Below, piece after piece: positions 1 through 64,000 of a DNA stretch of 64,000 nucleotides (position 1 is its first letter; every line of letters starts with the position of its first letter). Location: assembly GCA_021324885.1 (NCBI GenBank), contig JAJPIF010000022.1, positions 62,001-126,000 of the forward strand, written 5' to 3'. The DNA is from Pseudomonadota bacterium (GTDB lineage Bacteria > Desulfobacterota > Binatia > Binatales > Binataceae). The position numbers and the translations under genes are program-made. Under the pieces are notes generated by a model that saw only the letters and a list, made by a program, of their open reading frames with translations, was not told the origin of the DNA and did not search any database.

Positions 1-806
1 GAATCGGCGGCAAACACCGCGGGTTCCCCCGAGTGCGCCGTATGCTCGATCCGTTCTACGGCAGCCTGAAGCCGATCCACGGCGAAACGCGCCGAGCGCG
101 GAAAAGCCTCGTCGAAGAGCAGGAACTCGACGACACGAGCGACGGCGATCTGATTGCCGTAAACCCGCCGGTACGCTTCCAGCGCCGAGGCGCTGCGCAG
201 CACCGCCGCCCATTGCATCCGATCAATCGGCCCGCCCACATCCTCCAGGCGCGGCAACAAATAGTGATATTTGGAATCGAGCATCCTGGAAACATTTTCC
301 GCCCGCTCCAGCATCGTGCCGAGGGTCATGAAGTCGAACTCGACGTCGCGCGGCATCGTGGCGTGGCTGATTCCCGACAGGCGATGGAAGCGGTTGCGCA
401 GCTCGTTGAAAAAAGCATAAACGCCCTGCTGATCGAAGACCGCCGGCATCCATTGCTGCGCGTCGAGGTAGAGCGTGTTGATTTCCAGCCACAGTTCCGA
501 CGATAGTCGATGGCGCAGGCTGCGCGCGTTTTCTCGCGCCGCATTGACGCAGCTCACGATTGAGGATGGATTGCGCGTCTGCAGAGTGAAGAAGTCCAGC
601 ACGTCGGTTTCGCTGGGCGCGTCATAGTATTTGGCGAACAGCTCGCCGTCGCCGGTGATCGCCAGCAGCGGAGCCCACGGATGCGGGTCTTTGGTCGGTG
701 TTTCGACCAGCAAATGATAGTTGACGTCGGCCAGACGCGCCCGCCATTCCGCACGCTCCAGATAACGCGCCATCCAGAACAGATGATCGGCAATCCGACG
801 CAGCAT
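1..806 (-). CDS. alpha-E domain protein (partial, 3' end outside window)
   Basis: The minus-strand reading frame opens with MLRRIADHLFWMARYLERAE and stays open for 268 codons to the window edge, so the C-terminus is missing. The N-terminal helix with FWMARYLERAE and later EFDFMTLGTMLERAENVSR are typical of the alpha-E family (PF04168, about 310 residues), an all-helical family with no established activity. Its ATG overlaps the stop of the ATP-grasp gene upstream (TGATG at 808-804), so the two are translationally coupled. In many bacteria this pair is followed by a transglutaminase-like protein and a proteasome-like hydrolase in a putative peptide-synthesis cluster. Those genes, if present, lie outside the window. 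Confidence 0.9.
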   Translation of the reverse strand, partial: MLRRIADHLFWMARYLERAEWRARLADVNYHLLVETPTKDPHPWAPLLAITGDGELFAKYYDAPSETDVLDFFTLQTRNPSSIVSCVNAARENARSLRHRLSSELWLEINTLYLDAQQWMPAVFDQQGVYAFFNELRNRFHRLSGISHATMPRDVEFDFMTLGTMLERAENVSRMLDSKYHYLLPRLEDVGGPIDRMQWAAVLRSASALEAYRRVYGNQIAVARVVEFLLFDEAFPRSARFAVDRLQAAVERIEHTAHSGEPAVFAAD

Positions 807-2317
807 CAGGCAGCCATCACCCAGGTATCCTTGCTGCCGCCACCCTGCGAGGAGTTGACGATCAGCGAACCCTCGCGCAATGCGACCCGGGTCAGACCGC
901 CGGGTAAGACCCGCGGACGCTCGCCCAACAGTACGAAGGGCCGGAAATCGATATGTCTCGGCGCGACCTCGACGGCACCGTCAGCGCGATGGCCGCAGAT
1001 CGTCGGGTGGGTCGAGATCTGCACGACCGGCTGGGCGACGAATCCCGCCGGGTCGCGCTGGATGCGCTCGCGGGTTTCGGCCAGTTCACGATCGCTGGCC
1101 TTGGGTCCGATTACGACTCCATAACCGCCCGATTCGCCCGTCGGTTTCAGCACAAACTGATCGATATCGCGCAGCACCATCGCGCGCATGTCCGGATCGC
1201 GCATCAGATAGGTTTGAACGATTGGAAGTATCGCATCCTCGCCCAGGTAATAACGGATCATCGCCGGCGTGTACGCATAAACAGCCTTATCGTCGGCGAC
1301 GCCGGTGCCGATACCATTGGCGATCGCGGCGTTGCCGGCCCGCAGCACCGAGGTCAGACCCGGCACCCCGAGCAGCGAATCGGGCCGGAAGACGACCGGA
1401 TCCAGGAAGTCATCGTCGATGCGGCGGTACAGCACATCGACCTGGCGCAGCCCGCCGACGGTCTTCATATAGAGCTTGTGATCCATGCACACGAGATCGC
1501 GCCCCTCGACCAGCTCAATACCCATCTGCTGGGACAGGAAGACGTGCTCGAAGAAAGCGGAGTTGTAAACGCCCGGTGTCAGCAGTGCTACAACCGGGCG
1601 CGAAACGCCTGAGGGGGCCAGTTCGCACAGAGAGGCCAGCAGATCAGCCGGGTAATGCTCGACGCTGCGCACGCCCACCTCGCGCATCAATTCCGGCACC
1701 AGCCTCGTCATCACCAGCCGGTTCTTGATGACGTAGGAAACGCCCGACGGCGTGCGCACGTTGTCTTCGAGCACACGAAACTCGCCATCGGCGCCGCGCA
1801 CCAGGTCGATGCCGGCCACCGTAATGTGAGCGCCGTGAGGCGGCTTGATTCCGGCCGCGGCGCGGCGGAACTGCGGCGAAGTTTTGATCAGGTCGGCGGG
1901 AACGACTTCGTCCTTCAGGATGCATCCTTCACCGTAAACGTCGGCGACGAAGGCGTTGAGTGCGCGCACCCGTTGGATCAATCCGGCTTCGAGATTGGCC
2001 CAGGTTCCGGCGTCGATCACGCGCGGGATCGGATCGAAGGGGAAGATGCGCTCGGCGCCGGCGCTGTCGCCGTACACGTTGAACGTGACGCCCTCGTTGA
2101 GGAACATGCGGTCGGCGCGGGCGCGAATCTCGTCAAAGCGGTCGGCGTGCGTGGCCAGAAATTCCGCTAGCACGCGCGAGTATCCAGCGCGCGGCGCGCC
2201 TTGACGGTTAAACATCTCGTCAAAGGCATCAGCATGAGCTTTATAGGCTGCCCAAAAAGGCGTCAGACTGCTCAATTTGCTGGCAGCGACTTCGGTCACA
2301 GCGGTTTGAATCGCCAC
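806..2317 (-). CDS. Circularly permuted type 2 ATP-grasp protein
   Basis: The protein belongs to the circularly permuted ATP-grasp family (DUF404/DUF407 type), thought to make amide or peptide bonds with ATP; the substrate is unknown. Visible landmarks are the conserved FDEMF near the N-terminus, the FNVYGD segment, GEFRVLEDNVRTPSGVSYV in the middle and VLKPTGESGGYGVVIG in the nucleotide-binding half. The frame is open back to 2461, but the first 48 residues look like read-through. GTG at 2317 has GGGGAG eight bases upstream and gives 503 residues, close to family length, so I chose it. It is coupled to the alpha-E gene by a stop/start overlap. Confidence 0.85.
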   Translation of the reverse strand: MAIQTAVTEVAASKLSSLTPFWAAYKAHADAFDEMFNRQGAPRAGYSRVLAEFLATHADRFDEIRARADRMFLNEGVTFNVYGDSAGAERIFPFDPIPRVIDAGTWANLEAGLIQRVRALNAFVADVYGEGCILKDEVVPADLIKTSPQFRRAAAGIKPPHGAHITVAGIDLVRGADGEFRVLEDNVRTPSGVSYVIKNRLVMTRLVPELMREVGVRSVEHYPADLLASLCELAPSGVSRPVVALLTPGVYNSAFFEHVFLSQQMGIELVEGRDLVCMDHKLYMKTVGGLRQVDVLYRRIDDDFLDPVVFRPDSLLGVPGLTSVLRAGNAAIANGIGTGVADDKAVYAYTPAMIRYYLGEDAILPIVQTYLMRDPDMRAMVLRDIDQFVLKPTGESGGYGVVIGPKASDRELAETRERIQRDPAGFVAQPVVQISTHPTICGHRADGAVEVAPRHIDFRPFVLLGERPRVLPGGLTRVALREGSLIVNSSQGGGSKDTWVMAA

Positions 2318-2591
2318 GATTTCGGCTCCCCGTTCACGCGTTAACTGTCGTCTGGTCGCCGTCCGCAAGGAGTGTGCCTTGATCAGAACGACGAGTGAGC
2401 GGAGAAAAGTGAGAAAGAGAAACGAGAAAAAGCGCAAAAGGAGCCTGCGGCCTATGCGCATCCTCGGTGCCGGCGTTTTCGATAGCGCCTGGCTGGACCG
2501 GTCTTTACATCAGTGTCGTATGCGCCGCGCCTTTTTCATTAATCGGGACCCACGCCGCACAAACGCGCGGGCTGGCGCTTCATGTCAGCAG

Positions 2592-3371
2592 TTACTCGCC
2601 GCGCCAGGATGGCTTGCGCTTTTCCAGAAATGCGCGGACGCCCTCTTTGGCGTCGGCGCTGGAGCGAACTTTTGCGGCCATCTCATTGAGATCTTCGTGT
2701 TCGACCTCAAACGCGCGGCTGATCGTCCGGGCGATCATGCGTTTCATAGCGCGGACGGACAGCGGCGCGTTGGCGGCGATTCTTTCCGCCCATTGCGTTG
2801 CCGCCCTGTCCAATTGATCGTCGGCCACGACTTTGTGCACCAGCCCCATTTCGCGCGCCCGCGCCGCGTCCACCGGCTCAGCCAGGTACATGATTTCCGC
2901 GGTATTGGCTGCGCCGATCATCTCGGTAAAGCGGCGAAACACCGAATAGGTCGGCAGGTAACCGATGCGCGCCGGCGTCATTCCCAGCCTGGCGCTTTGT
3001 GTCGCGATACGCAGGTCGCACAGCAGCGCGATTACGAGGCCGGCCGTCAGGGCGTCGCCGTGAATCGCCGCGATTACCGGCACCGGCAGAGTCTGCAGCC
3101 GGCCCAGGATTTTGTCGGGCGCAAAGGCCGCGCCGCCGACCACTCCGGCGCCGCCTGCCCGCTCGACGTCGCGCAGATCCAGGCCAGAGCAGAAACTGCG
3201 ACCCTCACCTCGGACAATCACGGCCCGGATTTCGCGCTCACGCTCGATCAGGTTGAAGGCGGAATCCAGCGCCTCCAGCATCGCGACATTGATCGCGTTG
3301 CGCTTCTCGGGGCGGTTGAGCGTGAGCGTTACGTAATTGGGCTGACGATCGATCTTCAATTCATCAGACAT
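2592..3371 (-). CDS. Enoyl-CoA hydratase/isomerase family protein
   Basis: A 259-residue crotonase-fold protein acting on acyl-CoA esters. NRPEKRNAIN near the N-terminus, the first oxyanion-hole segment RSFCSGLDLRDVE, the second around AAIHGDALTAGLVIALLCDL, and the C-terminal KEGVRAFLEKRKP tail are all typical. The frame runs upstream to 3524, but homology begins at MSDELKIDRQPNYVTLTLNR, so ATG at 3371 is used. It lies 53 bp downstream of the cyclase-family gene on the same strand, probably in one transcript. The exact reaction (hydratase, isomerase or hydrolase) cannot be fixed from the sequence. Confidence 0.88.
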   Translation of the reverse strand: MSDELKIDRQPNYVTLTLNRPEKRNAINVAMLEALDSAFNLIEREREIRAVIVRGEGRSFCSGLDLRDVERAGGAGVVGGAAFAPDKILGRLQTLPVPVIAAIHGDALTAGLVIALLCDLRIATQSARLGMTPARIGYLPTYSVFRRFTEMIGAANTAEIMYLAEPVDAARAREMGLVHKVVADDQLDRAATQWAERIAANAPLSVRAMKRMIARTISRAFEVEHEDLNEMAAKVRSSADAKEGVRAFLEKRKPSWRGE

Positions 3372-3424
3372 GGCTTTGGCCTCATCGTGCGCGTGATTAT
3401 TCTGCGCCGCAGTGATTCCCTCTA

Positions 3425-4348
3425 TCAGAAAATCGCGATCGGGTTGACCGGCGACGCCGTCCCGCGCTGCAGCACCAGCGGCGCGATCATGAACAGAAAA
3501 TGGTAACGGCCCGTGTGGTGACAAGTTTCCGCCAGTTCTTCAAGGTCGGCGTTATCGATCAGATGGATCCCCATCATCGCGATCGCCCCCAGGTGGATCG
3601 GCGCCATCGACAATTTGTAGGGACTGGGCGCCAGGTCGTTATGACCGTCGCCGCCCAGCACGGCGACGCGCCGATCGTAGAGCCATCCCAGGCACGACGC
3701 CTCCAGTCCGGCGCATCCTTCGCGCACATTCCATGCCCCTTTGACGCGCCGTTTGAGCGCGCGGCCGGTGCGCACCAGCACGATGTCGCCTTCTTCCACC
3801 TCGACGCGATGGTCGCGCTGCGCGGCCTCGAGGTCAGCGGGCATGATTGCGTCGTCGTTCTCAAGCCATCGTACGCCGCGAATCCTGGGAATATCCAGCA
3901 AAACGCCGCGGCCGATTATACCGCCGCGCAGCAGATCGATCGCGCATCGATTGGCGCCGTGCGAGGTGACTTCATCGGCGTCGAAACCGTTGTACATCTT
4001 GCCGCGCCAGAAAATATGGCAAAGCGCATCCAGATGAGTGTTGACATGGCCGTGCGGCGATATCGTGAAAAAGTCCGTACAATGCGGAAACGCGTCGCGC
4101 TTGCCGTCGTGGCCGGTCTGATGCATCAGATGGACGACGGGCTCGAAATTGTCGGGCGCGGGCGTCGTGTCCAGCGGCAACGACAGCGACACGCTGCGGC
4201 CGCTTTCCACCGATTTGACCGCTCCGGTCCGGATGGAGTCGGTGATGAAGTTGAGCGTCCCCCGTTCATCATCGGCGCCCCATCGGCCCCAGTTGCAGAC
4301 CCGCTCCAGCAAAGCTTCCAATTGAGAATCGCTCATCGTCGGCTTCAT
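3425..4348 (-). CDS. Cyclase family protein (kynurenine formamidase-like)
   Basis: A 307-residue member of the cyclase family (PF04199), metal-dependent hydrolases that include bacterial KynB and isatin hydrolase. The metal-binding segment HVNTHLDALCH (residues 101-111) supplies H105, D107 and H111. The usual GTH reads NTH here. GDIVLVRTG and VAVLGGDGHNDL are further family blocks. The open frame reaches back to 4678, but ATG at 4348 has AAGGAAG just upstream and fits the family N-terminus. The gene probably leads a transcript with the crotonase. At 308 codons it is longer than KynB (about 210), closer to the long cyclase clade whose substrates are mostly unknown. Confidence 0.88.
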   Translation of the reverse strand: MKPTMSDSQLEALLERVCNWGRWGADDERGTLNFITDSIRTGAVKSVESGRSVSLSLPLDTTPAPDNFEPVVHLMHQTGHDGKRDAFPHCTDFFTISPHGHVNTHLDALCHIFWRGKMYNGFDADEVTSHGANRCAIDLLRGGIIGRGVLLDIPRIRGVRWLENDDAIMPADLEAAQRDHRVEVEEGDIVLVRTGRALKRRVKGAWNVREGCAGLEASCLGWLYDRRVAVLGGDGHNDLAPSPYKLSMAPIHLGAIAMMGIHLIDNADLEELAETCHHTGRYHFLFMIAPLVLQRGTASPVNPIAIF

Positions 4349-4461
4349 CGCGACGCTTCCTTTCGGTGGAACTGACCAGGTCCGAGCGCTACCATACCGC
4401 GATCGGCCACGAACGCGAAGTACCGGCCAGGTTCGAAATCGCCGGCGGGAGGAAAAGCTCA

Positions 4462-5457
4462 ATGTCACAGATTGCCAGCAAATGGGCCTACACCCGGGGC
4501 CTGCACGAACTGGGCAACGGTTGTTATGCCTATCTTCAACCCGACGGTTCCTGGGGATGGAGCAATGCGGGTTTGATTGCCGACAGCGGCCAGTCTCTGC
4601 TCGTCGATACCCTGTTCGACCTGCGCCTGACGGGCGAGATGCTGGATACGATGCGGCGGGCGGAACCGGCGGCGTCACGTATCGGGACGCTGGTCAATAC
4701 CCATTCCAATGGCGACCACACCTTCGGCAACCGTCTGGTGGAGGGAGCCGAGATAATAGCGTCGCGCGCCTGCGCCGAGGAGATGAACAAGGATCTTGGC
4801 GACCCCGGCCGGCTGGCGGAGATGAAGCGTAACAACGACCCATCGAGCACAGTCGGCGCGTTCATGGCGGAGATTTTCAGCCAGTTCGATTTCGAGGGCG
4901 TCGGCCGCGTGTTGGCGCCGACCCTGACCTTCGAAGGCGAACTGGAGCGGCGCGTCGGCAATAAAACGGTGCGGCTCATCCAGGTCGGACCGGCGCACAC
5001 TCGCGGCGACGTCCTTGCCTATATCCCTCAGGATCGGGTGATGTTTACCGGCGACATGCTGTTCATCAACGGCCATCCGATCATATGGGCCGGTCCCGTC
5101 GCCAACTGGATCAAGGCCTGCCAGTTGATGCTCGACCTGGATGTAGAAACCATCGTGCCCGGTCACGGACCGATCACCGACAAGAGCGGGGTGAGAGCCG
5201 TCAAAAACTATTTCGAGTACATCAGCCGTGAAGCGCGCCGACGCTTCGAGGCCGGTATGAGCGTTTACGAGGCGGCGCAGGACATTTCCTTGTCGGATTA
5301 CTCATCCTGGGGCGACGCCGAGCGCATCGTGATCAATGTGGCGGCGCTTTACCGAGAGTTCTCCGGCGGCAGGACACGGCACGAGGGCAACCTGTTCGAG
5401 ATGATGGCGCGTCTTCGCGCCAGCCGCCGCAGGGATAGTCGCACGCGGCCCGAGTAA
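4462..5457 (+). CDS. MBL-fold metallo-hydrolase
   Basis: A 331-residue metallo-beta-lactamase-fold enzyme. The zinc ligands are read as H81, D85 and H86 in THSNGDH, then H179 in VGPAHTRGD, D198 in FTGDMLF and H235 in VPGHGP. The second histidine of the usual HxHxDH is asparagine (N83). The frame starts at 4366, but ATG at 4462 follows GGGAGG with good spacing and begins the recognisable protein. It is divergent from the cyclase gene across a 113-bp gap that must hold both promoters. The C-terminal extension after residue 240 is helical. The substrate is unknown; lactone, ester or thioester hydrolysis would all fit. Confidence 0.85.
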   Translation: MSQIASKWAYTRGLHELGNGCYAYLQPDGSWGWSNAGLIADSGQSLLVDTLFDLRLTGEMLDTMRRAEPAASRIGTLVNTHSNGDHTFGNRLVEGAEIIASRACAEEMNKDLGDPGRLAEMKRNNDPSSTVGAFMAEIFSQFDFEGVGRVLAPTLTFEGELERRVGNKTVRLIQVGPAHTRGDVLAYIPQDRVMFTGDMLFINGHPIIWAGPVANWIKACQLMLDLDVETIVPGHGPITDKSGVRAVKNYFEYISREARRRFEAGMSVYEAAQDISLSDYSSWGDAERIVINVAALYREFSGGRTRHEGNLFEMMARLRASRRRDSRTRPE

Positions 5458-5853
5458 ACGTGTGATCGATAGCCCTGGAATTTTGCTGGAGCACTTCGGC
5501 GCTGCCCGCTGCTGAAGAGTAATCGCGCTGTCCAGCTCATCGGCGCAGCTTCATCGGGAGTTTTTTGCGCGATTCGCCAGGCGGTTGACTGACGGCGAAC
5601 GAACGGGCCAGTGCGGCGTGCCTGGAACACGAAAAAGTCAAACCGGCAGCGTGGATTGGATTTGGCAATGGGTGGGTGCTGACGCCGGATTTATAGACTG
5701 GATGGACTCGCTATAAATGGAGATTTCAGCAATAAGTGCAAGATCGTCAAATCAATGTCACCAGGCGCCCTTTGAAATATTGTCGATCCTGCTTGTGGAT
5801 TGAAATCATCTTTTTCCTTGAACTCCTGAACCGGCGGGTTAGCATAAGCTAGG
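5458..5853. other. Intergenic region, no gene seen
   Basis: A 396-base stretch between two plus-strand genes. The only open frame (minus, 5630-5349) runs into the MBL gene and has no recognisable protein. The last 120 bases are clearly more AT-rich than their surroundings and probably carry the promoter of the histidine kinase gene, but no convincing -35/-10 pair can be named. Confidence 0.6.
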
Positions 5854-7413
5854 ATGTCAGGTTTACCGGTGAAAGACGCTTCATGGGGCGGCGTGGCTGA
5901 ACATATCAGGAAGTCTCAGGAGCGAGTGCTTTCCCGATGGCGGGAACTGGTCCGCAACGATGGCCGCCTTCCGATACAACGCCTGAAGTTTTCCGACCAA
6001 CAGTTGGAAGATCACCTCCCGGCTTTAATTCACCAGATCATCAAGGCGCTTGAGGGCGAACGAGTTCCAGAAGCCACAATTCGTCAGGAGGGCGCCCGTC
6101 ACGGCAGCTCCCGCCGGGCTCATGGCTATTCGATTGCCCAGGTCATTTGGGAATTTGCGGACTTTCGAAAACTGCTGCGGCAGGAATTCGAGCAGGCGGC
6201 AGCCAGCCTCGCACCGGAAAAGGCTTTCGAGATTCGCGAATCCATACTCGATTTGACCGATCTGAGCGAACTCGGCTCGGTCGAATGCTTCGTCGATGAG
6301 GCCCGCCGGGAGCGCGACGCCGCCCGCGAGGAACTCAGCAAAGCCAATCGGCAAAGGGACCTCTTCCTGCTGGTGCTGTCGCACGAACTTCGCAATCCGC
6401 TTGCCGCCGTACGTACCGCGCTCCAGGTCATTAATGCCGAGCACACCTCCCGTTCCGCCCGGGAGCGCGCGATGGAAATACTGGAACGACAGACCAGGTA
6501 TCAGGCCCGGCTTATCGATGACCTGCTTGATATGAATCGCATCTCACAAGGGCGCATCGAACTCAAGCGCGGGCCGGCCGACATCAGGCGCCTGGTCACC
6601 AACGCAATCGATGCTTACGCCAGGGCCATTGAAGCCAAATCGATAGCATTTCGTTTTGATTATCCTGACCAGCAGTTACTGGTATTTGCTGATCCGGTGC
6701 GCATCGAACAGGTAATTGCCAACCTGATTACCAACTCGCTCAAATTTACCAAAAGCGGTGGCTCGATCGAGGTATCCATCCGCCGTGAAGGTGAATACGC
6801 CGCAATCACGGTGCGCGATAACGGAGCTGGGATTGACCCTTCAAGACTGGACCGGGTCTTCGAGTTGTTCTTTCGCGAGCCTGAGTGTGACGTCGAAACC
6901 ACAATGGATATCGGCTTGTGGCTGGCCAAGCAAATCGTCGAACTGCACAACGGAACGATCCAGGCCCGCAGCGAAGGAATTGAAAAAGGAACGGAAGTAA
7001 CGGTGCGCCTGCCGTTGCTGGCCAGTCAGCTGTCAGACAACGGCGGCAAAAAAGTCCTGCTCGTCGAGGATGATCCGGATCAACGCGAACTCATGCTGCT
7101 GGCTCTTTCTGAAATCGACGCGGAACTTCTCGGAGCCAGGGACGGTTCGGACGCGATCGCACTGGCCCGCGGGACCAACTTCGATATATGTATTCTGGAT
7201 CTGAATCTCCCGGATATTTCGGGATACGATCTTGTCGCGCGCCTGCGGGATATTCAGCGCGACAATCATCCGCTGATGGTCGCGTTAACCGGCTTAGGCC
7301 GGCCTGAGGACGCAGCCCGGGCCAAAAGTGCGGGCTTTCAACATCATCTCGTCAAGCCGGTCGATCTGGATCAGCTTAAGCGGATAATTGCCGAGGCTCC
7401 GAACAGCAGATAA
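5854..7413 (+). CDS. Hybrid sensor histidine kinase / response regulator
   Basis: A 519-residue soluble two-component protein. Residues 10-150 resemble the RsbRD N-terminal sensor domain (a HGxxRxxxGY block near residue 83, then VIWEFADFRKLL). A short coiled coil leads to the dimerisation domain with phospho-acceptor H177 in SHELRNPL. The ATPase domain has the N box NLITNSLKF and G1 box DNGAGID, but the G2 box reads IGLWLA rather than GLGLA. A receiver domain follows residue 398, with acidic pocket EDD, phospho-acceptor D449 in LDLNLPD and K501 in VKPVD. There are no membrane segments, so the signal is probably cytoplasmic. The start is uncertain: ATG 5854 has only TAGG close by, and GTG 5869 or 5893 are alternatives. 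No separate regulator gene is adjacent. Confidence 0.9.
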   Translation: MSGLPVKDASWGGVAEHIRKSQERVLSRWRELVRNDGRLPIQRLKFSDQQLEDHLPALIHQIIKALEGERVPEATIRQEGARHGSSRRAHGYSIAQVIWEFADFRKLLRQEFEQAAASLAPEKAFEIRESILDLTDLSELGSVECFVDEARRERDAAREELSKANRQRDLFLLVLSHELRNPLAAVRTALQVINAEHTSRSARERAMEILERQTRYQARLIDDLLDMNRISQGRIELKRGPADIRRLVTNAIDAYARAIEAKSIAFRFDYPDQQLLVFADPVRIEQVIANLITNSLKFTKSGGSIEVSIRREGEYAAITVRDNGAGIDPSRLDRVFELFFREPECDVETTMDIGLWLAKQIVELHNGTIQARSEGIEKGTEVTVRLPLLASQLSDNGGKKVLLVEDDPDQRELMLLALSEIDAELLGARDGSDAIALARGTNFDICILDLNLPDISGYDLVARLRDIQRDNHPLMVALTGLGRPEDAARAKSAGFQHHLVKPVDLDQLKRIIAEAPNSR

Positions 7414-7579
7414 GTTTGCCGGTTGCGCCCCCGCCGTTTCGACTCGAATCCGTAGTTCCGTTACTTTCCGAACCGAAACATACTCGCAGTCCCGATCTGT
7501 CCACGCTGCCAAAACCATCAATGGGCAGCGGTGATAAAAGTGACCGGGCCGCATATGGCGGCGCAGGCCGTGTGGAACA

Positions 7580-7654
7580 TGGTGGGCGGTGCAGGTTTCG
7601 AACCTGCGACCCCCGGCTTGTAAGGCCGATGCTCTACCGCTGAGCTAACCGCCC
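7580..7654 (-). tRNA. tRNA-Val (anticodon TAC)
   Basis: The minus strand folds into a complete cloverleaf. Acceptor GGGCGGT pairs with ACCGCCC; the D arm is GCTC-AGCGGTA-GAGC; the anticodon stem TCGGC/GCCGG carries loop CTTACAA with anticodon TAC; the T arm is GCAGG-TTCGAAA-CCTGC. The discriminator is A and the CCA tail is encoded. It lies downstream of the HU gene on the same strand, with a strong hairpin between them. Confidence 0.96.
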
Positions 7655-7683
7655 ATGGCGTGGTTGTGAGCGAATGATAAATC

Positions 7684-7719
7684 AAACGGCGCCGGAGTTT
7701 GGAAGCTCCGGCGCCGTTT
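7684..7719 (-). terminator. Rho-independent terminator after the HU gene
   Basis: A perfect 14-bp stem (7684-7697 with 7706-7719) encloses an 8-base loop. Read on the minus strand the stem ends CGCCGTTT, giving only a short U tract. It lies 22 bases past the HU stop codon and separates that operon from tRNA-Val. Confidence 0.8.
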
Positions 7720-7740
7720 CATGGTTCGATTTGATGCCTG

Positions 7741-8058
7741 TCAGCCCGCGGTCGCGGTTTCCGCTGACGTAGCGTCCTCGTTGAGCGAATCCTTGAGCTG
7801 CTTGCCGGCTTTGAATTTGGCCGATCGGCTGGCGGATATCTGAATCGATTCGCCGGTCTTCGGATTGCGGCCAGTGCGCGGACGCCGTGATGAAACCGAG
7901 AAGGTCCCGAATCCGGAGATGTTCACCCGCTCGCCCTGCCGCAGTGCCGCTATGATGTCGTCCAGGATGATGTTGATCGCCTTCTCCGCCTCGGACTTGT
8001 GCATTCCAAGCTTATTGGCCAATCCTTCGATCAACTCCGTTTTCGTCATGCGATCCAT
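7741..8058 (-). CDS. hup: HU/IHF-family nucleoid DNA-binding protein
   Basis: A 105-residue HU-type protein that bends and compacts DNA as a dimer. It shows MTKTELIEGLANK at the N-terminus, the helical dimer core, GFGTFSVSSRRPRTGRNPKTG with the GRNPxTG arm tip that contacts the minor groove, and FKAGKQLKD at the end of the fold. A tail of about 13 Ala/Thr/Glu-rich residues extends past the usual 90-residue length. ATG at 8058 is used; the internal ATG four codons later (MTKTEL) is equally plausible. Its place right after lon mirrors clpX-lon-hupB in enterobacteria. Confidence 0.95.
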   Translation of the reverse strand: MDRMTKTELIEGLANKLGMHKSEAEKAINIILDDIIAALRQGERVNISGFGTFSVSSRRPRTGRNPKTGESIQISASRSAKFKAGKQLKDSLNEDATSAETATAG

Positions 8059-8122
8059 CCTGCCCAGTCCTGTTTTCGGCTAAATAAGCCCCGGTTTGTT
8101 CTTCTTGTCAAGTTCGCCGCAA

Positions 8123-10621
<2,499 letters not shown>

Positions 10622-10645
10622 CTTATTTATCGAGTCTCCCCGAAT

Positions 10646-11896
<1,251 letters not shown>

Positions 11897-11911
11897 AATG
11901 CCTCCCGTCCC

Positions 11912-12508
11912 TCACTTGGAGGACCCCCGGCTTACGATTACCTCATCGACGATTCCGTATTCAACCGCCTGCTCGGGTCCCATGAACATATCGCGGTCGG
12001 TATCTTTTTCGATTTTGCGCAAACTTTGTCCGGTGTGTTTGACGAACAGATTGTTCAACTCTTCCCTGATGCGCAGAATCTCGCGCGCCTGGATGTCGAT
12101 GTCGGTGGCCTGGCCCTGCGCCCCACCTAGCGGCTGATGGATCATGATTCGCGAATGGGGCAACGCGTAGCGCCGCCCTTTTTGACCAGCCGCCAGCAGC
12201 AACGCCGCCATGCTCGCCGCCTGCCCCAGGCACAGCGTGGAAACCGGCGGCTTGATAAATTGCATCGTATCGTAAATCGCCAGTCCCGCGGTTACCGATC
12301 CGCCCGGAGAATTGATGTAAAACGCAATCTCCTTTTCCGGGTCTTCCGACTCCAGAAACAGGAACTGCGCGGTTATCAGATTGGCGATGTCGTCGTTGAC
12401 TTCGTTGCCTAAAAAAACAATCCGGTCCTTGAGCAGCCGTGAGTAGATATCATAAGCGCGTTCACCGCGACCGGTCTGCTCGATTACAATTGGAACCAGA
12501 CTGCTCAT
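11912..12508 (-). CDS. clpP: ATP-dependent Clp protease proteolytic subunit ClpP
   Basis: A 198-residue serine peptidase that forms the tetradecameric Clp chamber. The triad is Ser99 (GQAASMA), His124 (MIHQP) and Asp173, with the 25- and 49-residue spacings of E. coli ClpP. The frame is open back to 12592, but the extra 28 residues have no ClpP character. [20 protein letters not shown] at 12508 is the usual mature N-terminus. It lies between tig and clpX on one strand, the standard operon order. Confidence 0.97.
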
Positions 12509-12616
12509 AACGCCATTCGGCGAGGCATGTTGACCCAAACTCCTATGGGTTCCAGCTAAACCGATTCTATCCAGTTTGAAATAGGCGGGCAATATAACGC
12601 CGGGAATTCCAAATCC

Positions 12617-13975
12617 TTAGCTCTGCTCCTCGGACGTTGATCCGCCGCTTTCAACGCCGCCGCCCGCCTCGCCGCCTTGCGAGACCGTGCCTTCGCCTTC
12701 CTCCTTTTGTGCGCGCTGGAAGAGCATGTCGAGAGCTTTTTCGCGTCGCATCGACGCGCGCAGCGCCGCGAGATTTTCCTCCTTGGAATAGAAGTTGGCT
12801 GCCTGTTCGCGTCCGCGCCCGGCCTGGCTGACCATCGCCGCCACGCGCTTGCCGACTTCTTCGTCGTCGACCTGGACGTTTTCCTGATCGGCGAGCGCGT
12901 CGAGGATGAGGGCGCTGTGGGCCCGCTTTTCCGCGCGGGCGCGAAACTCGTCATGACGTTTGTGCGCGGTCTCCATCGCCTGCTCCACCGGCATTCCGCT
13001 GGCCTGCAATGCCGCCGCGTACTCCGCCTCCAGCGCGCGTTGCTCGCGCTCGATCAATGATTGGGGGAGCTCGACCGGATTTCTCTCCAGCACAATATCC
13101 AGCAGCCCCTGACGAACCTTCGCGTCCGCCTCCTGGCGCGCCTGAATCAGCAGGTTGTCACGCAACTTGTCGCGCAGTTCGCCCAAACTTTGAAACTCGC
13201 CGTGATCCTTGGCGAACTCGTCGTCGAGATTGGGCAGCTCGCGGCGCAAAATCTCCTTGACCTTGAAGCGCCATTCCACGTCCTTGCCGGCGAGATCTTC
13301 TTCCGCATAGTCGGCAGGATAGCTGCGCCGAGCCGTGCCCGCCACGCCAACTTCGGCACCGACCAGGATCTGGTCCAGGCCGTGCGCGATTGCCTTGTCG
13401 GAAATTTCCAGCAGGCGCGATTCCACCTTGCTGCCCTCAATCGGCTTCCCATCGGCAAAAGCTTCCAACTCCACGATTGCGAAATCGCCCGCTTCCACCC
13501 GGCTGCGGTTTTCCACTTTTTTAAGCGGGGCCAGGCGCTCGCGCATCCGCTGCAGGGCGGCGTCGACTTCTTCCTCGGTTACCTTTACCTCGTGGCGGGG
13601 TACCTTGAGGTTTTCGTAATCTCTGACCTGGATTTCAGGCCGGATGTCGAACACTGCGGCGAAACGCAGCGCTTTTTTCAGATCGGTCTCTTCGGTGACG
13701 ATTTGAGGTTCGGAGACTGGGGTCAGATGATGTTCGCTGAGCGCCTTCTCGGTCGACTCCCTGATCAGCTTCTGGATGACCTCGCTGCGGACCTGATCGC
13801 CGAACAATCGTTCGAGCATCTGGCGGGGAGCGTGGCCGGGGCGAAATCCTTTAAGGTGGACCGAGCGGCGAAGCTGCGAGTAGGAGCGCTCCAGTTCTTG
13901 CCCGATCTCATCCTGATCGAGTTCGATGGTTACCTTGCGGCGCAGCGGAGAGGAACTTTCGACATTGATATTCAT
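12617..13975 (-). CDS. tig: Trigger factor (ribosome-associated chaperone)
   Basis: A 452-residue ribosome-associated chaperone with peptidyl-prolyl isomerase activity. Order: ribosome-binding domain (1-115), FKBP-like PPIase domain (about 150-245) and the helical C-terminal chaperone domain. The ribosome-binding signature, usually GFRxGKxP, reads GFRPGHAP here, so the lysine is replaced by histidine. The last 30 residues form a low-complexity Gly/Glu/Ser tail. It is the first gene of the tig-clpP-clpX-lon-hup run; clpP starts 109 bp downstream. Confidence 0.96.
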   Translation of the reverse strand: MNINVESSSPLRRKVTIELDQDEIGQELERSYSQLRRSVHLKGFRPGHAPRQMLERLFGDQVRSEVIQKLIRESTEKALSEHHLTPVSEPQIVTEETDLKKALRFAAVFDIRPEIQVRDYENLKVPRHEVKVTEEEVDAALQRMRERLAPLKKVENRSRVEAGDFAIVELEAFADGKPIEGSKVESRLLEISDKAIAHGLDQILVGAEVGVAGTARRSYPADYAEEDLAGKDVEWRFKVKEILRRELPNLDDEFAKDHGEFQSLGELRDKLRDNLLIQARQEADAKVRQGLLDIVLERNPVELPQSLIEREQRALEAEYAAALQASGMPVEQAMETAHKRHDEFRARAEKRAHSALILDALADQENVQVDDEEVGKRVAAMVSQAGRGREQAANFYSKEENLAALRASMRREKALDMLFQRAQKEEGEGTVSQGGEAGGGVESGGSTSEEQS

Positions 13976-14342
13976 GGTTGTGCGTCAGAATTTTGAACTA
14001 AACACAAGGGCTGGCTTTGGATCAACATCCCACCGCCGCCCTTGGCGCATGGATGTGCGTGTGGCCACGTTGCAAAAACCGGTTCCGATCAGGGCGGCCG
14101 GCGCGAAATCGTGGCTGAAAGTGACGCATACCGCCGATGAAACTGCTACAGTGTTTCGCGAAAGCCGCGCTCCATGTTACCAGACTGCTGGACTTGAATC
14201 GGTGAAACTCGTAGGCTTTCGCGGCAAATAATTTGTCATGCAATATGTCCGCCATCGGCTAAGCTAGGGCCCGGCTGAGTTGGGGCAACTGCGGGATTGC
14301 AGATTCGGTTTAAGCGATAGCGGACTCAGGAGACATCGGTAA
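13976..14342. other. Divergent intergenic region between tig and hppA
   Basis: A 367-base non-coding stretch separating two divergent genes, so it must contain both promoters. AGGAG about ten bases before 14343 is the ribosome site of the pyrophosphatase gene. The short open frames here have no recognisable product. A GCTAAGCTAGGG block at 14260 lies about 75 bases before the hppA start and resembles blocks upstream of other genes in this window. Confidence 0.6.
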
Positions 14343-16628
14343 ATGAGTGAATCAAATATCGTTTTGCCAGTCCTCTCCGGAGGTCAGGTGCTGATCCTGT
14401 GGCTGGTGCTGATCTCGGCTATCGTGGCACTTGGCTATGGGCTGTACCTGGTGCGGATCGTGATGGCCGCCAATCCCGGGGCCAAGTCGATGACCGACGT
14501 CGCCGACGCGGTCGAAGAAGGCGCGATGGCCTATCTGCGTCAACAGGTCAGAACCATGCGCTGGTTTGTAGTCCTCATTTGTATCGCTTTGTTCTTTATG
14601 TATCGCCATGTCTATTCGGGGTGGGAGCTTCCGATCGGCATCGCGATCGCGTTTTTGATGGGAGTCAGCGCGTCCTACGGCGCCGGCTTCGTCGGGATGT
14701 GGCTGGCGGTCAAAGGCAACGTGCGCAGCGCCAATGCCGCGCTGACCAGCTTTAAGGATGCGATGGAACTGGCGTTCAAGGCAGGCGGCGTTTCAGGCAT
14801 GTTCACAGTCGGCCTGGGCCTGCTCGGCGCCACTATCATCTTCCTGATTTTCCGCGAAAACGCGATGAAGGTCTTGGTTGGATTCGGCTTTGGCGGTTCA
14901 CTGGCGGCGTTGTTCATGCGCGTGGGAGGCGGAATCTACACCAAGGCGGCGGACGTCGGCGGAGACCTGGTGGGCAAAGTCGAAGCCGGCATTCCCGAGG
15001 ACGACCCGCGCAACGCCGCGACCATCGCAGACAACGTCGGTGACAACGTGGGCGATTGCGCCGGGATGGCGGCGGACGTGTTCGAATCCTACGAAGTCAC
15101 GCTGGTCGCCGCGATCATCCTGGCCGCCTATGCATTGGGCGAGAAGGATTTCATTGCCGCGTACGGAGGCCCGGCCGGTGCCGGCGCGTTTGCCGTCAAG
15201 CTTATCATCTTCGCCCTGATCCTGCGCGCGGTGGGCGTGTTCTCCTCGATCATCGGTATCATGGCCGTCCGCGTCCCGGCGGGCAGCACGATGCGCGATC
15301 CGATGCGCCCGATCGTCAATGGCTACATCGCTTCCGCGCTCGCCTCGATAATCGGCTTCTTCATCGTCAATTACTTTTACCTCAGCGATCCGGCCACCGG
15401 CCGTCCGGACTGGCGTTTCGCGATTACGGCGTCGGTCGGAATCGTTCTGGCCGTGGTTACCTTGTGGCTGACCAACTATTTCACTCATCCTGACAAGGGT
15501 CCCGTCACCGAATGCGCTACCGCCGCCAAAACCGGTCCGGCGACGCTGCTGCTGTCCGGGATGGCCGAGGGCCTCGAATCGTCGGTGTGGGCGCTGGTCG
15601 TGATCGCAATCTCGATTATCACGGCGATGCTGATTTTCCATAATTCGCTGGCGCTGCAGTTCTATGGGATCGCACTGACCGGCCTGGGACTGTTGACGAC
15701 CACCGGCTTTATCCTCGCGATGGATACTTACGGTCCGATCACCGACAACGCCCATGGAATTTTCGAGATGGGCGGAATCCATCAGGAAGAAGCCTCGCGC
15801 ACGCTCTCCTGGATGGACGCGATCGGCAACACCACCAAGGCGCTGACCAAGGGCCTGGCGATTGCCACCGCCGTAATCGCGGCGGTCTCGTTGTTCCGGT
15901 CATTTATAGATGAGGCGCATCTGGGCGAGCTCGGAGTGCAGATCAACACGCCCACCGTATTCGTGGGCCTGCTGATTGGCGGTGCGGTGCCCTTCCTGTT
16001 CAGCTCCTTTGCAATCAAGGCGGTGGGCCGCGCGGCTTACCAGGTAGTGGTGGAAGTGCGCCGCCAGTTCCGCGAACATCCGGGGATCATGGAGTACAAG
16101 GAGAAGCCCGACTACGGCCGCTGCGTCGAGATCGTGACCGCAACCGCGCAAAAGGAACTGCTGGGGCCCGGAATCCTGGCGGTGTTCGCGCCGATGCTGG
16201 TGGGTTTTGGATTGGGCGCCGGCGCTTTGGGCGGTTTCCTCGGCGGCACCATTCTCACCGGTCAGTTGATGGCCGTCTTCATGGCCAACGCCGGCGCCAC
16301 GTGGGATAACGCCAAGAAAAAAATCGAAGACGGCTTTTTGGGCGGCAAAGGCACCGACGTGCATAAGGCCGCCGTCGTCGGAGATACAGTTGGCGATCCA
16401 TTCAAGGATACCGCTGGTCCAGCGCTTAACCCGATGATCAAAGTGATGAACCTGGTCGGCATCCTGGCGGCCCCGTTTACGCCGGCCGCGATCGGCGGTG
16501 TCACCGTGGGACGCGTCTTCATCGTGATCGTGTCCATCGTGCTGTTGGGCGTGGCCGTGGCCTTTTCCAAAAAGGGTTCGATTGCCGAAGAGCCCGGCGC
16601 CGGCGCGGCGACCAAAGCGGCAGCGTAA
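14343..16628 (+). CDS. hppA: Membrane-bound proton-pumping pyrophosphatase
   Basis: A 761-residue polytopic membrane protein of about 16 segments that couples pyrophosphate hydrolysis to ion export. The substrate site is complete: DVGGDLVGKVE (204-214), EDDPRNAA (219-226) and DNVGDNVGDCAGMAADVFE, plus the matching second-half block GDTVGDPFKDTAG. The potassium-dependence signature reads GNTTKALT, with K499 and T502 at the positions that are both alanine in K+-dependent enzymes, so it is predicted to be a K+-independent H+ pump. It starts at an ATG after AGGAG and is followed by a strong terminator, so it is probably monocistronic. Confidence 0.97.
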   Translation: MSESNIVLPVLSGGQVLILWLVLISAIVALGYGLYLVRIVMAANPGAKSMTDVADAVEEGAMAYLRQQVRTMRWFVVLICIALFFMYRHVYSGWELPIGIAIAFLMGVSASYGAGFVGMWLAVKGNVRSANAALTSFKDAMELAFKAGGVSGMFTVGLGLLGATIIFLIFRENAMKVLVGFGFGGSLAALFMRVGGGIYTKAADVGGDLVGKVEAGIPEDDPRNAATIADNVGDNVGDCAGMAADVFESYEVTLVAAIILAAYALGEKDFIAAYGGPAGAGAFAVKLIIFALILRAVGVFSSIIGIMAVRVPAGSTMRDPMRPIVNGYIASALASIIGFFIVNYFYLSDPATGRPDWRFAITASVGIVLAVVTLWLTNYFTHPDKGPVTECATAAKTGPATLLLSGMAEGLESSVWALVVIAISIITAMLIFHNSLALQFYGIALTGLGLLTTTGFILAMDTYGPITDNAHGIFEMGGIHQEEASRTLSWMDAIGNTTKALTKGLAIATAVIAAVSLFRSFIDEAHLGELGVQINTPTVFVGLLIGGAVPFLFSSFAIKAVGRAAYQVVVEVRRQFREHPGIMEYKEKPDYGRCVEIVTATAQKELLGPGILAVFAPMLVGFGLGAGALGGFLGGTILTGQLMAVFMANAGATWDNAKKKIEDGFLGGKGTDVHKAAVVGDTVGDPFKDTAGPALNPMIKVMNLVGILAAPFTPAAIGGVTVGRVFIVIVSIVLLGVAVAFSKKGSIAEEPGAGAATKAAA

Positions 16629-16648
16629 TTCGATCGGAATCGAGTATG

Positions 16649-16695
16649 AAAACGGCGGGGGATCGCACAGGCTCCCGCCGTTTTTGATTTTTCCA
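16649..16695 (+). terminator. Rho-independent terminator after hppA
   Basis: Arms 16649-16659 and 16674-16684 (AAAACGGCGGG with CCCGCCGTTTT) form an 11-bp stem, followed by T-rich TTGATTTTT. It lies 20 bases past the hppA stop codon. Confidence 0.88.
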
Positions 16696-16876
16696 GGCCA
16701 GCTGCTGCCGTGGGAGCGGTCAAAGAGTACCGAGCGAATCGTTGTTCGCGCCATCATTCAAATTTCGGCCATCTTCGTCTTCACGATCGATCAGGAACCC
16801 GGCAATCGTCCCGACGGGCCGGCAATTGTCTCCAGGCCGTTGCGATTAGAGCGTCAGCGCGGAATAATCGCACCAA

Positions 16877-17881
16877 ATGGCCAGTGCTTCTGCTGTTAGT
16901 CCCCTTCGCGCCGCGATCCCGCAGCCGGCTGCGGAGTCCGCGATCGAGGCGCGCGATATCAACTTCTTTTACGGCGATCGCCAGGCCCTCAAGAATGTCA
17001 GCTTCTCGATTGCGCGCGGAGAGATATTCGGATTTCTGGGTCCCAACGGCGGCGGCAAAACCACGTTGTTCAAGCTGCTCTCAACTCTGGTTGCGTGCCA
17101 AACCGGCGCCGTACGGATGCTCGGACGCGATCTCGTTGGTGAAAAGCCCGCTATTCAGCGCCGTATGGGCGTGGTCTTTCAGCATCCCAGCGTTGACGAC
17201 AAATTGACCGTCCGCGAAAACCTCGAACATCATGGCCATCTCTACGGCATGCGCGGCAACCGTCTGCGCGAGCGCTGCCGCCAGATGCTGGAGCGGGTCG
17301 GACTCGCCGAACGCGCGGGCGACCTCGTCGAAACGCTGTCCGGCGGCCTGCGACGGCGCACCGAGTTGGCCAAAGCGCTGCTCCACGAGCCTGAATTGCT
17401 GCTTCTCGACGAACCGAGCACCGGCCTCGATCCGGGAGCGCGGCGCGAATTCAACGACTACCTTGCCCATCTGCGACGCGACGAGGGTGTGACGATCGTG
17501 CTCACGACCCATTACATGGAAGAGGCCGAGCGCTGCGACCGGATCGCGATCCTCGATGAGGGCCGAATGGTGGCGATCGCGCCGCCGGGCGAACTGAAGG
17601 AGCAAATCGGCGGCGACGTCGTGGCGGTGCGCGCCACCGGGGACGTGGGCGCGCTGATGGCCAAGATCGACGCCGCGATGGGGCTCAAGAGCACGCTGGT
17701 CGATGGGACGATCAGGATCGAGCGTCCGCGGGGGCATGAACTGGTGCGCGATCTGGTCGATCGTTTCGGCGATCAGATCGAGAGCGTAACCTTCGGCAAA
17801 CCGACGCTGGAGGATGTGTTCGTCCATCTCACCGGCCGAAGGTTTTTTACTGAGGGCGCCGGCGCCAACTCCGGCGAGTGA
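16877..17881 (+). CDS. ABC transporter ATP-binding protein (DrrA/CcmA type)
   Basis: A 334-residue ATPase subunit of an ABC-2 exporter. Walker A is GPNGGGKT, the signature is LSGGLRRR, Walker B is LLLLDEPS and the H-loop histidine is in TTHYMEE. The C-terminal 80 residues (from about 235) form the regulatory domain common to DrrA-type subunits, ending GKPTLEDVFVHLTGRRF. The permease follows immediately. Daunorubicin-type export is the family prototype, but lipids, polysaccharides and other compounds are also moved by this family, so the substrate is open. Confidence 0.93.
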   Translation: MASASAVSPLRAAIPQPAAESAIEARDINFFYGDRQALKNVSFSIARGEIFGFLGPNGGGKTTLFKLLSTLVACQTGAVRMLGRDLVGEKPAIQRRMGVVFQHPSVDDKLTVRENLEHHGHLYGMRGNRLRERCRQMLERVGLAERAGDLVETLSGGLRRRTELAKALLHEPELLLLDEPSTGLDPGARREFNDYLAHLRRDEGVTIVLTTHYMEEAERCDRIAILDEGRMVAIAPPGELKEQIGGDVVAVRATGDVGALMAKIDAAMGLKSTLVDGTIRIERPRGHELVRDLVDRFGDQIESVTFGKPTLEDVFVHLTGRRFFTEGAGANSGE

Positions 17882-17885
17882 TTCA

Positions 17886-18662
17886 GTGCTGCTGCAGATC
17901 TACACATTATGGAAGCGCGAGGTGGTGCGGTTTGTGCGCCAGCGCAGCCGCGTGACCGGCGCTTTGCTTCAGCCGCTGGTTTTCTGGGCGCTGCTGGGTA
18001 TCGGATTCAATGCGTCCTTCCGTCTTCCTGGCGCGCCCGCCAAGGTCAGCTACGCCGAATATTTCTATCCCGGCGTGATCGCGCTGGTGCTGCTGTTTAC
18101 CGCAATCTTTGCCACAATTTCGGTTATCGAAGATCGCAAGCAGGGCTTTCTTCAAGGCGTGCTGGTCGCGCCGATAACGCGCAGGTCGATCGTGCTGAGC
18201 CAGGCAATGGGCGGGACGACGCTGGCGCTGGTTCAGGGAATCATATTCCTGGCGCTGGCGCCGATCGCCGGTGTGGCGCTGAGCCTTTCCGCCGTCGCTT
18301 CGACGATCGTGATCATGGCGCTGGTTGCGTTCGCGCTGACCAACATGGGACTGATAATCGCGTGGCGGCTGGATTCCACCCAGGGCTTTCACGCGATCAT
18401 GAACCTGATCCTGCTGCCGATCTGGATGCTGTCGGGGGCGTTTTTCCCCGCCGCCGGCGCCCCCGGATGGCTGGCGTGGATCATGCGCGTCAACCCGATG
18501 ACTTATGGCATGTCAGCATTGCGCCAGAGCCTGTATCTGGCCCATCCAGGCTCGTTCGCCTCGCTGCCCAACCTGACGTTCTCAGCAATCCTCACCGTCG
18601 CCTTCGCGCTGCTAACGTACGTCGCCGCAGTGAGAGTCGCAGCCCGCGCCGCCACTATCTGA
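17886..18662 (+). CDS. ABC-2 type transporter permease
   Basis: The frame is open from 17814, inside the ATPase gene, but the membrane protein begins at GTG 17886, four bases after the ATPase stop (VLLQIYTLWKREVVRF), giving 258 residues. Six hydrophobic segments follow the ABC2_membrane pattern, with a YFYPGVIALVLL block after the first loop, and NLILLPIWMLSGAFFP and RVNPMTYGMSALR near the C-terminus, typical of DrrB/NodJ-type permeases. It forms a two-gene exporter with the preceding ATPase. Confidence 0.9.
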   Translation: MLLQIYTLWKREVVRFVRQRSRVTGALLQPLVFWALLGIGFNASFRLPGAPAKVSYAEYFYPGVIALVLLFTAIFATISVIEDRKQGFLQGVLVAPITRRSIVLSQAMGGTTLALVQGIIFLALAPIAGVALSLSAVASTIVIMALVAFALTNMGLIIAWRLDSTQGFHAIMNLILLPIWMLSGAFFPAAGAPGWLAWIMRVNPMTYGMSALRQSLYLAHPGSFASLPNLTFSAILTVAFALLTYVAAVRVAARAATI

Positions 18663-18818
18663 CCATCACGCGCCGTGTTACCGCGTGCGGCGACCGCCGC
18701 CCGCGGCGCAAAAATCGATGATGCTTTTGGTAACTGACCGGATCAGCTAAGTTTTAGGCCGTCTGGAGAAAAGCGCAGCACGATGGTGCCACAGCTTATC
18801 TGGCGAGGAGGCTCAATC

Positions 18819-19922
18819 ATGGCCCTGAATGAGAAATTCATCTCCGCCGACAGTCATGTGGTCGAACCCGAGGATCTGTGGACGCGGCGGATGAGCGGGG
18901 CGTGGCGCGAGCGCGCGCCGCATTTTGTCGAGGGTAAGGACACCGACTACATGATCGTCGAAGGTATCCCGCCGGTGCAGGGAGCCGATCTGATGGCCGG
19001 GATGATGGACGACAAGCTCAAGGGACGCACGCTTGACCGCTCCAAAAACCATTTCAAGGATGTCAGGCCCGAATCGATCGACCCGAAACTTCGGCTGGGC
19101 GACCAGGATATCGATAACATTCGGGCCGAGGTACTTTATCCCAATTACGCGCTCATGCTCTATGGAGCGCCGGATCCGGAATACAAGCGCGAATGTTGCC
19201 GGGCCTACAACGACTGGCTGATTGAGTTCTGCTCGGTGGCGCCCCATCGTTACGTCGGCGTGGCGATGCTGCCGACCGGCGGCCCGATCCAGTGGGCCGT
19301 CAAAGAGGCCGAGCGCGTGCGCAAAGCCGGCCTGAAGTCGGTGCTCATTCCCTCCTGCCAGCCGAAAATCCCCTACTGGGACCCTTATTATAAACCGCTG
19401 TGGGCCGCCCTCGAGGACCATGAAATGATCCTGGCTTTCCACAACGCCGCGACCGAAGAGCCGGTGCGTCAGGACTTGCCCTTGCTGCCGCTGGTAACGG
19501 ATTTGAAAATGGTCGGCCAGATTCGTACGCTCGCCGGCATATTATCGTCGGGCGTGCCGGGCGAACATCCGAAACTGAAGTTCGTGATTGTCGAGGGCGG
19601 AATCGGATGGGTTGCGGCAGCGGTGCGCCTGCTCGACCATCTGTGGGAGGACCATCGCGGATGGATCGAGCCGCATCTGGACGAGCCTCCAAGCTTCTAC
19701 TGCCAGCGGCAGTTTTATTTCACCTTCGAAGACGACAAGGCCGGTCTGCTCACGCGCTCGCTGCTCAACGTCGATCACCTGATGTGGGGTTCGGATTATC
19801 CTCACACCGAAGGCACCTTCCCGCGCTCGCGCGAGCAGATCGCACGCGACTTTGGCGGACTGCCCGAGACTGAAACGCGCAAGATCGTGATCGATAATGC
19901 GGCGCAGCTTTACGGCCTGTAG
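18819..19922 (+). CDS. Amidohydrolase family protein (amidohydrolase-2 type)
   Basis: A 367-residue metal-dependent hydrolase or decarboxylase of the PF04909 family. The N-terminal metal motif appears as ISADSHVVEP (DxH), and the C-terminal Asp in MWGSDYPHTEGTFP is the usual last ligand. ATG 18819 follows GAGGAGG and is preferred over the longer frame from 18783. The next gene on the strand, 41 bp on, is a hydrolase of the HSL family, so the two may share a substrate pathway. Two more members of this family lie at 32.4-34.5 kb. The reaction cannot be assigned. Confidence 0.88.
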   Translation: MALNEKFISADSHVVEPEDLWTRRMSGAWRERAPHFVEGKDTDYMIVEGIPPVQGADLMAGMMDDKLKGRTLDRSKNHFKDVRPESIDPKLRLGDQDIDNIRAEVLYPNYALMLYGAPDPEYKRECCRAYNDWLIEFCSVAPHRYVGVAMLPTGGPIQWAVKEAERVRKAGLKSVLIPSCQPKIPYWDPYYKPLWAALEDHEMILAFHNAATEEPVRQDLPLLPLVTDLKMVGQIRTLAGILSSGVPGEHPKLKFVIVEGGIGWVAAAVRLLDHLWEDHRGWIEPHLDEPPSFYCQRQFYFTFEDDKAGLLTRSLLNVDHLMWGSDYPHTEGTFPRSREQIARDFGGLPETETRKIVIDNAAQLYGL

Positions 19923-19963
19923 TTGATTTTGATCGAAATGCAGCAAAGGACAGGGTGACTTAA

Positions 19964-20854
19964 ATGGCGTATAGCGAAAAAGAGCGAGGGGTCTTGGAGC
20001 GGGTGAAGAAATCACCCTTTCCCACCGATTACCAGGGCCTGCGCGAATCGATCAATGCGACGATCGGAGCGACCAACGCCCGTCCGCCCGAAATCGGCGC
20101 CTTTCATGAAGACGTGGAATTGCGCCGTGATTTGCGCGCTGACATCTCGGTGCCCAAAGGCTCCGGGCCGTTTCCCGTCGCGATTTACCTGCATGGCGGC
20201 GGATGGGTAGCGGGAAGCTCCAAAAGCCATCGCAAGCTCGGGATGCAGTTTGCGGAGGCCGGTTATCTGACCATCAACCTCGATTATCGGCTCGCGCCCG
20301 AGCATCCGTTTCCCGCCGGCTTTGAGGATTGCGTCTTCGCGGTGAAGTGGGCGCATGAAAATGCCAAACAATACAATGGCGATCCCGCGCGCATCGTGAT
20401 TGGCGGCGATTCGGCCGGTGCCAATCTGGCCGCGGCGACCGCGCTGGAAATCGGCAAGCTTGCCCAGCCCAGGTTAAAAGCGCTGCTTTTGCTCTACGGC
20501 CTCTACGACATCCGCGCGATGGCGCAGCGGGGGCGCGAGGGCGGGGTGGCTGGCACCAACCGCAACTACCTCGGCGCCGATTACGAAAGCAAGCTGGACG
20601 ACCCGCGCGTCAGCCCGATCAAAGGAGTCAAGCCAGGAGCTTTGCCGCCGACTTTTATCATCGTCGGCACCGCCGACAATCTTATCCCGGAAAGCTACGC
20701 GATGGCCGCGGCTCTGCAGAACGCGGAAATTCCCTATGAACTGCACGTGCTCGAAGAGATGCCGCATGCGTTCATGCAGATGTGGATGCTCTCGGGATGC
20801 GTCGAGGGCCAGCGCCTGATGTTCAATTTCATCAAGCGCCATCTGGAGGATTGA
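19964..20854 (+). CDS. Alpha/beta hydrolase, hormone-sensitive-lipase family
   Basis: A 296-residue esterase. The oxyanion motif HGGGW is at 77-81, the nucleophile is Ser150 in GGDSAGAN, and the likely acid and base are Asp238 (GTADNL) and His268 (EMPHAF). DYRLAPEHPFPAG is the usual family block. There is no signal peptide, so it is cytoplasmic. It follows the amidohydrolase gene by 41 bp on the same strand. A second HSL-type esterase lies at 30.2 kb. Confidence 0.9.
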   Translation: MAYSEKERGVLERVKKSPFPTDYQGLRESINATIGATNARPPEIGAFHEDVELRRDLRADISVPKGSGPFPVAIYLHGGGWVAGSSKSHRKLGMQFAEAGYLTINLDYRLAPEHPFPAGFEDCVFAVKWAHENAKQYNGDPARIVIGGDSAGANLAAATALEIGKLAQPRLKALLLLYGLYDIRAMAQRGREGGVAGTNRNYLGADYESKLDDPRVSPIKGVKPGALPPTFIIVGTADNLIPESYAMAAALQNAEIPYELHVLEEMPHAFMQMWMLSGCVEGQRLMFNFIKRHLED

Positions 20855-20905
20855 AAGCCCACGGCCTGAGCCACGGACCCTTGTAATGGCGCGGAGTCCT
20901 GAACG

Positions 20906-21070
20906 ATGGATTTCAAGCTGGAGGACATGGCGCTTTCATGGATGATTCCCGACCCTTCGGAAGGCGTGGCCGAGGGAGTGCATGCGTTCCTCAACAAGCG
21001 CCAACTCGAGTTCAAGGCTGCTAGCCGGCCGCCGCAAATGGCCGACTCGGGGACAGCGGCGCTTCTGTAA
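20906..21070 (+). pseudogene. C-terminal remnant of an enoyl-CoA hydratase-like gene
   Basis: A 54-codon open frame that starts at ATG 20906 and ends at TAA 21068-21070. Residues MALSWMIPDPSEGVAEGVHA followed by FLNKRQLEFK resemble the last 30 residues of crotonases: compare KEGVRAFLEKRKP at the end of the intact gene at 2592-3371. The rest of a crotonase is absent. Its stop overlaps the ATG of the next gene (TAATG), so it could be translated and coupled to that gene. It could instead be a short peptide that resembles crotonase by chance. Confidence 0.5.
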
Positions 21071-23175
21071 TGAGCAACAGGACGGCGCGCGGCCGCGTCA
21101 AAAGCGCGCAGGCCAAAGCCAAACGCGGTGATAGAGCCAACCCCCCAGCGCCCCCGCGATCCACCTCGGGGACCGGCTTCAGCGGCCGGCAAAAGCTTTT
21201 TTTGGCGGGCATAATCCTGGCTACCGCGATCGTTTACCTGCGATGCCTTAGCAACGGCTACGTTTTTGACGACCACGAAATGATTATCCTCAATCGCCAC
21301 ATCGGCGAGTGGTCGTTTTTGTGGAAGGCGCTGGTCAACGATAGCTGGTGGTTCCGCGACCCGGCCCATCTGCCGCAAAGTCATTACTATCGGCCGCTGC
21401 AGGACATCTGGCTTGGACTTAACTACCATGCCTTCGGACTCAACCCGATCGGACCGCATGCGCTAATGGTCGGATTGCATCTGGCCGCGGTCATATTCGC
21501 TTACCTGATCGCGGTCATAGTTGCGGGCGATCAGTTTGCCGGTCTGACCGCAGCGTTGCTCTTCGGCGTGTTGCCGGTGCATGCCGAGGCGGTTATCTGG
21601 GCGACGGCAATCCCCGAGTCGCTGTGCGGGACACTTCAACTGGCCGCCTTCTATTTTTATTTGCGTTATCGCGAACAGGCCCGCAGCAGCGGCTTGGTGG
21701 TCTCGCTCGCGATGTTCGGCGGCGCGCTATTCAGCCATGAGAGCGCGATCGCGTTTCCATTACTGATTGCCGTACATGAGTTTCTCTTGCCCCGGCGCGG
21801 CTCTCACCCTTTTCCCGGTCAGCGCGAGGGGCCGGATAAGGATGGCTGTGCAATTGTGAGCAATGGGCGGAAAGCCGTTTCGACGGCTTTGCCATTCATC
21901 GTTGTTGCGATTGTTTATCTTGGAGTGCGGTTTGCGGTGCTTGGGTTTATCGCCAGGCGCGACGTTAACAATCAGGCGACGCTGGCGCAAATACTGCTGA
22001 CGGTGCCGACGGTGATCGTCCACAACCTCGCCGACATCATCGATCCATTCCAGGCTGGCCCTTCGCATCGAATCATCTGGATCAACAGTCCCGCGTCTCC
22101 CGAATTCTGGATGCCCGCGGTGGTCCTGGCGCTGATCGCCGCGGCCGGTCTCATGGCGGTCGCGGACATTCCCAATCGTAACGCCTATCTGTTTTCGGCG
22201 GCGTGGGTATTTATCCCGATGCTGCCCGTGCTCAACTTGTGCATCCTCTATCCCAACGCGCTGGTGGCGGATCGGTATCTGTATTTCAGTTCGTTCGGAT
22301 TTTGCCTGCTGTCGGGCGAGGTCGCGGCCGCTATCGCGCGCAGCAATTCAGCATGGAGGCTGCCGGTGGGAGCAGCGGTCGGCACGCTCGCAGTCGTCTA
22401 TGCCTTGGTGTTGTGGCACGTGCAGCATTTCTGGCATGACGAGATCGAGCTGTTCGGGCGCTGTATTGAGCGTTTCCCGGATTCGGGCTTCTGCCATAAC
22501 CGCCTGGGGATGGCGCTGCAGGCCGCCGGCGACCTGAAAGACGCCGAACACGAGTTGAGGACCGCGTTCCAACTCGATCCCCATGATTATGCCAGCGAGT
22601 ACGACCTCGGGATGGTGCACGCGCGCGAGGGTTTGTATGCGCAGGCGGCTCGCGAGACTGCCGAGGCGCTCAAGCATCTGCCAAACGCGCCGGTCAGCGC
22701 TTACATCGAATTGGCCGAACTCTACGATTTGGCTCACGACAATTCCGCCAGCGAGGCAACTTTCGCGCACGCCGAAAAACTCCCCGGAGGCGGTTTGGAG
22801 GTAGCCTTGGCGCGAGCACGAAACAGCCTGGCGCGCAAGGATGGCGCCGGCGCTGAGCATCAGCTCGAAAAATTGTCGGCGGTCGCCCCCGATGATCCGC
22901 GGGTGCTGCTGATGCTGGGCTCGGCAAGGGCGATCCAGAATCGCTATGACGATGCCCTTGCGGCATACCAACATGCTCTGAGAATCGCTCCCGGCGATCC
23001 AACCCTGCGGTTTCTGACCGCGCTTACGCTGCACAATCTCGGGCGGGATCGCGAAGCGTTGAAGCAATGCCAACTGGCATTGCGCGCGGCGCCCTCGAAT
23101 CCCAACGCGTTGGCTTTGCTGCGTCTGATTGAACGCAGCCTCTCGCGCCCGGGCAGTCGCGGGATCCCCGGTTAG
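21070..23175 (+). CDS. TMTC-like membrane protein with C-terminal TPR repeats
   Basis: A 701-residue protein. A basic 40-residue cytoplasmic head is followed by about ten membrane helices up to residue 450. After the first helix, GYVFDDHEMI carries the acidic DD pair placed as in GT-C glycosyltransferases, and HSYYRP-like HYYRPLQ and the HAEAVIWATAIPE loop are typical of TMTC-type proteins. From about 470 a soluble tail contains five to six tetratricopeptide repeats (for example LGMALQAAGDLKDAEHELR). The family is known or suspected to transfer sugars, usually O-mannose, from lipid donors to exported proteins. The ATG overlaps the preceding remnant's stop. Confidence 0.8.
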   Translation: MSNRTARGRVKSAQAKAKRGDRANPPAPPRSTSGTGFSGRQKLFLAGIILATAIVYLRCLSNGYVFDDHEMIILNRHIGEWSFLWKALVNDSWWFRDPAHLPQSHYYRPLQDIWLGLNYHAFGLNPIGPHALMVGLHLAAVIFAYLIAVIVAGDQFAGLTAALLFGVLPVHAEAVIWATAIPESLCGTLQLAAFYFYLRYREQARSSGLVVSLAMFGGALFSHESAIAFPLLIAVHEFLLPRRGSHPFPGQREGPDKDGCAIVSNGRKAVSTALPFIVVAIVYLGVRFAVLGFIARRDVNNQATLAQILLTVPTVIVHNLADIIDPFQAGPSHRIIWINSPASPEFWMPAVVLALIAAAGLMAVADIPNRNAYLFSAAWVFIPMLPVLNLCILYPNALVADRYLYFSSFGFCLLSGEVAAAIARSNSAWRLPVGAAVGTLAVVYALVLWHVQHFWHDEIELFGRCIERFPDSGFCHNRLGMALQAAGDLKDAEHELRTAFQLDPHDYASEYDLGMVHAREGLYAQAARETAEALKHLPNAPVSAYIELAELYDLAHDNSASEATFAHAEKLPGGGLEVALARARNSLARKDGAGAEHQLEKLSAVAPDDPRVLLMLGSARAIQNRYDDALAAYQHALRIAPGDPTLRFLTALTLHNLGRDREALKQCQLALRAAPSNPNALALLRLIERSLSRPGSRGIPG

Positions 23176-23227
23176 ATATCCGCGCCGGCGGGATAGAATA
23201 GCCGCCGCGGGAAGGCTAAGTTTATAA

Positions 23228-25384
23228 GTGAACGCCGGCCAGCATCCCCACGCAGCAAACGGGGATAGCGCGAAAGTCCGACTCGGCGGGGACGGACAGC
23301 CCGTCGTGGCGGGCAAATTTATGGAATCGGGCGGCGTCCTGTTGAATATGAGCGAGGCGCAAATTTCTCTTCGTTCGCAGTTATTTGCGGCAATCAGAAC
23401 CAAGGGCCCAAACGGGTTCCGTGCCGCGGTTTGGCTCTTGCTCGCGGTGGCGGCCGTTGGGTTGTCAGCTCAAGCTCCGCCGTCATGGGCCACAGCTTCG
23501 CCCCACATCATCACTGCACCGCTCATCAAAAAGAAAGTCGGCGGCATTGATCATCCTAAGTTTGTAACGCCTGAGCACGCCGACTTCATGCAGGTTAAGG
23601 AGCGGGTGATCGGCGTGCTGGTTGGCAAGGACGCCAAAGCCTATCCAGTGCGGATTTTGAGATGGCACCAGGTGGTCAATGATGTTATCGGCGGCCGGGC
23701 GGTTGCGGTGACTTATTGTCCGTTGACCGGCAACGCCGCGGTTTACGAGCGCTATGTCAACGGCAAGCCTGTCCTCCTTTCCCCGACCGATAAACTCTAT
23801 GAGAGCACGACGCTGTTCAGCGACAGCGCGACCCACAGTTTGTGGTCGCAATTCAACGGCGAGGCCGTAGCCGGGTCGCAAAAGGGCAAGCGCATGACCC
23901 AGTTGCCCAGCATCAACACCAATTGGGGTTTGTGGCTTGCTTTCCATCCCAAGTCGCTCGCGTTGTCGTCGGATAACGGCTATGCGCTGGACTATGATGA
24001 GGACCCGTATGGTGATTATGAAGGTCCCGGCGCGATTCAATTTCCCGTAAGCCATCAGGACAATCGCTTGCCGCGCAACGATCTGGTGTTGGGCGTCGAT
24101 ATCGACCATCACGCCGAGGCCTTCCCGCTCAATCGCCTCGCATACGAGAACAAAACCTCGATGACGACGGATATCGGCGGGAAAAAAATAACCGTGGTGT
24201 TCGAGCCGCGCACGATCACGGTCGGGGCTGCCGACGATCACCATCATATTCCCGCCTACACCGGGCAATGGTTCGGATGGGCCGCGTTTCATCCGAATTC
24301 CCAAATCTGGGGCAAGGAGCCGCCCAAGCCGCCGCCTCCGCTGCCCATTGTCTTCAAGGATGCCGGCGATCTGACCTATGCGCGGGAAGGCAATTCCGCA
24401 ACCCTGCTCAAGACCGGCAAGGTCCTGATTGCCGGGGGCGATAGCGGCCATTCGCCGATGATCGCCGCGGCGGAACTCTATGACCCGGTCAAACATGCCT
24501 TCAGCATCACGGGCGGGATGAAAAAGCCGCGCGGCGGCCACGATGCAACACTGCTGGCCGACGGCCGCGTGCTTTTCACCGGCGGTATGGACGATCACGC
24601 CGTGATCGCGGACGCGGAGATCTACGATCCGCAAACCGGGCAGTTCACCGCGGTTCAACCGATGCACTCCAGGCGGGAAAAGCATACGGCGACGTTGCTC
24701 AAGAACGGGATGGTTCTGATAGCGGGAGGCTATCCCGGGGATGCGGGTCCTGAGGCGAGCACAGAGTTATTTGACCCAGCCAAAGGTCAATTCCTGTCAG
24801 GTCCATCCATGACCAGCCCCCGCCAGGACCACAGCGCTACGCTGCTTCCCGACGGCCGAGTCCTCATCGTGGGCGGGACCGGAGCGAAGGGCGCCCTGTC
24901 GAGCGCGGAAATTTATGATCCCGCAACCGGCCGTTTCACGCCCACCGGCAACATGAGTATCGCGCGCCAGGGCCAGGCCGCGACCCTGTTGGCCAACGGC
25001 AAGGTGTTGATCACGGGGGGTTCGACCGGAAACATCGCGGCGCTGAAGTCCGTCGAAATATACGATCCCACAACCGGCCGCTTTACTTCCGCGGGCGACA
25101 TGCAAGTGGCGCGTGAAGGCCACCGGCAGGTCCTGCTGGCCGACGGCGACGTTCTGATCGTCGGTGGTCTCGGCATCGATCCCCAGCATCGCTATATCGC
25201 CAGCGCGGAACTGTACAACCCCGCGACCGGACGTTCCCGGCTGCTGGGGCAGATGCTGCTTCCGCGATTCGGCCCCACGCTGACTTTACTGGGAAACGGA
25301 CAGATTCTGGTAACCGGCAGGTTTTCGGCTCCCGGTTATTACGCCACGGCGACCGCGGAACTGTATCAGCCGCCTGCCAGCTGA
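23228..25384 (+). CDS. DUF3179 domain protein fused to Kelch-type beta-propeller
   Basis: A 718-residue exported protein. A hydrophobic segment at about 65-88 looks like a signal anchor. Residues 95-345 match DUF3179, but the hallmark CPLC is CPLT here (C164, T167). Residues 375-715 hold seven repeats of the pattern MxxxRxxHxATLLxxGxVLxxGG...AELYDPxTGxF, enough for a complete seven-bladed propeller. The GTG start at 23228 follows GGGAAGG; ATG 23348 would shorten the N-terminus by 40 residues. The function of DUF3179 proteins is unknown; the propeller suggests binding at the cell surface or in the periplasm. Confidence 0.85.
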   Translation: MNAGQHPHAANGDSAKVRLGGDGQPVVAGKFMESGGVLLNMSEAQISLRSQLFAAIRTKGPNGFRAAVWLLLAVAAVGLSAQAPPSWATASPHIITAPLIKKKVGGIDHPKFVTPEHADFMQVKERVIGVLVGKDAKAYPVRILRWHQVVNDVIGGRAVAVTYCPLTGNAAVYERYVNGKPVLLSPTDKLYESTTLFSDSATHSLWSQFNGEAVAGSQKGKRMTQLPSINTNWGLWLAFHPKSLALSSDNGYALDYDEDPYGDYEGPGAIQFPVSHQDNRLPRNDLVLGVDIDHHAEAFPLNRLAYENKTSMTTDIGGKKITVVFEPRTITVGAADDHHHIPAYTGQWFGWAAFHPNSQIWGKEPPKPPPPLPIVFKDAGDLTYAREGNSATLLKTGKVLIAGGDSGHSPMIAAAELYDPVKHAFSITGGMKKPRGGHDATLLADGRVLFTGGMDDHAVIADAEIYDPQTGQFTAVQPMHSRREKHTATLLKNGMVLIAGGYPGDAGPEASTELFDPAKGQFLSGPSMTSPRQDHSATLLPDGRVLIVGGTGAKGALSSAEIYDPATGRFTPTGNMSIARQGQAATLLANGKVLITGGSTGNIAALKSVEIYDPTTGRFTSAGDMQVAREGHRQVLLADGDVLIVGGLGIDPQHRYIASAELYNPATGRSRLLGQMLLPRFGPTLTLLGNGQILVTGRFSAPGYYATATAELYQPPAS

Positions 25385-25455
25385 AGGTTCAGGGAAAGCC
25401 GGTGGGATGGCCAGCGGGGGTGGAGCGATAATGATGAGGTGGAGCGAAAGTTAAG

Positions 25456-26676
25456 ATGGCAGCGGAACACGACCAGGGTTTTGAATTGTTCCGCTTGTCC
25501 GGAGTAACCGTCGCGATCGATTACTCCTGGCTGGTGATTTTCGCGCTGGTGCTCTGGGTGCTGTCGGCGGGCTATTTTCCCCAGCAATATCCGGGCTTTC
25601 CAATGTCCAGCTACTGGATCGTCGGGCTAATCGCCACGCTCCTGTTCTTTGCCTCGGTGTTGATCCACGAGTTGTCGCACGCCTGGGTCGCGAACCGGAT
25701 GGGCGAAAGCGTGACCCGGATTACCCTGTTCATTTTTGGCGGGATGGCCCATCTGGCGGGGGAGCCGGAAACGCCCGCGATCGAATTGAAGGTGGCGGGT
25801 GTCGGACCGCTGACCAGCCTGGTTCTGGCCGCCCTGTTCTGGGGTGTGCAACAGGCGATTCCCGCTGCGCCCGGTCTAATTCTGTGGCGGGCGATTTTCC
25901 GCTACCTCGCTTTCATCAACCTCGCGCTGGCGCTGTTTAATCTCTTGCCGGGATTTCCGTTGGACGGAGGCCGTCTGCTGCGAGCGATAATCTGGCGGCG
26001 CACAGGAAGCCTGACCAAAGCCACCTCGCAGGCCGCCAATTGGGGCCAAGGTATAGCGTTTGGCGTGATCGGGCTCGGAGCATTGGAAATATTCGGCGGC
26101 GATCTGATTGGCGGTTTGTGGCTGATCTTTATCGGCTTTTTCCTCAGAAGCGCGGCTTTGGCCAGCTATCAGCATCTGTTCGTCGATCAGATGCTGGGCA
26201 ATTTGCGGCTGGCCGACACGATGGTTACCAACCCGGTGACGCTGCCGCCGGACATGCCCGTAACGGAAGCGGTTGAGAAGTATTTCTTGCATTTGGGATT
26301 CGGCGGCTTTCCCGTAACTGACGATGGGCAGGTGTTGGGATTGCTGTCCCTGTCGCAGGTCAGCGGCTGTCCCGCGCAGGAACGCTCAACGCGCCGGGTA
26401 CGCGACATCATGCGCCCGTTGGACGGCAAAATTGTAATCCCCGCATCGGCGACGGTGGCGCAAGCGCTCCATCAGATGGCGGAAGCTGATGCCGGCCGCC
26501 TGTTGGTGATGGACGGCAGCCGCCTGGCAGGGATCATCACGCGATCCGGAATTGCGCGGCTGGTGCAGCTACGGATTGCACTCGGAGCAGGCGGTGATCC
26601 CGGGGACCGGCTCACCGGGATATCAAACGTCGAAAATCACCCGGGCGTGCCATCGGGCGCCGACCTTGCGCGCTGA
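25456..26676 (+). CDS. Site-2 protease family (M50) metallopeptidase with CBS domains
   Basis: A 406-residue intramembrane zinc peptidase. The zinc motif HELSH is at 71-75 and the third ligand Asp170 is in NLLPGFPLDGG, both inside membrane helices. Six helices occupy about residues 20-210. Two CBS modules follow (about 220-370, including MVTNPVTLPPD and DIMRPLDGKIVIP), which probably sense an adenine nucleotide. Mycobacterium Rv2625c is a protein of this architecture. The last 54 bases overlap the archease gene on the opposite strand. Confidence 0.92.
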   Translation: MAAEHDQGFELFRLSGVTVAIDYSWLVIFALVLWVLSAGYFPQQYPGFPMSSYWIVGLIATLLFFASVLIHELSHAWVANRMGESVTRITLFIFGGMAHLAGEPETPAIELKVAGVGPLTSLVLAALFWGVQQAIPAAPGLILWRAIFRYLAFINLALALFNLLPGFPLDGGRLLRAIIWRRTGSLTKATSQAANWGQGIAFGVIGLGALEIFGGDLIGGLWLIFIGFFLRSAALASYQHLFVDQMLGNLRLADTMVTNPVTLPPDMPVTEAVEKYFLHLGFGGFPVTDDGQVLGLLSLSQVSGCPAQERSTRRVRDIMRPLDGKIVIPASATVAQALHQMAEADAGRLLVMDGSRLAGIITRSGIARLVQLRIALGAGGDPGDRLTGISNVENHPGVPSGADLAR

Positions 26677-27048
26677 CAATTCGTGGTAGGTAACCGCCTT
26701 CAGCTCCTTGCGGAACTCATGGCGGGTTGCGTCGAACGGCTCGCCTCTAACCTCGACTCTCAAGCCTTCATTCCGTTCCTCGACCGCTGCTTCCGACCAG
26801 ATAAAAGCATCGGCCAGGAAAAGCTGAAGTAGCGCGCTCAGCATGTCATGCATTAGTTCCTCGTCGTCGCTGCCGACAATCAGCAGGTCGCGATTTTCGA
26901 TCGGACGCACCCCGGTGGTTTCGACCATTAACTGCGCAACCGCAATCGCTGCGCGGCGAAATAGCTCGGGGCGGGAATCGGCCTCGATTTCGATACCGAT
27001 ATCGCCGGTATGCTCGATTTCGTGAAACAGTTTGCCCTCGCCGGTCAT
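26623..27048 (-). CDS. Archease family protein
   Basis: A 141-residue protein with the two conserved archease blocks: HEIEHTGDIGIEIEADSRPE near the N-terminus with the metal-binding Asp, and KAVTYHELS near the C-terminus. Archease activates the RNA ligase RtcB by helping its guanylation. No rtcB is present in this window. The frame extends to 27123, but MTGEGKLFHEIEHTGD at 27048 is the natural start. Its 3' end overlaps the site-2 protease gene by 54 bp, tail to tail. Confidence 0.9.
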   Translation of the reverse strand: MTGEGKLFHEIEHTGDIGIEIEADSRPELFRRAAIAVAQLMVETTGVRPIENRDLLIVGSDDEELMHDMLSALLQLFLADAFIWSEAAVEERNEGLRVEVRGEPFDATRHEFRKELKAVTYHELSARKVGARWHARVIFDV

Positions 27049-27270
27049 TCGAATGTGCCCATCGGGCTTAGCAACAGAAGCGAAATGGCGTTCTGAACCG
27101 ATTTGGGTAATCGCCAGAAGCACCGGTATGAATTATCTATAACGTTTTCGTACATTCGCCAGAAATCCGGGCAATTAGTGGCGGAAACCAGCCTATTTTG
27201 GGTTTTCACGGATGGCATGAAAGGTGCTGAAGGAGTGGTGCAGGAGGGTTTTCAACGAGGTTATCGAATC

Positions 27271-27483
27271 ATGGAAGCCAGCACTACCACAAGGTTTGAA
27301 GTTATCGGCAAAATCTGCCATCTGCGCAAGCCCATCCGCGACCGCGCAGGACGCAACCGGTTCACCGAAGCCCCTGTTATCGTGGGCGAGATGACGAATC
27401 TGGATCGGCACATGTACCTGGTCAAATTTGCCGATGGAGCTACCACGTTCGTGTTTCCCGACGAGATTGAACTCGCATCATGA
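27271..27483 (+). CDS. Small hypothetical protein
   Basis: A 70-residue frame from ATG 27271 (GAGG 13 bases upstream) encodes MEASTTTRFEVIGKICHLRK and onward, with NLDRHMYLVKFADGATTFVF near the end. The alternating pattern with YLVKFADG looks like a small beta-barrel. I do not recognise the family. The frame is open upstream to 27103 and ATG 27217 is an alternative start. A hairpin with AGGCTGC/GCAGCCT arms (27515-27534) lies 31 bases past the stop and may end the transcript, although no T-run follows. Confidence 0.55.
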   Translation: MEASTTTRFEVIGKICHLRKPIRDRAGRNRFTEAPVIVGEMTNLDRHMYLVKFADGATTFVFPDEIELAS

Positions 27484-27711
27484 GCGCGATGGCGCAAACT
27501 TATATAAAACTTTCAGGCTGCCTCTGCGCAGCCTCTGAAACTCGGCCGGGCAACCTGCAGCTATTCCGGATTGCCTGGCTTTCCGCTTCCTTAATCGGCG
27601 TTCGAGTTTGACCGAAGTCTCGGAATCGGCTCGACACCATTCCTTGAACAGAGCATTCGTTCAATTCCGGCTGTATCTATTGGCGTCATTCAGCGATGGC
27701 AAGCTGTTTGC

Positions 27712-27731
27712 TTAAGCTGAGTACAGCTTAA
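27712..27731. promoter_or_regulatory. Perfect inverted repeat upstream of the CBS gene
   Basis: TTAAGCTG-AGTA-CAGCTTAA is an exact 8-bp inverted repeat with a 4-base spacer, placed 41 bases before the ATG at 27773. Its position and symmetry suit a dimeric regulator operator. No T-run follows, so a terminator is less likely. The regulator is unknown. Confidence 0.45.
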
Positions 27732-27772
27732 CTACGCAGGCGCCGATCGCGTCATACCGTGAGGACGATACT

Positions 27773-28375
27773 ATGCTAGTAGCCAGTCGCATGGCGAAAA
27801 ATCCGGTTACTGCTTCACCTATGGATACGCTGGCCGAAGCGCAACATCGGATGAATGCGGGCAACTTCAGGCATCTGCCCGTAACCGATAACGGCAAGCT
27901 GGTCGGGATGCTTTCCGATGCCGATGTTCGCCAACACCAGGGCCATCTGAAAGACACCAAGGTCAGCGGGGCGATGACGGAGAACCCAATCACCGTCACT
28001 CCCGAGACTACGATGGAAGAAGCCGCGGAGATAATGCTGGAGCGGAAAATCAGCGGACTTCCCGTGGTCGATCGGGGAAAGCTTGTCGGCATCATCACAA
28101 CTGCCGACCTGCTGGGCGCATTCCTGGAGATTTTCGGCACCACCGAGGAAAACGCGACTCGCATCGATATCATGCTCGACGAAAGCGGACCGCACGACCT
28201 GCCGAGCGCGTCACAGGTGATCCACAGCGCCGGGGGCGAGATCCTCGGCCTGGGAACCTACCGGGATCGATGGGAAGAAGAGCGCGTTTATTATCTGGTT
28301 ATCCGCGCCGACTCGCTGCAGCCGGTGATCGCTGCACTGGAAGACAAGGGATTCCGCGTATTAGGCGTTCATTGA
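27773..28375 (+). CDS. CBS domain protein with ACT-like C-terminus (AcuB-like)
   Basis: A 200-residue cytoplasmic protein. Two CBS motifs (about 1-60, MAKNPVTASPMDTLAEAQ; and 65-125, MTENPITVTPETTMEEAAE with SGLPVVDRGKLVGIIT) form one Bateman module. The C-terminal 65 residues (IDIMLDESGPHDLPSASQVI and onward) look like an ACT domain. This is the layout of AcuB-type proteins linked to acetoin or energy-state sensing. GAGGA nine bases upstream supports the ATG. It stands alone between non-coding gaps, with an inverted repeat upstream. Confidence 0.85.
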   Translation: MLVASRMAKNPVTASPMDTLAEAQHRMNAGNFRHLPVTDNGKLVGMLSDADVRQHQGHLKDTKVSGAMTENPITVTPETTMEEAAEIMLERKISGLPVVDRGKLVGIITTADLLGAFLEIFGTTEENATRIDIMLDESGPHDLPSASQVIHSAGGEILGLGTYRDRWEEERVYYLVIRADSLQPVIAALEDKGFRVLGVH

Positions 28376-28486
28376 GCGGAGAAGAAAAGAGGAGCCAGGA
28401 AGGACAGCTTCAGAGCCTCGGAACCATAAGTCCGGCGTTTCGGAATTTGTGAATTTTCCTTCTCACTTCTCTTCTCCTGCTCTTAA
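28374..28486. repeat. Long imperfect inverted repeat, purine/pyrimidine-rich
   Basis: GAGCGGAGAAGAAAAGAGGAG at the end of the CBS gene faces a pyrimidine-rich CCTTCTCACTTCTCTTCTCC about 60 bases on. The two could pair into a long interrupted stem between the CBS gene and the convergent MlaC gene, acting as a two-way terminator. No clean T-run is present, so this is tentative. Confidence 0.35.
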
Positions 28487-28575
28487 CATCCCGGATGAGC
28501 GAATGCTCCCTTCGATACAAAATGCTCCCCGTCGACACAACCGTGGGCCGGAACGACTCATCCCGGTAAGTTTAC

Positions 28576-29238
28576 TCATGCGCCTGCTGACCCTTTGATC
28601 TGCTTCAATTTGTCCTGAAGCATCTGGACCAATTCAGGATAGCCGCGGCTGTTGATGATGCGATTAAACTGGTTGCGGTAATTCCCGGTCAGGCTGATGT
28701 CGGCGACAATCACGTCGTACACCTTCCACATGCCATCGACCCATCGCATCCGATAGTCAACTTTAATCGGCTCCTGGCCAGGCTTGAGCGTAATCGTGGT
28801 GTCGATTTTGCGGTAGCCCTCGCCTTCGGGAGTTTCCCTGACGTAGTCAACCTTGACCGTGTCAGTGTAGTTCTCAGCTTTGGAAAAATTCGATTCTGAG
28901 AGGTAAATCGACTCGACCAGGTTGCTGAAAAGCCGGGTGAACTGCGCACGCTGTTCGGGGTTGAGACTTTTCCAATGGTAGCCTAGCGCCGACCGAGCCA
29001 TTTCGGTCGTGTCCCAGTATTGCTCGAGAAGCCTGCGCAGTTTTTCCCGGCAAGCCGCCTGATTCGCTTTGCACGACGGATCGCGGGTTAGTTCGAGAAT
29101 ACGATTTCCGAGCGATTTGGCCTCGGGCATCGCGGGCGGCAGCGCGGCGGCCGCCACGCCGCTTACCAACGCCATGGAAATCGCCACAGCCGCCCGAAAC
29201 GAACCTATTCTTTGCACCAAGTTACTGCTCCGATCCAA
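28576..29238 (-). CDS. mlaC: MlaC/Ttg2D-family phospholipid-binding ABC transporter protein
   Basis: A 220-residue exported protein of the Tol_Tol_Ttg2 family (PF05494). A signal peptide covers residues 1-31 (hydrophobic core AAVAISMALVSGVAAAAL). The body contains the pattern RxxLxxYWDTTEMARSALGYHW, then FTRLFSNLVESIYL, VDYRMRWVDGMWKVYDVI and ISLTGNYRNQFN, all landmarks of MlaC. The protein ferries phospholipids across the periplasm between outer-membrane MlaA and inner-membrane MlaFEDB. Neither of those partners lies in this window, so it is detached from the usual operon. Confidence 0.9.
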   Translation of the reverse strand: MDRSSNLVQRIGSFRAAVAISMALVSGVAAAALPPAMPEAKSLGNRILELTRDPSCKANQAACREKLRRLLEQYWDTTEMARSALGYHWKSLNPEQRAQFTRLFSNLVESIYLSESNFSKAENYTDTVKVDYVRETPEGEGYRKIDTTITLKPGQEPIKVDYRMRWVDGMWKVYDVIVADISLTGNYRNQFNRIINSRGYPELVQMLQDKLKQIKGSAGA

Positions 29239-29528
29239 AATTCGGCCGGTCCTCCAGCCTTCAATCTGCGAAAGACCTTATTCTGACCCCTTTCCGCGGC
29301 GATTTGAAACACGTGCCCCGCCAGCCAAAGCCCAATTTGCGCGGCTGCGGTGCCGATGCCAATGGAATTGCCAAGCCGAACCAGAGAGTACGGCAAAACT
29401 CTTGTCATCGTGGAAAGGCGCGGACGTGAACAGCCGCAGAATTTGCCCTCGGTTTGCACCTCAACCCGATCCGCCACCAATCCTCGTGAGCAACCGTTGT
29501 GAAAACGGCGGTTGGCGGGCGCTGGTGG

Positions 29529-29960
29529 TCAGGGGCGCGGGATATTGCCGGGACCGAGCATCGGCGGCGCCACTTCCATCATCGCGATAATTTTCAAACC
29601 GCTATCCTCGCGGCGCAGTGTGTAGCAGGCGCGTCCGCGCATCAGCACGCTGCCGTCGGCGCGGTAACGAACAAAATCCGACATCAGCAGACCCATATCC
29701 GGAGCAGTGGGCCACGCATATGTCTTTTCGATCCCGGTGCGCGCCCAACCCTTGCTTCGCATGATCTCCTTCGTACTCGCCATCATCCGGGCCCACGTGG
29801 TCGCGTCGCTGACCACGGTCACCGGCTGCTTTCCGCCGAGTAGGACACAGGGAAAAGAGAAATTCGCTACGTAGGCCTCGGTATCATTGCCGTTGAATGA
29901 ATCGATGTAGCGTGGATAAAAGGCGTGCATCTCGGCAGCCAATTGTTCGGCCTCTGCCAT
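29529..29960 (-). CDS. NTF2-like (SnoaL-type) fold protein
   Basis: A 143-residue protein, with GAGAGGAG 10 bases before the ATG. The helix-first pattern MAEAEQLAAEMHAFYPRYID, then YVANFSFPCVLL, YAWPTAPDMGLLMSDFVRYR and CYTLRREDSGLKIIAMME is the cone-shaped NTF2-like fold. Members are small-molecule isomerases, cyclases or binding proteins, and no catalytic residues can be named here. The gene is divergent from the esterase at 30153 and is followed by a 290-base gap in which no other gene is seen. Confidence 0.7.
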   Translation of the reverse strand: MAEAEQLAAEMHAFYPRYIDSFNGNDTEAYVANFSFPCVLLGGKQPVTVVSDATTWARMMASTKEIMRSKGWARTGIEKTYAWPTAPDMGLLMSDFVRYRADGSVLMRGRACYTLRREDSGLKIIAMMEVAPPMLGPGNIPRP

Positions 29961-30152
29961 CGCGATTCGCTCCTCTCAAAACCTGGCCTGCGACAGTGTA
30001 GCAGAGTTGCGCTCCATTTTGTCCATCCGCCGCCCAGTCGCTTATCCCGCCTGCTTCGCGAACGCGGCCTTGCTAAATTGATGAGTTACCTGACCCAATG
30101 CGGGGCCCACAAAGCGGGAGCCGATTGGATTTGGAACAAGGAGAGACCCAGC

Positions 30153-31085
30153 ATGCCAGTGGACCCGCAGCTCAAGCCAATACTCGAGCAGCTGCTCAAA
30201 CTGCCGCGATTCGAGACCCTGTCCGTCCAGCAGGCCCGCGCGCTGGCCGCGCAATACAATCCAACTGACAAGCTGCCCGTGGTGCCGGTCGCGTCGGTAG
30301 TCAATCGCGTGATTCCCGGCCCCGGCGGCGATTTGCCTGTCCGCATCTACACACCCGGCGGCGATGGGCCGTTTCCCCTGATGATGTACTTCCACGGCAG
30401 CGGTTTCGTGATGTGCAGTCTGGACACGCACGATCGCGGATGCCGCAACTTCTGCAATGCGGCGCGATGCGTGGTGGTGTCGGTGGACTACCGCCTAGCG
30501 CCCGAGCACAAGTTCCCCGCAGGTCCCGAAGATTGTTATGCGGCGACCAAATGGGCGGCTGCGCACGCCGCTGAGCTCAATGCTGACGCCGCGCATATTG
30601 TCCTAGCCGGAGACAGTGCGGGCGGCAACATGGTCGCGGTGACCGCGCTGATGGCTCGCGATCGCGGGGGTCCGCCTCTATGTGGGCAGCTTATGATCGT
30701 TCCGGTCACCGATTACCCCAAACCTGGCTATCCCTCTTACGTGGAAAACGGCCAGGGTTACGGTCTTACCGCGGCCGGCATGAGATGGTACTGGAGTCAT
30801 TACCTCAATGATGAGGCCGAAGCGGACAATCCCTACGCCTCGCCGGCGCGCGCCCGTGATTTGCGCGGGCTGCCGCCTGCGTTGATTATCACCGCGGAAC
30901 TCGACGTCTTGCGCGACGAAGGCGAGCATTACGGCAAACTTCTGGCGCAAGCGGGCGTCCCTACCCAGGTAACGCGCTACGAGGGCGTGCATCACGGCTT
31001 CTTCGGAATGCAAGCGGTGCTGGACAAGTCCAAGGCAGCGATGGCTGAGGTGACCGCCTGGCTCAAACAGCGCTTCAAGTCGTAA
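30153..31085 (+). CDS. Alpha/beta hydrolase, hormone-sensitive-lipase family
   Basis: A 310-residue esterase. ATG 30153 follows AAGGAGAG and is preferred to the long frame from 29925. The oxyanion motif is HGSG (81-84) instead of HGGG, the nucleophile is Ser155 in GDSAGGN, the acid Asp251 (ELDVLRDEG) and the base His281 (VHHGF). DYRLAPEHKFPAG is the family block. It differs clearly from the esterase at 19964. It may act with the oxidoreductase and amidohydrolases downstream on the same strand. Confidence 0.9.
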   Translation: MPVDPQLKPILEQLLKLPRFETLSVQQARALAAQYNPTDKLPVVPVASVVNRVIPGPGGDLPVRIYTPGGDGPFPLMMYFHGSGFVMCSLDTHDRGCRNFCNAARCVVVSVDYRLAPEHKFPAGPEDCYAATKWAAAHAAELNADAAHIVLAGDSAGGNMVAVTALMARDRGGPPLCGQLMIVPVTDYPKPGYPSYVENGQGYGLTAAGMRWYWSHYLNDEAEADNPYASPARARDLRGLPPALIITAELDVLRDEGEHYGKLLAQAGVPTQVTRYEGVHHGFFGMQAVLDKSKAAMAEVTAWLKQRFKS

Positions 31086-31308
31086 TTGCGTATCCGGCGT
31101 TGGCTGAAACCAATTGGCCAGTGGGCAGGAACCGAAAAGGTACCGCGCGCTGGTGGCAGCGCAGACTCGGCTGCTGGTTTCGGCGCCGATCTGATATGGT
31201 TGACGGCGATACTGCCTTGCTCGGACGCCGGCGGCGCGATTACCGCCCGGATGATTGGTGTGGACGTCGGCTGCAAACTATAGTTGCGGCCTGTATTCAG
31301 AAACAAAA

Positions 31309-32265
31309 ATGGGAAATTCGATTGATATCGGATTAGCCAACCGCCTGAGCTTTGGAATCACCGTGAATCTGACCGATGGTGCGCATGCCGGCGAAGTGGT
31401 CAGGCAGGCGCGCGCTCTCGGCTATGAATCGATTTGGGCGGGCGATCATATAGCAGCTCATGTCCCGATCAACGATCCGCTAATCCAGCTGGCGTATCTG
31501 GCGGCGCTCGCGCCCGAATTGCGCTACGGAACCTCCGTGTACCTGCTGCCGCTGCGGCCGCCGGCGGTGGTCGCCAAACTGGTTGCAACCATCGATCGCT
31601 TGCTGGGCGCTGGCCGATTCATATTTGGGGTCGGCGTCGGCGGCGAATTTGTCGCTGAGTACAAGGCTTGCGGTATCGACGTTCGTCAACGCGGGGGCAG
31701 GATGGATGAAGCGTTGAGCGTGCTGCGGCGTTTATGGACGGAGTCGCCGGTCGAGCATCACGGCAGATATTTCGATTTTCCTTCACTGGAGCTCAAACCC
31801 AAGCCGTTAAGCCCCGGCGGTCCGCCAATCTGGTTGGGTGGACGGGCGGAAGCCGCGCTGCGGCGCGCCGCCCTCGTTGGGCAGGGCTGGATACCTTACG
31901 TAATCACGCCGCAGCGTTATGCGCGGGGACTGGAGCAGATCGCTCAATTCGCGTCGGACGGGGGTCGCCATCTGGATAATTTCGGGACCGGGCTGTTCCT
32001 CTTTTTCAATATCGGAGAGTCGTTCGAACAATCCCTGGAAGTCGCAGCCCGCATGATTGGCGGATATTACGCGATGGATTTTCGCGCGGCCGCCCGCCGC
32101 TATTGCGCGCTCGGATCTCCTTCCGACGTGGCGGCTAAAATCGCCGAGTTCAGGAATGCAGGAGCGCGGGAGTTCGTCCTGGCTGCCACCGCATCAGCCC
32201 AGGATCATGCAGTTCAACTGGAACGCTTCGCTCGCGAGGTTATTCCATTGCTGCAATCGAGCTGA
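31309..32265 (+). CDS. LLM class flavin-dependent (F420-type) oxidoreductase
   Basis: A 318-residue luciferase-like TIM-barrel oxidoreductase. Typical landmarks are ARALGYESIWAGDHIA near the N-terminus, the LRYGTSVYLLPLRPPAVVAK strand, the GRFIFGVGVGGE flavin-binding segment, RGGRMDEALSVLRRLW, and PPIWLGGRAEAALRRAA. The lack of a clear FMN-reductase partner and the GVGVG pattern fit the F420-dependent subgroup, but cofactor choice cannot be proved here. ATG 31309 is chosen although no clear ribosome site is visible; the frame is open from 31255. Confidence 0.85.
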   Translation: MGNSIDIGLANRLSFGITVNLTDGAHAGEVVRQARALGYESIWAGDHIAAHVPINDPLIQLAYLAALAPELRYGTSVYLLPLRPPAVVAKLVATIDRLLGAGRFIFGVGVGGEFVAEYKACGIDVRQRGGRMDEALSVLRRLWTESPVEHHGRYFDFPSLELKPKPLSPGGPPIWLGGRAEAALRRAALVGQGWIPYVITPQRYARGLEQIAQFASDGGRHLDNFGTGLFLFFNIGESFEQSLEVAARMIGGYYAMDFRAAARRYCALGSPSDVAAKIAEFRNAGAREFVLAATASAQDHAVQLERFAREVIPLLQSS

Positions 32266-32432
32266 ATCTGCTCCATTCCCAACCGTTGACCCCCATCAGG
32301 ACTCTGCTAAGAGTGTGACAGTGCAGGATCGCGCGGCCGGCGGTTGACTTCATGGGCGCCGGGCGGGCGAGGATGATCCTCGATTTGGAGATTTCGCCTG
32401 CAGCAAAGTTACGCAATCTCAGGGGATGCGAG

Positions 32433-33653
32433 ATGAGTCAGGAGCCTTACATACTTATCACCGCGGACACGCATGCGGGCGGCAGCCACGCCCAGTATCG
32501 GGAATATCTCGATCCGCAGTGGCGGGAAAAATTCGACGAATGGCGTGGCGGCTACAAAAACCCGTCCCAGGAGCATTATGGCTCCAAGAAGATGCGCAAC
32601 TGGGACTTCGGCATCCGGAACAAGGACCAGGACAGCCAGGGCGTGGTCGGCGAAGTGGTGTTTCCCAATACCGTGCCGCCGTTTTACCGCACCAGCATCG
32701 TCACCGCTCATCCGCCCAAGCCTGATGAATACGAGCGATGTCTGGCCGGCATCCGCGCTCACAATCGATGGCTCAAGGATTTCTGCGACGAAGACCCGGT
32801 CCGGCGGGCCGGAATCGGGCTGATCCTGCCCAACGACTTCGACGAGGCAATCAAGGACATCGAGTTTATCGCCAAAGCGGGCTTGCGCGGCGGCGTGCTC
32901 CTTCCGCTCATCCCGCCTGACGCCTACTGGCTCAAGCCGCTTTACGATCCGGCGTGGGACCGCGTATTCGCGGCCATCCAGGACCATGACCTCGTCATCA
33001 ATCAGCATACCGGGCAAGGGCTGCCGGATTATGGTCAGGGCGCGGTGGCGGAATCGATCTGGATCCAGGATGTGACCTTTTACGGCCAAGCCGGTTACCG
33101 CCATCTCATCATGAGCGGAGTGTTCGAGAAGTTTCCCAGACTCAAGCACATTTTGACCGAGTCGGGATGCGCTTGGGTTGCGCCGGTGCTCGCTTCGATG
33201 GACCGCGCCTATCATGCGATCAAAGCGGGCTCCCAGGGCGAGATGAACTACAAGGGGATGGACCTGCCGCTGAAAGAACCGCCCAGCGCATACGCCAAGC
33301 GTCATTGCTACTATGGCGCGAGCTTTCCGAGCAAAGCCGATCTCGCCGGTATCGACGAAATCGGCGAGGATCACGTCTTGTGGGGCAACGACTATCCTCA
33401 TTATGAGGGTACCTTCCCCTACACGCTGGAATCTCTGCGGTTGACCTTCGGCAGCATGCCCGACGCGCGGCGGCGAAAGCTGCTCGGTTTGAACGCCGCG
33501 GCGCTGTATCACTTCGACCTGGAGAAGTTGAAACCGCGGGCGGCAAAGGTCGGACCGACGCCGGCGCAGGTGGAAACTCCTTTGCCGCGCGAACAGATTC
33601 CTCGCGACACGGCGTGTTATCTCTTCCGGGATGCTCTTGCGGAGGCTCGCTAA
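32433..33653 (+). CDS. Amidohydrolase family protein (amidohydrolase-2 type)
   Basis: A 406-residue PF04909 member. The metal motif is ITADTHAGGS near the N-terminus, and the last ligand is the Asp in LWGNDYPHYEGTFP. AGGGG just before ATG 32433 supports this start over the longer frame from 32352. It is followed after only three bases by a second, smaller amidohydrolase, so the two are co-translated. PF04909 members include decarboxylases and ring-opening hydrolases; no substrate can be named. Confidence 0.88.
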   Translation: MSQEPYILITADTHAGGSHAQYREYLDPQWREKFDEWRGGYKNPSQEHYGSKKMRNWDFGIRNKDQDSQGVVGEVVFPNTVPPFYRTSIVTAHPPKPDEYERCLAGIRAHNRWLKDFCDEDPVRRAGIGLILPNDFDEAIKDIEFIAKAGLRGGVLLPLIPPDAYWLKPLYDPAWDRVFAAIQDHDLVINQHTGQGLPDYGQGAVAESIWIQDVTFYGQAGYRHLIMSGVFEKFPRLKHILTESGCAWVAPVLASMDRAYHAIKAGSQGEMNYKGMDLPLKEPPSAYAKRHCYYGASFPSKADLAGIDEIGEDHVLWGNDYPHYEGTFPYTLESLRLTFGSMPDARRRKLLGLNAAALYHFDLEKLKPRAAKVGPTPAQVETPLPREQIPRDTACYLFRDALAEAR

Positions 33654-33656
33654 GCC

Positions 33657-34520
33657 ATGGCCATGCCCAGCAATATCGGCATCATCGACACGATGATCGG
33701 TTTTCCAGCCGAGGATTTCAAAGTTTACGACTTTATCCGTGCGCAGCTCAAAGACCCATCGGCGAAATTCGATTTCCCTGTCGAATACATGTTCAAGAAC
33801 GTGCCGAAGGAGTTGTACGGCACAGCGAAGGATCCGGTTTCGATCACACTGCACGAGATGGACCGGTTTGGCATCGAAATCGGGCTTATCGGCGTAGGCG
33901 GGGAAGTCACCCGGAAGGCGCTCAAAGAGCATCCCGACCGCTTCCTCGCTATCGGCAACGTGGATCCGAATCGCGGCGTGGACGGCCTGCGCGACATGGT
34001 GCGACAATACGAAACCTATGGCGTGCGCGCTTTCAGCGCGTTCAACGCCGGCTATAATCCGCAAGTCGGGCTGGGCGATCCCCTGATGTACCCGATTTAT
34101 GCGAAGTGCGTCGAGTTGGGCGTTCCGATATTTGCCTGCGCGGGCGTGCCGGGGCCGAGGTTCCCGATGTGGCCGCAGGAAGTGCGCCTGATCGATCGCG
34201 TGATGTACGATTTTCCCGAACTGGTCTTTGTGACGCGCCACGGCTGCGAGCCGTGGGAGGACCTCGCGGTCAAGCTGATGCTGAAATGGCCGAATCTGTA
34301 TTATTCAACCTCGGCCTTCGCGCCCAAGCATTATCCGGAAGCGATTATCAAATACGCCAATACCCGAGGCGCCGACAAAATAATATATGCGGGCTACTTC
34401 CCGATGGGCCTGTCGCTCGAGCGCATCATGACGGATATGAAATCAGTGCCGTTCAAGGACGAGGTCTGGCCGAAGTTCCTGCGCAACAACGCCCGCAAGG
34501 TGCTGAAGCTCGACACCTGA
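33657..34520 (+). CDS. Amidohydrolase family protein, short form
   Basis: A 287-residue protein starting three bases after the previous stop, with GGAGG inside the previous gene's end as ribosome site. It has the TIM-barrel pattern of amidohydrolase-2 proteins: FGIEIGLIGVGGE, HPDRFLAIGNVDPNRG, FVTRHGCEPWEDL and the C-terminal NNARKVLKL. The usual N-terminal DxH reads IDTMIG, so the first two metal ligands seem to be missing. The C-terminal GxDYP reads AGYFPMG, without the Asp. It may be a metal-free partner of the preceding enzyme. Confidence 0.78.
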   Translation: MAMPSNIGIIDTMIGFPAEDFKVYDFIRAQLKDPSAKFDFPVEYMFKNVPKELYGTAKDPVSITLHEMDRFGIEIGLIGVGGEVTRKALKEHPDRFLAIGNVDPNRGVDGLRDMVRQYETYGVRAFSAFNAGYNPQVGLGDPLMYPIYAKCVELGVPIFACAGVPGPRFPMWPQEVRLIDRVMYDFPELVFVTRHGCEPWEDLAVKLMLKWPNLYYSTSAFAPKHYPEAIIKYANTRGADKIIYAGYFPMGLSLERIMTDMKSVPFKDEVWPKFLRNNARKVLKLDT

Positions 34521-34649
34521 CCGCCCTGGCAAAACACCCCGCACGCGAAAAGGTAGCGGCGCATGGCAACACCGCGGGGGCGCGTTGCGGATCAGCGGGC
34601 AGGTGCTCCGATAATGCCATCTCGCACACATGGCGGTTGAACTCGAAGC

Positions 34650-34667
34650 GGCGGCAAAGATGCCGCC
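34650..34667. terminator. Short hairpin between convergent genes
   Basis: GGCGGCA-AAGA-TGCCGCC is a perfect 7-bp stem with a 4-base loop, in the 213-base gap between the convergent amidohydrolase and acyl-CoA dehydrogenase genes. No T-run follows on either strand, so its role as a terminator is a guess. A 12-base direct repeat of TGGCGGTT-type sequence flanks it. Confidence 0.35.
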
Positions 34668-34733
34668 ACGTGTGGCGGTTAACTCTTGATCATATCGCCG
34701 GTGGCACTCGGGCCCGGTTTGTCGCGGCGGGAA

Positions 34734-35912
34734 TCAGTGACCCCTGGGCATGCCGAGAATGCGCTGGGCGATGGTATTGCGATGGATTTCCGAGGTGCCG
34801 GCGCCGATTGTGGCGGATCGCGAACGCAGCAACTGGATCTGCCAACGCCCGGAGTCGATCGCATAGGAGGCGCCGTGCGTCAGTTGGGCGCCGGCGCCTT
34901 GTAATGCAACCGCGAATTCTTCCATCCGTTGGTCCAGCTCTGACCATCTGATCTTTGAAATCGAACCCTCGGGACCGGGCGTATCGCCGCGCAACAGTTT
35001 GGAGAAATCACGATACAGACTGTATTTGAGCGCCTGGAGGTCGATATAGAATTGGGCGATCTGTTGGCGCGCGACGGGATTTTGCGCCGCGCCCATTTGC
35101 CGGCACAGCTCCGCCACCTCATTGAACGTGTTCTCGAACCGTGCCGCCAGCGCGAACGCCATCGTCCCGCGCTCGTTGGACAGCGTGGTCATCGCCACCC
35201 GCCATCCATCGTTGAGCTTGCCGACCAGGTTTTCCCGCGGCACGCGCACGTCTTCGAAAAACATTTCGTTGAATTCCGCTTCGCCGCTGATCTGGCGCAG
35301 CGGGCGGACCGTGATCCCCGGCGTTTTCATGTCCACCAGCAGGTAGCTGATGCCGCGATGTTTGGGGGCGGAGGGATCGGTGCGCACCAGCAAAAAACAC
35401 CAATCCGCCAGGTGCGCGCCCGAGGTCCACACCTTTTGACCATTGACGATGAATTCGTCGCCCCGGAGTTCGGCGCGGGTCTTGAGCGCCGCGAGGTCGG
35501 AGCCCGCGCCCGGCTCCGAAAATCCTTGGCACCACATCTGCTCGCCGGAGAGCGTTTTGGAAAGATGGCGCCGCTTCTGCTCAGCAGTGCCATGCACAAT
35601 TAACGTGGGCCCCGCCATCGTCAGCCCGATGATATTGATCGGCCCGGGCGCGCGATGGCGCGCCATCTCCTCGTTGAAGATCGCCATCTCGATCTGGCTC
35701 GCGTCGCGGCCGCCGTATTCCTTTGGCCATGACATGCCGAGGAATCCGTTGTCCGCCAGGCGTTTGGTCCAATCGCGCATAAACTCCAGATATGCCTGGC
35801 CGCGCAAAGGGACGTAGCCCGCGGCGCCCCACCCGGCCGGCAGGTTGGCTTTGAGAAACGATCGCACCCGCTCTCTGAATCTCTCTTGTTCGGGGCTATA
35901 GTTCAGATCCAT
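34734..35912 (-). CDS. Acyl-CoA dehydrogenase family protein
   Basis: A 392-residue flavoprotein that oxidises acyl-CoA thioesters. It has the N-terminal helical domain (MDLNYSPEQERFRERVRSFL), the FAD-binding block QGFSEPGAGSDLA with KVWTSGAHLADW, and the C-terminal IGAGTSEIHRNTIAQRILG. ATG 35912 has AAGGAG upstream; the frame continues to 36257, but those residues are unrelated. No matching electron-transfer flavoprotein gene lies in this window. It belongs to the FadE-type clade common in actinobacteria and soil bacteria with many acyl-CoA dehydrogenases. Confidence 0.92.
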   Translation of the reverse strand: MDLNYSPEQERFRERVRSFLKANLPAGWGAAGYVPLRGQAYLEFMRDWTKRLADNGFLGMSWPKEYGGRDASQIEMAIFNEEMARHRAPGPINIIGLTMAGPTLIVHGTAEQKRRHLSKTLSGEQMWCQGFSEPGAGSDLAALKTRAELRGDEFIVNGQKVWTSGAHLADWCFLLVRTDPSAPKHRGISYLLVDMKTPGITVRPLRQISGEAEFNEMFFEDVRVPRENLVGKLNDGWRVAMTTLSNERGTMAFALAARFENTFNEVAELCRQMGAAQNPVARQQIAQFYIDLQALKYSLYRDFSKLLRGDTPGPEGSISKIRWSELDQRMEEFAVALQGAGAQLTHGASYAIDSGRWQIQLLRSRSATIGAGTSEIHRNTIAQRILGMPRGH

Positions 35913-36519
35913 TGAACCAGTGCTCCTTTTCCCGCCCAGGTTATGCAACAGCCTACCCAAAACCATCATGGCGAGCCAAAGGCCATCAGGTAGGGCTCGA
36001 CGCCCAACCGGGCATGTGAACCGGGCTTTCCCACAGCCACCTCGACCTGCGAGCTTTTTCTCCGGCCCCGGAAAGTTGCGCGGTCGTCCGGATGTCCGCG
36101 GCGCGAACCGGTTTGGGCAGGCCGGCAAAAGTTTCCCGCGAAGGCGGCGCGTTTTGATTGGTGTATTGCGCAAGGCGCGCAGCGCGCCGGCGCCGCTACC
36201 GCCGCTGCTGTATTCTCCCGTGCAGGCGATTGGAACATGGCCGGGTGCTGTTGACAATTGCGCGCCGTTCCGTTGGTAAAGTGTTATCTTATTGATGTAA
36301 AGCTAGGTTGTCCTCCTTGGTTTGTTTTCTGGTTTCTGATGGCGCCCGGTCTTGTTTCCGGGCGCCATCGTCTTTGCAGGTCGAGAGCCGGCGCCGAGCA
36401 TGATGCGCCTGCCCGCAACCCCGCCCACTGCGACAGCGGAACCAGGCGACGACGTCAGGATCGCCGCGCCGGCGACTTCGTATTCCAGGGATAGACTCGG
36501 GCTTCTTTGCAGTGACTTC
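35913..36519. other. 607-base non-coding stretch with promoter-like and hairpin sequences
   Basis: No recognisable protein is encoded. The acyl-CoA dehydrogenase ribosome site lies at the left edge. TTGACA occurs at 36251, an AT-rich block at 36275-36300, CCTCCTT at 36312 and a perfect 12-bp hairpin at 36338-36369. The right end runs up to tRNA-Ser. The part from 36251 to 36375 is described separately as a possible small RNA. Confidence 0.6.
36288..36374 (+). ncRNA. Candidate small RNA with anti-Shine-Dalgarno motif and terminal hairpin
   Basis: A TTGACA (36251-36256) followed by an AT-rich block suggests a promoter, although no perfect -10 at 17 bases is seen. The stretch after it contains TCCTCCTTGG, identical in CCTCCTT to the 3' end of 16S rRNA. 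It then ends in a perfect hairpin GATGGCGCCCGG-8-CCGGGCGCCATC (36338-36349/36358-36369) followed by GTCTTT. The layout resembles short regulatory RNAs that pair with ribosome-binding sites. The T-run is weak, so this is only a candidate. Confidence 0.25.
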
Positions 36520-36611
36520 TGGCGGAGAGGGGGGGATTTGAACCCCCGAGACCCTTCCGAGTCTACACGCTCTCCAGGCGTGCGCCTTAAACCGGGCTCG
36601 GCCACCTCTCC
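36520..36611 (-). tRNA. tRNA-Ser (anticodon GGA)
   Basis: The minus strand forms a class II tRNA. Acceptor GGAGAGG pairs with CCTCTCC, the anticodon loop CTGGAGA carries GGA, a long variable arm (GACTCGGAAGGGTCT region) follows, and the T arm is CGGGGGTTCAAATCCCCC. The discriminator is G and the CCA end is encoded. It stands alone, with a hairpin-bearing gap downstream. Confidence 0.95.
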
Positions 36612-36709
36612 GCGGTTGTACTCAGACCCGCAAGCTTCGTTTGCCGCCGGCGGGGAGTTCCAAGTATTACATGGCGCTTGGCGCTGACGCCATTGGCTGA
36701 ACCAGCGCT

Positions 36710-38545
36710 TCAGCGCTGATGCGTGCCGGGCGCAAGATTTGCCATCGTGATGCGCTTGACGTTAGCGTCGGTCGCGTAGCGCTCGCCGCCTGCCTGCTCG
36801 ATTTCGATCGTCGAGATTACGCGCTTGCCCGGCAGATCGAGCGTGACGCTGATGGGGACGCGATGATAGGCCGGAAGCGAGCCGCCCTTCAGAGACTCGC
36901 TTAGGACACGGGCGGCAAATGGCTGCCGGGTCGTGACGGCGGTCTCCTTGCCCAGCAGCATCGCGATAGTCCGCGCGATATCGATATTCGAACTCGGTGC
37001 CGGATCGACGAAACCGTGGCGGAAATCCGGTCCGGCGGCAACGGCGAAGTTGTGTATGTCGTATCGGCCCAGTGCGCCATGAGTGCCGTTGCCGGTGGTT
37101 GCCCACTCACTTGAATCGGCATAGGAAACTCCAATAACCGGATGGACCAACGGCTGGGAGCGGTTGCGCTCGCCGCGTTTTCCTCCGCCACCCAATACGA
37201 CGGCGGGATTTTCAGGACCGGTCAGCTTGGAGTTGTCAGCTGCGGACTCGCTGAACGAGATGACCAGGTCGGCGGACCGCGCCGAGTTGAGCAGCCCGAA
37301 CCATCCCTGATCGAACGTTCCCGGTATCTCGCCCGCATAGCCATGTATCGATCCTCCGTCGATGGCGCGGCTGAAGATCGGACCGCACCATGGCTGCGCG
37401 GCGGCATAAGCAACGATTTTGCGCATCAGTTCGGCGCGGGCTTTGGGGTTGATGCGCGGCGAAAGATAAATTTCGTCGCTGCCGAAGTTGTTCGCCACGA
37501 CGACATCATCACTGGTCTTCGACTGCTTCAGCCCCTGTGCAACCAGCAGATCGGCCAGTTCAATCCGCATCTTGATCGTTGCGAAACCATGATCGGATAC
37601 GACTATCAGGTCGGTGCGGCTTGCCAGGCCCATCTTTCGCAGCGCTGCGATTACCCGTCCGAGATTGGCGTCGCAGATGCTGAGGGCGCGATAAAAGTTC
37701 GCCGTACCCAGGCCGTCCTCATGCTGTGTGATATCGGGATTGTGCTGCCAAAGCACCAGCAGCACAGGCCGATTCGTCTTTAGCGCGCGGGCGGCAGCCG
37801 GGAGGACATGCTCGATGAAAACATCGGTCAGATGCTTGTCCTGTTCGCCAAAAGGCGGGTTATCTCTAAGGGCGGCGGCGAATCCCGCTTTGTCCAATCC
37901 ACTTCCCAGCAGCTTTGCGAGGGAGGGCGGTGCGACTTCGTTATCGCTGACAAAGATCTCGCGATCCGCGCTGTTGTCCGCGGCATCGACGCGATCGTCG
38001 AACAGAAATGTCGGTCCGGTCTTGCCGACAATGCCGACGAAACCGCCCATCCGCAATAATTGCTGGGCGACGGTTTTCCCTTCGACCAATTCACCATCCA
38101 GCGCGGCATGACCGTTCAAAGCCTGCAGCAGCCGCGTGTTTTCCAGCGCGACGGGCTTGGTTTGGACCGCAGCCAACGCGCCGTCTTGTAAGGCGCCGGG
38201 ACCAAACAGATGCGCCAAATCCATCTTGTTGGCGAGAATCCCGTTGACACCTGGCGCGGCGGCCGTCGCCAAGGCCGCCCCGTTAACCATCGTCAGCGGA
38301 GGATACATCGAGTGGTGATCCGAAAAATACACGCCGCTATTTCCAAGCGCGTACAGATTCGGCGTGGCGGACGCGGTAACCGAGTCAGGACGCAAGCCGT
38401 CCCAAACCATCAGGATCACCATCCGCGCATGATTGGGGCCGACGGCTTCGGCCGGCAAAGTCGACCAACTCAGCAGCAGCAGTCCCAATAAGAGCGCAAA
38501 CGGATTGCGTAACCGTTCCAACTGCGGGCGACAGGCCAACCTCAT
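36710..38545 (-). CDS. Alkaline phosphatase family protein (nucleotide pyrophosphatase/phosphodiesterase type)
   Basis: An exported enzyme of 611 residues. A signal peptide with hydrophobic core FALLLGLLLLSW ends near AEA. The two-metal catalytic centre of the type I phosphodiesterase family begins with LMVWDGLRPDSV, the nucleophile is probably the Thr in PPLTMVNG, and VVSDHGFATIKM and GTHGALGRYD supply later metal ligands. ATG 38545 is chosen because it starts the signal peptide; the frame extends to 38761, inside the MoaD-like gene. It should hydrolyse phosphodiester or phosphomonoester substrates in the periplasm. Confidence 0.87.
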   Translation of the reverse strand: MRLACRPQLERLRNPFALLLGLLLLSWSTLPAEAVGPNHARMVILMVWDGLRPDSVTASATPNLYALGNSGVYFSDHHSMYPPLTMVNGAALATAAAPGVNGILANKMDLAHLFGPGALQDGALAAVQTKPVALENTRLLQALNGHAALDGELVEGKTVAQQLLRMGGFVGIVGKTGPTFLFDDRVDAADNSADREIFVSDNEVAPPSLAKLLGSGLDKAGFAAALRDNPPFGEQDKHLTDVFIEHVLPAAARALKTNRPVLLVLWQHNPDITQHEDGLGTANFYRALSICDANLGRVIAALRKMGLASRTDLIVVSDHGFATIKMRIELADLLVAQGLKQSKTSDDVVVANNFGSDEIYLSPRINPKARAELMRKIVAYAAAQPWCGPIFSRAIDGGSIHGYAGEIPGTFDQGWFGLLNSARSADLVISFSESAADNSKLTGPENPAVVLGGGGKRGERNRSQPLVHPVIGVSYADSSEWATTGNGTHGALGRYDIHNFAVAAGPDFRHGFVDPAPSSNIDIARTIAMLLGKETAVTTRQPFAARVLSESLKGGSLPAYHRVPISVTLDLPGKRVISTIEIEQAGGERYATDANVKRITMANLAPGTHQR

Positions 38546-38672
38546 CCAAGGATCATTCTGGCTGTGGCCGTCTCGCGCAAGGTCTGACGCTTTATGGCTG
38601 GGAGCCAAGGCGAAGTTGTGTCCGCCGCCGCGATCAAACTGTAAGGCAGGATGCTGCGCCGCAAGTTCGGGG

Positions 38673-38936
38673 TCAGCCGCCGCCGATTGCCGGTACGAAA
38701 TGGATCTCGCTGGATTCGCTGACCTGCTCCAGCAGGCCGCCGACAGCAAGGTCGCCGTCAATGGAGACCGCGACTGAGCTTTTCAGGTCGTCGTTTTCCA
38801 CGACCTGATCGCGGAAGCCAGGGAACTGCTGGTCCAGATTGCGGACCACCTCGCCGACCGTGCGGCCCGGGATCACGACGGACTCTTTCCCCCCGGTGAA
38901 TTTGCGCAGCAATGAAGGTATGAAAACAATAGGCAT
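38673..38936 (-). CDS. MoaD/ThiS-family sulfur carrier protein
   Basis: An 87-residue ubiquitin-fold protein with VGEVVRNLDQQFPGF, NDDLKSSVAVSIDGD and a C-terminal PAIGGG. The terminal GG is the site of adenylation and thiocarboxylation in this family. It sits 64 bp downstream of the molybdenum hydroxylase large subunit on the same strand, so it may supply sulfur for molybdopterin, although MoaD-like carriers also serve other pathways. No MoaE or MoeB gene is next to it. Confidence 0.85.
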   Translation of the reverse strand: MPIVFIPSLLRKFTGGKESVVIPGRTVGEVVRNLDQQFPGFRDQVVENDDLKSSVAVSIDGDLAVGGLLEQVSESSEIHFVPAIGGG

Positions 38937-38950
38937 CTCAGCGTCAAAGC

Positions 38951-38972
38951 GGAGGCGGAAACCTCCGCCTCC
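38951..38972. terminator. Hairpin between CoxL-type and MoaD-like genes
   Basis: GGAGGCGGA-AACC-TCCGCCTCC is a perfect 9-bp stem with a 4-base loop in the 64-base gap between two minus-strand genes. No T-run follows on the minus strand. It may attenuate or stabilise the message between the two genes. Confidence 0.45.
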
Positions 38973-39000
38973 AAGTTAAGCTTACACCGACGGCGGTTGA

Positions 39001-41280
39001 TCAGCCATGTCTGGCCGCCAGGATCCTGTACAGACGCGGCGGCGATATCGGCAAATCCGTAATGCGCGTCCCCACTGCCGCCGAAACGGCGTTGGCTACC
39101 GCCGCCGGCGGCGGCACAATCGACACCTCGCCCACGCCGCGCACGCCCAGCGGATGGCCCGGATTGGCGACCTCAACCATCACCGGGTCGATCATGGGCA
39201 GATCCAGGCAGGTCGGCATCCGGTAGTCCAGGAAGCTGGCGTTGCGCAGATTTCCTTTCTCGTCATAAACGTATTCTTCGTTCAGCGCCCAGCCCAAGCC
39301 CTGTACCGTTCCACCCTGCATCTGGCCTTCGACGTAGCTGGGATGAATCGCCTTGCCAACGTCCTGTACCACCGTGCATCGCAGCACCTGGACCTTGGCT
39401 GTATCGGGATCGATCTCGAGGTCCACCAGGCATCCGGCAAATGAAGGGCCGACTCCGGTCGCGTATACGTTGGCTCGTCCGGTAACCGGTCCACCCGTGC
39501 GCGTTAGCCGCGGCGCGAGATCCTTCAGCGTCAGCGGCGCGACGCCGTTGCGCTTGGAGACCGCCTTGCCGTCGATCCAGTCGACATCCTCAGGCGAAAT
39601 TTCCCAGATTTTCGCCGCACGTTCTTTGAGTTGACGCACAACATCGTTGGCGGCCTGGTAGGCTGCCAGTCCGGTGGCGAATGCCACGCGGCTGCCGCCC
39701 GTCCCGTCAGTGTAGCCGATCGAATCTGTATCTGCCACGGCGGGGCGTACGTCTTCGGCGCGCAATCCCAATACCTCCGCCACGACCATCGCGGTGGACG
39801 CACGCGAGCCGCCAATATCGACCGATCCGGTGACCAGGCTGGCGGTACCGTCGGCGTGGACGTTGACGATCGCGGAGGACTGCATTCCGCCGTTGATCCA
39901 AAACCCAATTGCGACGCCGCGGCCACGATACTTGCCTGGCACCTGCGCCAGCGGGGTCTGGTAATGCGCGCTGCGCTTGAGTGCCTCGCAGACTTCGACG
40001 CATCCGATGCGCGGGAATTTCGGCCCCATGACCGAAGGCGTACCCTCGCGCGACGCGTTCTTGATCCGGAAGTCGAGCGGATCCATCCCGCATCGCTGCG
40101 CCAGTTCATCCACCACGCATTCGACCGCGAACGCGGCATTGGTTGCGCCGGGCGCGCGGTAGGAGCTGGTCTTGGGCTTGTTGACGAGAACGTCGTAGCC
40201 GTCAACCAGGAAGTTGTCGATATTGTATGGTGACAGCCCGGTGAAACATCCCAGCCATACGGGCGAGCCGGGAAAGGCGCCAGCCTCGTAAGCGAACCAG
40301 CATTTGGCGGCGACGATTTTGCCGTCCCTAGTCGCGCCCATCCTCACCCGCAGTACCGACCCCGAGGTCGGTCCGGTCGCTCCGCGCATCATCTCGGTGC
40401 GCGTCATCACCATTTTGACCGGGCGTCCGCCGGCATGCTTTGACAGCAGCAGCGCCACCGGTTCGATATGTACGGTGAGTTTGGCGCCGAAACCACCGCC
40501 GATTTCAGCCGGGACCACCTTGACGCTGCCTTCGGGAAGCCCCAGCAGCGTCGCCGACATGATCCGCACATCGAACGGTCCCTGGGTCGAGGTGTACACC
40601 GTCGCATGACCGTCACCGGAGAAGATCCCCAGGGCGTTGGGCGGTTCGATATAGCCCTGATGGACCATCTCGGTGCGGAATTCACGCTCGACTATGATGT
40701 CGGCCGACTTGAAACCGGCTTCGATATCGCCGCGCTTGAATTGGAATTCGCCCGCGATATTGGTCTCTTCATCGGGACGCTCCTTGCGCCGGATGGTCGT
40801 ATTGATTATCGGCGCGCCGGGTTTCATCGCGTCGAGCACGTCCAACACGATCGGCAGCGGCTCATACTCGACCTCGATCAGGCCCAGCGCTTCCTCGGCA
40901 ATATGCGGACTGGTCGCAGCCACAGCGGCCACACCCTGACCGGCATAGAGCACCTTGTCCTTGGCCAGGATATTGGACGCCAGGTAAAGTGGATTGACCG
41001 CGGCCTCGCCACCCATGCGATAGACGGGCGCGGTGGTCTGTGGCGCGAAGTCATCGTGGGTAACGACCGCTTTGACGCCCGGCAGCCGCAAGGCCTTCTC
41101 GGCATTTATCGATTTGATCCGGGCGTGAGCGTAAGGGCTGCGCAGCACTTTGCCGTAGAGCATCCCCGGGAAGCTGTAGTCAGCGCCATACTTGGCCCGT
41201 CCAATGACCTTGTCCAAACCGTCGTGGCGGACCGGCCGGGTACCGATAACCTTGAACTGATGGGTCTGGGGCGTATCCAT
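39001..41280 (-). CDS. Molybdenum hydroxylase large subunit (xanthine dehydrogenase/CoxL family)
   Basis: A 759-residue molybdopterin-binding subunit. The N-terminal a/b hammerhead domain (to about 120) is followed by the Mo-binding region with EIGGGFGAK, the active-site loop SSYRAPGATNAAFAVE, GSVDIGGSRASTAMVVAE, and the catalytic Glu718 in GVGEVSIVPP. The loop has no Cys as in form I CO dehydrogenase, so this is a xanthine-oxidase-type hydroxylase of unknown substrate, perhaps an N-heterocycle or aldehyde. Order CoxM, CoxS, CoxL on one strand with 13-30 bp gaps gives a full three-subunit enzyme. Confidence 0.93.
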   Translation of the reverse strand: MDTPQTHQFKVIGTRPVRHDGLDKVIGRAKYGADYSFPGMLYGKVLRSPYAHARIKSINAEKALRLPGVKAVVTHDDFAPQTTAPVYRMGGEAAVNPLYLASNILAKDKVLYAGQGVAAVAATSPHIAEEALGLIEVEYEPLPIVLDVLDAMKPGAPIINTTIRRKERPDEETNIAGEFQFKRGDIEAGFKSADIIVEREFRTEMVHQGYIEPPNALGIFSGDGHATVYTSTQGPFDVRIMSATLLGLPEGSVKVVPAEIGGGFGAKLTVHIEPVALLLSKHAGGRPVKMVMTRTEMMRGATGPTSGSVLRVRMGATRDGKIVAAKCWFAYEAGAFPGSPVWLGCFTGLSPYNIDNFLVDGYDVLVNKPKTSSYRAPGATNAAFAVECVVDELAQRCGMDPLDFRIKNASREGTPSVMGPKFPRIGCVEVCEALKRSAHYQTPLAQVPGKYRGRGVAIGFWINGGMQSSAIVNVHADGTASLVTGSVDIGGSRASTAMVVAEVLGLRAEDVRPAVADTDSIGYTDGTGGSRVAFATGLAAYQAANDVVRQLKERAAKIWEISPEDVDWIDGKAVSKRNGVAPLTLKDLAPRLTRTGGPVTGRANVYATGVGPSFAGCLVDLEIDPDTAKVQVLRCTVVQDVGKAIHPSYVEGQMQGGTVQGLGWALNEEYVYDEKGNLRNASFLDYRMPTCLDLPMIDPVMVEVANPGHPLGVRGVGEVSIVPPPAAVANAVSAAVGTRITDLPISPPRLYRILAARHG

Positions 41281-41293
41281 ATTTATGCCTGAG

Positions 41294-41773
41294 TTATCGC
41301 GCCTGTATGACCTTGGCGGCGTCCATCACGGCGCGCACGATCTTGTCGTAGCCGGTGCACCGGCACAGGTTGCCGGCCAGCGCGTAGCGGATTTCGGCCT
41401 CGGTCGGATTGGGATTGCGGTCGAGCAGCGATTTGGCCGACATCAGAAAACCGGGCGTGCAGATGCCGCATTGCAGGCTGGCGTCTTCGAGGAATTTCTG
41501 CTGCAACGGATGCAGTTTGGTGCCTTCGGCCAGACCTTCCACGGTGGTGATCTTCTTGCCGCGCGCCTCCACGCCCAGCATCAGGCATGAGCACACCGGG
41601 CGGTCATCGACCAGCACCGTACAGGCGCCGCAGTCACCGGTCAGGCATCCTTCCTTGCTCCCGGTCAGTCCCAGGATGTCGCGCAGCGACTCGAGCAGGC
41701 TCTGACGCGGCTCGCACAAAAATTCAACGGGCTCGCCGTTGATCGTTGTTTCCACCAGTTGTTTCTTAGCCAT
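41294..41773 (-). CDS. Molybdenum hydroxylase small subunit, two [2Fe-2S] clusters
   Basis: A 159-residue iron-sulfur protein. The plant-type ferredoxin cluster has C43, C48, C51 and C63, and the second cluster in the helical domain has C102, C105, C137 and C139 (CGICTPG and NLCRCTGY). All eight Cys are present. It passes electrons from the Mo centre to the FAD subunit. It starts 13 bp before the large subunit and 30 bp after the FAD subunit. Confidence 0.96.
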   Translation of the reverse strand: MAKKQLVETTINGEPVEFLCEPRQSLLESLRDILGLTGSKEGCLTGDCGACTVLVDDRPVCSCLMLGVEARGKKITTVEGLAEGTKLHPLQQKFLEDASLQCGICTPGFLMSAKSLLDRNPNPTEAEIRYALAGNLCRCTGYDKIVRAVMDAAKVIQAR

Positions 41774-41803
41774 TATTCGCTTCCTGCCTGTCTCCTGGAA
41801 TGA

Positions 41804-42673
41804 TTAATTCTGGCGTGCGCGTTCGGCCGCTCCCAGCAGCGCGCGCCGGGTCAACACGCCCACTACATGGCGCCGATATTCGGCGGTCCCGCGCATGTCG
41901 TCGATCGGCGAGGCGGCCTCCCGGGCCAGTTCGCCGGCGCGCTCCGCGGTCTTTTCGTCCAGTTTCTTGCCGATCAGATACTCGGCCGCCTTGGGCGCCA
42001 GGATCGGTGTGGGGGCCACCGCGCCCAGCCCGATCCGCGCTGCCGTCACCTTGTCGCCGTCCAGGGTCACGCAGGCGCCGGCGCCGACGATCGCGATATC
42101 CATCTCGTTGCGCGGGATCATGCGGATATAGCGGTCGGCGCTATGAGGCGCAGGGGCGGCAATCAGGATCTGGACCACAATCTCCCCTTTCTGGAGCACA
42201 TTCTGACCGGGTCCGGTGAAAAACTTCTCCACCGGCACTTCGCGCGTGCCGTTGGGGCCGGCGATCTTCGCGACCGCGCCCAAAGCCAGCAGCGCCGGAC
42301 TGGTATCGGCAGCCGGAGAGGAATTGCACAGGTTGCCGCCGATCGAAGCGCGGCTTTGAATCTGCAACGACCCAATCAGATGAGCGGCTTCGGTCAAGCC
42401 CGGGTAATACTTGCGCATCGTCTGATTTTCGTGGATTTCGATGCACGGGACGGCCGCCCCAAGCTTCAGACCCGTTTTGGGATCGAAGCTGATCTGGCGC
42501 ATTTCCGGGATCGCTTTGACGTCCACGAGGAGCCTGGGTTTACGTACCGCATTGCGCATCTGGATCAGCAGGTCGGTGCCTCCGCAGATGATCCGCGCAC
42601 TGTCACCATCAGCGGAGAGCAGCTTGACTGCCTGATCGACCGTGGTGGGAGCCTCGTAACTGAACTCGTGCAA
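41804..42673 (-). CDS. Molybdenum hydroxylase FAD-binding middle subunit
   Basis: A 289-residue FAD protein of the CoxM/HcrB type. ARIICGGTDLLIQMRN and SRASIGGNLCNSSPAAD are the two FAD-binding blocks. It completes the three-subunit hydroxylase with the two genes downstream. The MetB-like enzyme gene ends 190 bp upstream on the same strand, so the operon may begin further upstream. Confidence 0.94.
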   Translation of the reverse strand: MHEFSYEAPTTVDQAVKLLSADGDSARIICGGTDLLIQMRNAVRKPRLLVDVKAIPEMRQISFDPKTGLKLGAAVPCIEIHENQTMRKYYPGLTEAAHLIGSLQIQSRASIGGNLCNSSPAADTSPALLALGAVAKIAGPNGTREVPVEKFFTGPGQNVLQKGEIVVQILIAAPAPHSADRYIRMIPRNEMDIAIVGAGACVTLDGDKVTAARIGLGAVAPTPILAPKAAEYLIGKKLDEKTAERAGELAREAASPIDDMRGTAEYRRHVVGVLTRRALLGAAERARQN

Positions 42674-42862
42674 ATTAGCCTCCTCGGCGGCCCATTGCCG
42701 CTTGTTTTTGTGAACGGCCCTGCCCGTTAGGTTCGGAGCCTGTTCCTGGGCCGGGGATTATCTTGATGATTGATACCGCAGTCAGCTCCGGTTGGAAAGC
42801 CCGCCGCGAGACTTTCGCTCAGCGCCAGAGCCGGAGTCCGCAAGGCGACCCGTTTGAAATCC

Positions 42863-44005
42863 TCAAGCGAAGCCAAGCGCCTGCGCCATATCTTCGATCA
42901 AATCCTCCGCCGCCTCGATTCCGATTGCCAGCCGGATCAGTCCGTCGGAAATTCCCAACCGGCGGCGCTCCTGCGGATCCAGTCCGGCGTGAGAAGTCCG
43001 CGCCGGCAGGGTGATCAGCGATTCGACTCCTCCAAGGCTGGGAGCGTGGACCGGGATGCGCAGATGCTCGATCAGGCGCTGCGCGGAAGCGGCGCCTTTC
43101 AACTCGAAACTGAGCAGGCCGCCGAAACCGTCGAGCAACTCGCGAGCGATTGCGTGATCCGGATGACTGGGCAGGCCCGGATAGATCACCCGGGCGACCT
43201 TCGGATGGCTCTCGAGGACCTCTGCCATCTTCTGGCCGTTCTCGTTGTGCTGGCGCACGCGCAGAGCCAGTGTTTTGATGCCCCGCTCCAGCAGGAAACA
43301 GGCGTGCGGGTCGAGGCATCCGCCCAGATGGACCGCCTTCCGATTGACGCGCTCGACCAGTTCCGCCTTCCCGATGACCGCGCCCGCCACGATATCCGAG
43401 TGACCGTTGAGGTATTTCGTACAACTGTGGACTGACAGATCGTAGCCGAAGGCGGGCGGGCGGAAATTGATCGGGCTGGCGAGGGTGTTGTCGATGATCG
43501 AGACCAGTCCATGCGCCCGCGCGAAATCCACCATCCTGCGATGGTCCAGGACCTGCAGCAGCGGATTGGAAATCGTCTCCACCAGGACTGCTTTAGTGTT
43601 GGACTTGAGCTTGGCGCGCCAGCTCTCGGGCTCGGCCGCGTTGATGAAATCGAAACTGACGCCGAGATCCGGAAGGTGGTCCGTAATAAACGTGTGCGAA
43701 CCGCCGTATAGACCCTGCTGCGCCAGCAGATGGTCGCCGGCTTTGAGCAGTGCCAGCAAAGTACTGGATATTGCGGCCATCCCGCTGCCGGTTACAACCG
43801 CCGCCTCGGCGCCTTCGATCGCGGCCAGCACCTTGCCGACAGCGACATGATTAGGAGTGTTGTTAAGCCGGATGTATTTGACGTCCTCGTACTTTCGCTG
43901 GCCCTCGTATTCGAAGGTAGAGGACTGGAAAATCGGCAATGTAACCGCACCGGCAAATCGCGGTTGCACGTCGCCGGCATGAATCAGCATGGTTTGGAGC
44001 TTCAC
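42863..44005 (-). CDS. Trans-sulfuration PLP enzyme (cystathionine gamma-synthase/lyase family)
   Basis: A 380-residue fold-type I PLP enzyme. Tyr100 stacks on PLP, Asp172 binds the ring nitrogen and Lys197 in HSCTKYLNGH forms the Schiff base. Family blocks are VTGSGMAAISSTLLALL, GVESLITLPA and the C-terminal RLAIGIEAAEDLIEDM. The family includes MetB, MetC, MetZ and methionine gamma-lyase, and the true reaction cannot be told apart here. Its neighbours do not point to sulfur amino acid synthesis. Confidence 0.92.
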   Translation of the reverse strand: MKLQTMLIHAGDVQPRFAGAVTLPIFQSSTFEYEGQRKYEDVKYIRLNNTPNHVAVGKVLAAIEGAEAAVVTGSGMAAISSTLLALLKAGDHLLAQQGLYGGSHTFITDHLPDLGVSFDFINAAEPESWRAKLKSNTKAVLVETISNPLLQVLDHRRMVDFARAHGLVSIIDNTLASPINFRPPAFGYDLSVHSCTKYLNGHSDIVAGAVIGKAELVERVNRKAVHLGGCLDPHACFLLERGIKTLALRVRQHNENGQKMAEVLESHPKVARVIYPGLPSHPDHAIARELLDGFGGLLSFELKGAASAQRLIEHLRIPVHAPSLGGVESLITLPARTSHAGLDPQERRRLGISDGLIRLAIGIEAAEDLIEDMAQALGFA

Positions 44006-44139
44006 GGCGTTGGTCCTGGGTTTATTGTGGGATCAATAGACACAAACGTACAGTCTTGGACGGCGCGGTGCACCGGTACAATGGCCTAGTTCAGCGCGGG
44101 CGCGATAGAATCTGCGGCATCCGACGGCGGGAAGCCGGA

Positions 44140-44832
44140 TCAATTGCGCGGCGCGGGCTTGAATTCCAGGAAATACTGATAAGGAAGGAAATCGCGCTCG
44201 CCGACCAGGCGATAGCCCGCCTGCTTGAATTGATCGATCATTTGCTCGCGGGAGATCCTCATCCCGGCCGGTGGGCCTATCGGCGAGCTGCGCTTGAAAT
44301 CGATCACCGCGACGCGCCCACCCGGCTTGAGCGCCGGCTTGAGTTTTTGCAGGTACGAATCGCGATTTCCAATATGGTGCAGGACGTCGCAGAAGAACAC
44401 CAGATCGGCGCAATCCGGCGGCAGCTCAGGGCTGTCAGCGCTCACCACGCGCGCATGGTAGTTGGGCAGTTTCAGTTTGGCCGCATCAGCCTTCATGTAG
44501 GCGACCATCCCGGGTTCGATATCCAGTCCAATGGCCTGGCCGGACGGGGCAACCGCGCGTGCAAAGCGGCGGGTGAAGTAGCCCGTCCCCGCGCCGATAT
44601 CGACGACCGTCTGGCCCGGTTTCAGATCAAGCGCACGGACCACTTCGGCGGGTTTCTGCCATTTGGCGCGCGCCGGCGACTCGAAGACCTCCGCCCAATG
44701 CGAAACATCATGGAATTGATGGCGCGCAGGTTCGCCCGGCCCCTGTGCGTTAGCGCAACCAATCAGCGCAAGCACCAGGAGCAGCGTCAATGCCGGAAGG
44801 CATCTTTTGCGCAAAAGTGTCGGCGCTTTCAA
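44140..44832 (-). CDS. Class I SAM-dependent methyltransferase with lipoprotein signal
   Basis: A 230-residue protein. The N-terminus MKAPTLLRKRCLPALTLLLV with lipobox LIGC (Cys26) is a textbook lipoprotein signal. The body is a methyltransferase: motif I VVDIGAGTGYF near residue 75, LGLDIEPGMV (acidic loop), and DVLHHIGN with LKPGGRVAVIDF. S-adenosylmethionine is cytoplasmic, so an exported catalytic domain is odd. It might be anchored to the inner membrane with the enzyme facing inward if the signal is not cleaved, or use SAM in an unusual way. Confidence 0.85.
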   Translation of the reverse strand: MKAPTLLRKRCLPALTLLLVLALIGCANAQGPGEPARHQFHDVSHWAEVFESPARAKWQKPAEVVRALDLKPGQTVVDIGAGTGYFTRRFARAVAPSGQAIGLDIEPGMVAYMKADAAKLKLPNYHARVVSADSPELPPDCADLVFFCDVLHHIGNRDSYLQKLKPALKPGGRVAVIDFKRSSPIGPPAGMRISREQMIDQFKQAGYRLVGERDFLPYQYFLEFKPAPRN

Positions 44833-44860
44833 AACGGAAGGAGTGCCTCCAAACTTCTCA

Positions 44861-44898
44861 AGTTCCCTCGCCCACCGATCAATGCGGGCGAGGGAACT
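44861..44898 (-). terminator. Strong hairpin downstream of the DUF1329 gene
   Basis: AGTTCCCTCGCCC and GGGCGAGGGAACT (44861-44873/44886-44898) form a perfect 13-bp stem with a 12-base loop, 15 bases past the DUF1329 stop codon. No T-run follows on the minus strand, but the position suits an end of transcript before the methyltransferase gene. Confidence 0.6.
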
Positions 44899-44913
44899 GA
44901 AGGATCATTACCG

Positions 44914-45457
44914 CTATTGCATGACCTGGTCGAGGCCGGCTGGGGTCGCGTAGCGCTCGAGATTGGTGTAGCGGCTGGGCACCTCCGAATTGAATTTCGC
45001 GGGCTCCATCGGCACCGAGATCGAGGCGTGTCCGTTTTCCAAATCCCACAACTCATACCAGGCGCCGGCCGGCACCGCGACCGCCTCGCCGCCGCCAGGC
45101 ACCGGGTGGGTATAGTTAAGCGCGGGGCCGGTCTTCCACAGCTTGCCGTTGGCGTCATAGAGGTCGGCCCACTGCGGCTGGAGCGTCTCTTTGTCAACGT
45201 AAAGCACGCGCCGCGAATAGCAATAGCCATGCGCATACGATGCTGACGGTCTGATGTCGATTACATAGGCGTCGCGCACTTCCCATTTTGCGTACTCCGG
45301 CCGTGGCCACATCAACGGAGGCGTGGTCAGCCGCAAAAATTCACTGTGACTGGTCGAGTTGATAAAAGGCCTATTCGCATGCAGAACCATCAAAATCTTC
45401 CGATCCCCCAGCGAGCTTACGGTAAACTCGGGTATCTGGATATTCAGTAGATTTATA
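44914..45457 (-). pseudogene. DUF1329 protein, C-terminal part (split by insertion)
   Basis: From the junction at 45457 the frame reads NLLNIQIPEFTVSSLGDRKI and continues with WGKWEV-like AKWEVRDAYVIDIRP, YCYSRRVLYVDKETLQPQWAD and a C-terminus at VMQ. These are the C-terminal blocks of DUF1329 proteins, periplasmic LolA-like proteins of unknown function. Residues before NLLN in the open frame (up to 45510) are insertion sequence. The N-terminal part lies 4.26 kb away at 49718-50454, in the same orientation and phase. The fragment has no start codon of its own in the native part. Confidence 0.92.
45452..45457. repeat. Target-site duplication, left copy (TTTATA)
   Basis: TTTATA at 45452-45457 marks the left boundary of the insertion. 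The same six bases occur at 49718-49723 on the right. In the undisrupted gene they would be present once, in codons for Asp-Ile-Asn (GAT ATA AAT on the minus strand). The true duplication may be five bases, as one base of identity could be chance. Confidence 0.85.
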
Positions 45458-45470
45458 ATGAACTTCCCCG

Positions 45471-45836
45471 ATGAGGAGGGGACTGAACGCCAATTACGAC
45501 CTAGTGACATTTTTCGACTGCCTGCACGATATGGGCGATCCGATTGGCGCCGCGCGGCACGTGCGCGAGTCGCTCAAGCCTGACGGCGTCTTCATGGTGG
45601 TTGAACCGCGCGCCGGAGACCAGCTGGAAGAGAATCTGAATCCGGTCGGAAGGATCTTCTACGCCGCCTCGACGATGTTCTGCACGCTGGCCTCGCTGTC
45701 GCAGGAGGCCGGGATGGCGCTAGGCGCGCAGGCGGGAGAAAATCGCATGCGTCAAGTGGCGCACACGGCGGGCTTCAGGCGCTTCCGGCGCGCCGCCGAG
45801 ACCCCTTTCAACGCGGTCTTCGAAGTGCGCCCGTAG
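45471..45836 (+). pseudogene. Methyltransferase C-terminal fragment, truncated at insertion boundary
   Basis: A 121-codon frame whose residues from YDLVTFFDCLHDMGDPIGAA on match the C-terminal half of class I methyltransferases of the Rv2258c/UbiE-like type (RESLKPDGVFMVVEP; NPVGRIFYAASTMFC; FRRAAETPFNAVFEVRP). The SAM-binding N-terminal half is missing. A stop codon at 45459 lies in frame just upstream, and the fragment begins within 40 bases of the insertion boundary. So the gene was cut when the DNA was picked up. Confidence 0.85.
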
Positions 45837-45947
45837 CGCGACGGCGCAGCCAGCCAAGCGTACCGAATTCGGTTGCGCAGCCGTGCTTACCGCGGAATAC
45901 CGCCGGTCTACCGGCAGGCGCGGTTTGGCGTAAGGCTGAACACACCG

Positions 45948-47756
45948 TCATTTGGCTACGCCCTCAAGAGGGACGTTGATGGTCGGATATTTTACCGCGT
46001 TGCTGGTCACGGTCGCGCCTCCGATGAGCGTGCCCGCCTCCTGTGGCGTGAATTCAACCTCGAACTCGCACTTCTGCCCAGGTGCGAGCGTGATGCCAAC
46101 GCATGGGACCTCATTATTCTGCGGACCGACCAGGACGAGGGTGAAGTCCTTGGGATTAGTAGTTCCGGCAACTGTCAAGCCCTGAATCGTGATTGATTGA
46201 GTATTGCTTTTCTCAGCTTCGAGCTCGACCTTCTGGGGCTTGCTGACCGAGCCCACCGCCGTCTTTCCCTTGAAGATGACGCTTGTCGGTTTGGGCGTCA
46301 GGGTCGCCTCGCCTACGGGTGTGAAAAACTGGATCACGGGATAGCTGAAGATCGCGAAGTTTTGGCCGGAGAAAAGACCCGGCAGCAACGAAGAAACTCT
46401 GGTCAGCCCGGGTGAGCCAACTTGATATTCTATTAATGAGGAGGACGCGCTGCCGCCTGCCGGATCGGCGTAGAAAAGAAGCGAATTGCTGTTGTCCAAG
46501 AACAATGGTCCTAGCCCGATGTTTGGGCTCGCAGGCGGCGTCCCGCCGCTAAAGCTGCAAAGTAAGGTCGTTTGATCCTGCCCGGTGACCTGGGGACAGC
46601 TCCCCGTCACGGTTAGAGTCTCGACCGGCGTTGTGCTGACGTTCGACAATGATGCGCTGGTCCCGATGGCGAATTCCTTAAGGTCGGTGGAGGTGGTGGT
46701 TGATTGCAGCGGCGAGTTGCTACACGGGCCGTACTGGCCGGACAAATTGCACGATTGTGCGGTTTGGACCTGGATGGGGGTGAAAAGTGCTGTGCCATCC
46801 GAGGTGGCGGCAAGTGCCCCTTCCAGTCCTGGGGTCACATTGACGGCTGGTTGCGCGGTCAGAGTCCCGAAGGTCGAATCAGCAGGGTTAGTGTCGATAG
46901 CGAACGGGAGGATCTGCTCATCGAAAGGCGCAACCTGCTCCGTCGACTGCACGAAGAGCGCGTCGTCCGTCGGCACGATGCTCGACGAAAACGGCACTCC
47001 CCCGGGGTAGGCGCTGTTGGGAAGACTGATACTGCCTAGGCTTGTGAGTGCGCCGCTGCTGTCGATAGAGAACTCACCCACAGTGCATGCGGCGGCGCCT
47101 TCAGCGTACAGTGTGCTTAGCTCCGGGTCCACCAGGAGCGTGTCAAAGACGTTGCTTCCGACTGCGCAGTTCCCGGTATAAGGGTTGGGATTGATCGCGC
47201 CTAATTCTCCAATGTCGGTTAATTTCCCAGTGCTCGGGTCGACGCTGTACTCTTCGATTGCCTCAACTCCGGTCGTATTGCTCTCAAACAACACGGCGTA
47301 AGCGAATAGGCCGGAATCATCAAGCGCGACCGCGGGACCCGGCCCGTTAATAGGGTAGGGTGTGGTTATCGAGCCCTCAGATGTAAGGGTGCCGTCGGAG
47401 TTAATCTTGTATTCGTTGATGGTGGTGTTGTTGCAGGTGGTGGTGCTGCCGCCGGGGTTATACGCGTATAGGAAGCCATGGTTGCTCACCAAGATGAACG
47501 GGCAAAAATTGCCCACCGGTGAGCCAACTTGAGTTGCTACGCCGGTTGAATCCAGGGCGAAGGTAGTTAGCGAGAAGGTGCCGGTCAATGCATTATTGCT
47601 CAGGTCCGCGGTGTCCACGAACATGTACTCCGCCGCAGCGGACGTAGCGGCTGCCCGCACACGCGCAGGCAAAATCGCCGCGAGAATCGCGATGCTCGCG
47701 ATAATCGATCCGAGCGCCGAAGCGCCGCCCTCCGAAAGACTTCCGTTATGATTCAT
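45948..47756 (-). CDS. Secreted beta-propeller-like protein with C-terminal choice-of-anchor/Ig-like domain
   Basis: A 602-residue protein with GGAGGA 8 bases before the ATG. A hydrophobic segment at 12-36 is a signal sequence. The central 400 residues show repeated GxL/YxVDPxTGxLTxxG patterns (YKINSDGTLTSEG, YSVDPSTGKLTDIGELG, FSIDSSGALTSLG), as in lactonase-type propellers of surface proteins. The last 110 residues (VSKPQKVELEAEKSNTQSI then TLAPGQKCEFEVEFTPQEAG) are an Ig-like choice-of-anchor D/HYDIN-type domain. The gene is complete and is cargo of the transposition unit. Function unknown, probably cell-surface. Confidence 0.82.
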   Translation of the reverse strand: MNHNGSLSEGGASALGSIIASIAILAAILPARVRAAATSAAAEYMFVDTADLSNNALTGTFSLTTFALDSTGVATQVGSPVGNFCPFILVSNHGFLYAYNPGGSTTTCNNTTINEYKINSDGTLTSEGSITTPYPINGPGPAVALDDSGLFAYAVLFESNTTGVEAIEEYSVDPSTGKLTDIGELGAINPNPYTGNCAVGSNVFDTLLVDPELSTLYAEGAAACTVGEFSIDSSGALTSLGSISLPNSAYPGGVPFSSSIVPTDDALFVQSTEQVAPFDEQILPFAIDTNPADSTFGTLTAQPAVNVTPGLEGALAATSDGTALFTPIQVQTAQSCNLSGQYGPCSNSPLQSTTTSTDLKEFAIGTSASLSNVSTTPVETLTVTGSCPQVTGQDQTTLLCSFSGGTPPASPNIGLGPLFLDNSNSLLFYADPAGGSASSSLIEYQVGSPGLTRVSSLLPGLFSGQNFAIFSYPVIQFFTPVGEATLTPKPTSVIFKGKTAVGSVSKPQKVELEAEKSNTQSITIQGLTVAGTTNPKDFTLVLVGPQNNEVPCVGITLAPGQKCEFEVEFTPQEAGTLIGGATVTSNAVKYPTINVPLEGVAK

Positions 47757-48123
47757 TGTCGTCCTCCAGACAATTTTTGCTAGTCGACCCCGGATGCCTA
47801 TGGGCGCTCCGCCGCAATGGCCGCTTCAGCTAGGGGGGCCGAAATTCGCACAAATCGAAATCAAACATCGCTGGACATGACTGATCTGGCCGCCGCAGAA
47901 TCGCAACTTCTCTGCCAAGTCATATAGGACCAAAGGTAACTACGCACGGCTTTCCGTTAAATCCCCGCGCGCAGGGCGTCAAGGAACACTGTGAAATTCG
48001 GGGGTACAAATTGCGGCTGGGTGCTCTTTTAGCCCGGAATTTCCGTTTTGATTTCTCGCTTTGCGCGTTTATAGTTTAATTCGGAGGCGTAATACAAGGG
48101 TTTGAGGCTGGTTGGCCCTTTTT
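47757..48123. other. Non-coding cargo stretch between secreted-protein gene and IS
   Basis: A 367-base region holding the ribosome site and presumably the promoter of the secreted-protein gene at its left side. At 48034-48051 there is an 18-base copy of the IS end, exactly 90 bases before the regular one at 48124-48141. No gene is seen. Confidence 0.7.
48034..48051 (+). repeat. Extra copy of the IS terminal repeat
   Basis: CCGGAATTTCCGTTTTGA, identical in 18 of 18 bases and in orientation to 48124-48141. It lies outside the regular end of the element, 90 bases away. It may be a leftover end from an earlier insertion or an alternative end of the element. Confidence 0.8.
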
Positions 48124-48360
48124 CCGGAATTTCCGTTTTGACCCCTTCCTGTCAGCAGGGTCATAGCGCAAGTGATCGCCGTAATGCCAGTTTTCGAGGG
48201 GTGTGTCGCTGCGCGCGCTTGGCCCGGCCGGCAAGGCTTAGCGCTGTCGCTTCGCCGGGCTGAGAGGCCGATCCGGGCCACCCGCACCCGATTTCCAAAG
48301 ACACCTCGGCGTTTTTCATCTGAGTGGCCGCTCGATTTCGAATTCTGCCAACGCCCCAGG

Positions 48361-49643
48361 CTATCCGGCCAGTATCTGCATGGCCGCGATTTTCCGCAAC
48401 ATCCCGGCAAACAGCCGCCGGGTGAGGTGACTCTCCGCCAGCAGCAGCCAGTAATAGCGCGCGTGCTTGACCAAGCGGCCGCCGGTCTTCACCAGGCGCT
48501 GCCGCAAGCTCGTGAGCGACCAGTTGCCGATCGCCCTGGGCAGCGCCAGCCGCCGCCACAAGTTGCCGAGGTTATAGGCCAGCACGCTCGGCCACAGCCG
48601 CACTTCATTGGCGCGGAAGCGGTGGCAAGAAAGCCGGGTCATCGCCGCCGCCTGCTTGCCCTCTTTGATCGATTGCTCCGCGGTGCCGCGCTTATTGTAG
48701 AAGCGCACAACCGTGCGGGTTGACCCGCCCAGATTGGTCACGATGAAGCCGACCCGTGGAAACAGCTCACCGAAGTGGAATTCGACCTTCGCCACCACCC
48801 GCCGCGCCCGCTTCCAACTGCCGGCCTGATAAAGAAAGCTCTTGTACCGCACCACTGGTCGGTAGCTCGGCCTGCCCACCGGCCGCTTCAGCAACTCCCC
48901 GACGTTGCGCTCCAGAATGTCGTTGGCGGGAAGGCGGATAACGTATTTGACCTGACGTTCTTCCAGCGCCTCGTACAGCTCCGGCTTGGCGAAGGCGGCG
49001 GCGGCGCGAAAAACCACCTCATTGCCCCGGCCCTGTTGGCGCTCGATCTCCTGCGGCAGAAGTTCTTCCCAGCTCTCAGCGCTGGAGACGTTGCCGGGAC
49101 GCAGCTTGGCGGCGAGGCAATCGTCTTCGCGGTTGAACAGCAGCAGCGGATGATAGCAGCTACACTCGAAATGGCCGTTGTAGGTGCTCCGCTCCTGCGC
49201 GCCGTAAACCGGCACCTCGGTGCAGTCCATGTCGAGCACCAACCGCCGAGGCGAATCGATCGCCTCCGCTTTACCGATCAACGCGCGATTGAGTGCGGCG
49301 AGGCCGGCAAGGTTCTCCTCCTCTGTCAGCGCCTCGGCCTCGAACGATTGCAGGCGCGAGGTCAAGGCCCCCCGCGCTCGCAGACTTTCCTGGAGCCGAT
49401 GAGGCGGAAGGCCGGGTCTTGGGAAAGCCGCGAGGCGTCGTTGACATCCTCGTAACCCGCCAGGCGGCTGTATATCGATTGCCGTCCGAGGTCGGTCAGG
49501 GGCAACTGCGTGTTCTTGCCCCGCGGGTCGGTCAAGTGCCGGTCGATGAGTTCGCCCAAGCCCAACCGCTCATCCAATTCCCGCACCAGCAACAAGCCGC
49601 CCTCACCCACCGCCGCGCCACCTCCGTACCGCTGCGATCCCAT
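48361..49643 (-). pseudogene. IS1380-family DDE transposase, frameshifted
   Basis: Two overlapping frames together make one transposase of about 427 residues. The first (49643-49362) has LLLVRELDERLGLGELIDRH, then LTDPRGKN and AGYEDVNDASRLSQDPAFRL; it ends soon after KVCERGG. The second (to 48361) starts TSRLQSFEAEAL and has LVLDMDCTEVPVYG with the first catalytic Asp, and RFYNKRGTAEQSIKEGK with the catalytic Glu. The phase changes at a run of six G (complement of 49368-49373). Compared with the expected ERGAALTSRL, one base has been lost. A slip back by one base at the G run would restore the protein. Confidence 0.85.
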
Positions 49644-49702
49644 CCAAACCCGCGTTCATCAAGGACTTCGCAACATTTTACCAAATTGCTACTCAACTCG
49701 GG

Positions 49703-49717
49703 AAACGGAAATCCAGG
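49703..49717 (-). repeat. Terminal inverted repeat of the IS, upstream end
   Basis: CCTGGATTTCCGTTT, read inward on the minus strand, abuts the TTTATA duplication at 49718. It is the end nearest the transposase start, the equivalent of the ISEcp1 left repeat, and it is the true boundary of the insertion. Confidence 0.85.
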
Positions 49718-49723
49718 TTTATA
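49718..49723. repeat. Target-site duplication, right copy (TTTATA)
   Basis: TTTATA directly beside the IS terminal repeat, matching 45452-45457 on the far side of the insertion. Confidence 0.85.
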
Positions 49724-50454
49724 TCGTCTGGTGCATAGTCACCACCGACCAGGGGCGAGCACCGCGCCACCGTCGAAAGCCGCAACGAGCGGCGCAGGGA
49801 CGGTAGGAAAACGTAGTTTTCCTGGTCTTTGGTCAAATCGTCGGGCACGATCACCAGGTTCGTGGTGTATTTCGACTGCTCCGGTTGCACCACGACCAGG
49901 TTGGCGACGGTGAAAATGCCCGCGCTGCCCGGATAAGTGGTCGGCACGCCGGCATCGCTTATATGAGTGAGTTTGAAGTTAACTTCACTGATTACCGCAT
50001 TGGTAACGTTGCCATAGCGATCGATTTCGGCGTTTCCCACCTGACCAGTTTCCACCCAGGTTTGATAGCGGTACCATGTGTCATAGAGTATCTTTTCGCC
50101 CCTATTGGGCTCTTTCGGCTCTGGAAAGGGAATGCCTGCCACGTATCCGTCGATCAGAAACCGGTTCTCGCCCAGCGGACGGAGCTTTGCCTGGCCGGCA
50201 TATTTCTCCGTGTCCTGGTAAAACTTCGGCGGAAGATGCACTGGCTGAGTAGCACCAATTTCGATTACGGCGTCGGAAGGCATCTTCCAGGTGTAGTTTC
50301 CCATAAAAAGCTGCTTCATCCCCTCGGGCATGTAGTCCTGGTACTGCCGCCAGTTCTGAACTGTAATTTTGGTGCCCGGCGGTATCGGTGGATCCGCATG
50401 TACCATACCAGCCGCAACTAGACTTAAAAGTATCGCCCACCCAATAGATTTCAT
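49718..50454 (-). pseudogene. DUF1329 protein, N-terminal part (split by insertion)
   Basis: ATG 50454 starts MKSIGWAILLSLVAAGMVHA, a signal peptide, followed by PGTKITVQNWRQYQDYMPEG, FYQDTEKYAGQAKL, GYVAGIPFPEP and YVFLPSLRRSLRL with CSPLVGGDY, all typical of DUF1329. The native reading stops at DDI, where the IS end begins; the open frame reads on for about nine foreign residues to a stop at 49693. Joined to 44914-45457 with one TTTATA removed it gives 425 codons, within family length. The truncated protein might still be made and exported but lacks the C-terminal half. Confidence 0.92.
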
Positions 50455-50707
50455 CTGAACGGGTCCTCGCGCCGCGACCGCGCTATCGCGATCGCAAAAG
50501 TGACAATCTGAATGAGAAGATCCCAAGCATTATTGACAAAATGTGTAAAGCCACTGCAGTGTGGCGATTGCAATATCCCGAATTGTGCATTCGCTTTGAG
50601 CAAATGGTTATTTAAACCAGACAGTTATTTATCCCGATGACAAAGTGATGCTGCTGGATTATCTGGGCGGGATTCGGCCTCGCCGCTGGCGCATTTCCAG
50701 GTCGTCA

Positions 50708-51256
50708 TTAGACCCGGTCGTAAACCAGACGCCCATCAACGATGCGAGCGAACTGCGGCAGCGCGTGCTCCGATAAGTTTCCGTCAGGCAGAATGTGCAT
50801 CACGCGCCATCCCAGCAGCACCAGACGGTCGGAGATGATCCGCCGATGGCATCGCCACCACAGCCCTTCCGCGCACATGAATGCGGTACGCGCGCGTCCG
50901 GCCAGCTCGATCAGTTCGTCGAGTCCATGTTGAAACTCCTCACCTTCGGCATAGTCGGCGTAGGAGCGAAAGGCGGGATGTTGCCAGGCGGTATGTGCGG
51001 AAGCGCCCCCGAGACCGCGGCGGCGTCCACCCAGTTTTTTGATCCAATAATACTGGATATTGGCGCGTTCAACGCTGCCCTGCAACGCGGATTGATTAAA
51101 CTGGGGCCAGCGGCGTGAACCCGGAAAGGAGCGCACGTCGGCCAGCGCCTCGATGCGATGCTCGTTCAGGAGGCCAAGGAAGCGCTCGATGGGATGGGTG
51201 GAATGGCCAATGGTGAAGATCGCGCCCGCGTCATTGTTTCCCGCCGGGCGGTGCAT
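50708..51256 (-). CDS. DUF488 domain-containing protein
   Basis: A 182-residue protein of the DUF488 family. IFTIGHSTHPIERFLGLL, EALADVRSFPGSRRWPQFN and the C-terminal FMCAEGLWWRCHRRIISDRL with its conserved CxE...CHR are the family landmarks. The biochemical role is unknown. ATG 51256 lies inside the 3' end of the M16 peptidase gene (26-bp overlap), so the gene is co-expressed with that pair. The open frame from 51352 carries unrelated sequence. Confidence 0.88.
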   Translation of the reverse strand: MHRPAGNNDAGAIFTIGHSTHPIERFLGLLNEHRIEALADVRSFPGSRRWPQFNQSALQGSVERANIQYYWIKKLGGRRRGLGGASAHTAWQHPAFRSYADYAEGEEFQHGLDELIELAGRARTAFMCAEGLWWRCHRRIISDRLVLLGWRVMHILPDGNLSEHALPQFARIVDGRLVYDRV

Positions 51257-52604
51257 TGCTCGCAACCTTGATCTCAGCCTTGCTCTGATTGGCGACCGCG
51301 ACCAGGACGTAAGCGTCGGGATGGAGATACTCGCGCGCCACCTTTTGTACATCCGCGACCGTGACGGCGCGTATATAGCCCGGATATCGATCTATATAAT
51401 CAAGGCCGAGGCCGTAGATCTGCACCTGAAGCAGGAATGACGCAATTGAACTCTGTGTGTCGAGCTTCAGCGGGAAACTTCCGATCAGAAATTTTTTGGC
51501 CGACTCCAGTTCCGCGGCGCTTACCGGCGACTCCTGGATCCGGTGCATCTGCGCCAGCACCATCGAGATGGCCTCGTTGGCGCTGCTGTTCTTGGTTTCC
51601 AGCACGACCTGAAAGGAACCGGGAAAGAGCGCGGCCTCATAAGAGCTGCCGATCGAATACACCAGACCGGCTTTGCTGCGTACTTCTCTCATCAGGCGCG
51701 AGGCGAAGCCGCCGCCGCCCAATATGTAATTCATCACCTGCAATCTGTAAAAGTCGGGATTGGATCGCGAGATCCCGTCAAATCCCAGCACGATATTGGC
51801 CTGCGCGACGTCGCGGTCGATCGCGGTCACATGCGCGCCGGGAGCGATCGGCGGTATCAGTGGCGGTTTCTGGACCGGCGCGGCGCCTTTTAACGGCGCC
51901 ATGTCGGCCGTCAGCGCCTTAACCACTTCATCGGGATCGACATCGCCGACGACAGCGGCTACCGCCGTTTCCGGGCGGTAAAACTCGTGGTAGAAATTGC
52001 GCACGTCCTGCGGCGTCAGCTTCTGCACGTCGTCCACAAAACCGCTTGGCAGATGACCGTAGGGGCCATCGGCCCCGAACAGCTGTTTTAGAAACGTGAC
52101 CTGGGCCACATAGCCCGGTTCTTCCTCCGCTGCTTTGAGGGCGGCGATATGTTCGGCCTGTTTGCGCGAGATGTCTGCGTCGCGCAGGCCCGGATCGGTC
52201 AGCACTCCCGCCAGCAGATGCAGACTGTCGCGCCAGTAACGTTTGAGCGAAGTGACCGATGCGGTGGCGTAATCGGTGCCCGCTCCCACATCGACCGAGC
52301 TGCCAAGGAAATCGACCTTGCGGTTGAATTCGTCGGCGCTCATGGCGCGCGTCCCCTGCATCATCGAACTCGCCGTCAGGTCGGCCAGACCCGCCTTGCC
52401 TGCGGGGTCACGGCGCGACCCGGCGTCAAACGCGATCGCTGCCGTGACCATCGGCAGATTGCGCTGCGGTGAGATCAGCACGACCATGCCGTTGTCCAGC
52501 TTGACGCGCTTTATCTCCAGCGCCCGCGCTGCCGGCGATTGCAAAAGCGCCGCAACCATTACGGCTGCGCCGAGCAGAGATGATACGAGTGCGCGCCGGC
52601 TCAT
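51231..52604 (-). CDS. M16 family peptidase-like protein, inactive subunit
   Basis: A 457-residue exported protein of the pitrilysin fold, with a signal peptide (LLGAAVMVAALLQSPAARA). Two M16 half-domains are visible. Where the active partner has HLVEH, this protein has DLTAS (residues 75-79), so all zinc ligands are lost. Such subunits usually pair with an active one to form the closed chamber. It starts 4 bp inside the end of the active gene (ATGA overlap), so the two are co-translated. Confidence 0.9.
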   Translation of the reverse strand: MSRRALVSSLLGAAVMVAALLQSPAARALEIKRVKLDNGMVVLISPQRNLPMVTAAIAFDAGSRRDPAGKAGLADLTASSMMQGTRAMSADEFNRKVDFLGSSVDVGAGTDYATASVTSLKRYWRDSLHLLAGVLTDPGLRDADISRKQAEHIAALKAAEEEPGYVAQVTFLKQLFGADGPYGHLPSGFVDDVQKLTPQDVRNFYHEFYRPETAVAAVVGDVDPDEVVKALTADMAPLKGAAPVQKPPLIPPIAPGAHVTAIDRDVAQANIVLGFDGISRSNPDFYRLQVMNYILGGGGFASRLMREVRSKAGLVYSIGSSYEAALFPGSFQVVLETKNSSANEAISMVLAQMHRIQESPVSAAELESAKKFLIGSFPLKLDTQSSIASFLLQVQIYGLGLDYIDRYPGYIRAVTVADVQKVAREYLHPDAYVLVAVANQSKAEIKVASNAPPGGKQ

Positions 52605-54019
52605 GACTGCGACCCCCAGTCGATCTGCGCGTGATGCACGGCGCCGCCACCAACTGCTGCGCCGCCTCCGGGATGGGGCAGCAGACCGGTCGGGACGAGC
52701 GTGCCGAGCGTGCGATTGCTCAGGACCAGGTACTGCTTCACGACCCGCTGCACGTCGGCCGCCGTGACCTTGTCGATCGACGGGATGTATTGATCAAGTT
52801 GTTTGTAACTGCCGATCAGTTCGTACTGGCCCAACATCATCGCCTCATTGAAAACGGAGTCCTGGCCGAAGACGAAACCCGCCAGCTCCTGGTTTTTGGC
52901 CTTCTGCAGCTCCTCGGGACTGACTGGCTGCGACGCCATTTTGGCGATTTCCCCGTCGATCACATTGACCACGTCATCGGCTTTGACGTTGGGCCGCATC
53001 TGCGCCGTGATCCAGAACAGCGTCGGATCGAAAGACAGCATGTCGTATTCGGCGTCAACGTCAACCACCATCCGCTTGTCGATTACCAGTGTCTTGTACA
53101 GCCGCGAGCTTTTGCCGCCTGACAGGATTACCGACGCTATCTCCAGCGGGAAGGAATCCGGTGAGCCGTGGACCGGCACATGATAGGCTTCGGCAATCGC
53201 CGGTAAATTGGCGGCGTGCCGCAGCAGCACGCTGCGGGCCCCATCCTGCGGCGGCTCGACTTCGGTCACCGGCGGCGGCTTCGGACCGTTGGTAATATTC
53301 GAAAAATTCTCGGTGATCTGTTTTATGATGGCATCCGCGTTGAAATCGCCCACCGCCACGATCAGCGCGTTCTGCGGCGAATAATAAATGTGATGGTAGT
53401 CGAGCGCATCTTCCAGCGTCAGCCCCTCGATATCATGGAGCCAGCCAATGACTGGCCAATGGTAAGGATGGTTCACGTAGGCCTGGGCCTGCGTCATCTC
53501 GGCCAACGCATCTTCGGGATTGTCCTCGGTGCGCAGCCGGCGCTCCTCCAGCACCACGTTCTTTTCGGTCGAGAAGCCTTTCGGATCGAAGTTGGCCATG
53601 CGATCGGCTTCCAGTGCGATGGGCACGTCGATGTGCGCGCTGTTTATGATCTCGAAGTAGGAGGTCAGGTCCTGTTCGGTGAATGCGTTATCCTGACCGC
53701 CGTTCTCCTGGATGATGTTGGAGAACTCCTCGGGCTTGAGTTTCTTGGTACCCCGGAACATCAGGTGCTCGACGAGGTGGGAGATTCCGGTTTTACCCAT
53801 GCGCTCGTTGCGCGATCCGACTCGGTAGATGATGTCGAAGACGGCCACCGGCGCCTTGTGGTTCTCCAGTACGAGAATCGTAAGGCCGTTGGCCAGCACC
53901 ACTTTTCTGACTCCGTCAGTCATCCCGGCGCGGGCGGATTCCCCCACGCAGGCCAACAGAATCATCAACGAGGCCAGGCACAGGCCAGCGCGAAATGGAC
54001 GATTGAAAATTGTCTGCAT
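52601..54019 (-). CDS. M16 family zinc metallopeptidase, active subunit
   Basis: A 472-residue exported peptidase. The signal sequence covers residues 1-31 (ASLMILLACVGESARA). The inverted zinc motif HxxEH is HLVEH at 81-85, and the distal Glu lies in NVVLEERR (about 158). TEQDLTSYFE and GDFNADAIIK are other M16 blocks. With the inactive partner it probably degrades peptides in the periplasm. The gene is divergent from the VWA gene at 54217. Confidence 0.93.
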   Translation of the reverse strand: MQTIFNRPFRAGLCLASLMILLACVGESARAGMTDGVRKVVLANGLTILVLENHKAPVAVFDIIYRVGSRNERMGKTGISHLVEHLMFRGTKKLKPEEFSNIIQENGGQDNAFTEQDLTSYFEIINSAHIDVPIALEADRMANFDPKGFSTEKNVVLEERRLRTEDNPEDALAEMTQAQAYVNHPYHWPVIGWLHDIEGLTLEDALDYHHIYYSPQNALIVAVGDFNADAIIKQITENFSNITNGPKPPPVTEVEPPQDGARSVLLRHAANLPAIAEAYHVPVHGSPDSFPLEIASVILSGGKSSRLYKTLVIDKRMVVDVDAEYDMLSFDPTLFWITAQMRPNVKADDVVNVIDGEIAKMASQPVSPEELQKAKNQELAGFVFGQDSVFNEAMMLGQYELIGSYKQLDQYIPSIDKVTAADVQRVVKQYLVLSNRTLGTLVPTGLLPHPGGGAAVGGGAVHHAQIDWGSQS

Positions 54020-54216
54020 GGCTATTCGTGTAAGTTTAAGACCCAGTACTTTGGCACAGTCAAGGATCCGGATTGGTTCAGGACGTTTTCAGATCCGCGC
54101 ACCGCGCGGGGGTCGCGATGGCCGAAAGGCCTCAACCAGGGCTGCGGCCGCCACCCAGCCTGAAATTGCCTGGCGGGCCGCTACCTTGCTACTGTGTGTG
54201 AGCAGGGATCCATACT

Positions 54217-56298
54217 ATGGGCAACACGGCGGCATCGCACGTACTGGAGCTGCACGAAATCAAGGGCGTCCTGACCAAGTTCATGCGGATGCTGTTTCCG
54301 CTGGAATTCCGGCTCGACGCGATCAGCGGCGAGGTGGGAGTCTCAGCCGCATTCCGCTACCCGCTGTTTGCCGGCGAGGTCATTTATTTGCCGCCGCGCT
54401 CCAACAATTTTGCCAGTCGCGACCAGGCCTTCAGCTATTACAAGGTGATTGCCGCGCATCTGGCGGCCCGCCATGAGTTCGGCAGCTTTGACCTGAAGCT
54501 GAGCGAACTGCCCGGCTTTGACCAAAGGGGCGAGACCGGACTGGAGGCGCTGCAGGCCTATATTGCAACGTTTGCCGATCCGAAGCTGGCGGGTGCCATG
54601 CTGCGGCTGTGCGAATCGGTGCGCATCGATTCCGCGCTGTCCCGCCGTTATCGGGGTCTGGCTCCTGAAATCGCCACTATCAACCAGCTCTTGGCCGCCG
54701 AGATGCCCCAGATGGCGCTGAGCACGATGCTGTTCAAGGCTGCCGCGGGGCTCAGTCCGGGTACAGAGCCGGTCGAGCGCGCCTTCATGATGCAGGCGCA
54801 GCAGTACTTCGCGCCTCTGCGCGATCCTTCCGCCGATATCGGCCTGACCTTGCGCCAAACGGCTCAGCTTTACCAATGGTTGATCGCGTTGCTTGAAGCG
54901 GCGCAGGCCGGCGAGTCGGAGATGCTCGATGAGAATGCCCGTCAGATGCTCAACGATCTGACCCAGAGCCTGGCCGAGGGCGACGCCAACGATTTCGACG
55001 GGATGGATCAGGAGGGTGACGAAGAAGGCGGCGAACCGGATCAAAACGTCAACATGCAGGTGTCGGGCAAGCGCGGCAAGGGACGCAGCGGGCGGGCAAT
55101 CAGTCCCGAAGATCTGCGCCGCCTGCTGGAGCGCGGCGCCCAGATTAAGCCGGCGCAAACCGACGGCGAAGGCGAAGGCGGGGAAGGGATGTACCTGACG
55201 CAGCTTCAGGACAAGCAGGCGCAGGCCCTGGCCGAGTTGCAGGAGCAGCTTTCCGAAGCCGCCTCATTCGGAGCGCATGGACGGCTGATCGTCGGTGGAC
55301 GCTCCACTGACGCCTATTACGCCTACGACGAGTGGGACTACGGAATCAACGATTACCGGCGCAACTGGTGCCGGCTGCGCGAGATCACGCCCGAAGGCGA
55401 TGACGGCGAGTTCTATGCGCGCACGCTGCGCCAATACGCCGAGCTGTTGCCCCAAATCCGCCGCCATTTTCAGCGTATCCGCCCGGCTTCCTACCGCATG
55501 GTACGCGGACTGGAGGACGGCGACGATTTCGACCTCGACCGCGCGGTCGAGCATCGCGTGGACCGCTACATGGGCAACTCGCCGGACCCCCGTGTTTATA
55601 AGGCGCGCAAGAAGGAAGCGCGCGACGTCGCCACGCTGTTCCTGCTCGATATGTCAGCCTCCACCGACGAGCCAATCCATCAGGACAATCGGCGCTTTAC
55701 CGATGCCGACGATACCGACGACTGGTTCAAGGCCTGGCAGCGCCATGGCGGCCCGCGCCAGCGCCCGCGCCGCATCATTGATGTGAACAAGGAAGCCCTG
55801 GTGATCATGGCGCAGGCGCTGGAAGAGTTGGGCGACGCCTACGCGATCATGGGTTTTTCCGGCCATGGCCGCGACAACGTCGAGTTCTACGTAATCAAGG
55901 AGTTCGATCGCGAACTCTCCGACGAAGTCAAAGCCCGCGTCGGTTCAGTCGAGCCCAAACGCTCGACCCGGATGGGCACCGCGATCCGCCATGCGCGGGA
56001 GAAATTCAAAGACGTAAGCTCGCGCGCCAAACACATTATCCTGCTCAGCGATGGTTTCCCGCAGGATTTCGACTACGGGCAGGATCGCCGCTCCAACGCC
56101 TACGGTATCCAGGACACGATGGTAGCGTTGAAGGAACTGGAGATGGCTGGTGTGATGCCGTTCTGCATCACCGTCGATCGCACCGGGCACGACTACCTGC
56201 GTCAGATGTGCCAGCCCTCGCGTTATCTGGTCATCGAAGACATCGGCGCGCTGCCCAAACAGTTGCCAAAGATTTACGAACAGGTCGTCCGCTGGTGA
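54217..56298 (+). CDS. VWA domain protein of NorD/CbbO type
   Basis: A 693-residue cytoplasmic protein. A helical N-terminal half is followed by an acidic linker (about 240-270) and a Gly-rich stretch, then a von Willebrand A domain with MIDAS motif DMSAST and later ILLSDGFPQDFDYG. This is the layout of NorD/CbbO proteins, which work with MoxR-type AAA+ ATPases (NorQ/CbbQ) to remodel metalloenzymes. No such ATPase lies in this window. The ATG follows GAGCAGGG; the gene is divergent from the M16 pair. Confidence 0.87.
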   Translation: MGNTAASHVLELHEIKGVLTKFMRMLFPLEFRLDAISGEVGVSAAFRYPLFAGEVIYLPPRSNNFASRDQAFSYYKVIAAHLAARHEFGSFDLKLSELPGFDQRGETGLEALQAYIATFADPKLAGAMLRLCESVRIDSALSRRYRGLAPEIATINQLLAAEMPQMALSTMLFKAAAGLSPGTEPVERAFMMQAQQYFAPLRDPSADIGLTLRQTAQLYQWLIALLEAAQAGESEMLDENARQMLNDLTQSLAEGDANDFDGMDQEGDEEGGEPDQNVNMQVSGKRGKGRSGRAISPEDLRRLLERGAQIKPAQTDGEGEGGEGMYLTQLQDKQAQALAELQEQLSEAASFGAHGRLIVGGRSTDAYYAYDEWDYGINDYRRNWCRLREITPEGDDGEFYARTLRQYAELLPQIRRHFQRIRPASYRMVRGLEDGDDFDLDRAVEHRVDRYMGNSPDPRVYKARKKEARDVATLFLLDMSASTDEPIHQDNRRFTDADDTDDWFKAWQRHGGPRQRPRRIIDVNKEALVIMAQALEELGDAYAIMGFSGHGRDNVEFYVIKEFDRELSDEVKARVGSVEPKRSTRMGTAIRHAREKFKDVSSRAKHIILLSDGFPQDFDYGQDRRSNAYGIQDTMVALKELEMAGVMPFCITVDRTGHDYLRQMCQPSRYLVIEDIGALPKQLPKIYEQVVRW

Positions 56299-56416
56299 TT
56301 GTCTCGACCTGAAACACTGCACCTGCCCGCCGCGGCCGTCACCAAACTGACGCGGAATCGGGACGGCCGTATCGGAGATTTAAGCTCGCCATTCGCGCGC
56401 GAGGCCAATCACAACG

Positions 56417-57241
56417 ATGACCCAACCGTATTACAAATCGCATTGGATCGAGATCGAGCCCGAACGGCACGTTGCTTATGACGATCTGCTGAAGTTCCAT
56501 CCCGCGATGGAGCGTCTGCTCGAGCCGCTGGAGTTGCGTCCGGGCCTCAAGGTCCTCGATGTCGGCTCCGGACCGGGCCACACCACGATTGCCCTGGCCC
56601 AGCGCGTGCTCCCCGGCGGTCATGTTACCGGAGTTGACATCAACGCCGAATTTGTGAAGCGCTCAGGCGATCGTGCCCGCGCCGCCGGCCTTCAGGATTC
56701 GATCGACTATCGCCGCAGCGAGTTTCCCCCGCTGCCCTTTGCGGATTGCTCCTTCGATCGGGTCTGGTGCAAGAATGTCCTCGAATATGTCGATGACGCC
56801 GGTGCGACGGTGGCGGAAATGGCGCGGGTGACAGCGCCGGGCGGAATCGTGGTCGCGGTGGACAGTGATTGGGCAATGATGGCGGTGGAATTGGGCGAGG
56901 CGTCGCGTCAGATGACGAATCGCATACTGGAGGCGGCCAAATCGATCGCGGTCAACGAACCGCAGATCGGGCGCCGCCTGTTCCATCATTTTCTCGCGGC
57001 GGGTTTGCAACAGATCGATGTCAAAGTATTTGCCAGTCCCGACCGCAAGGGCCTGATGGCCGGGATGCTCCGCAACAGCATCGCGCGCTACGCCGTCGAT
57101 TCGGGCAAAGTCTCGGCGGCTGATGTCCAGCGATGGCTGGCCGAACTGGATCAGGCCCAGGCCGAGGGCCGCTACCTGTTCCTGCTGCCGCAATTTGTGG
57201 TCTGCGGCCGCCGCCCGGCGGCGAGCATATCCGGCGAGTAG
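56417..57241 (+). CDS. Class I SAM-dependent methyltransferase
   Basis: A 274-residue cytoplasmic enzyme. Motif I is VLDVGSGPGHTT (about 56-67), the acidic loop is VTGVDINAEFV, and CSFDRVWCKNVLEYVDD with VTAPGGIVVAVDSD are motifs of the UbiE/methyltransferase-11 type. The substrate is unknown. Its stop lies 71 bp before fabI on the same strand. Confidence 0.88.
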   Translation: MTQPYYKSHWIEIEPERHVAYDDLLKFHPAMERLLEPLELRPGLKVLDVGSGPGHTTIALAQRVLPGGHVTGVDINAEFVKRSGDRARAAGLQDSIDYRRSEFPPLPFADCSFDRVWCKNVLEYVDDAGATVAEMARVTAPGGIVVAVDSDWAMMAVELGEASRQMTNRILEAAKSIAVNEPQIGRRLFHHFLAAGLQQIDVKVFASPDRKGLMAGMLRNSIARYAVDSGKVSAADVQRWLAELDQAQAEGRYLFLLPQFVVCGRRPAASISGE

Positions 57242-57312
57242 TCTCTCCGACGGGTGAAAGATCGTATCATGGTCAGCCGCTGATTACGCGCTGCAACGGA
57301 GGCATCTACACG

Positions 57313-58086
57313 ATGGGTATCGCAGACGGGAAACGCGCCCTGGTGATCGGACTGGCCAATGACAAAAGCCTGGCCTGGCCGATCGTTCAGAATCTCAAGG
57401 CGCAGGGCGCGGAAATTGCGCTGACCTACCAGGGCGAGGCGCTGGAGCGGCGGGTCCGCCCGCTGGCCGAGCAGGTTGGCGCAACAGTGCTGGGCGAACT
57501 CGACGTGACCCGGGACGATCAGATCGAATCCACCTTTGCCAGGGTGCGCGAATTATGGGGCGGACTCGACATGCTGGTTCACGCGATCGCCTTTGCCGAA
57601 CGCGAGGATTTGCGCGATCGTTTCCTCACCGTCAGCCGGGCCAATTTCGCGCGATCGCTGGAAATCAGCGCTTATTCGCTGGTGGCGCTGGCGCGCGCGG
57701 CGGAACCGCTGATGGAAGCGCGCGGCGGCGGCGCCATCGTGACGCTGAGCTACCTGGGAGCCGTGCGAGCGGTGCCCAACTACAATGTGATGGGTGTGGC
57801 CAAGGCGGCGCTTGAAGCCTGCGTGCGCTACCTGGCGCTCGATCTCGGGGGAAAAAACATTCGCGTAAACGCGATCAGCGCGGCGCCGGCCCGCACGTTG
57901 TCTTCAGCCGCGATCAAGGGCTTTCACGACATGGCGCACGAGGTGGAGCGGCGCTCGCCCCTTCAGCGCGCGATGGCGATCGACGAGGTCGGCAAGATGG
58001 CGGCAGTGCTGCTTAGTGATATGTCCAGCGGCGTCACCGGCCAGACCGTTTACGTCGACGTCGGTTTCAATATCATGGGGATCTAG
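57313..58086 (+). CDS. fabI: Enoyl-ACP reductase (NADH), FabI type
   Basis: A 257-residue SDR-fold enzyme for the last step of fatty-acid elongation. The nucleotide-binding block is VIGLANDKSLAWPI and the catalytic residues are Tyr147 (SYLGA), Tyr157 (NYNVMG) and Lys164, aligning with E. coli Y146, Y156, K163. GFHDMAHEVERRSP and the C-terminal VDVGFNIMG are family-like, although the usual ISAGPIRT is ISAAPART here. ATG 57313 with GGAGG upstream is preferred over the longer frame from 57133. Confidence 0.92.
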   Translation: MGIADGKRALVIGLANDKSLAWPIVQNLKAQGAEIALTYQGEALERRVRPLAEQVGATVLGELDVTRDDQIESTFARVRELWGGLDMLVHAIAFAEREDLRDRFLTVSRANFARSLEISAYSLVALARAAEPLMEARGGGAIVTLSYLGAVRAVPNYNVMGVAKAALEACVRYLALDLGGKNIRVNAISAAPARTLSSAAIKGFHDMAHEVERRSPLQRAMAIDEVGKMAAVLLSDMSSGVTGQTVYVDVGFNIMGI

Positions 58087-58129
58087 GAAAGGACGCGCCT
58101 GTTATCCACGGCAGAGGGAGACTGGGCAA

Positions 58130-58906
58130 ATGGCGATAATTGCGGTACCCCAGCTGACGGACAATTTTGCCTATCTGATTATCGACGATTCATCCAAAGA
58201 ATGCGGCGTGGTTGACTGCGCCGAGGCGGCCAAGGTGCTGGATGAAGCCAAACGCCAGGGCGTCAATCTGACCACCGTGCTTTCCACCCATTGGCATTTC
58301 GATCACGTGGGCGGCAACAAGGACCTGCTGGCCGCGATTCCCAATTTGAGGATCTATGGCGCCAAGGCCGAGCACGGGCGCATCCCGGGTATCACCGACG
58401 CGATCGACGACGGCGATGAAGTCAGGGTGGGCGGTCTGCGCGGACGCGCAATCGGAATACCGGCGCACACCAGCGGACATGTGGCGTATTATTTCCCCAC
58501 CCTCAAATCGGTGTTTTCCGGCGACACCCTGTTTATTGCGGGATGCGGCCGGTTGTTCGAAGGCGGCGCTGCGACCATGCTCCAGTCGCTGAGCAAGCTG
58601 GCGGCATTGCCCGACGACACCAAGGTCTATTGCGGCCACGAATACACGGTCAAGAATCTGGAGTTCGCGCTTACCCTGGAACCGGGCAACAAGATCCTGG
58701 CCGCCAAGCATCAATGGGCCAAACAGATGCGCCGCGAGGGCAAATGGACGGTCCCCTCCACGATTGGCGATGAGAAGCGGTTCAATCCGTTCCTGCGCAC
58801 CGAGAGCCCGGAAATCCGCGCCAACCTCACGCGCATCGCCCCCGAAGTTGACAATGACAACGTCAAGATTTTCGCCAAGATCCGCGAATTGAAAGACCGC
58901 TACTAA
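58130..58906 (+). CDS. gloB: Hydroxyacylglutathione hydrolase (glyoxalase II)
   Basis: A 258-residue metallo-beta-lactamase-fold enzyme. Metal ligands H54, H56, D58 and H59 lie in THWHFDH, later ligands in PAHTSGH, FSGDTLFIAGCGRLFEG and YCGHEYT; the last two are hallmarks of glyoxalase II. The C-terminal HAGH domain (from about 165, ending NVKIFAKIRELKDRY) is present. It cleaves S-lactoylglutathione to lactate. ATG 58130 after GAGGGAG is chosen. It lies 43 bp after fabI on the same strand. Confidence 0.93.
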   Translation: MAIIAVPQLTDNFAYLIIDDSSKECGVVDCAEAAKVLDEAKRQGVNLTTVLSTHWHFDHVGGNKDLLAAIPNLRIYGAKAEHGRIPGITDAIDDGDEVRVGGLRGRAIGIPAHTSGHVAYYFPTLKSVFSGDTLFIAGCGRLFEGGAATMLQSLSKLAALPDDTKVYCGHEYTVKNLEFALTLEPGNKILAAKHQWAKQMRREGKWTVPSTIGDEKRFNPFLRTESPEIRANLTRIAPEVDNDNVKIFAKIRELKDRY

Positions 58907-58941
58907 CGTCTTGTTTTGTCGTTCCACTGCCCGATCATCAC

Positions 58942-59856
58942 TCATTCCTCTTTCGGATCGGGTACCAATTCCCGCACCGCAGCGACGATTGCGTCGGGTG
59001 CTTCCCAGGCCAGGAAATGCCCGGCCTCGGGGATCACGCGGCGCTGATACGGACCTGAGAAGAAGCGGGCGTGGCGCTCGGTCGCCTGCACCGGCGCGAC
59101 ACCGTCGGCGGCGCCATGCAGAGCGATCGTGGGCACGCCAATTTGCGGCATCGCGGACAGCCGCACTTCGATTGCTTCCAGGTCCGGATCGCCGGGCGCC
59201 CATCCAAATCGATGGCGGTAGGAATGGATGACAACCTCGACGAAATCCGGATTGTCGAACGAAGCCGCGGTGCGTTCGTAGGTCGCGTCGTCAAAGCGCC
59301 AGTTCGGCGACCATAGATACCACAGCAATTTGCAGAAGTCGCGCCGATTGGCGGCCAGCCCCGCGCGCCCGCGCTCGGTGGCGAAATACCATTGGTACCA
59401 CATCCGATGCTCCTGGGCCGGCGGCAGCGGCTTGGCGTGGGCGGCGTGATTGAGAATGTTGTAGCCCCCGACGGATATCAGCGCCCGCACGCGCGCGGGC
59501 CACAGCGCGGCCATAACGCATGCCGACCGTCCGCCCCAGTCATAGCCGGCCAGAGTTGCGCGCTCGATTCCAATCCCGTCCATCAGGTCCAGAAGATCGC
59601 GGCCAAGCGCGGCCTGCTGCCCGGAGCGCGGCGTGCTTTGATAGAGAAAGCGGGTGGGGCCGTAGCCGCGCAGATATGGCGCAATCGTGCGGTAGCCGGC
59701 TCGCGTCAACTGCGCGACGGCGCCGTCCCAGGTCCGCGGATCGTCGGGAAATCCATGTAGCAGGATCACCGGGGCGCCGCGCTCCGGTCCCGCCACTTCG
59801 TAAGCGATATCAAGCCTGGGGGTCCGAAGGTGTTCAAGTCTGGGCTGATCGTTCAT
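58942..59856 (-). CDS. Alpha/beta hydrolase, epoxide hydrolase-like
   Basis: A 304-residue enzyme. The oxyanion motif is HGFPDDP, the nucleophile is Asp106 in GYDWGG (an Asp nucleophile as in epoxide hydrolases and haloalkane dehalogenases), and the base is His280 in EAGHFLAWE. LRGYGPT is a further family block. The cap region has MWYQWYFATERGR. It is convergent with gloB, with only 35 bp between the stops. Confidence 0.88.
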   Translation of the reverse strand: MNDQPRLEHLRTPRLDIAYEVAGPERGAPVILLHGFPDDPRTWDGAVAQLTRAGYRTIAPYLRGYGPTRFLYQSTPRSGQQAALGRDLLDLMDGIGIERATLAGYDWGGRSACVMAALWPARVRALISVGGYNILNHAAHAKPLPPAQEHRMWYQWYFATERGRAGLAANRRDFCKLLWYLWSPNWRFDDATYERTAASFDNPDFVEVVIHSYRHRFGWAPGDPDLEAIEVRLSAMPQIGVPTIALHGAADGVAPVQATERHARFFSGPYQRRVIPEAGHFLAWEAPDAIVAAVRELVPDPKEE

Positions 59857-60011
59857 CGCGTTGCTCGCTGTTCTAGACTTGTTAAGGCCTGCAGTGGGGC
59901 GGCCGCAAGCAACAATTTATCCCACAAAGCGATCAGGCGAATGCAGGTTTGGGAAGGGGACCGCCCAGGGGAAGCTTAAGCGCGTCGGCCGGTAAACGGA
60001 CAAAGTGCCTG

Positions 60012-60572
60012 CTAAAACAACACTTTGAGGATCGCACCGATTTTACGCTGCGTGCGAACGCGGTCGAACATCCCGTCGGTGGCCAGCTTCTTGAGCGCCA
60101 GCGCATCCATCTTGGCGTCCAGAATCGAATCGTCATTGTCCAGCAGCGCGATCGCCACCGCGCTGCCGGCCGTTTTCTGGATTTCGTAAGTCTTCTGCAT
60201 CGAACCCAGAACTACATCGATTTGGTGCGACAGCTCCGCGATGCGCGCCTGAAGCGGTTTGCCCTTGACTGAAATCTGCTTTAGCCCTTCGAGGTCCGAG
60301 CTGAGCGCGATCACGCTCTCGGCGACTTCCTCCGAATATTGGTCGTCGCCGGTGGAAAGATAGGCGCGCTGATTGTTGTTGAGGCGATCCAGGTTATCGA
60401 CGATCGAGTCCACGTTTTCCACCACGATCAGGCCGCCTGTCACCGAATTGCTCACCGTGTTCAGAGCGCGATTCAAGACCAGGTGGAAGCAGATGATCAG
60501 GCAGATGACCACCGCGGTCAGGAGGGACGCTATCCTGACGATTCTGGAGTCTTCTGCGAAGGTAAGATCCAT
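60012..60572 (-). CDS. Membrane-anchored CHASE3-domain protein, no output domain
   Basis: A 186-residue protein. One N-terminal membrane helix (about 14-36, IASLLTAVVICLIICFHLVL) is followed by a helical region with VDSIVDNLDRLNNNQRAYLS, TGDDQYSEEVAE and ALLDNDDSILDAKMDAL, resembling the CHASE3 sensor domain. It ends soon after, where a histidine kinase or cyclase normally follows. ATG 60572 has GAAGGA upstream. It could be a sensor stripped of its output or a stand-alone ligand-binding protein. Confidence 0.65.
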   Translation of the reverse strand: MDLTFAEDSRIVRIASLLTAVVICLIICFHLVLNRALNTVSNSVTGGLIVVENVDSIVDNLDRLNNNQRAYLSTGDDQYSEEVAESVIALSSDLEGLKQISVKGKPLQARIAELSHQIDVVLGSMQKTYEIQKTAGSAVAIALLDNDDSILDAKMDALALKKLATDGMFDRVRTQRKIGAILKVLF

Positions 60573-61031
60573 GTTCAAAAATCCTTCGGGTGCCGCGGGA
60601 GTTTGATGCGAGGTACCCTTCAAAGAATATCCGGCGGCACGTCTCAATCAACGCGAACCGCCCCAATCACGCTGTACCGGCTGACTCGCGCAGTTCTTTC
60701 AAGCGAATTTTGTGCCACTGCCATCGGGATTCGCAATCCGATGCCGCGTGTACCCAATCCAATTCGAAGGTTGCGCCAGAAATGCACAATTCCTTCCGCC
60801 AAGGGGCCATCGCACAAATCATCAGCGCCTTGATGCCCGGATTAGATGCAGCCTGATGCCGTTTTCTCCCCATCTGGCAGGTATGCCTGCCGGCTTCCCG
60901 TTGGGTTTGAAGGATGGCGTTTTTATCCGCCTGGCCCTGTGGATATTGCCATTCCCGGCGGCTTGATATGATTGCGCGGCGGAGGGGAGGATCGGTCCGC
61001 CGCTCTCTGCTTCCAAGCGGCCTGCGTATAC
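60573..61031. other. 459-base non-coding stretch with two hairpins
   Basis: No recognisable gene on either strand. GGCAGG-TATG-CCTGCC (60876-60891) and GCGGCGGA-12-TCCGCCGC (60976-61003) are perfect inverted repeats. The second lies 28 bases before the GTG of the AddB-like gene and could affect its expression. The left end holds the ribosome site of the CHASE3 gene. Confidence 0.6.
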
Positions 61032-64000
61032 GTGAACGGACACCCCCAAATAATCACCTCGCCGCGCGCCGCTTTGCGCATCGAGCACGCGCGCGCCTGG
61101 CTGCAATCGCAAAGACCTGATTCCGAGATTCTGCTGGTGGCGGCCAACTGGGAAGCGGCCGACGACCTGGTTCGTTCGCTCGCGGCAAGCCGAGGCGCCC
61201 TGCTCGGAATCCATCGCCTGACGCTCAATCGCCTGATCGGACTGCTGGCCGCCGGCGAATTGGCGGCGCGTGGTCTGGTTCCGCTCAGTCCGCTGGCCGC
61301 GGAGGCGGTCGCCGCCCGTGCAATTCATAAACTTTATTCGCCAACGGGTCCTGAGCGGTCTGCTGGATCTTCCAGCGATTCCCCCGACTTTTTCAGCGAA
61401 GTGGTGCAGCGGCCGGGATTTCCCGGTGCGGTGGCGGAAACCATCGAGGAGGTGCGCCAGGCCGGCATCGATCCCGCTCAACTCAAGGCGGCTGATCGTA
61501 GTGGCGCGGCACTGGGCGCGATCCTGGAGCGGTTCGTATCGGAGCTGAACTCGGCCTCGCTAATCGATCGCGCCGGGTTGATCCGCCTGGCGATCGATGC
61601 GCTCGGGCGGCGGGGGCGATTCACCGGTCTACCCACGCTGTTGCTCGACATTCCCATCGCGAGCGCGGCGCAGCGCGACCTGGTCGCCGCGCTGGCCGCT
61701 CTTGCCCCGGCGGTCCTTGCCACCGTGCCCGCCGGCGACCATCGCACCGAACGCTATCTGGGCGAAGCGTTGGCTGCGCGGTCCGAGAGATTGGAGCAAG
61801 GGGATGGCCCCGAGGCCTCGTCACTGGAATTGCTCCAGCGCCATCTATTTGAAACGTCCGCGCCGCAACGCTGCATGCTGGATGGCAGCGTGGCGATTTT
61901 TTCGGCGCCCGGCGAGTCGCGCGAATGCGTCGAAATCGTGCGCGCGATTCAAGCGCAGGCCCAACGGGGGGTGCCTTTCGACCAAATCGCAGTTCTGATG
62001 CACGCCCCCGCGCAATATCTGCCGCACCTTGAGGAAGCGCTTGGCCGCGCCGAAATTCCGGCCTACTTTTGCGCCGGTACGCGGCGGCCGGAACCGGGCG
62101 GGCGCGCGCTGCTGGCGCTGCTCGCGTGCGCGGCGGAAAGTCTCTCCGCACGCCGCTTCAGCGAATACCTGTCGCTCGCGCAGGTCCCGGATTGGGCAGC
62201 TCCGCAAGGCACTCCGGCGTTCGTCGCGCCCGACCCGGAACTCACACCCGCCGCTCTCGGATCGGAGTTGGAGGTTCCCGCGGCCGCCGATGAATCCACG
62301 TCCTTCATCAATGATCCCACGCCGGTGGTGGAAGGCACGCTGCGGGCGCCGTGGCGATGGGAAGAATTGATCGTCGAAGCCTCGGTGATTGGCAGCCGCG
62401 ACCGATGGCGCCGGCGGCTGGACGGCCTGCGCGAGGAACTATTGCGTAAGCGCGCCGAAATACACAAGGAGGATCCCTCCTCGGCGCGGCTGGACCGTCA
62501 ACTCCTCGACCTCGATCACTTGCGCGAGGTGGCCTTGAAAATCATCGACGCGCTCGCGGCCTTGCCCGGCAAGGCCGTATGGGGAGAATGGCTGGCGCAT
62601 CTGCGCGCTCTGACGGCCTTGGCGATCCGCGATTCGGCCCCGGTGCTCGCGGTGCTGGCGGAGCTGGAGCCGATGGCGCCGGTGGGGCCGATTGAGCTGG
62701 AAGAAGTGCGCAACGTCCTAAGCCGCCGGCTCGGAACCTTGACCGAGCGCCCGCCGCGCCGGCGCTACGGCGCGGTGTTCGTCGGTCCGGCGTCGGCGGC
62801 GCGCGGTCTTTGCTTCGACGTGGTGCTGGTGCCGGCGCTCTCGGAGCGGTTGTTCCCGCGCAAGGTGATCCAGGACCCGATTCTGAACGATGAGGCGCGC
62901 AAACGGCTGTCGGACCACCTGGAGGTAGAAGCTGATCGCGTCATGGCCGAACGGCTGGCGCTGAGAATTGCCGCCGGCGCCGCGCGTCGCCAGCTCTATC
63001 TCTCCTATCCGCGCCTCGACCTCGAACAGGGCCGTCCACGCGTGCCGTCGTTCTACGCGCTTGAAGTGCTGCGCGCGGCGGAGGGGTATTTGCCCGGATT
63101 TGATGAACTGGCGCAGCGCGCGGCGGCGGTCGACTTGCGTCTGGGATGGCCGGCGCCGCCCGACGAACAGCAGGCAATTGATAATGCCGAATTCGATCTG
63201 GCACTGTTGCAAGGGTTGGCCGATACGAATCCCGCGGCTACAACCGGCGCCGCCCATTACCTGCTGAGCGCCAATGTCCATCTGGCGCGCGCGTTGCGGG
63301 CGCGGGCCCGGCGCTGGCTGCGCCGCTGGACCCCGGCGGACGGGCTGGTCGATCCGAATGCGGCGGCGCGCGCCGCGATGGAGCATCATCGGTTGGACCG
63401 CCGGTCGTTTTCCGCAACCGCGCTCCAGCATTATGCGAAATGTCCCTATCGCTTTTTTCTCTACGCCATCCATCGCCTGGAACCGCGCGAGGAGCCCGAG
63501 GCGATCGAGATGCTTGATCCGCTGACACGCGGCTCACTTTTCCACGAGGTGCAATTCGACCTGCTTAGCCAATTGCGTGAACGCGCGATGCTGCCGGTCA
63601 GTGCGGACAATCTGGGCGCGGCGCAGGACCTGGTCGATGGCCGCCTGGACGAGCGCGCCAGGTATTACTATGAAAAGCTGGCCCCCGCGATCAAAAAAGT
63701 GTGGGAAGATGGGATCGCGAGCGTCCGCGCCGATCTGCGCGAGTGGCTGCGCCGGATGGCCGAGGATAGCGGCGGATGGTGTCCGGAGCGCTTCGAGTTG
63801 TCCTTCGGTCTGGCCGATCGCGAGCAGGCCGACCCGGCCAGCAGCGCGGATCCGGTCAACCTGGAATGCGGTATCTGTCTGCGTGGATCGATCGATTTGG
63901 TCGAGCGCAATTCAGCCCACGCCGTGCGTGTGACCGATCACAAGACTGGCAAGGTCCGCGCCGACAAGGGGGTCGTGGTCGGTGGCGGCGCCATCCTCCA
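61032..64000 (+). CDS. AddB-like helicase-nuclease with PD-(D/E)XK nuclease domain (partial)
   Basis: From GTG 61032 one frame stays open for 989 codons to the right edge. The N-terminal half resembles an inactivated UvrD-like helicase (ILLVAANWEAADDLVRSLA, then FDVVLVPALSERLFP). The C-terminal nuclease domain starts SFSATALQHYAKCPYRFFLY, with Cys804, then LTRGSLFHEV. The nuclease motif is GSIDLVE (D955) and VTDHKTGK (D969, K971). This is the layout of AddB, which works with AddA in double-strand break repair; addA would be expected downstream, outside the window. The ribosome site is weak and no better in-frame start exists, since a stop lies in frame 60 bases upstream. Confidence 0.85.
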   Translation, partial: MNGHPQIITSPRAALRIEHARAWLQSQRPDSEILLVAANWEAADDLVRSLAASRGALLGIHRLTLNRLIGLLAAGELAARGLVPLSPLAAEAVAARAIHKLYSPTGPERSAGSSSDSPDFFSEVVQRPGFPGAVAETIEEVRQAGIDPAQLKAADRSGAALGAILERFVSELNSASLIDRAGLIRLAIDALGRRGRFTGLPTLLLDIPIASAAQRDLVAALAALAPAVLATVPAGDHRTERYLGEALAARSERLEQGDGPEASSLELLQRHLFETSAPQRCMLDGSVAIFSAPGESRECVEIVRAIQAQAQRGVPFDQIAVLMHAPAQYLPHLEEALGRAEIPAYFCAGTRRPEPGGRALLALLACAAESLSARRFSEYLSLAQVPDWAAPQGTPAFVAPDPELTPAALGSELEVPAAADESTSFINDPTPVVEGTLRAPWRWEELIVEASVIGSRDRWRRRLDGLREELLRKRAEIHKEDPSSARLDRQLLDLDHLREVALKIIDALAALPGKAVWGEWLAHLRALTALAIRDSAPVLAVLAELEPMAPVGPIELEEVRNVLSRRLGTLTERPPRRRYGAVFVGPASAARGLCFDVVLVPALSERLFPRKVIQDPILNDEARKRLSDHLEVEADRVMAERLALRIAAGAARRQLYLSYPRLDLEQGRPRVPSFYALEVLRAAEGYLPGFDELAQRAAAVDLRLGWPAPPDEQQAIDNAEFDLALLQGLADTNPAATTGAAHYLLSANVHLARALRARARRWLRRWTPADGLVDPNAAARAAMEHHRLDRRSFSATALQHYAKCPYRFFLYAIHRLEPREEPEAIEMLDPLTRGSLFHEVQFDLLSQLRERAMLPVSADNLGAAQDLVDGRLDERARYYYEKLAPAIKKVWEDGIASVRADLREWLRRMAEDSGGWCPERFELSFGLADREQADPASSADPVNLECGICLRGSIDLVERNSAHAVRVTDHKTGKVRADKGVVVGGGAIL

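Follow-up and report, generated by a model that had tools for sequence, protein, structure and literature searches.

The short element at about 36290-36376 is best read as a candidate plus-strand transcription unit, small, non-coding and apparently restricted to the species, a reading to which we assign a probability of about 0.5. Positions refer to the window (the whole analysed stretch of 64,000 nucleotides), which corresponds to positions 62001-126000 of contig C20 in a draft genome of 4.53 Mb in 30 contigs. The anatomy of the element and the unusual combination of its parts are directly visible in the DNA, and such a combination would not readily arise by chance. A short plus-strand unit fits because an AT-rich block, two extended -10-like sites and a strong hairpin with T in its tail on the plus side only occur together, and because the gap has no other recognised plus-strand gene for the hairpin to terminate. 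Against such a unit stand the lack of a homologue in the genomes searched, the 20- or 28-nt spacing between -35 and -10, the weak U tail and the absence of an Rfam family. The original prediction was of a small RNA carrying an anti-Shine-Dalgarno motif; the plus-strand transcription unit was retained from it, and the anti-Shine-Dalgarno role was unsupported. The features used below were:

35912, minus strand: start of an acyl-CoA dehydrogenase gene, one border of the gap
35913-36519: intergenic gap, 607 bases
36251-36256, plus strand: TTGACA, a -35-like hexamer
36274-36282, plus strand: extended -10-like site TGG-TAAAGT, a putative promoter element
36282-36290, plus strand: extended -10-like site TGT-TATCTT, overlapping TGG-TAAAGT, likewise putative
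36276-36335, plus strand: AT-rich stretch, 35% GC, within the lowest 0.028% of window 60-mers
36290-36376, plus strand: presumed RNA of about 80-90 nt, predicted from the -10-like sites and the hairpin
36312-36318, plus strand: CCTCCTT, the complement of a strong Shine-Dalgarno sequence
36337-36370, plus strand: hairpin of 12 perfect pairs and one T-G pair (13 pairs), tail GTCTTTG
36520-36611, minus strand: tRNA-Ser(GGA), the other border of the gap, convergent with the presumed RNA
7684-7719, minus strand: 14-bp perfect hairpin between the stop codon of an HU-like gene and tRNA-Val

The length of the 607-base gap was confirmed, as was its freedom from genes: no coding-like GC3 bias was seen in any of the six frames, and the five open reading frames scanned gave no Pfam match at E 0.001. 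The gap was also compared with plasmid and phage records as a check for mobile elements, with no match at E 0.01. A minus-strand gene start at AAGGAGG was considered and rejected, as no ATG, GTG or TTG follows within the next 50 bases. The scanner listed a second weak terminator-like site at 36461-36475 (plus strand), within the 1.7 expected by chance. The nearest named relatives, judged by the large subunit of a molybdopterin-binding oxidoreductase (39001-41280), were Centralia_MAG_231 (92% identity) and Centralia_MAG_399 (91%), both of them metagenome assemblies titled 'Proteobacteria bacterium'. This subunit belongs to a gene set at 38673-42673 on the minus strand, with two further subunits and a ThiS-like open reading frame, that is ~88-94% identical in Centralia_MAG_231; the shared order stops before the tRNA-Ser.

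For the start of the unit, TTGACA was present where predicted, and no -10-like hexamer lies at 16-18 nt from it, TAAAGT being 20 nt and TATCTT 28 nt behind the hexamer. No normally spaced sigma-70 promoter was listed by the scanner at the element. A -35 hexamer is largely or wholly dispensable for extended -10 promoters. Sites of the form TGnTAnnnT number 30 in the window (both strands) and two of them sit here, where ~0.007 would be expected per 30 nt by arithmetic from the window counts; among the 14 copies of TTGACA on both strands, only that at 36251 has an extended -10-like site within 30 nt. The predicted AT-rich block was borne out as the 60-mer 36276-36335, although the window has four other dips that match or surpass it in AT content; 60-mers of 35% GC or less made up 179 of 315,158. 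A separate AT-rich stretch on the same contig (L181:3685-3744) carries a 10-bp perfect inverted repeat, GTCGGTTATT / AATAACCGAC, with a further partial copy, and is perhaps the operator of a regulator.

The perfect 12-bp hairpin was likewise found, with arms at 36338-36349 and 36358-36369 that are 100% complementary around an 8-nt loop. Perfect hairpins with arms of at least 10 and loops of 3-10 were ordinary in the window (2, where 20 shuffles averaged 1.25); with arms of at least 12 they were unusual (2, against 1 in 20 shuffles pooled). Across 715,984 bases of the same genome, i.e., the window, 251,984 bases of the same contig and 400,000 bases of three others, perfect hairpins with stems of 12 bp or longer number 12, and only the one at 36338-36369 has a 60-nt flank of 40% GC or less on either side. 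The fold of 36285-36380 had a z of -5.74, and that of the 5' part (36290-36336) a z of -0.96, with 31 of 200 shuffles as good; the 5' part being no better than shuffles, the fold signal is that of the main 3' hairpin.

The hairpin at 36337-36370 would likely serve as a terminator or as a stabilising 3' end. Of its 8 tail bases on the plus side 4 are T, and of the 8 on the minus side none is. The intrinsic terminator rule of the tool asks for a GC-rich stem with, directly behind it, a T run with 5 T in 8, and the tail GTCTTTGC is, with its 4 T of 8, too T-poor for this standard rule, so the terminal hairpin of the original prediction is absent from the terminator list of the scanner. The other hairpin of at least 12 bp in the window (7684-7719, minus strand) is probably the terminator of the gene before it (about 8057-7741, minus strand), which we take by eye to be HU-like. 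It resembles the hairpin of the element in its long perfect GC-rich stem, 8-nt loop and 4 T in the first 8 of the tail, and does appear in the terminator list through the looser start offset of the tool. Because this second hairpin reads as the terminator of an HU-like gene, hairpins of this kind, with a long perfect GC-rich stem, an 8-nt loop and a modest T tail, may be the style of this genome.

That no functional unit exists, and that an AT-rich patch and a hairpin came together by chance in unconstrained intergenic DNA, was judged unlikely. In its favor, the gap is unconserved save for four short matches outside the element, the promoter hexamers are poorly spaced, and neither further AT-rich dips nor perfect hairpins of at least 10 bp are rare. 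Against it, about 0.014 combinations of hairpin and AT-rich flank would be expected for 12 hairpins by our own arithmetic, although these criteria were picked after the element had been seen (post hoc), and the two extended -10-like sites exceed their expectation of about 0.007.

Under the preferred reading of a small plus-strand unit, transcription, its ends and any function are inferred from this anatomy as follows. Transcription would begin from an extended -10 promoter, at about 36289-36298, and end at about 36376, at the GC-rich hairpin or immediately behind it; the RNA would combine a flexible, U-rich 5' half with a stable hairpin at its 3' end. If this RNA acts, it would most likely do so by ordinary antisense pairing through its U-rich, CCUCC-bearing 5' half.

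Conservation had been proposed as a check in the original prediction, and neither a DNA search of 40 other genomes of the family nor a model search of 147 other genomes of the class gave a credible homologue. A BLAST search of 41 family genomes (own included) with 141 bases returned, at E 0.01, the element alone, and a looser search of 38 genomes returned pieces of 15-31 nt; the four best of these were rejected as homologues, their sites being covered by open frames of >400 codons. A covariance model was built from one sequence entered twice; such a model is weak, and with it, and with the stricter filters of the class search, diverged homologues could be missed. In 29 relatives it gave 6 weak matches other than the element itself, each inside a stop-to-stop open frame of >230 codons, which is suggestive of genes in GC-rich DNA though not proof, and these were rejected. 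In 148 class genomes (own included), searched with stricter filters, it gave two matches at E 0.3, also rejected: one (L187) is a different short hairpin and the other (L188) is the antisense of a gene start, where a purine run mimics the motif. The same model found nothing in 699 kb of further DNA from this genome and its relatives. Elsewhere in the gap, short matches to three other genomes were seen, four in number and 28-46 nt long, none of them inside the element.

A further scan looked for CCTCC no more than 70 nt ahead of a perfect hairpin with a stem of 8 bp or longer and 4 T in the next 9 bases. The scan matched the window, five copies of the window, L059, L111, L126, L131, L151 and L153. 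L126 (Dehalococcoidia) has a 12-bp hairpin; L151 and L153 are one place, inside an open reading frame, and were rejected. Of 23 genomes (own included), 19 had a match to the bordering tRNA-Ser with E no higher than 1e-8, and nothing was shared in its flanks by blastn or, in the 8 flanks printed, by eye; the tRNA-Ser is thus conserved and its surroundings are not. A relative of the neighbouring phosphodiesterase occurs in both other members of the genus, on contigs other than their tRNA-Ser contigs. None of the genomes compared was of the same species, and the nearest are too rearranged for missing homologues to rule against a species-specific RNA.

A trans-acting small RNA of the NfeR1 type, in which CCUCCUU pairs with Shine-Dalgarno sequences and represses translation, is improbable. 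The motif was present as predicted at 36312-36318 and complements a strong Shine-Dalgarno sequence; the predicted folds leave it unpaired at least in part. The stretch around it had been called unstructured, whereas the motif is predicted to be partly paired (unpaired probability 0.23-0.99, depending on the base and the assumed ends). Its frequency is that of chance (7 copies in the window where 5.71 would be expected, a number reached in 33 of 100 shuffles), it occurs singly in the element, and it comes without conservation. A 17-mer containing the motif was found in 18 viral contigs and was not extended beyond about 20 nt, and the hairpin of the element was found in none of those contigs. 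The 16S 3' end, with which the motif had been equated, was not found in the genome itself; GGCTGGATCACCTCCTT was found in 4 of 41 family genomes. Caution is warranted, as CCTCC simply complements a ribosome-binding site and often occurs by chance.

Pairing of the presumed RNA with gene starts was compared on the home contig and in 400 kb elsewhere in the genome. Starts were rough and partly chosen by Shine-Dalgarno strength, and on that basis 51 of 423 gene calls on the home contig had GGAGG before the start. Two of these sites, in genes that we take by eye to be SDR-like and LLM-oxidoreductase-like and that would be the possible targets, pair with the presumed RNA over 10 and 11 nt. Shuffled flanks gave two or more pairings of at least 10 nt in 3-5% of trials, the mean extension on the home contig did not reach significance (P about 0.1), and a reversed-core control had nearly the same longest-match distribution there, with a maximum of 9. 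In the second 400 kb, where 71 of 515 gene calls had GGAGG, none of the 71 sites reached 10 nt and one reached 9 (P 0.84; mean P 0.28). With both samples pooled, P was 0.20 and 0.24, and the excess on the home contig was not reproduced. Given a chance-level motif, a random-grade stem, a pairing excess that was not reproduced and no credible homologue in the genomes searched, the anti-Shine-Dalgarno role was not supported; a newly arisen, species-restricted small RNA that silences a few start sites by its single CCUCCUU, in a lineage for which small RNAs have not been described, would be very improbable.

Comparison with known RNAs gave no membership. No family of Rfam 15 scored at or above its gathering score on the element, and only two tRNAs did so in the window. 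Full-length but very weak matches were given by sX14/Xoo3 (RF02233; 18.4 bits vs. a gathering score of 80) and BTnc201 (RF04177; 19.9 bits, the best on the element, vs. 105), of which the element is not a member and with which it shares a similar outline, with a long 3' hairpin. A match to sX4 at 36416-36626 (minus strand; 48 bits, gathering score 70) covers the tRNA-Ser and its 3' flank, and is driven by its tRNA part. C-rich loops of the anti-Shine-Dalgarno type are the feature by which CcsR and cuckoo RNAs are grouped. In Rhodobacter sphaeroides, the four CcsR RNAs are co-transcribed and associated with a DUF1127 gene, according to PMC10253847. Unlike these, the element is a single unit, and no DUF1127 protein was found among the ten neighbouring or gap open reading frames scanned. 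NfeR1/alpha-r14 of alphaproteobacteria, as described in PMC10746234, is conserved and 123 nt long, forms three hairpins with CCUCCUCCC unpaired in each, and represses ntrB at its start region; the CCUCCUCCC loop motif is also given in PMC3927594. The element resembles NfeR1 as a short intergenic RNA candidate with a Shine-Dalgarno complement, and similar action is conceivable. It differs in having one CCUCCUU, partly paired, no CCTCCTCCC, and one weak 5' stem plus one perfect hairpin in place of three hairpins; neither the three-hairpin arrangement with CCUCCUCCC nor the conservation of alpha-r14 was found in it. A search for literature on small RNAs in Binatota, to which the lineage is guessed to be akin, found none.

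Finally, it is improbable that the hairpin is, on the minus strand, the 3' end or a processing structure of the tRNA-Ser transcript: the minus-strand tRNA-Ser does point toward it from about 150 bases off, but T is absent from the 8 bases of the minus-side tail AGAAACCA, the scan showed no CCTCC plus hairpin at the tRNA-Ser loci of relatives, and no such hairpin was seen by eye in 8 flanks.

The small plus-strand unit would thus be a plausible, ordinary and unproven candidate for an orphan small RNA. If an anti-Shine-Dalgarno function were true, the CCUCC strategy would be extended to another group; if the unit is expressed, it would add one to the orphan small RNAs of bacteria.
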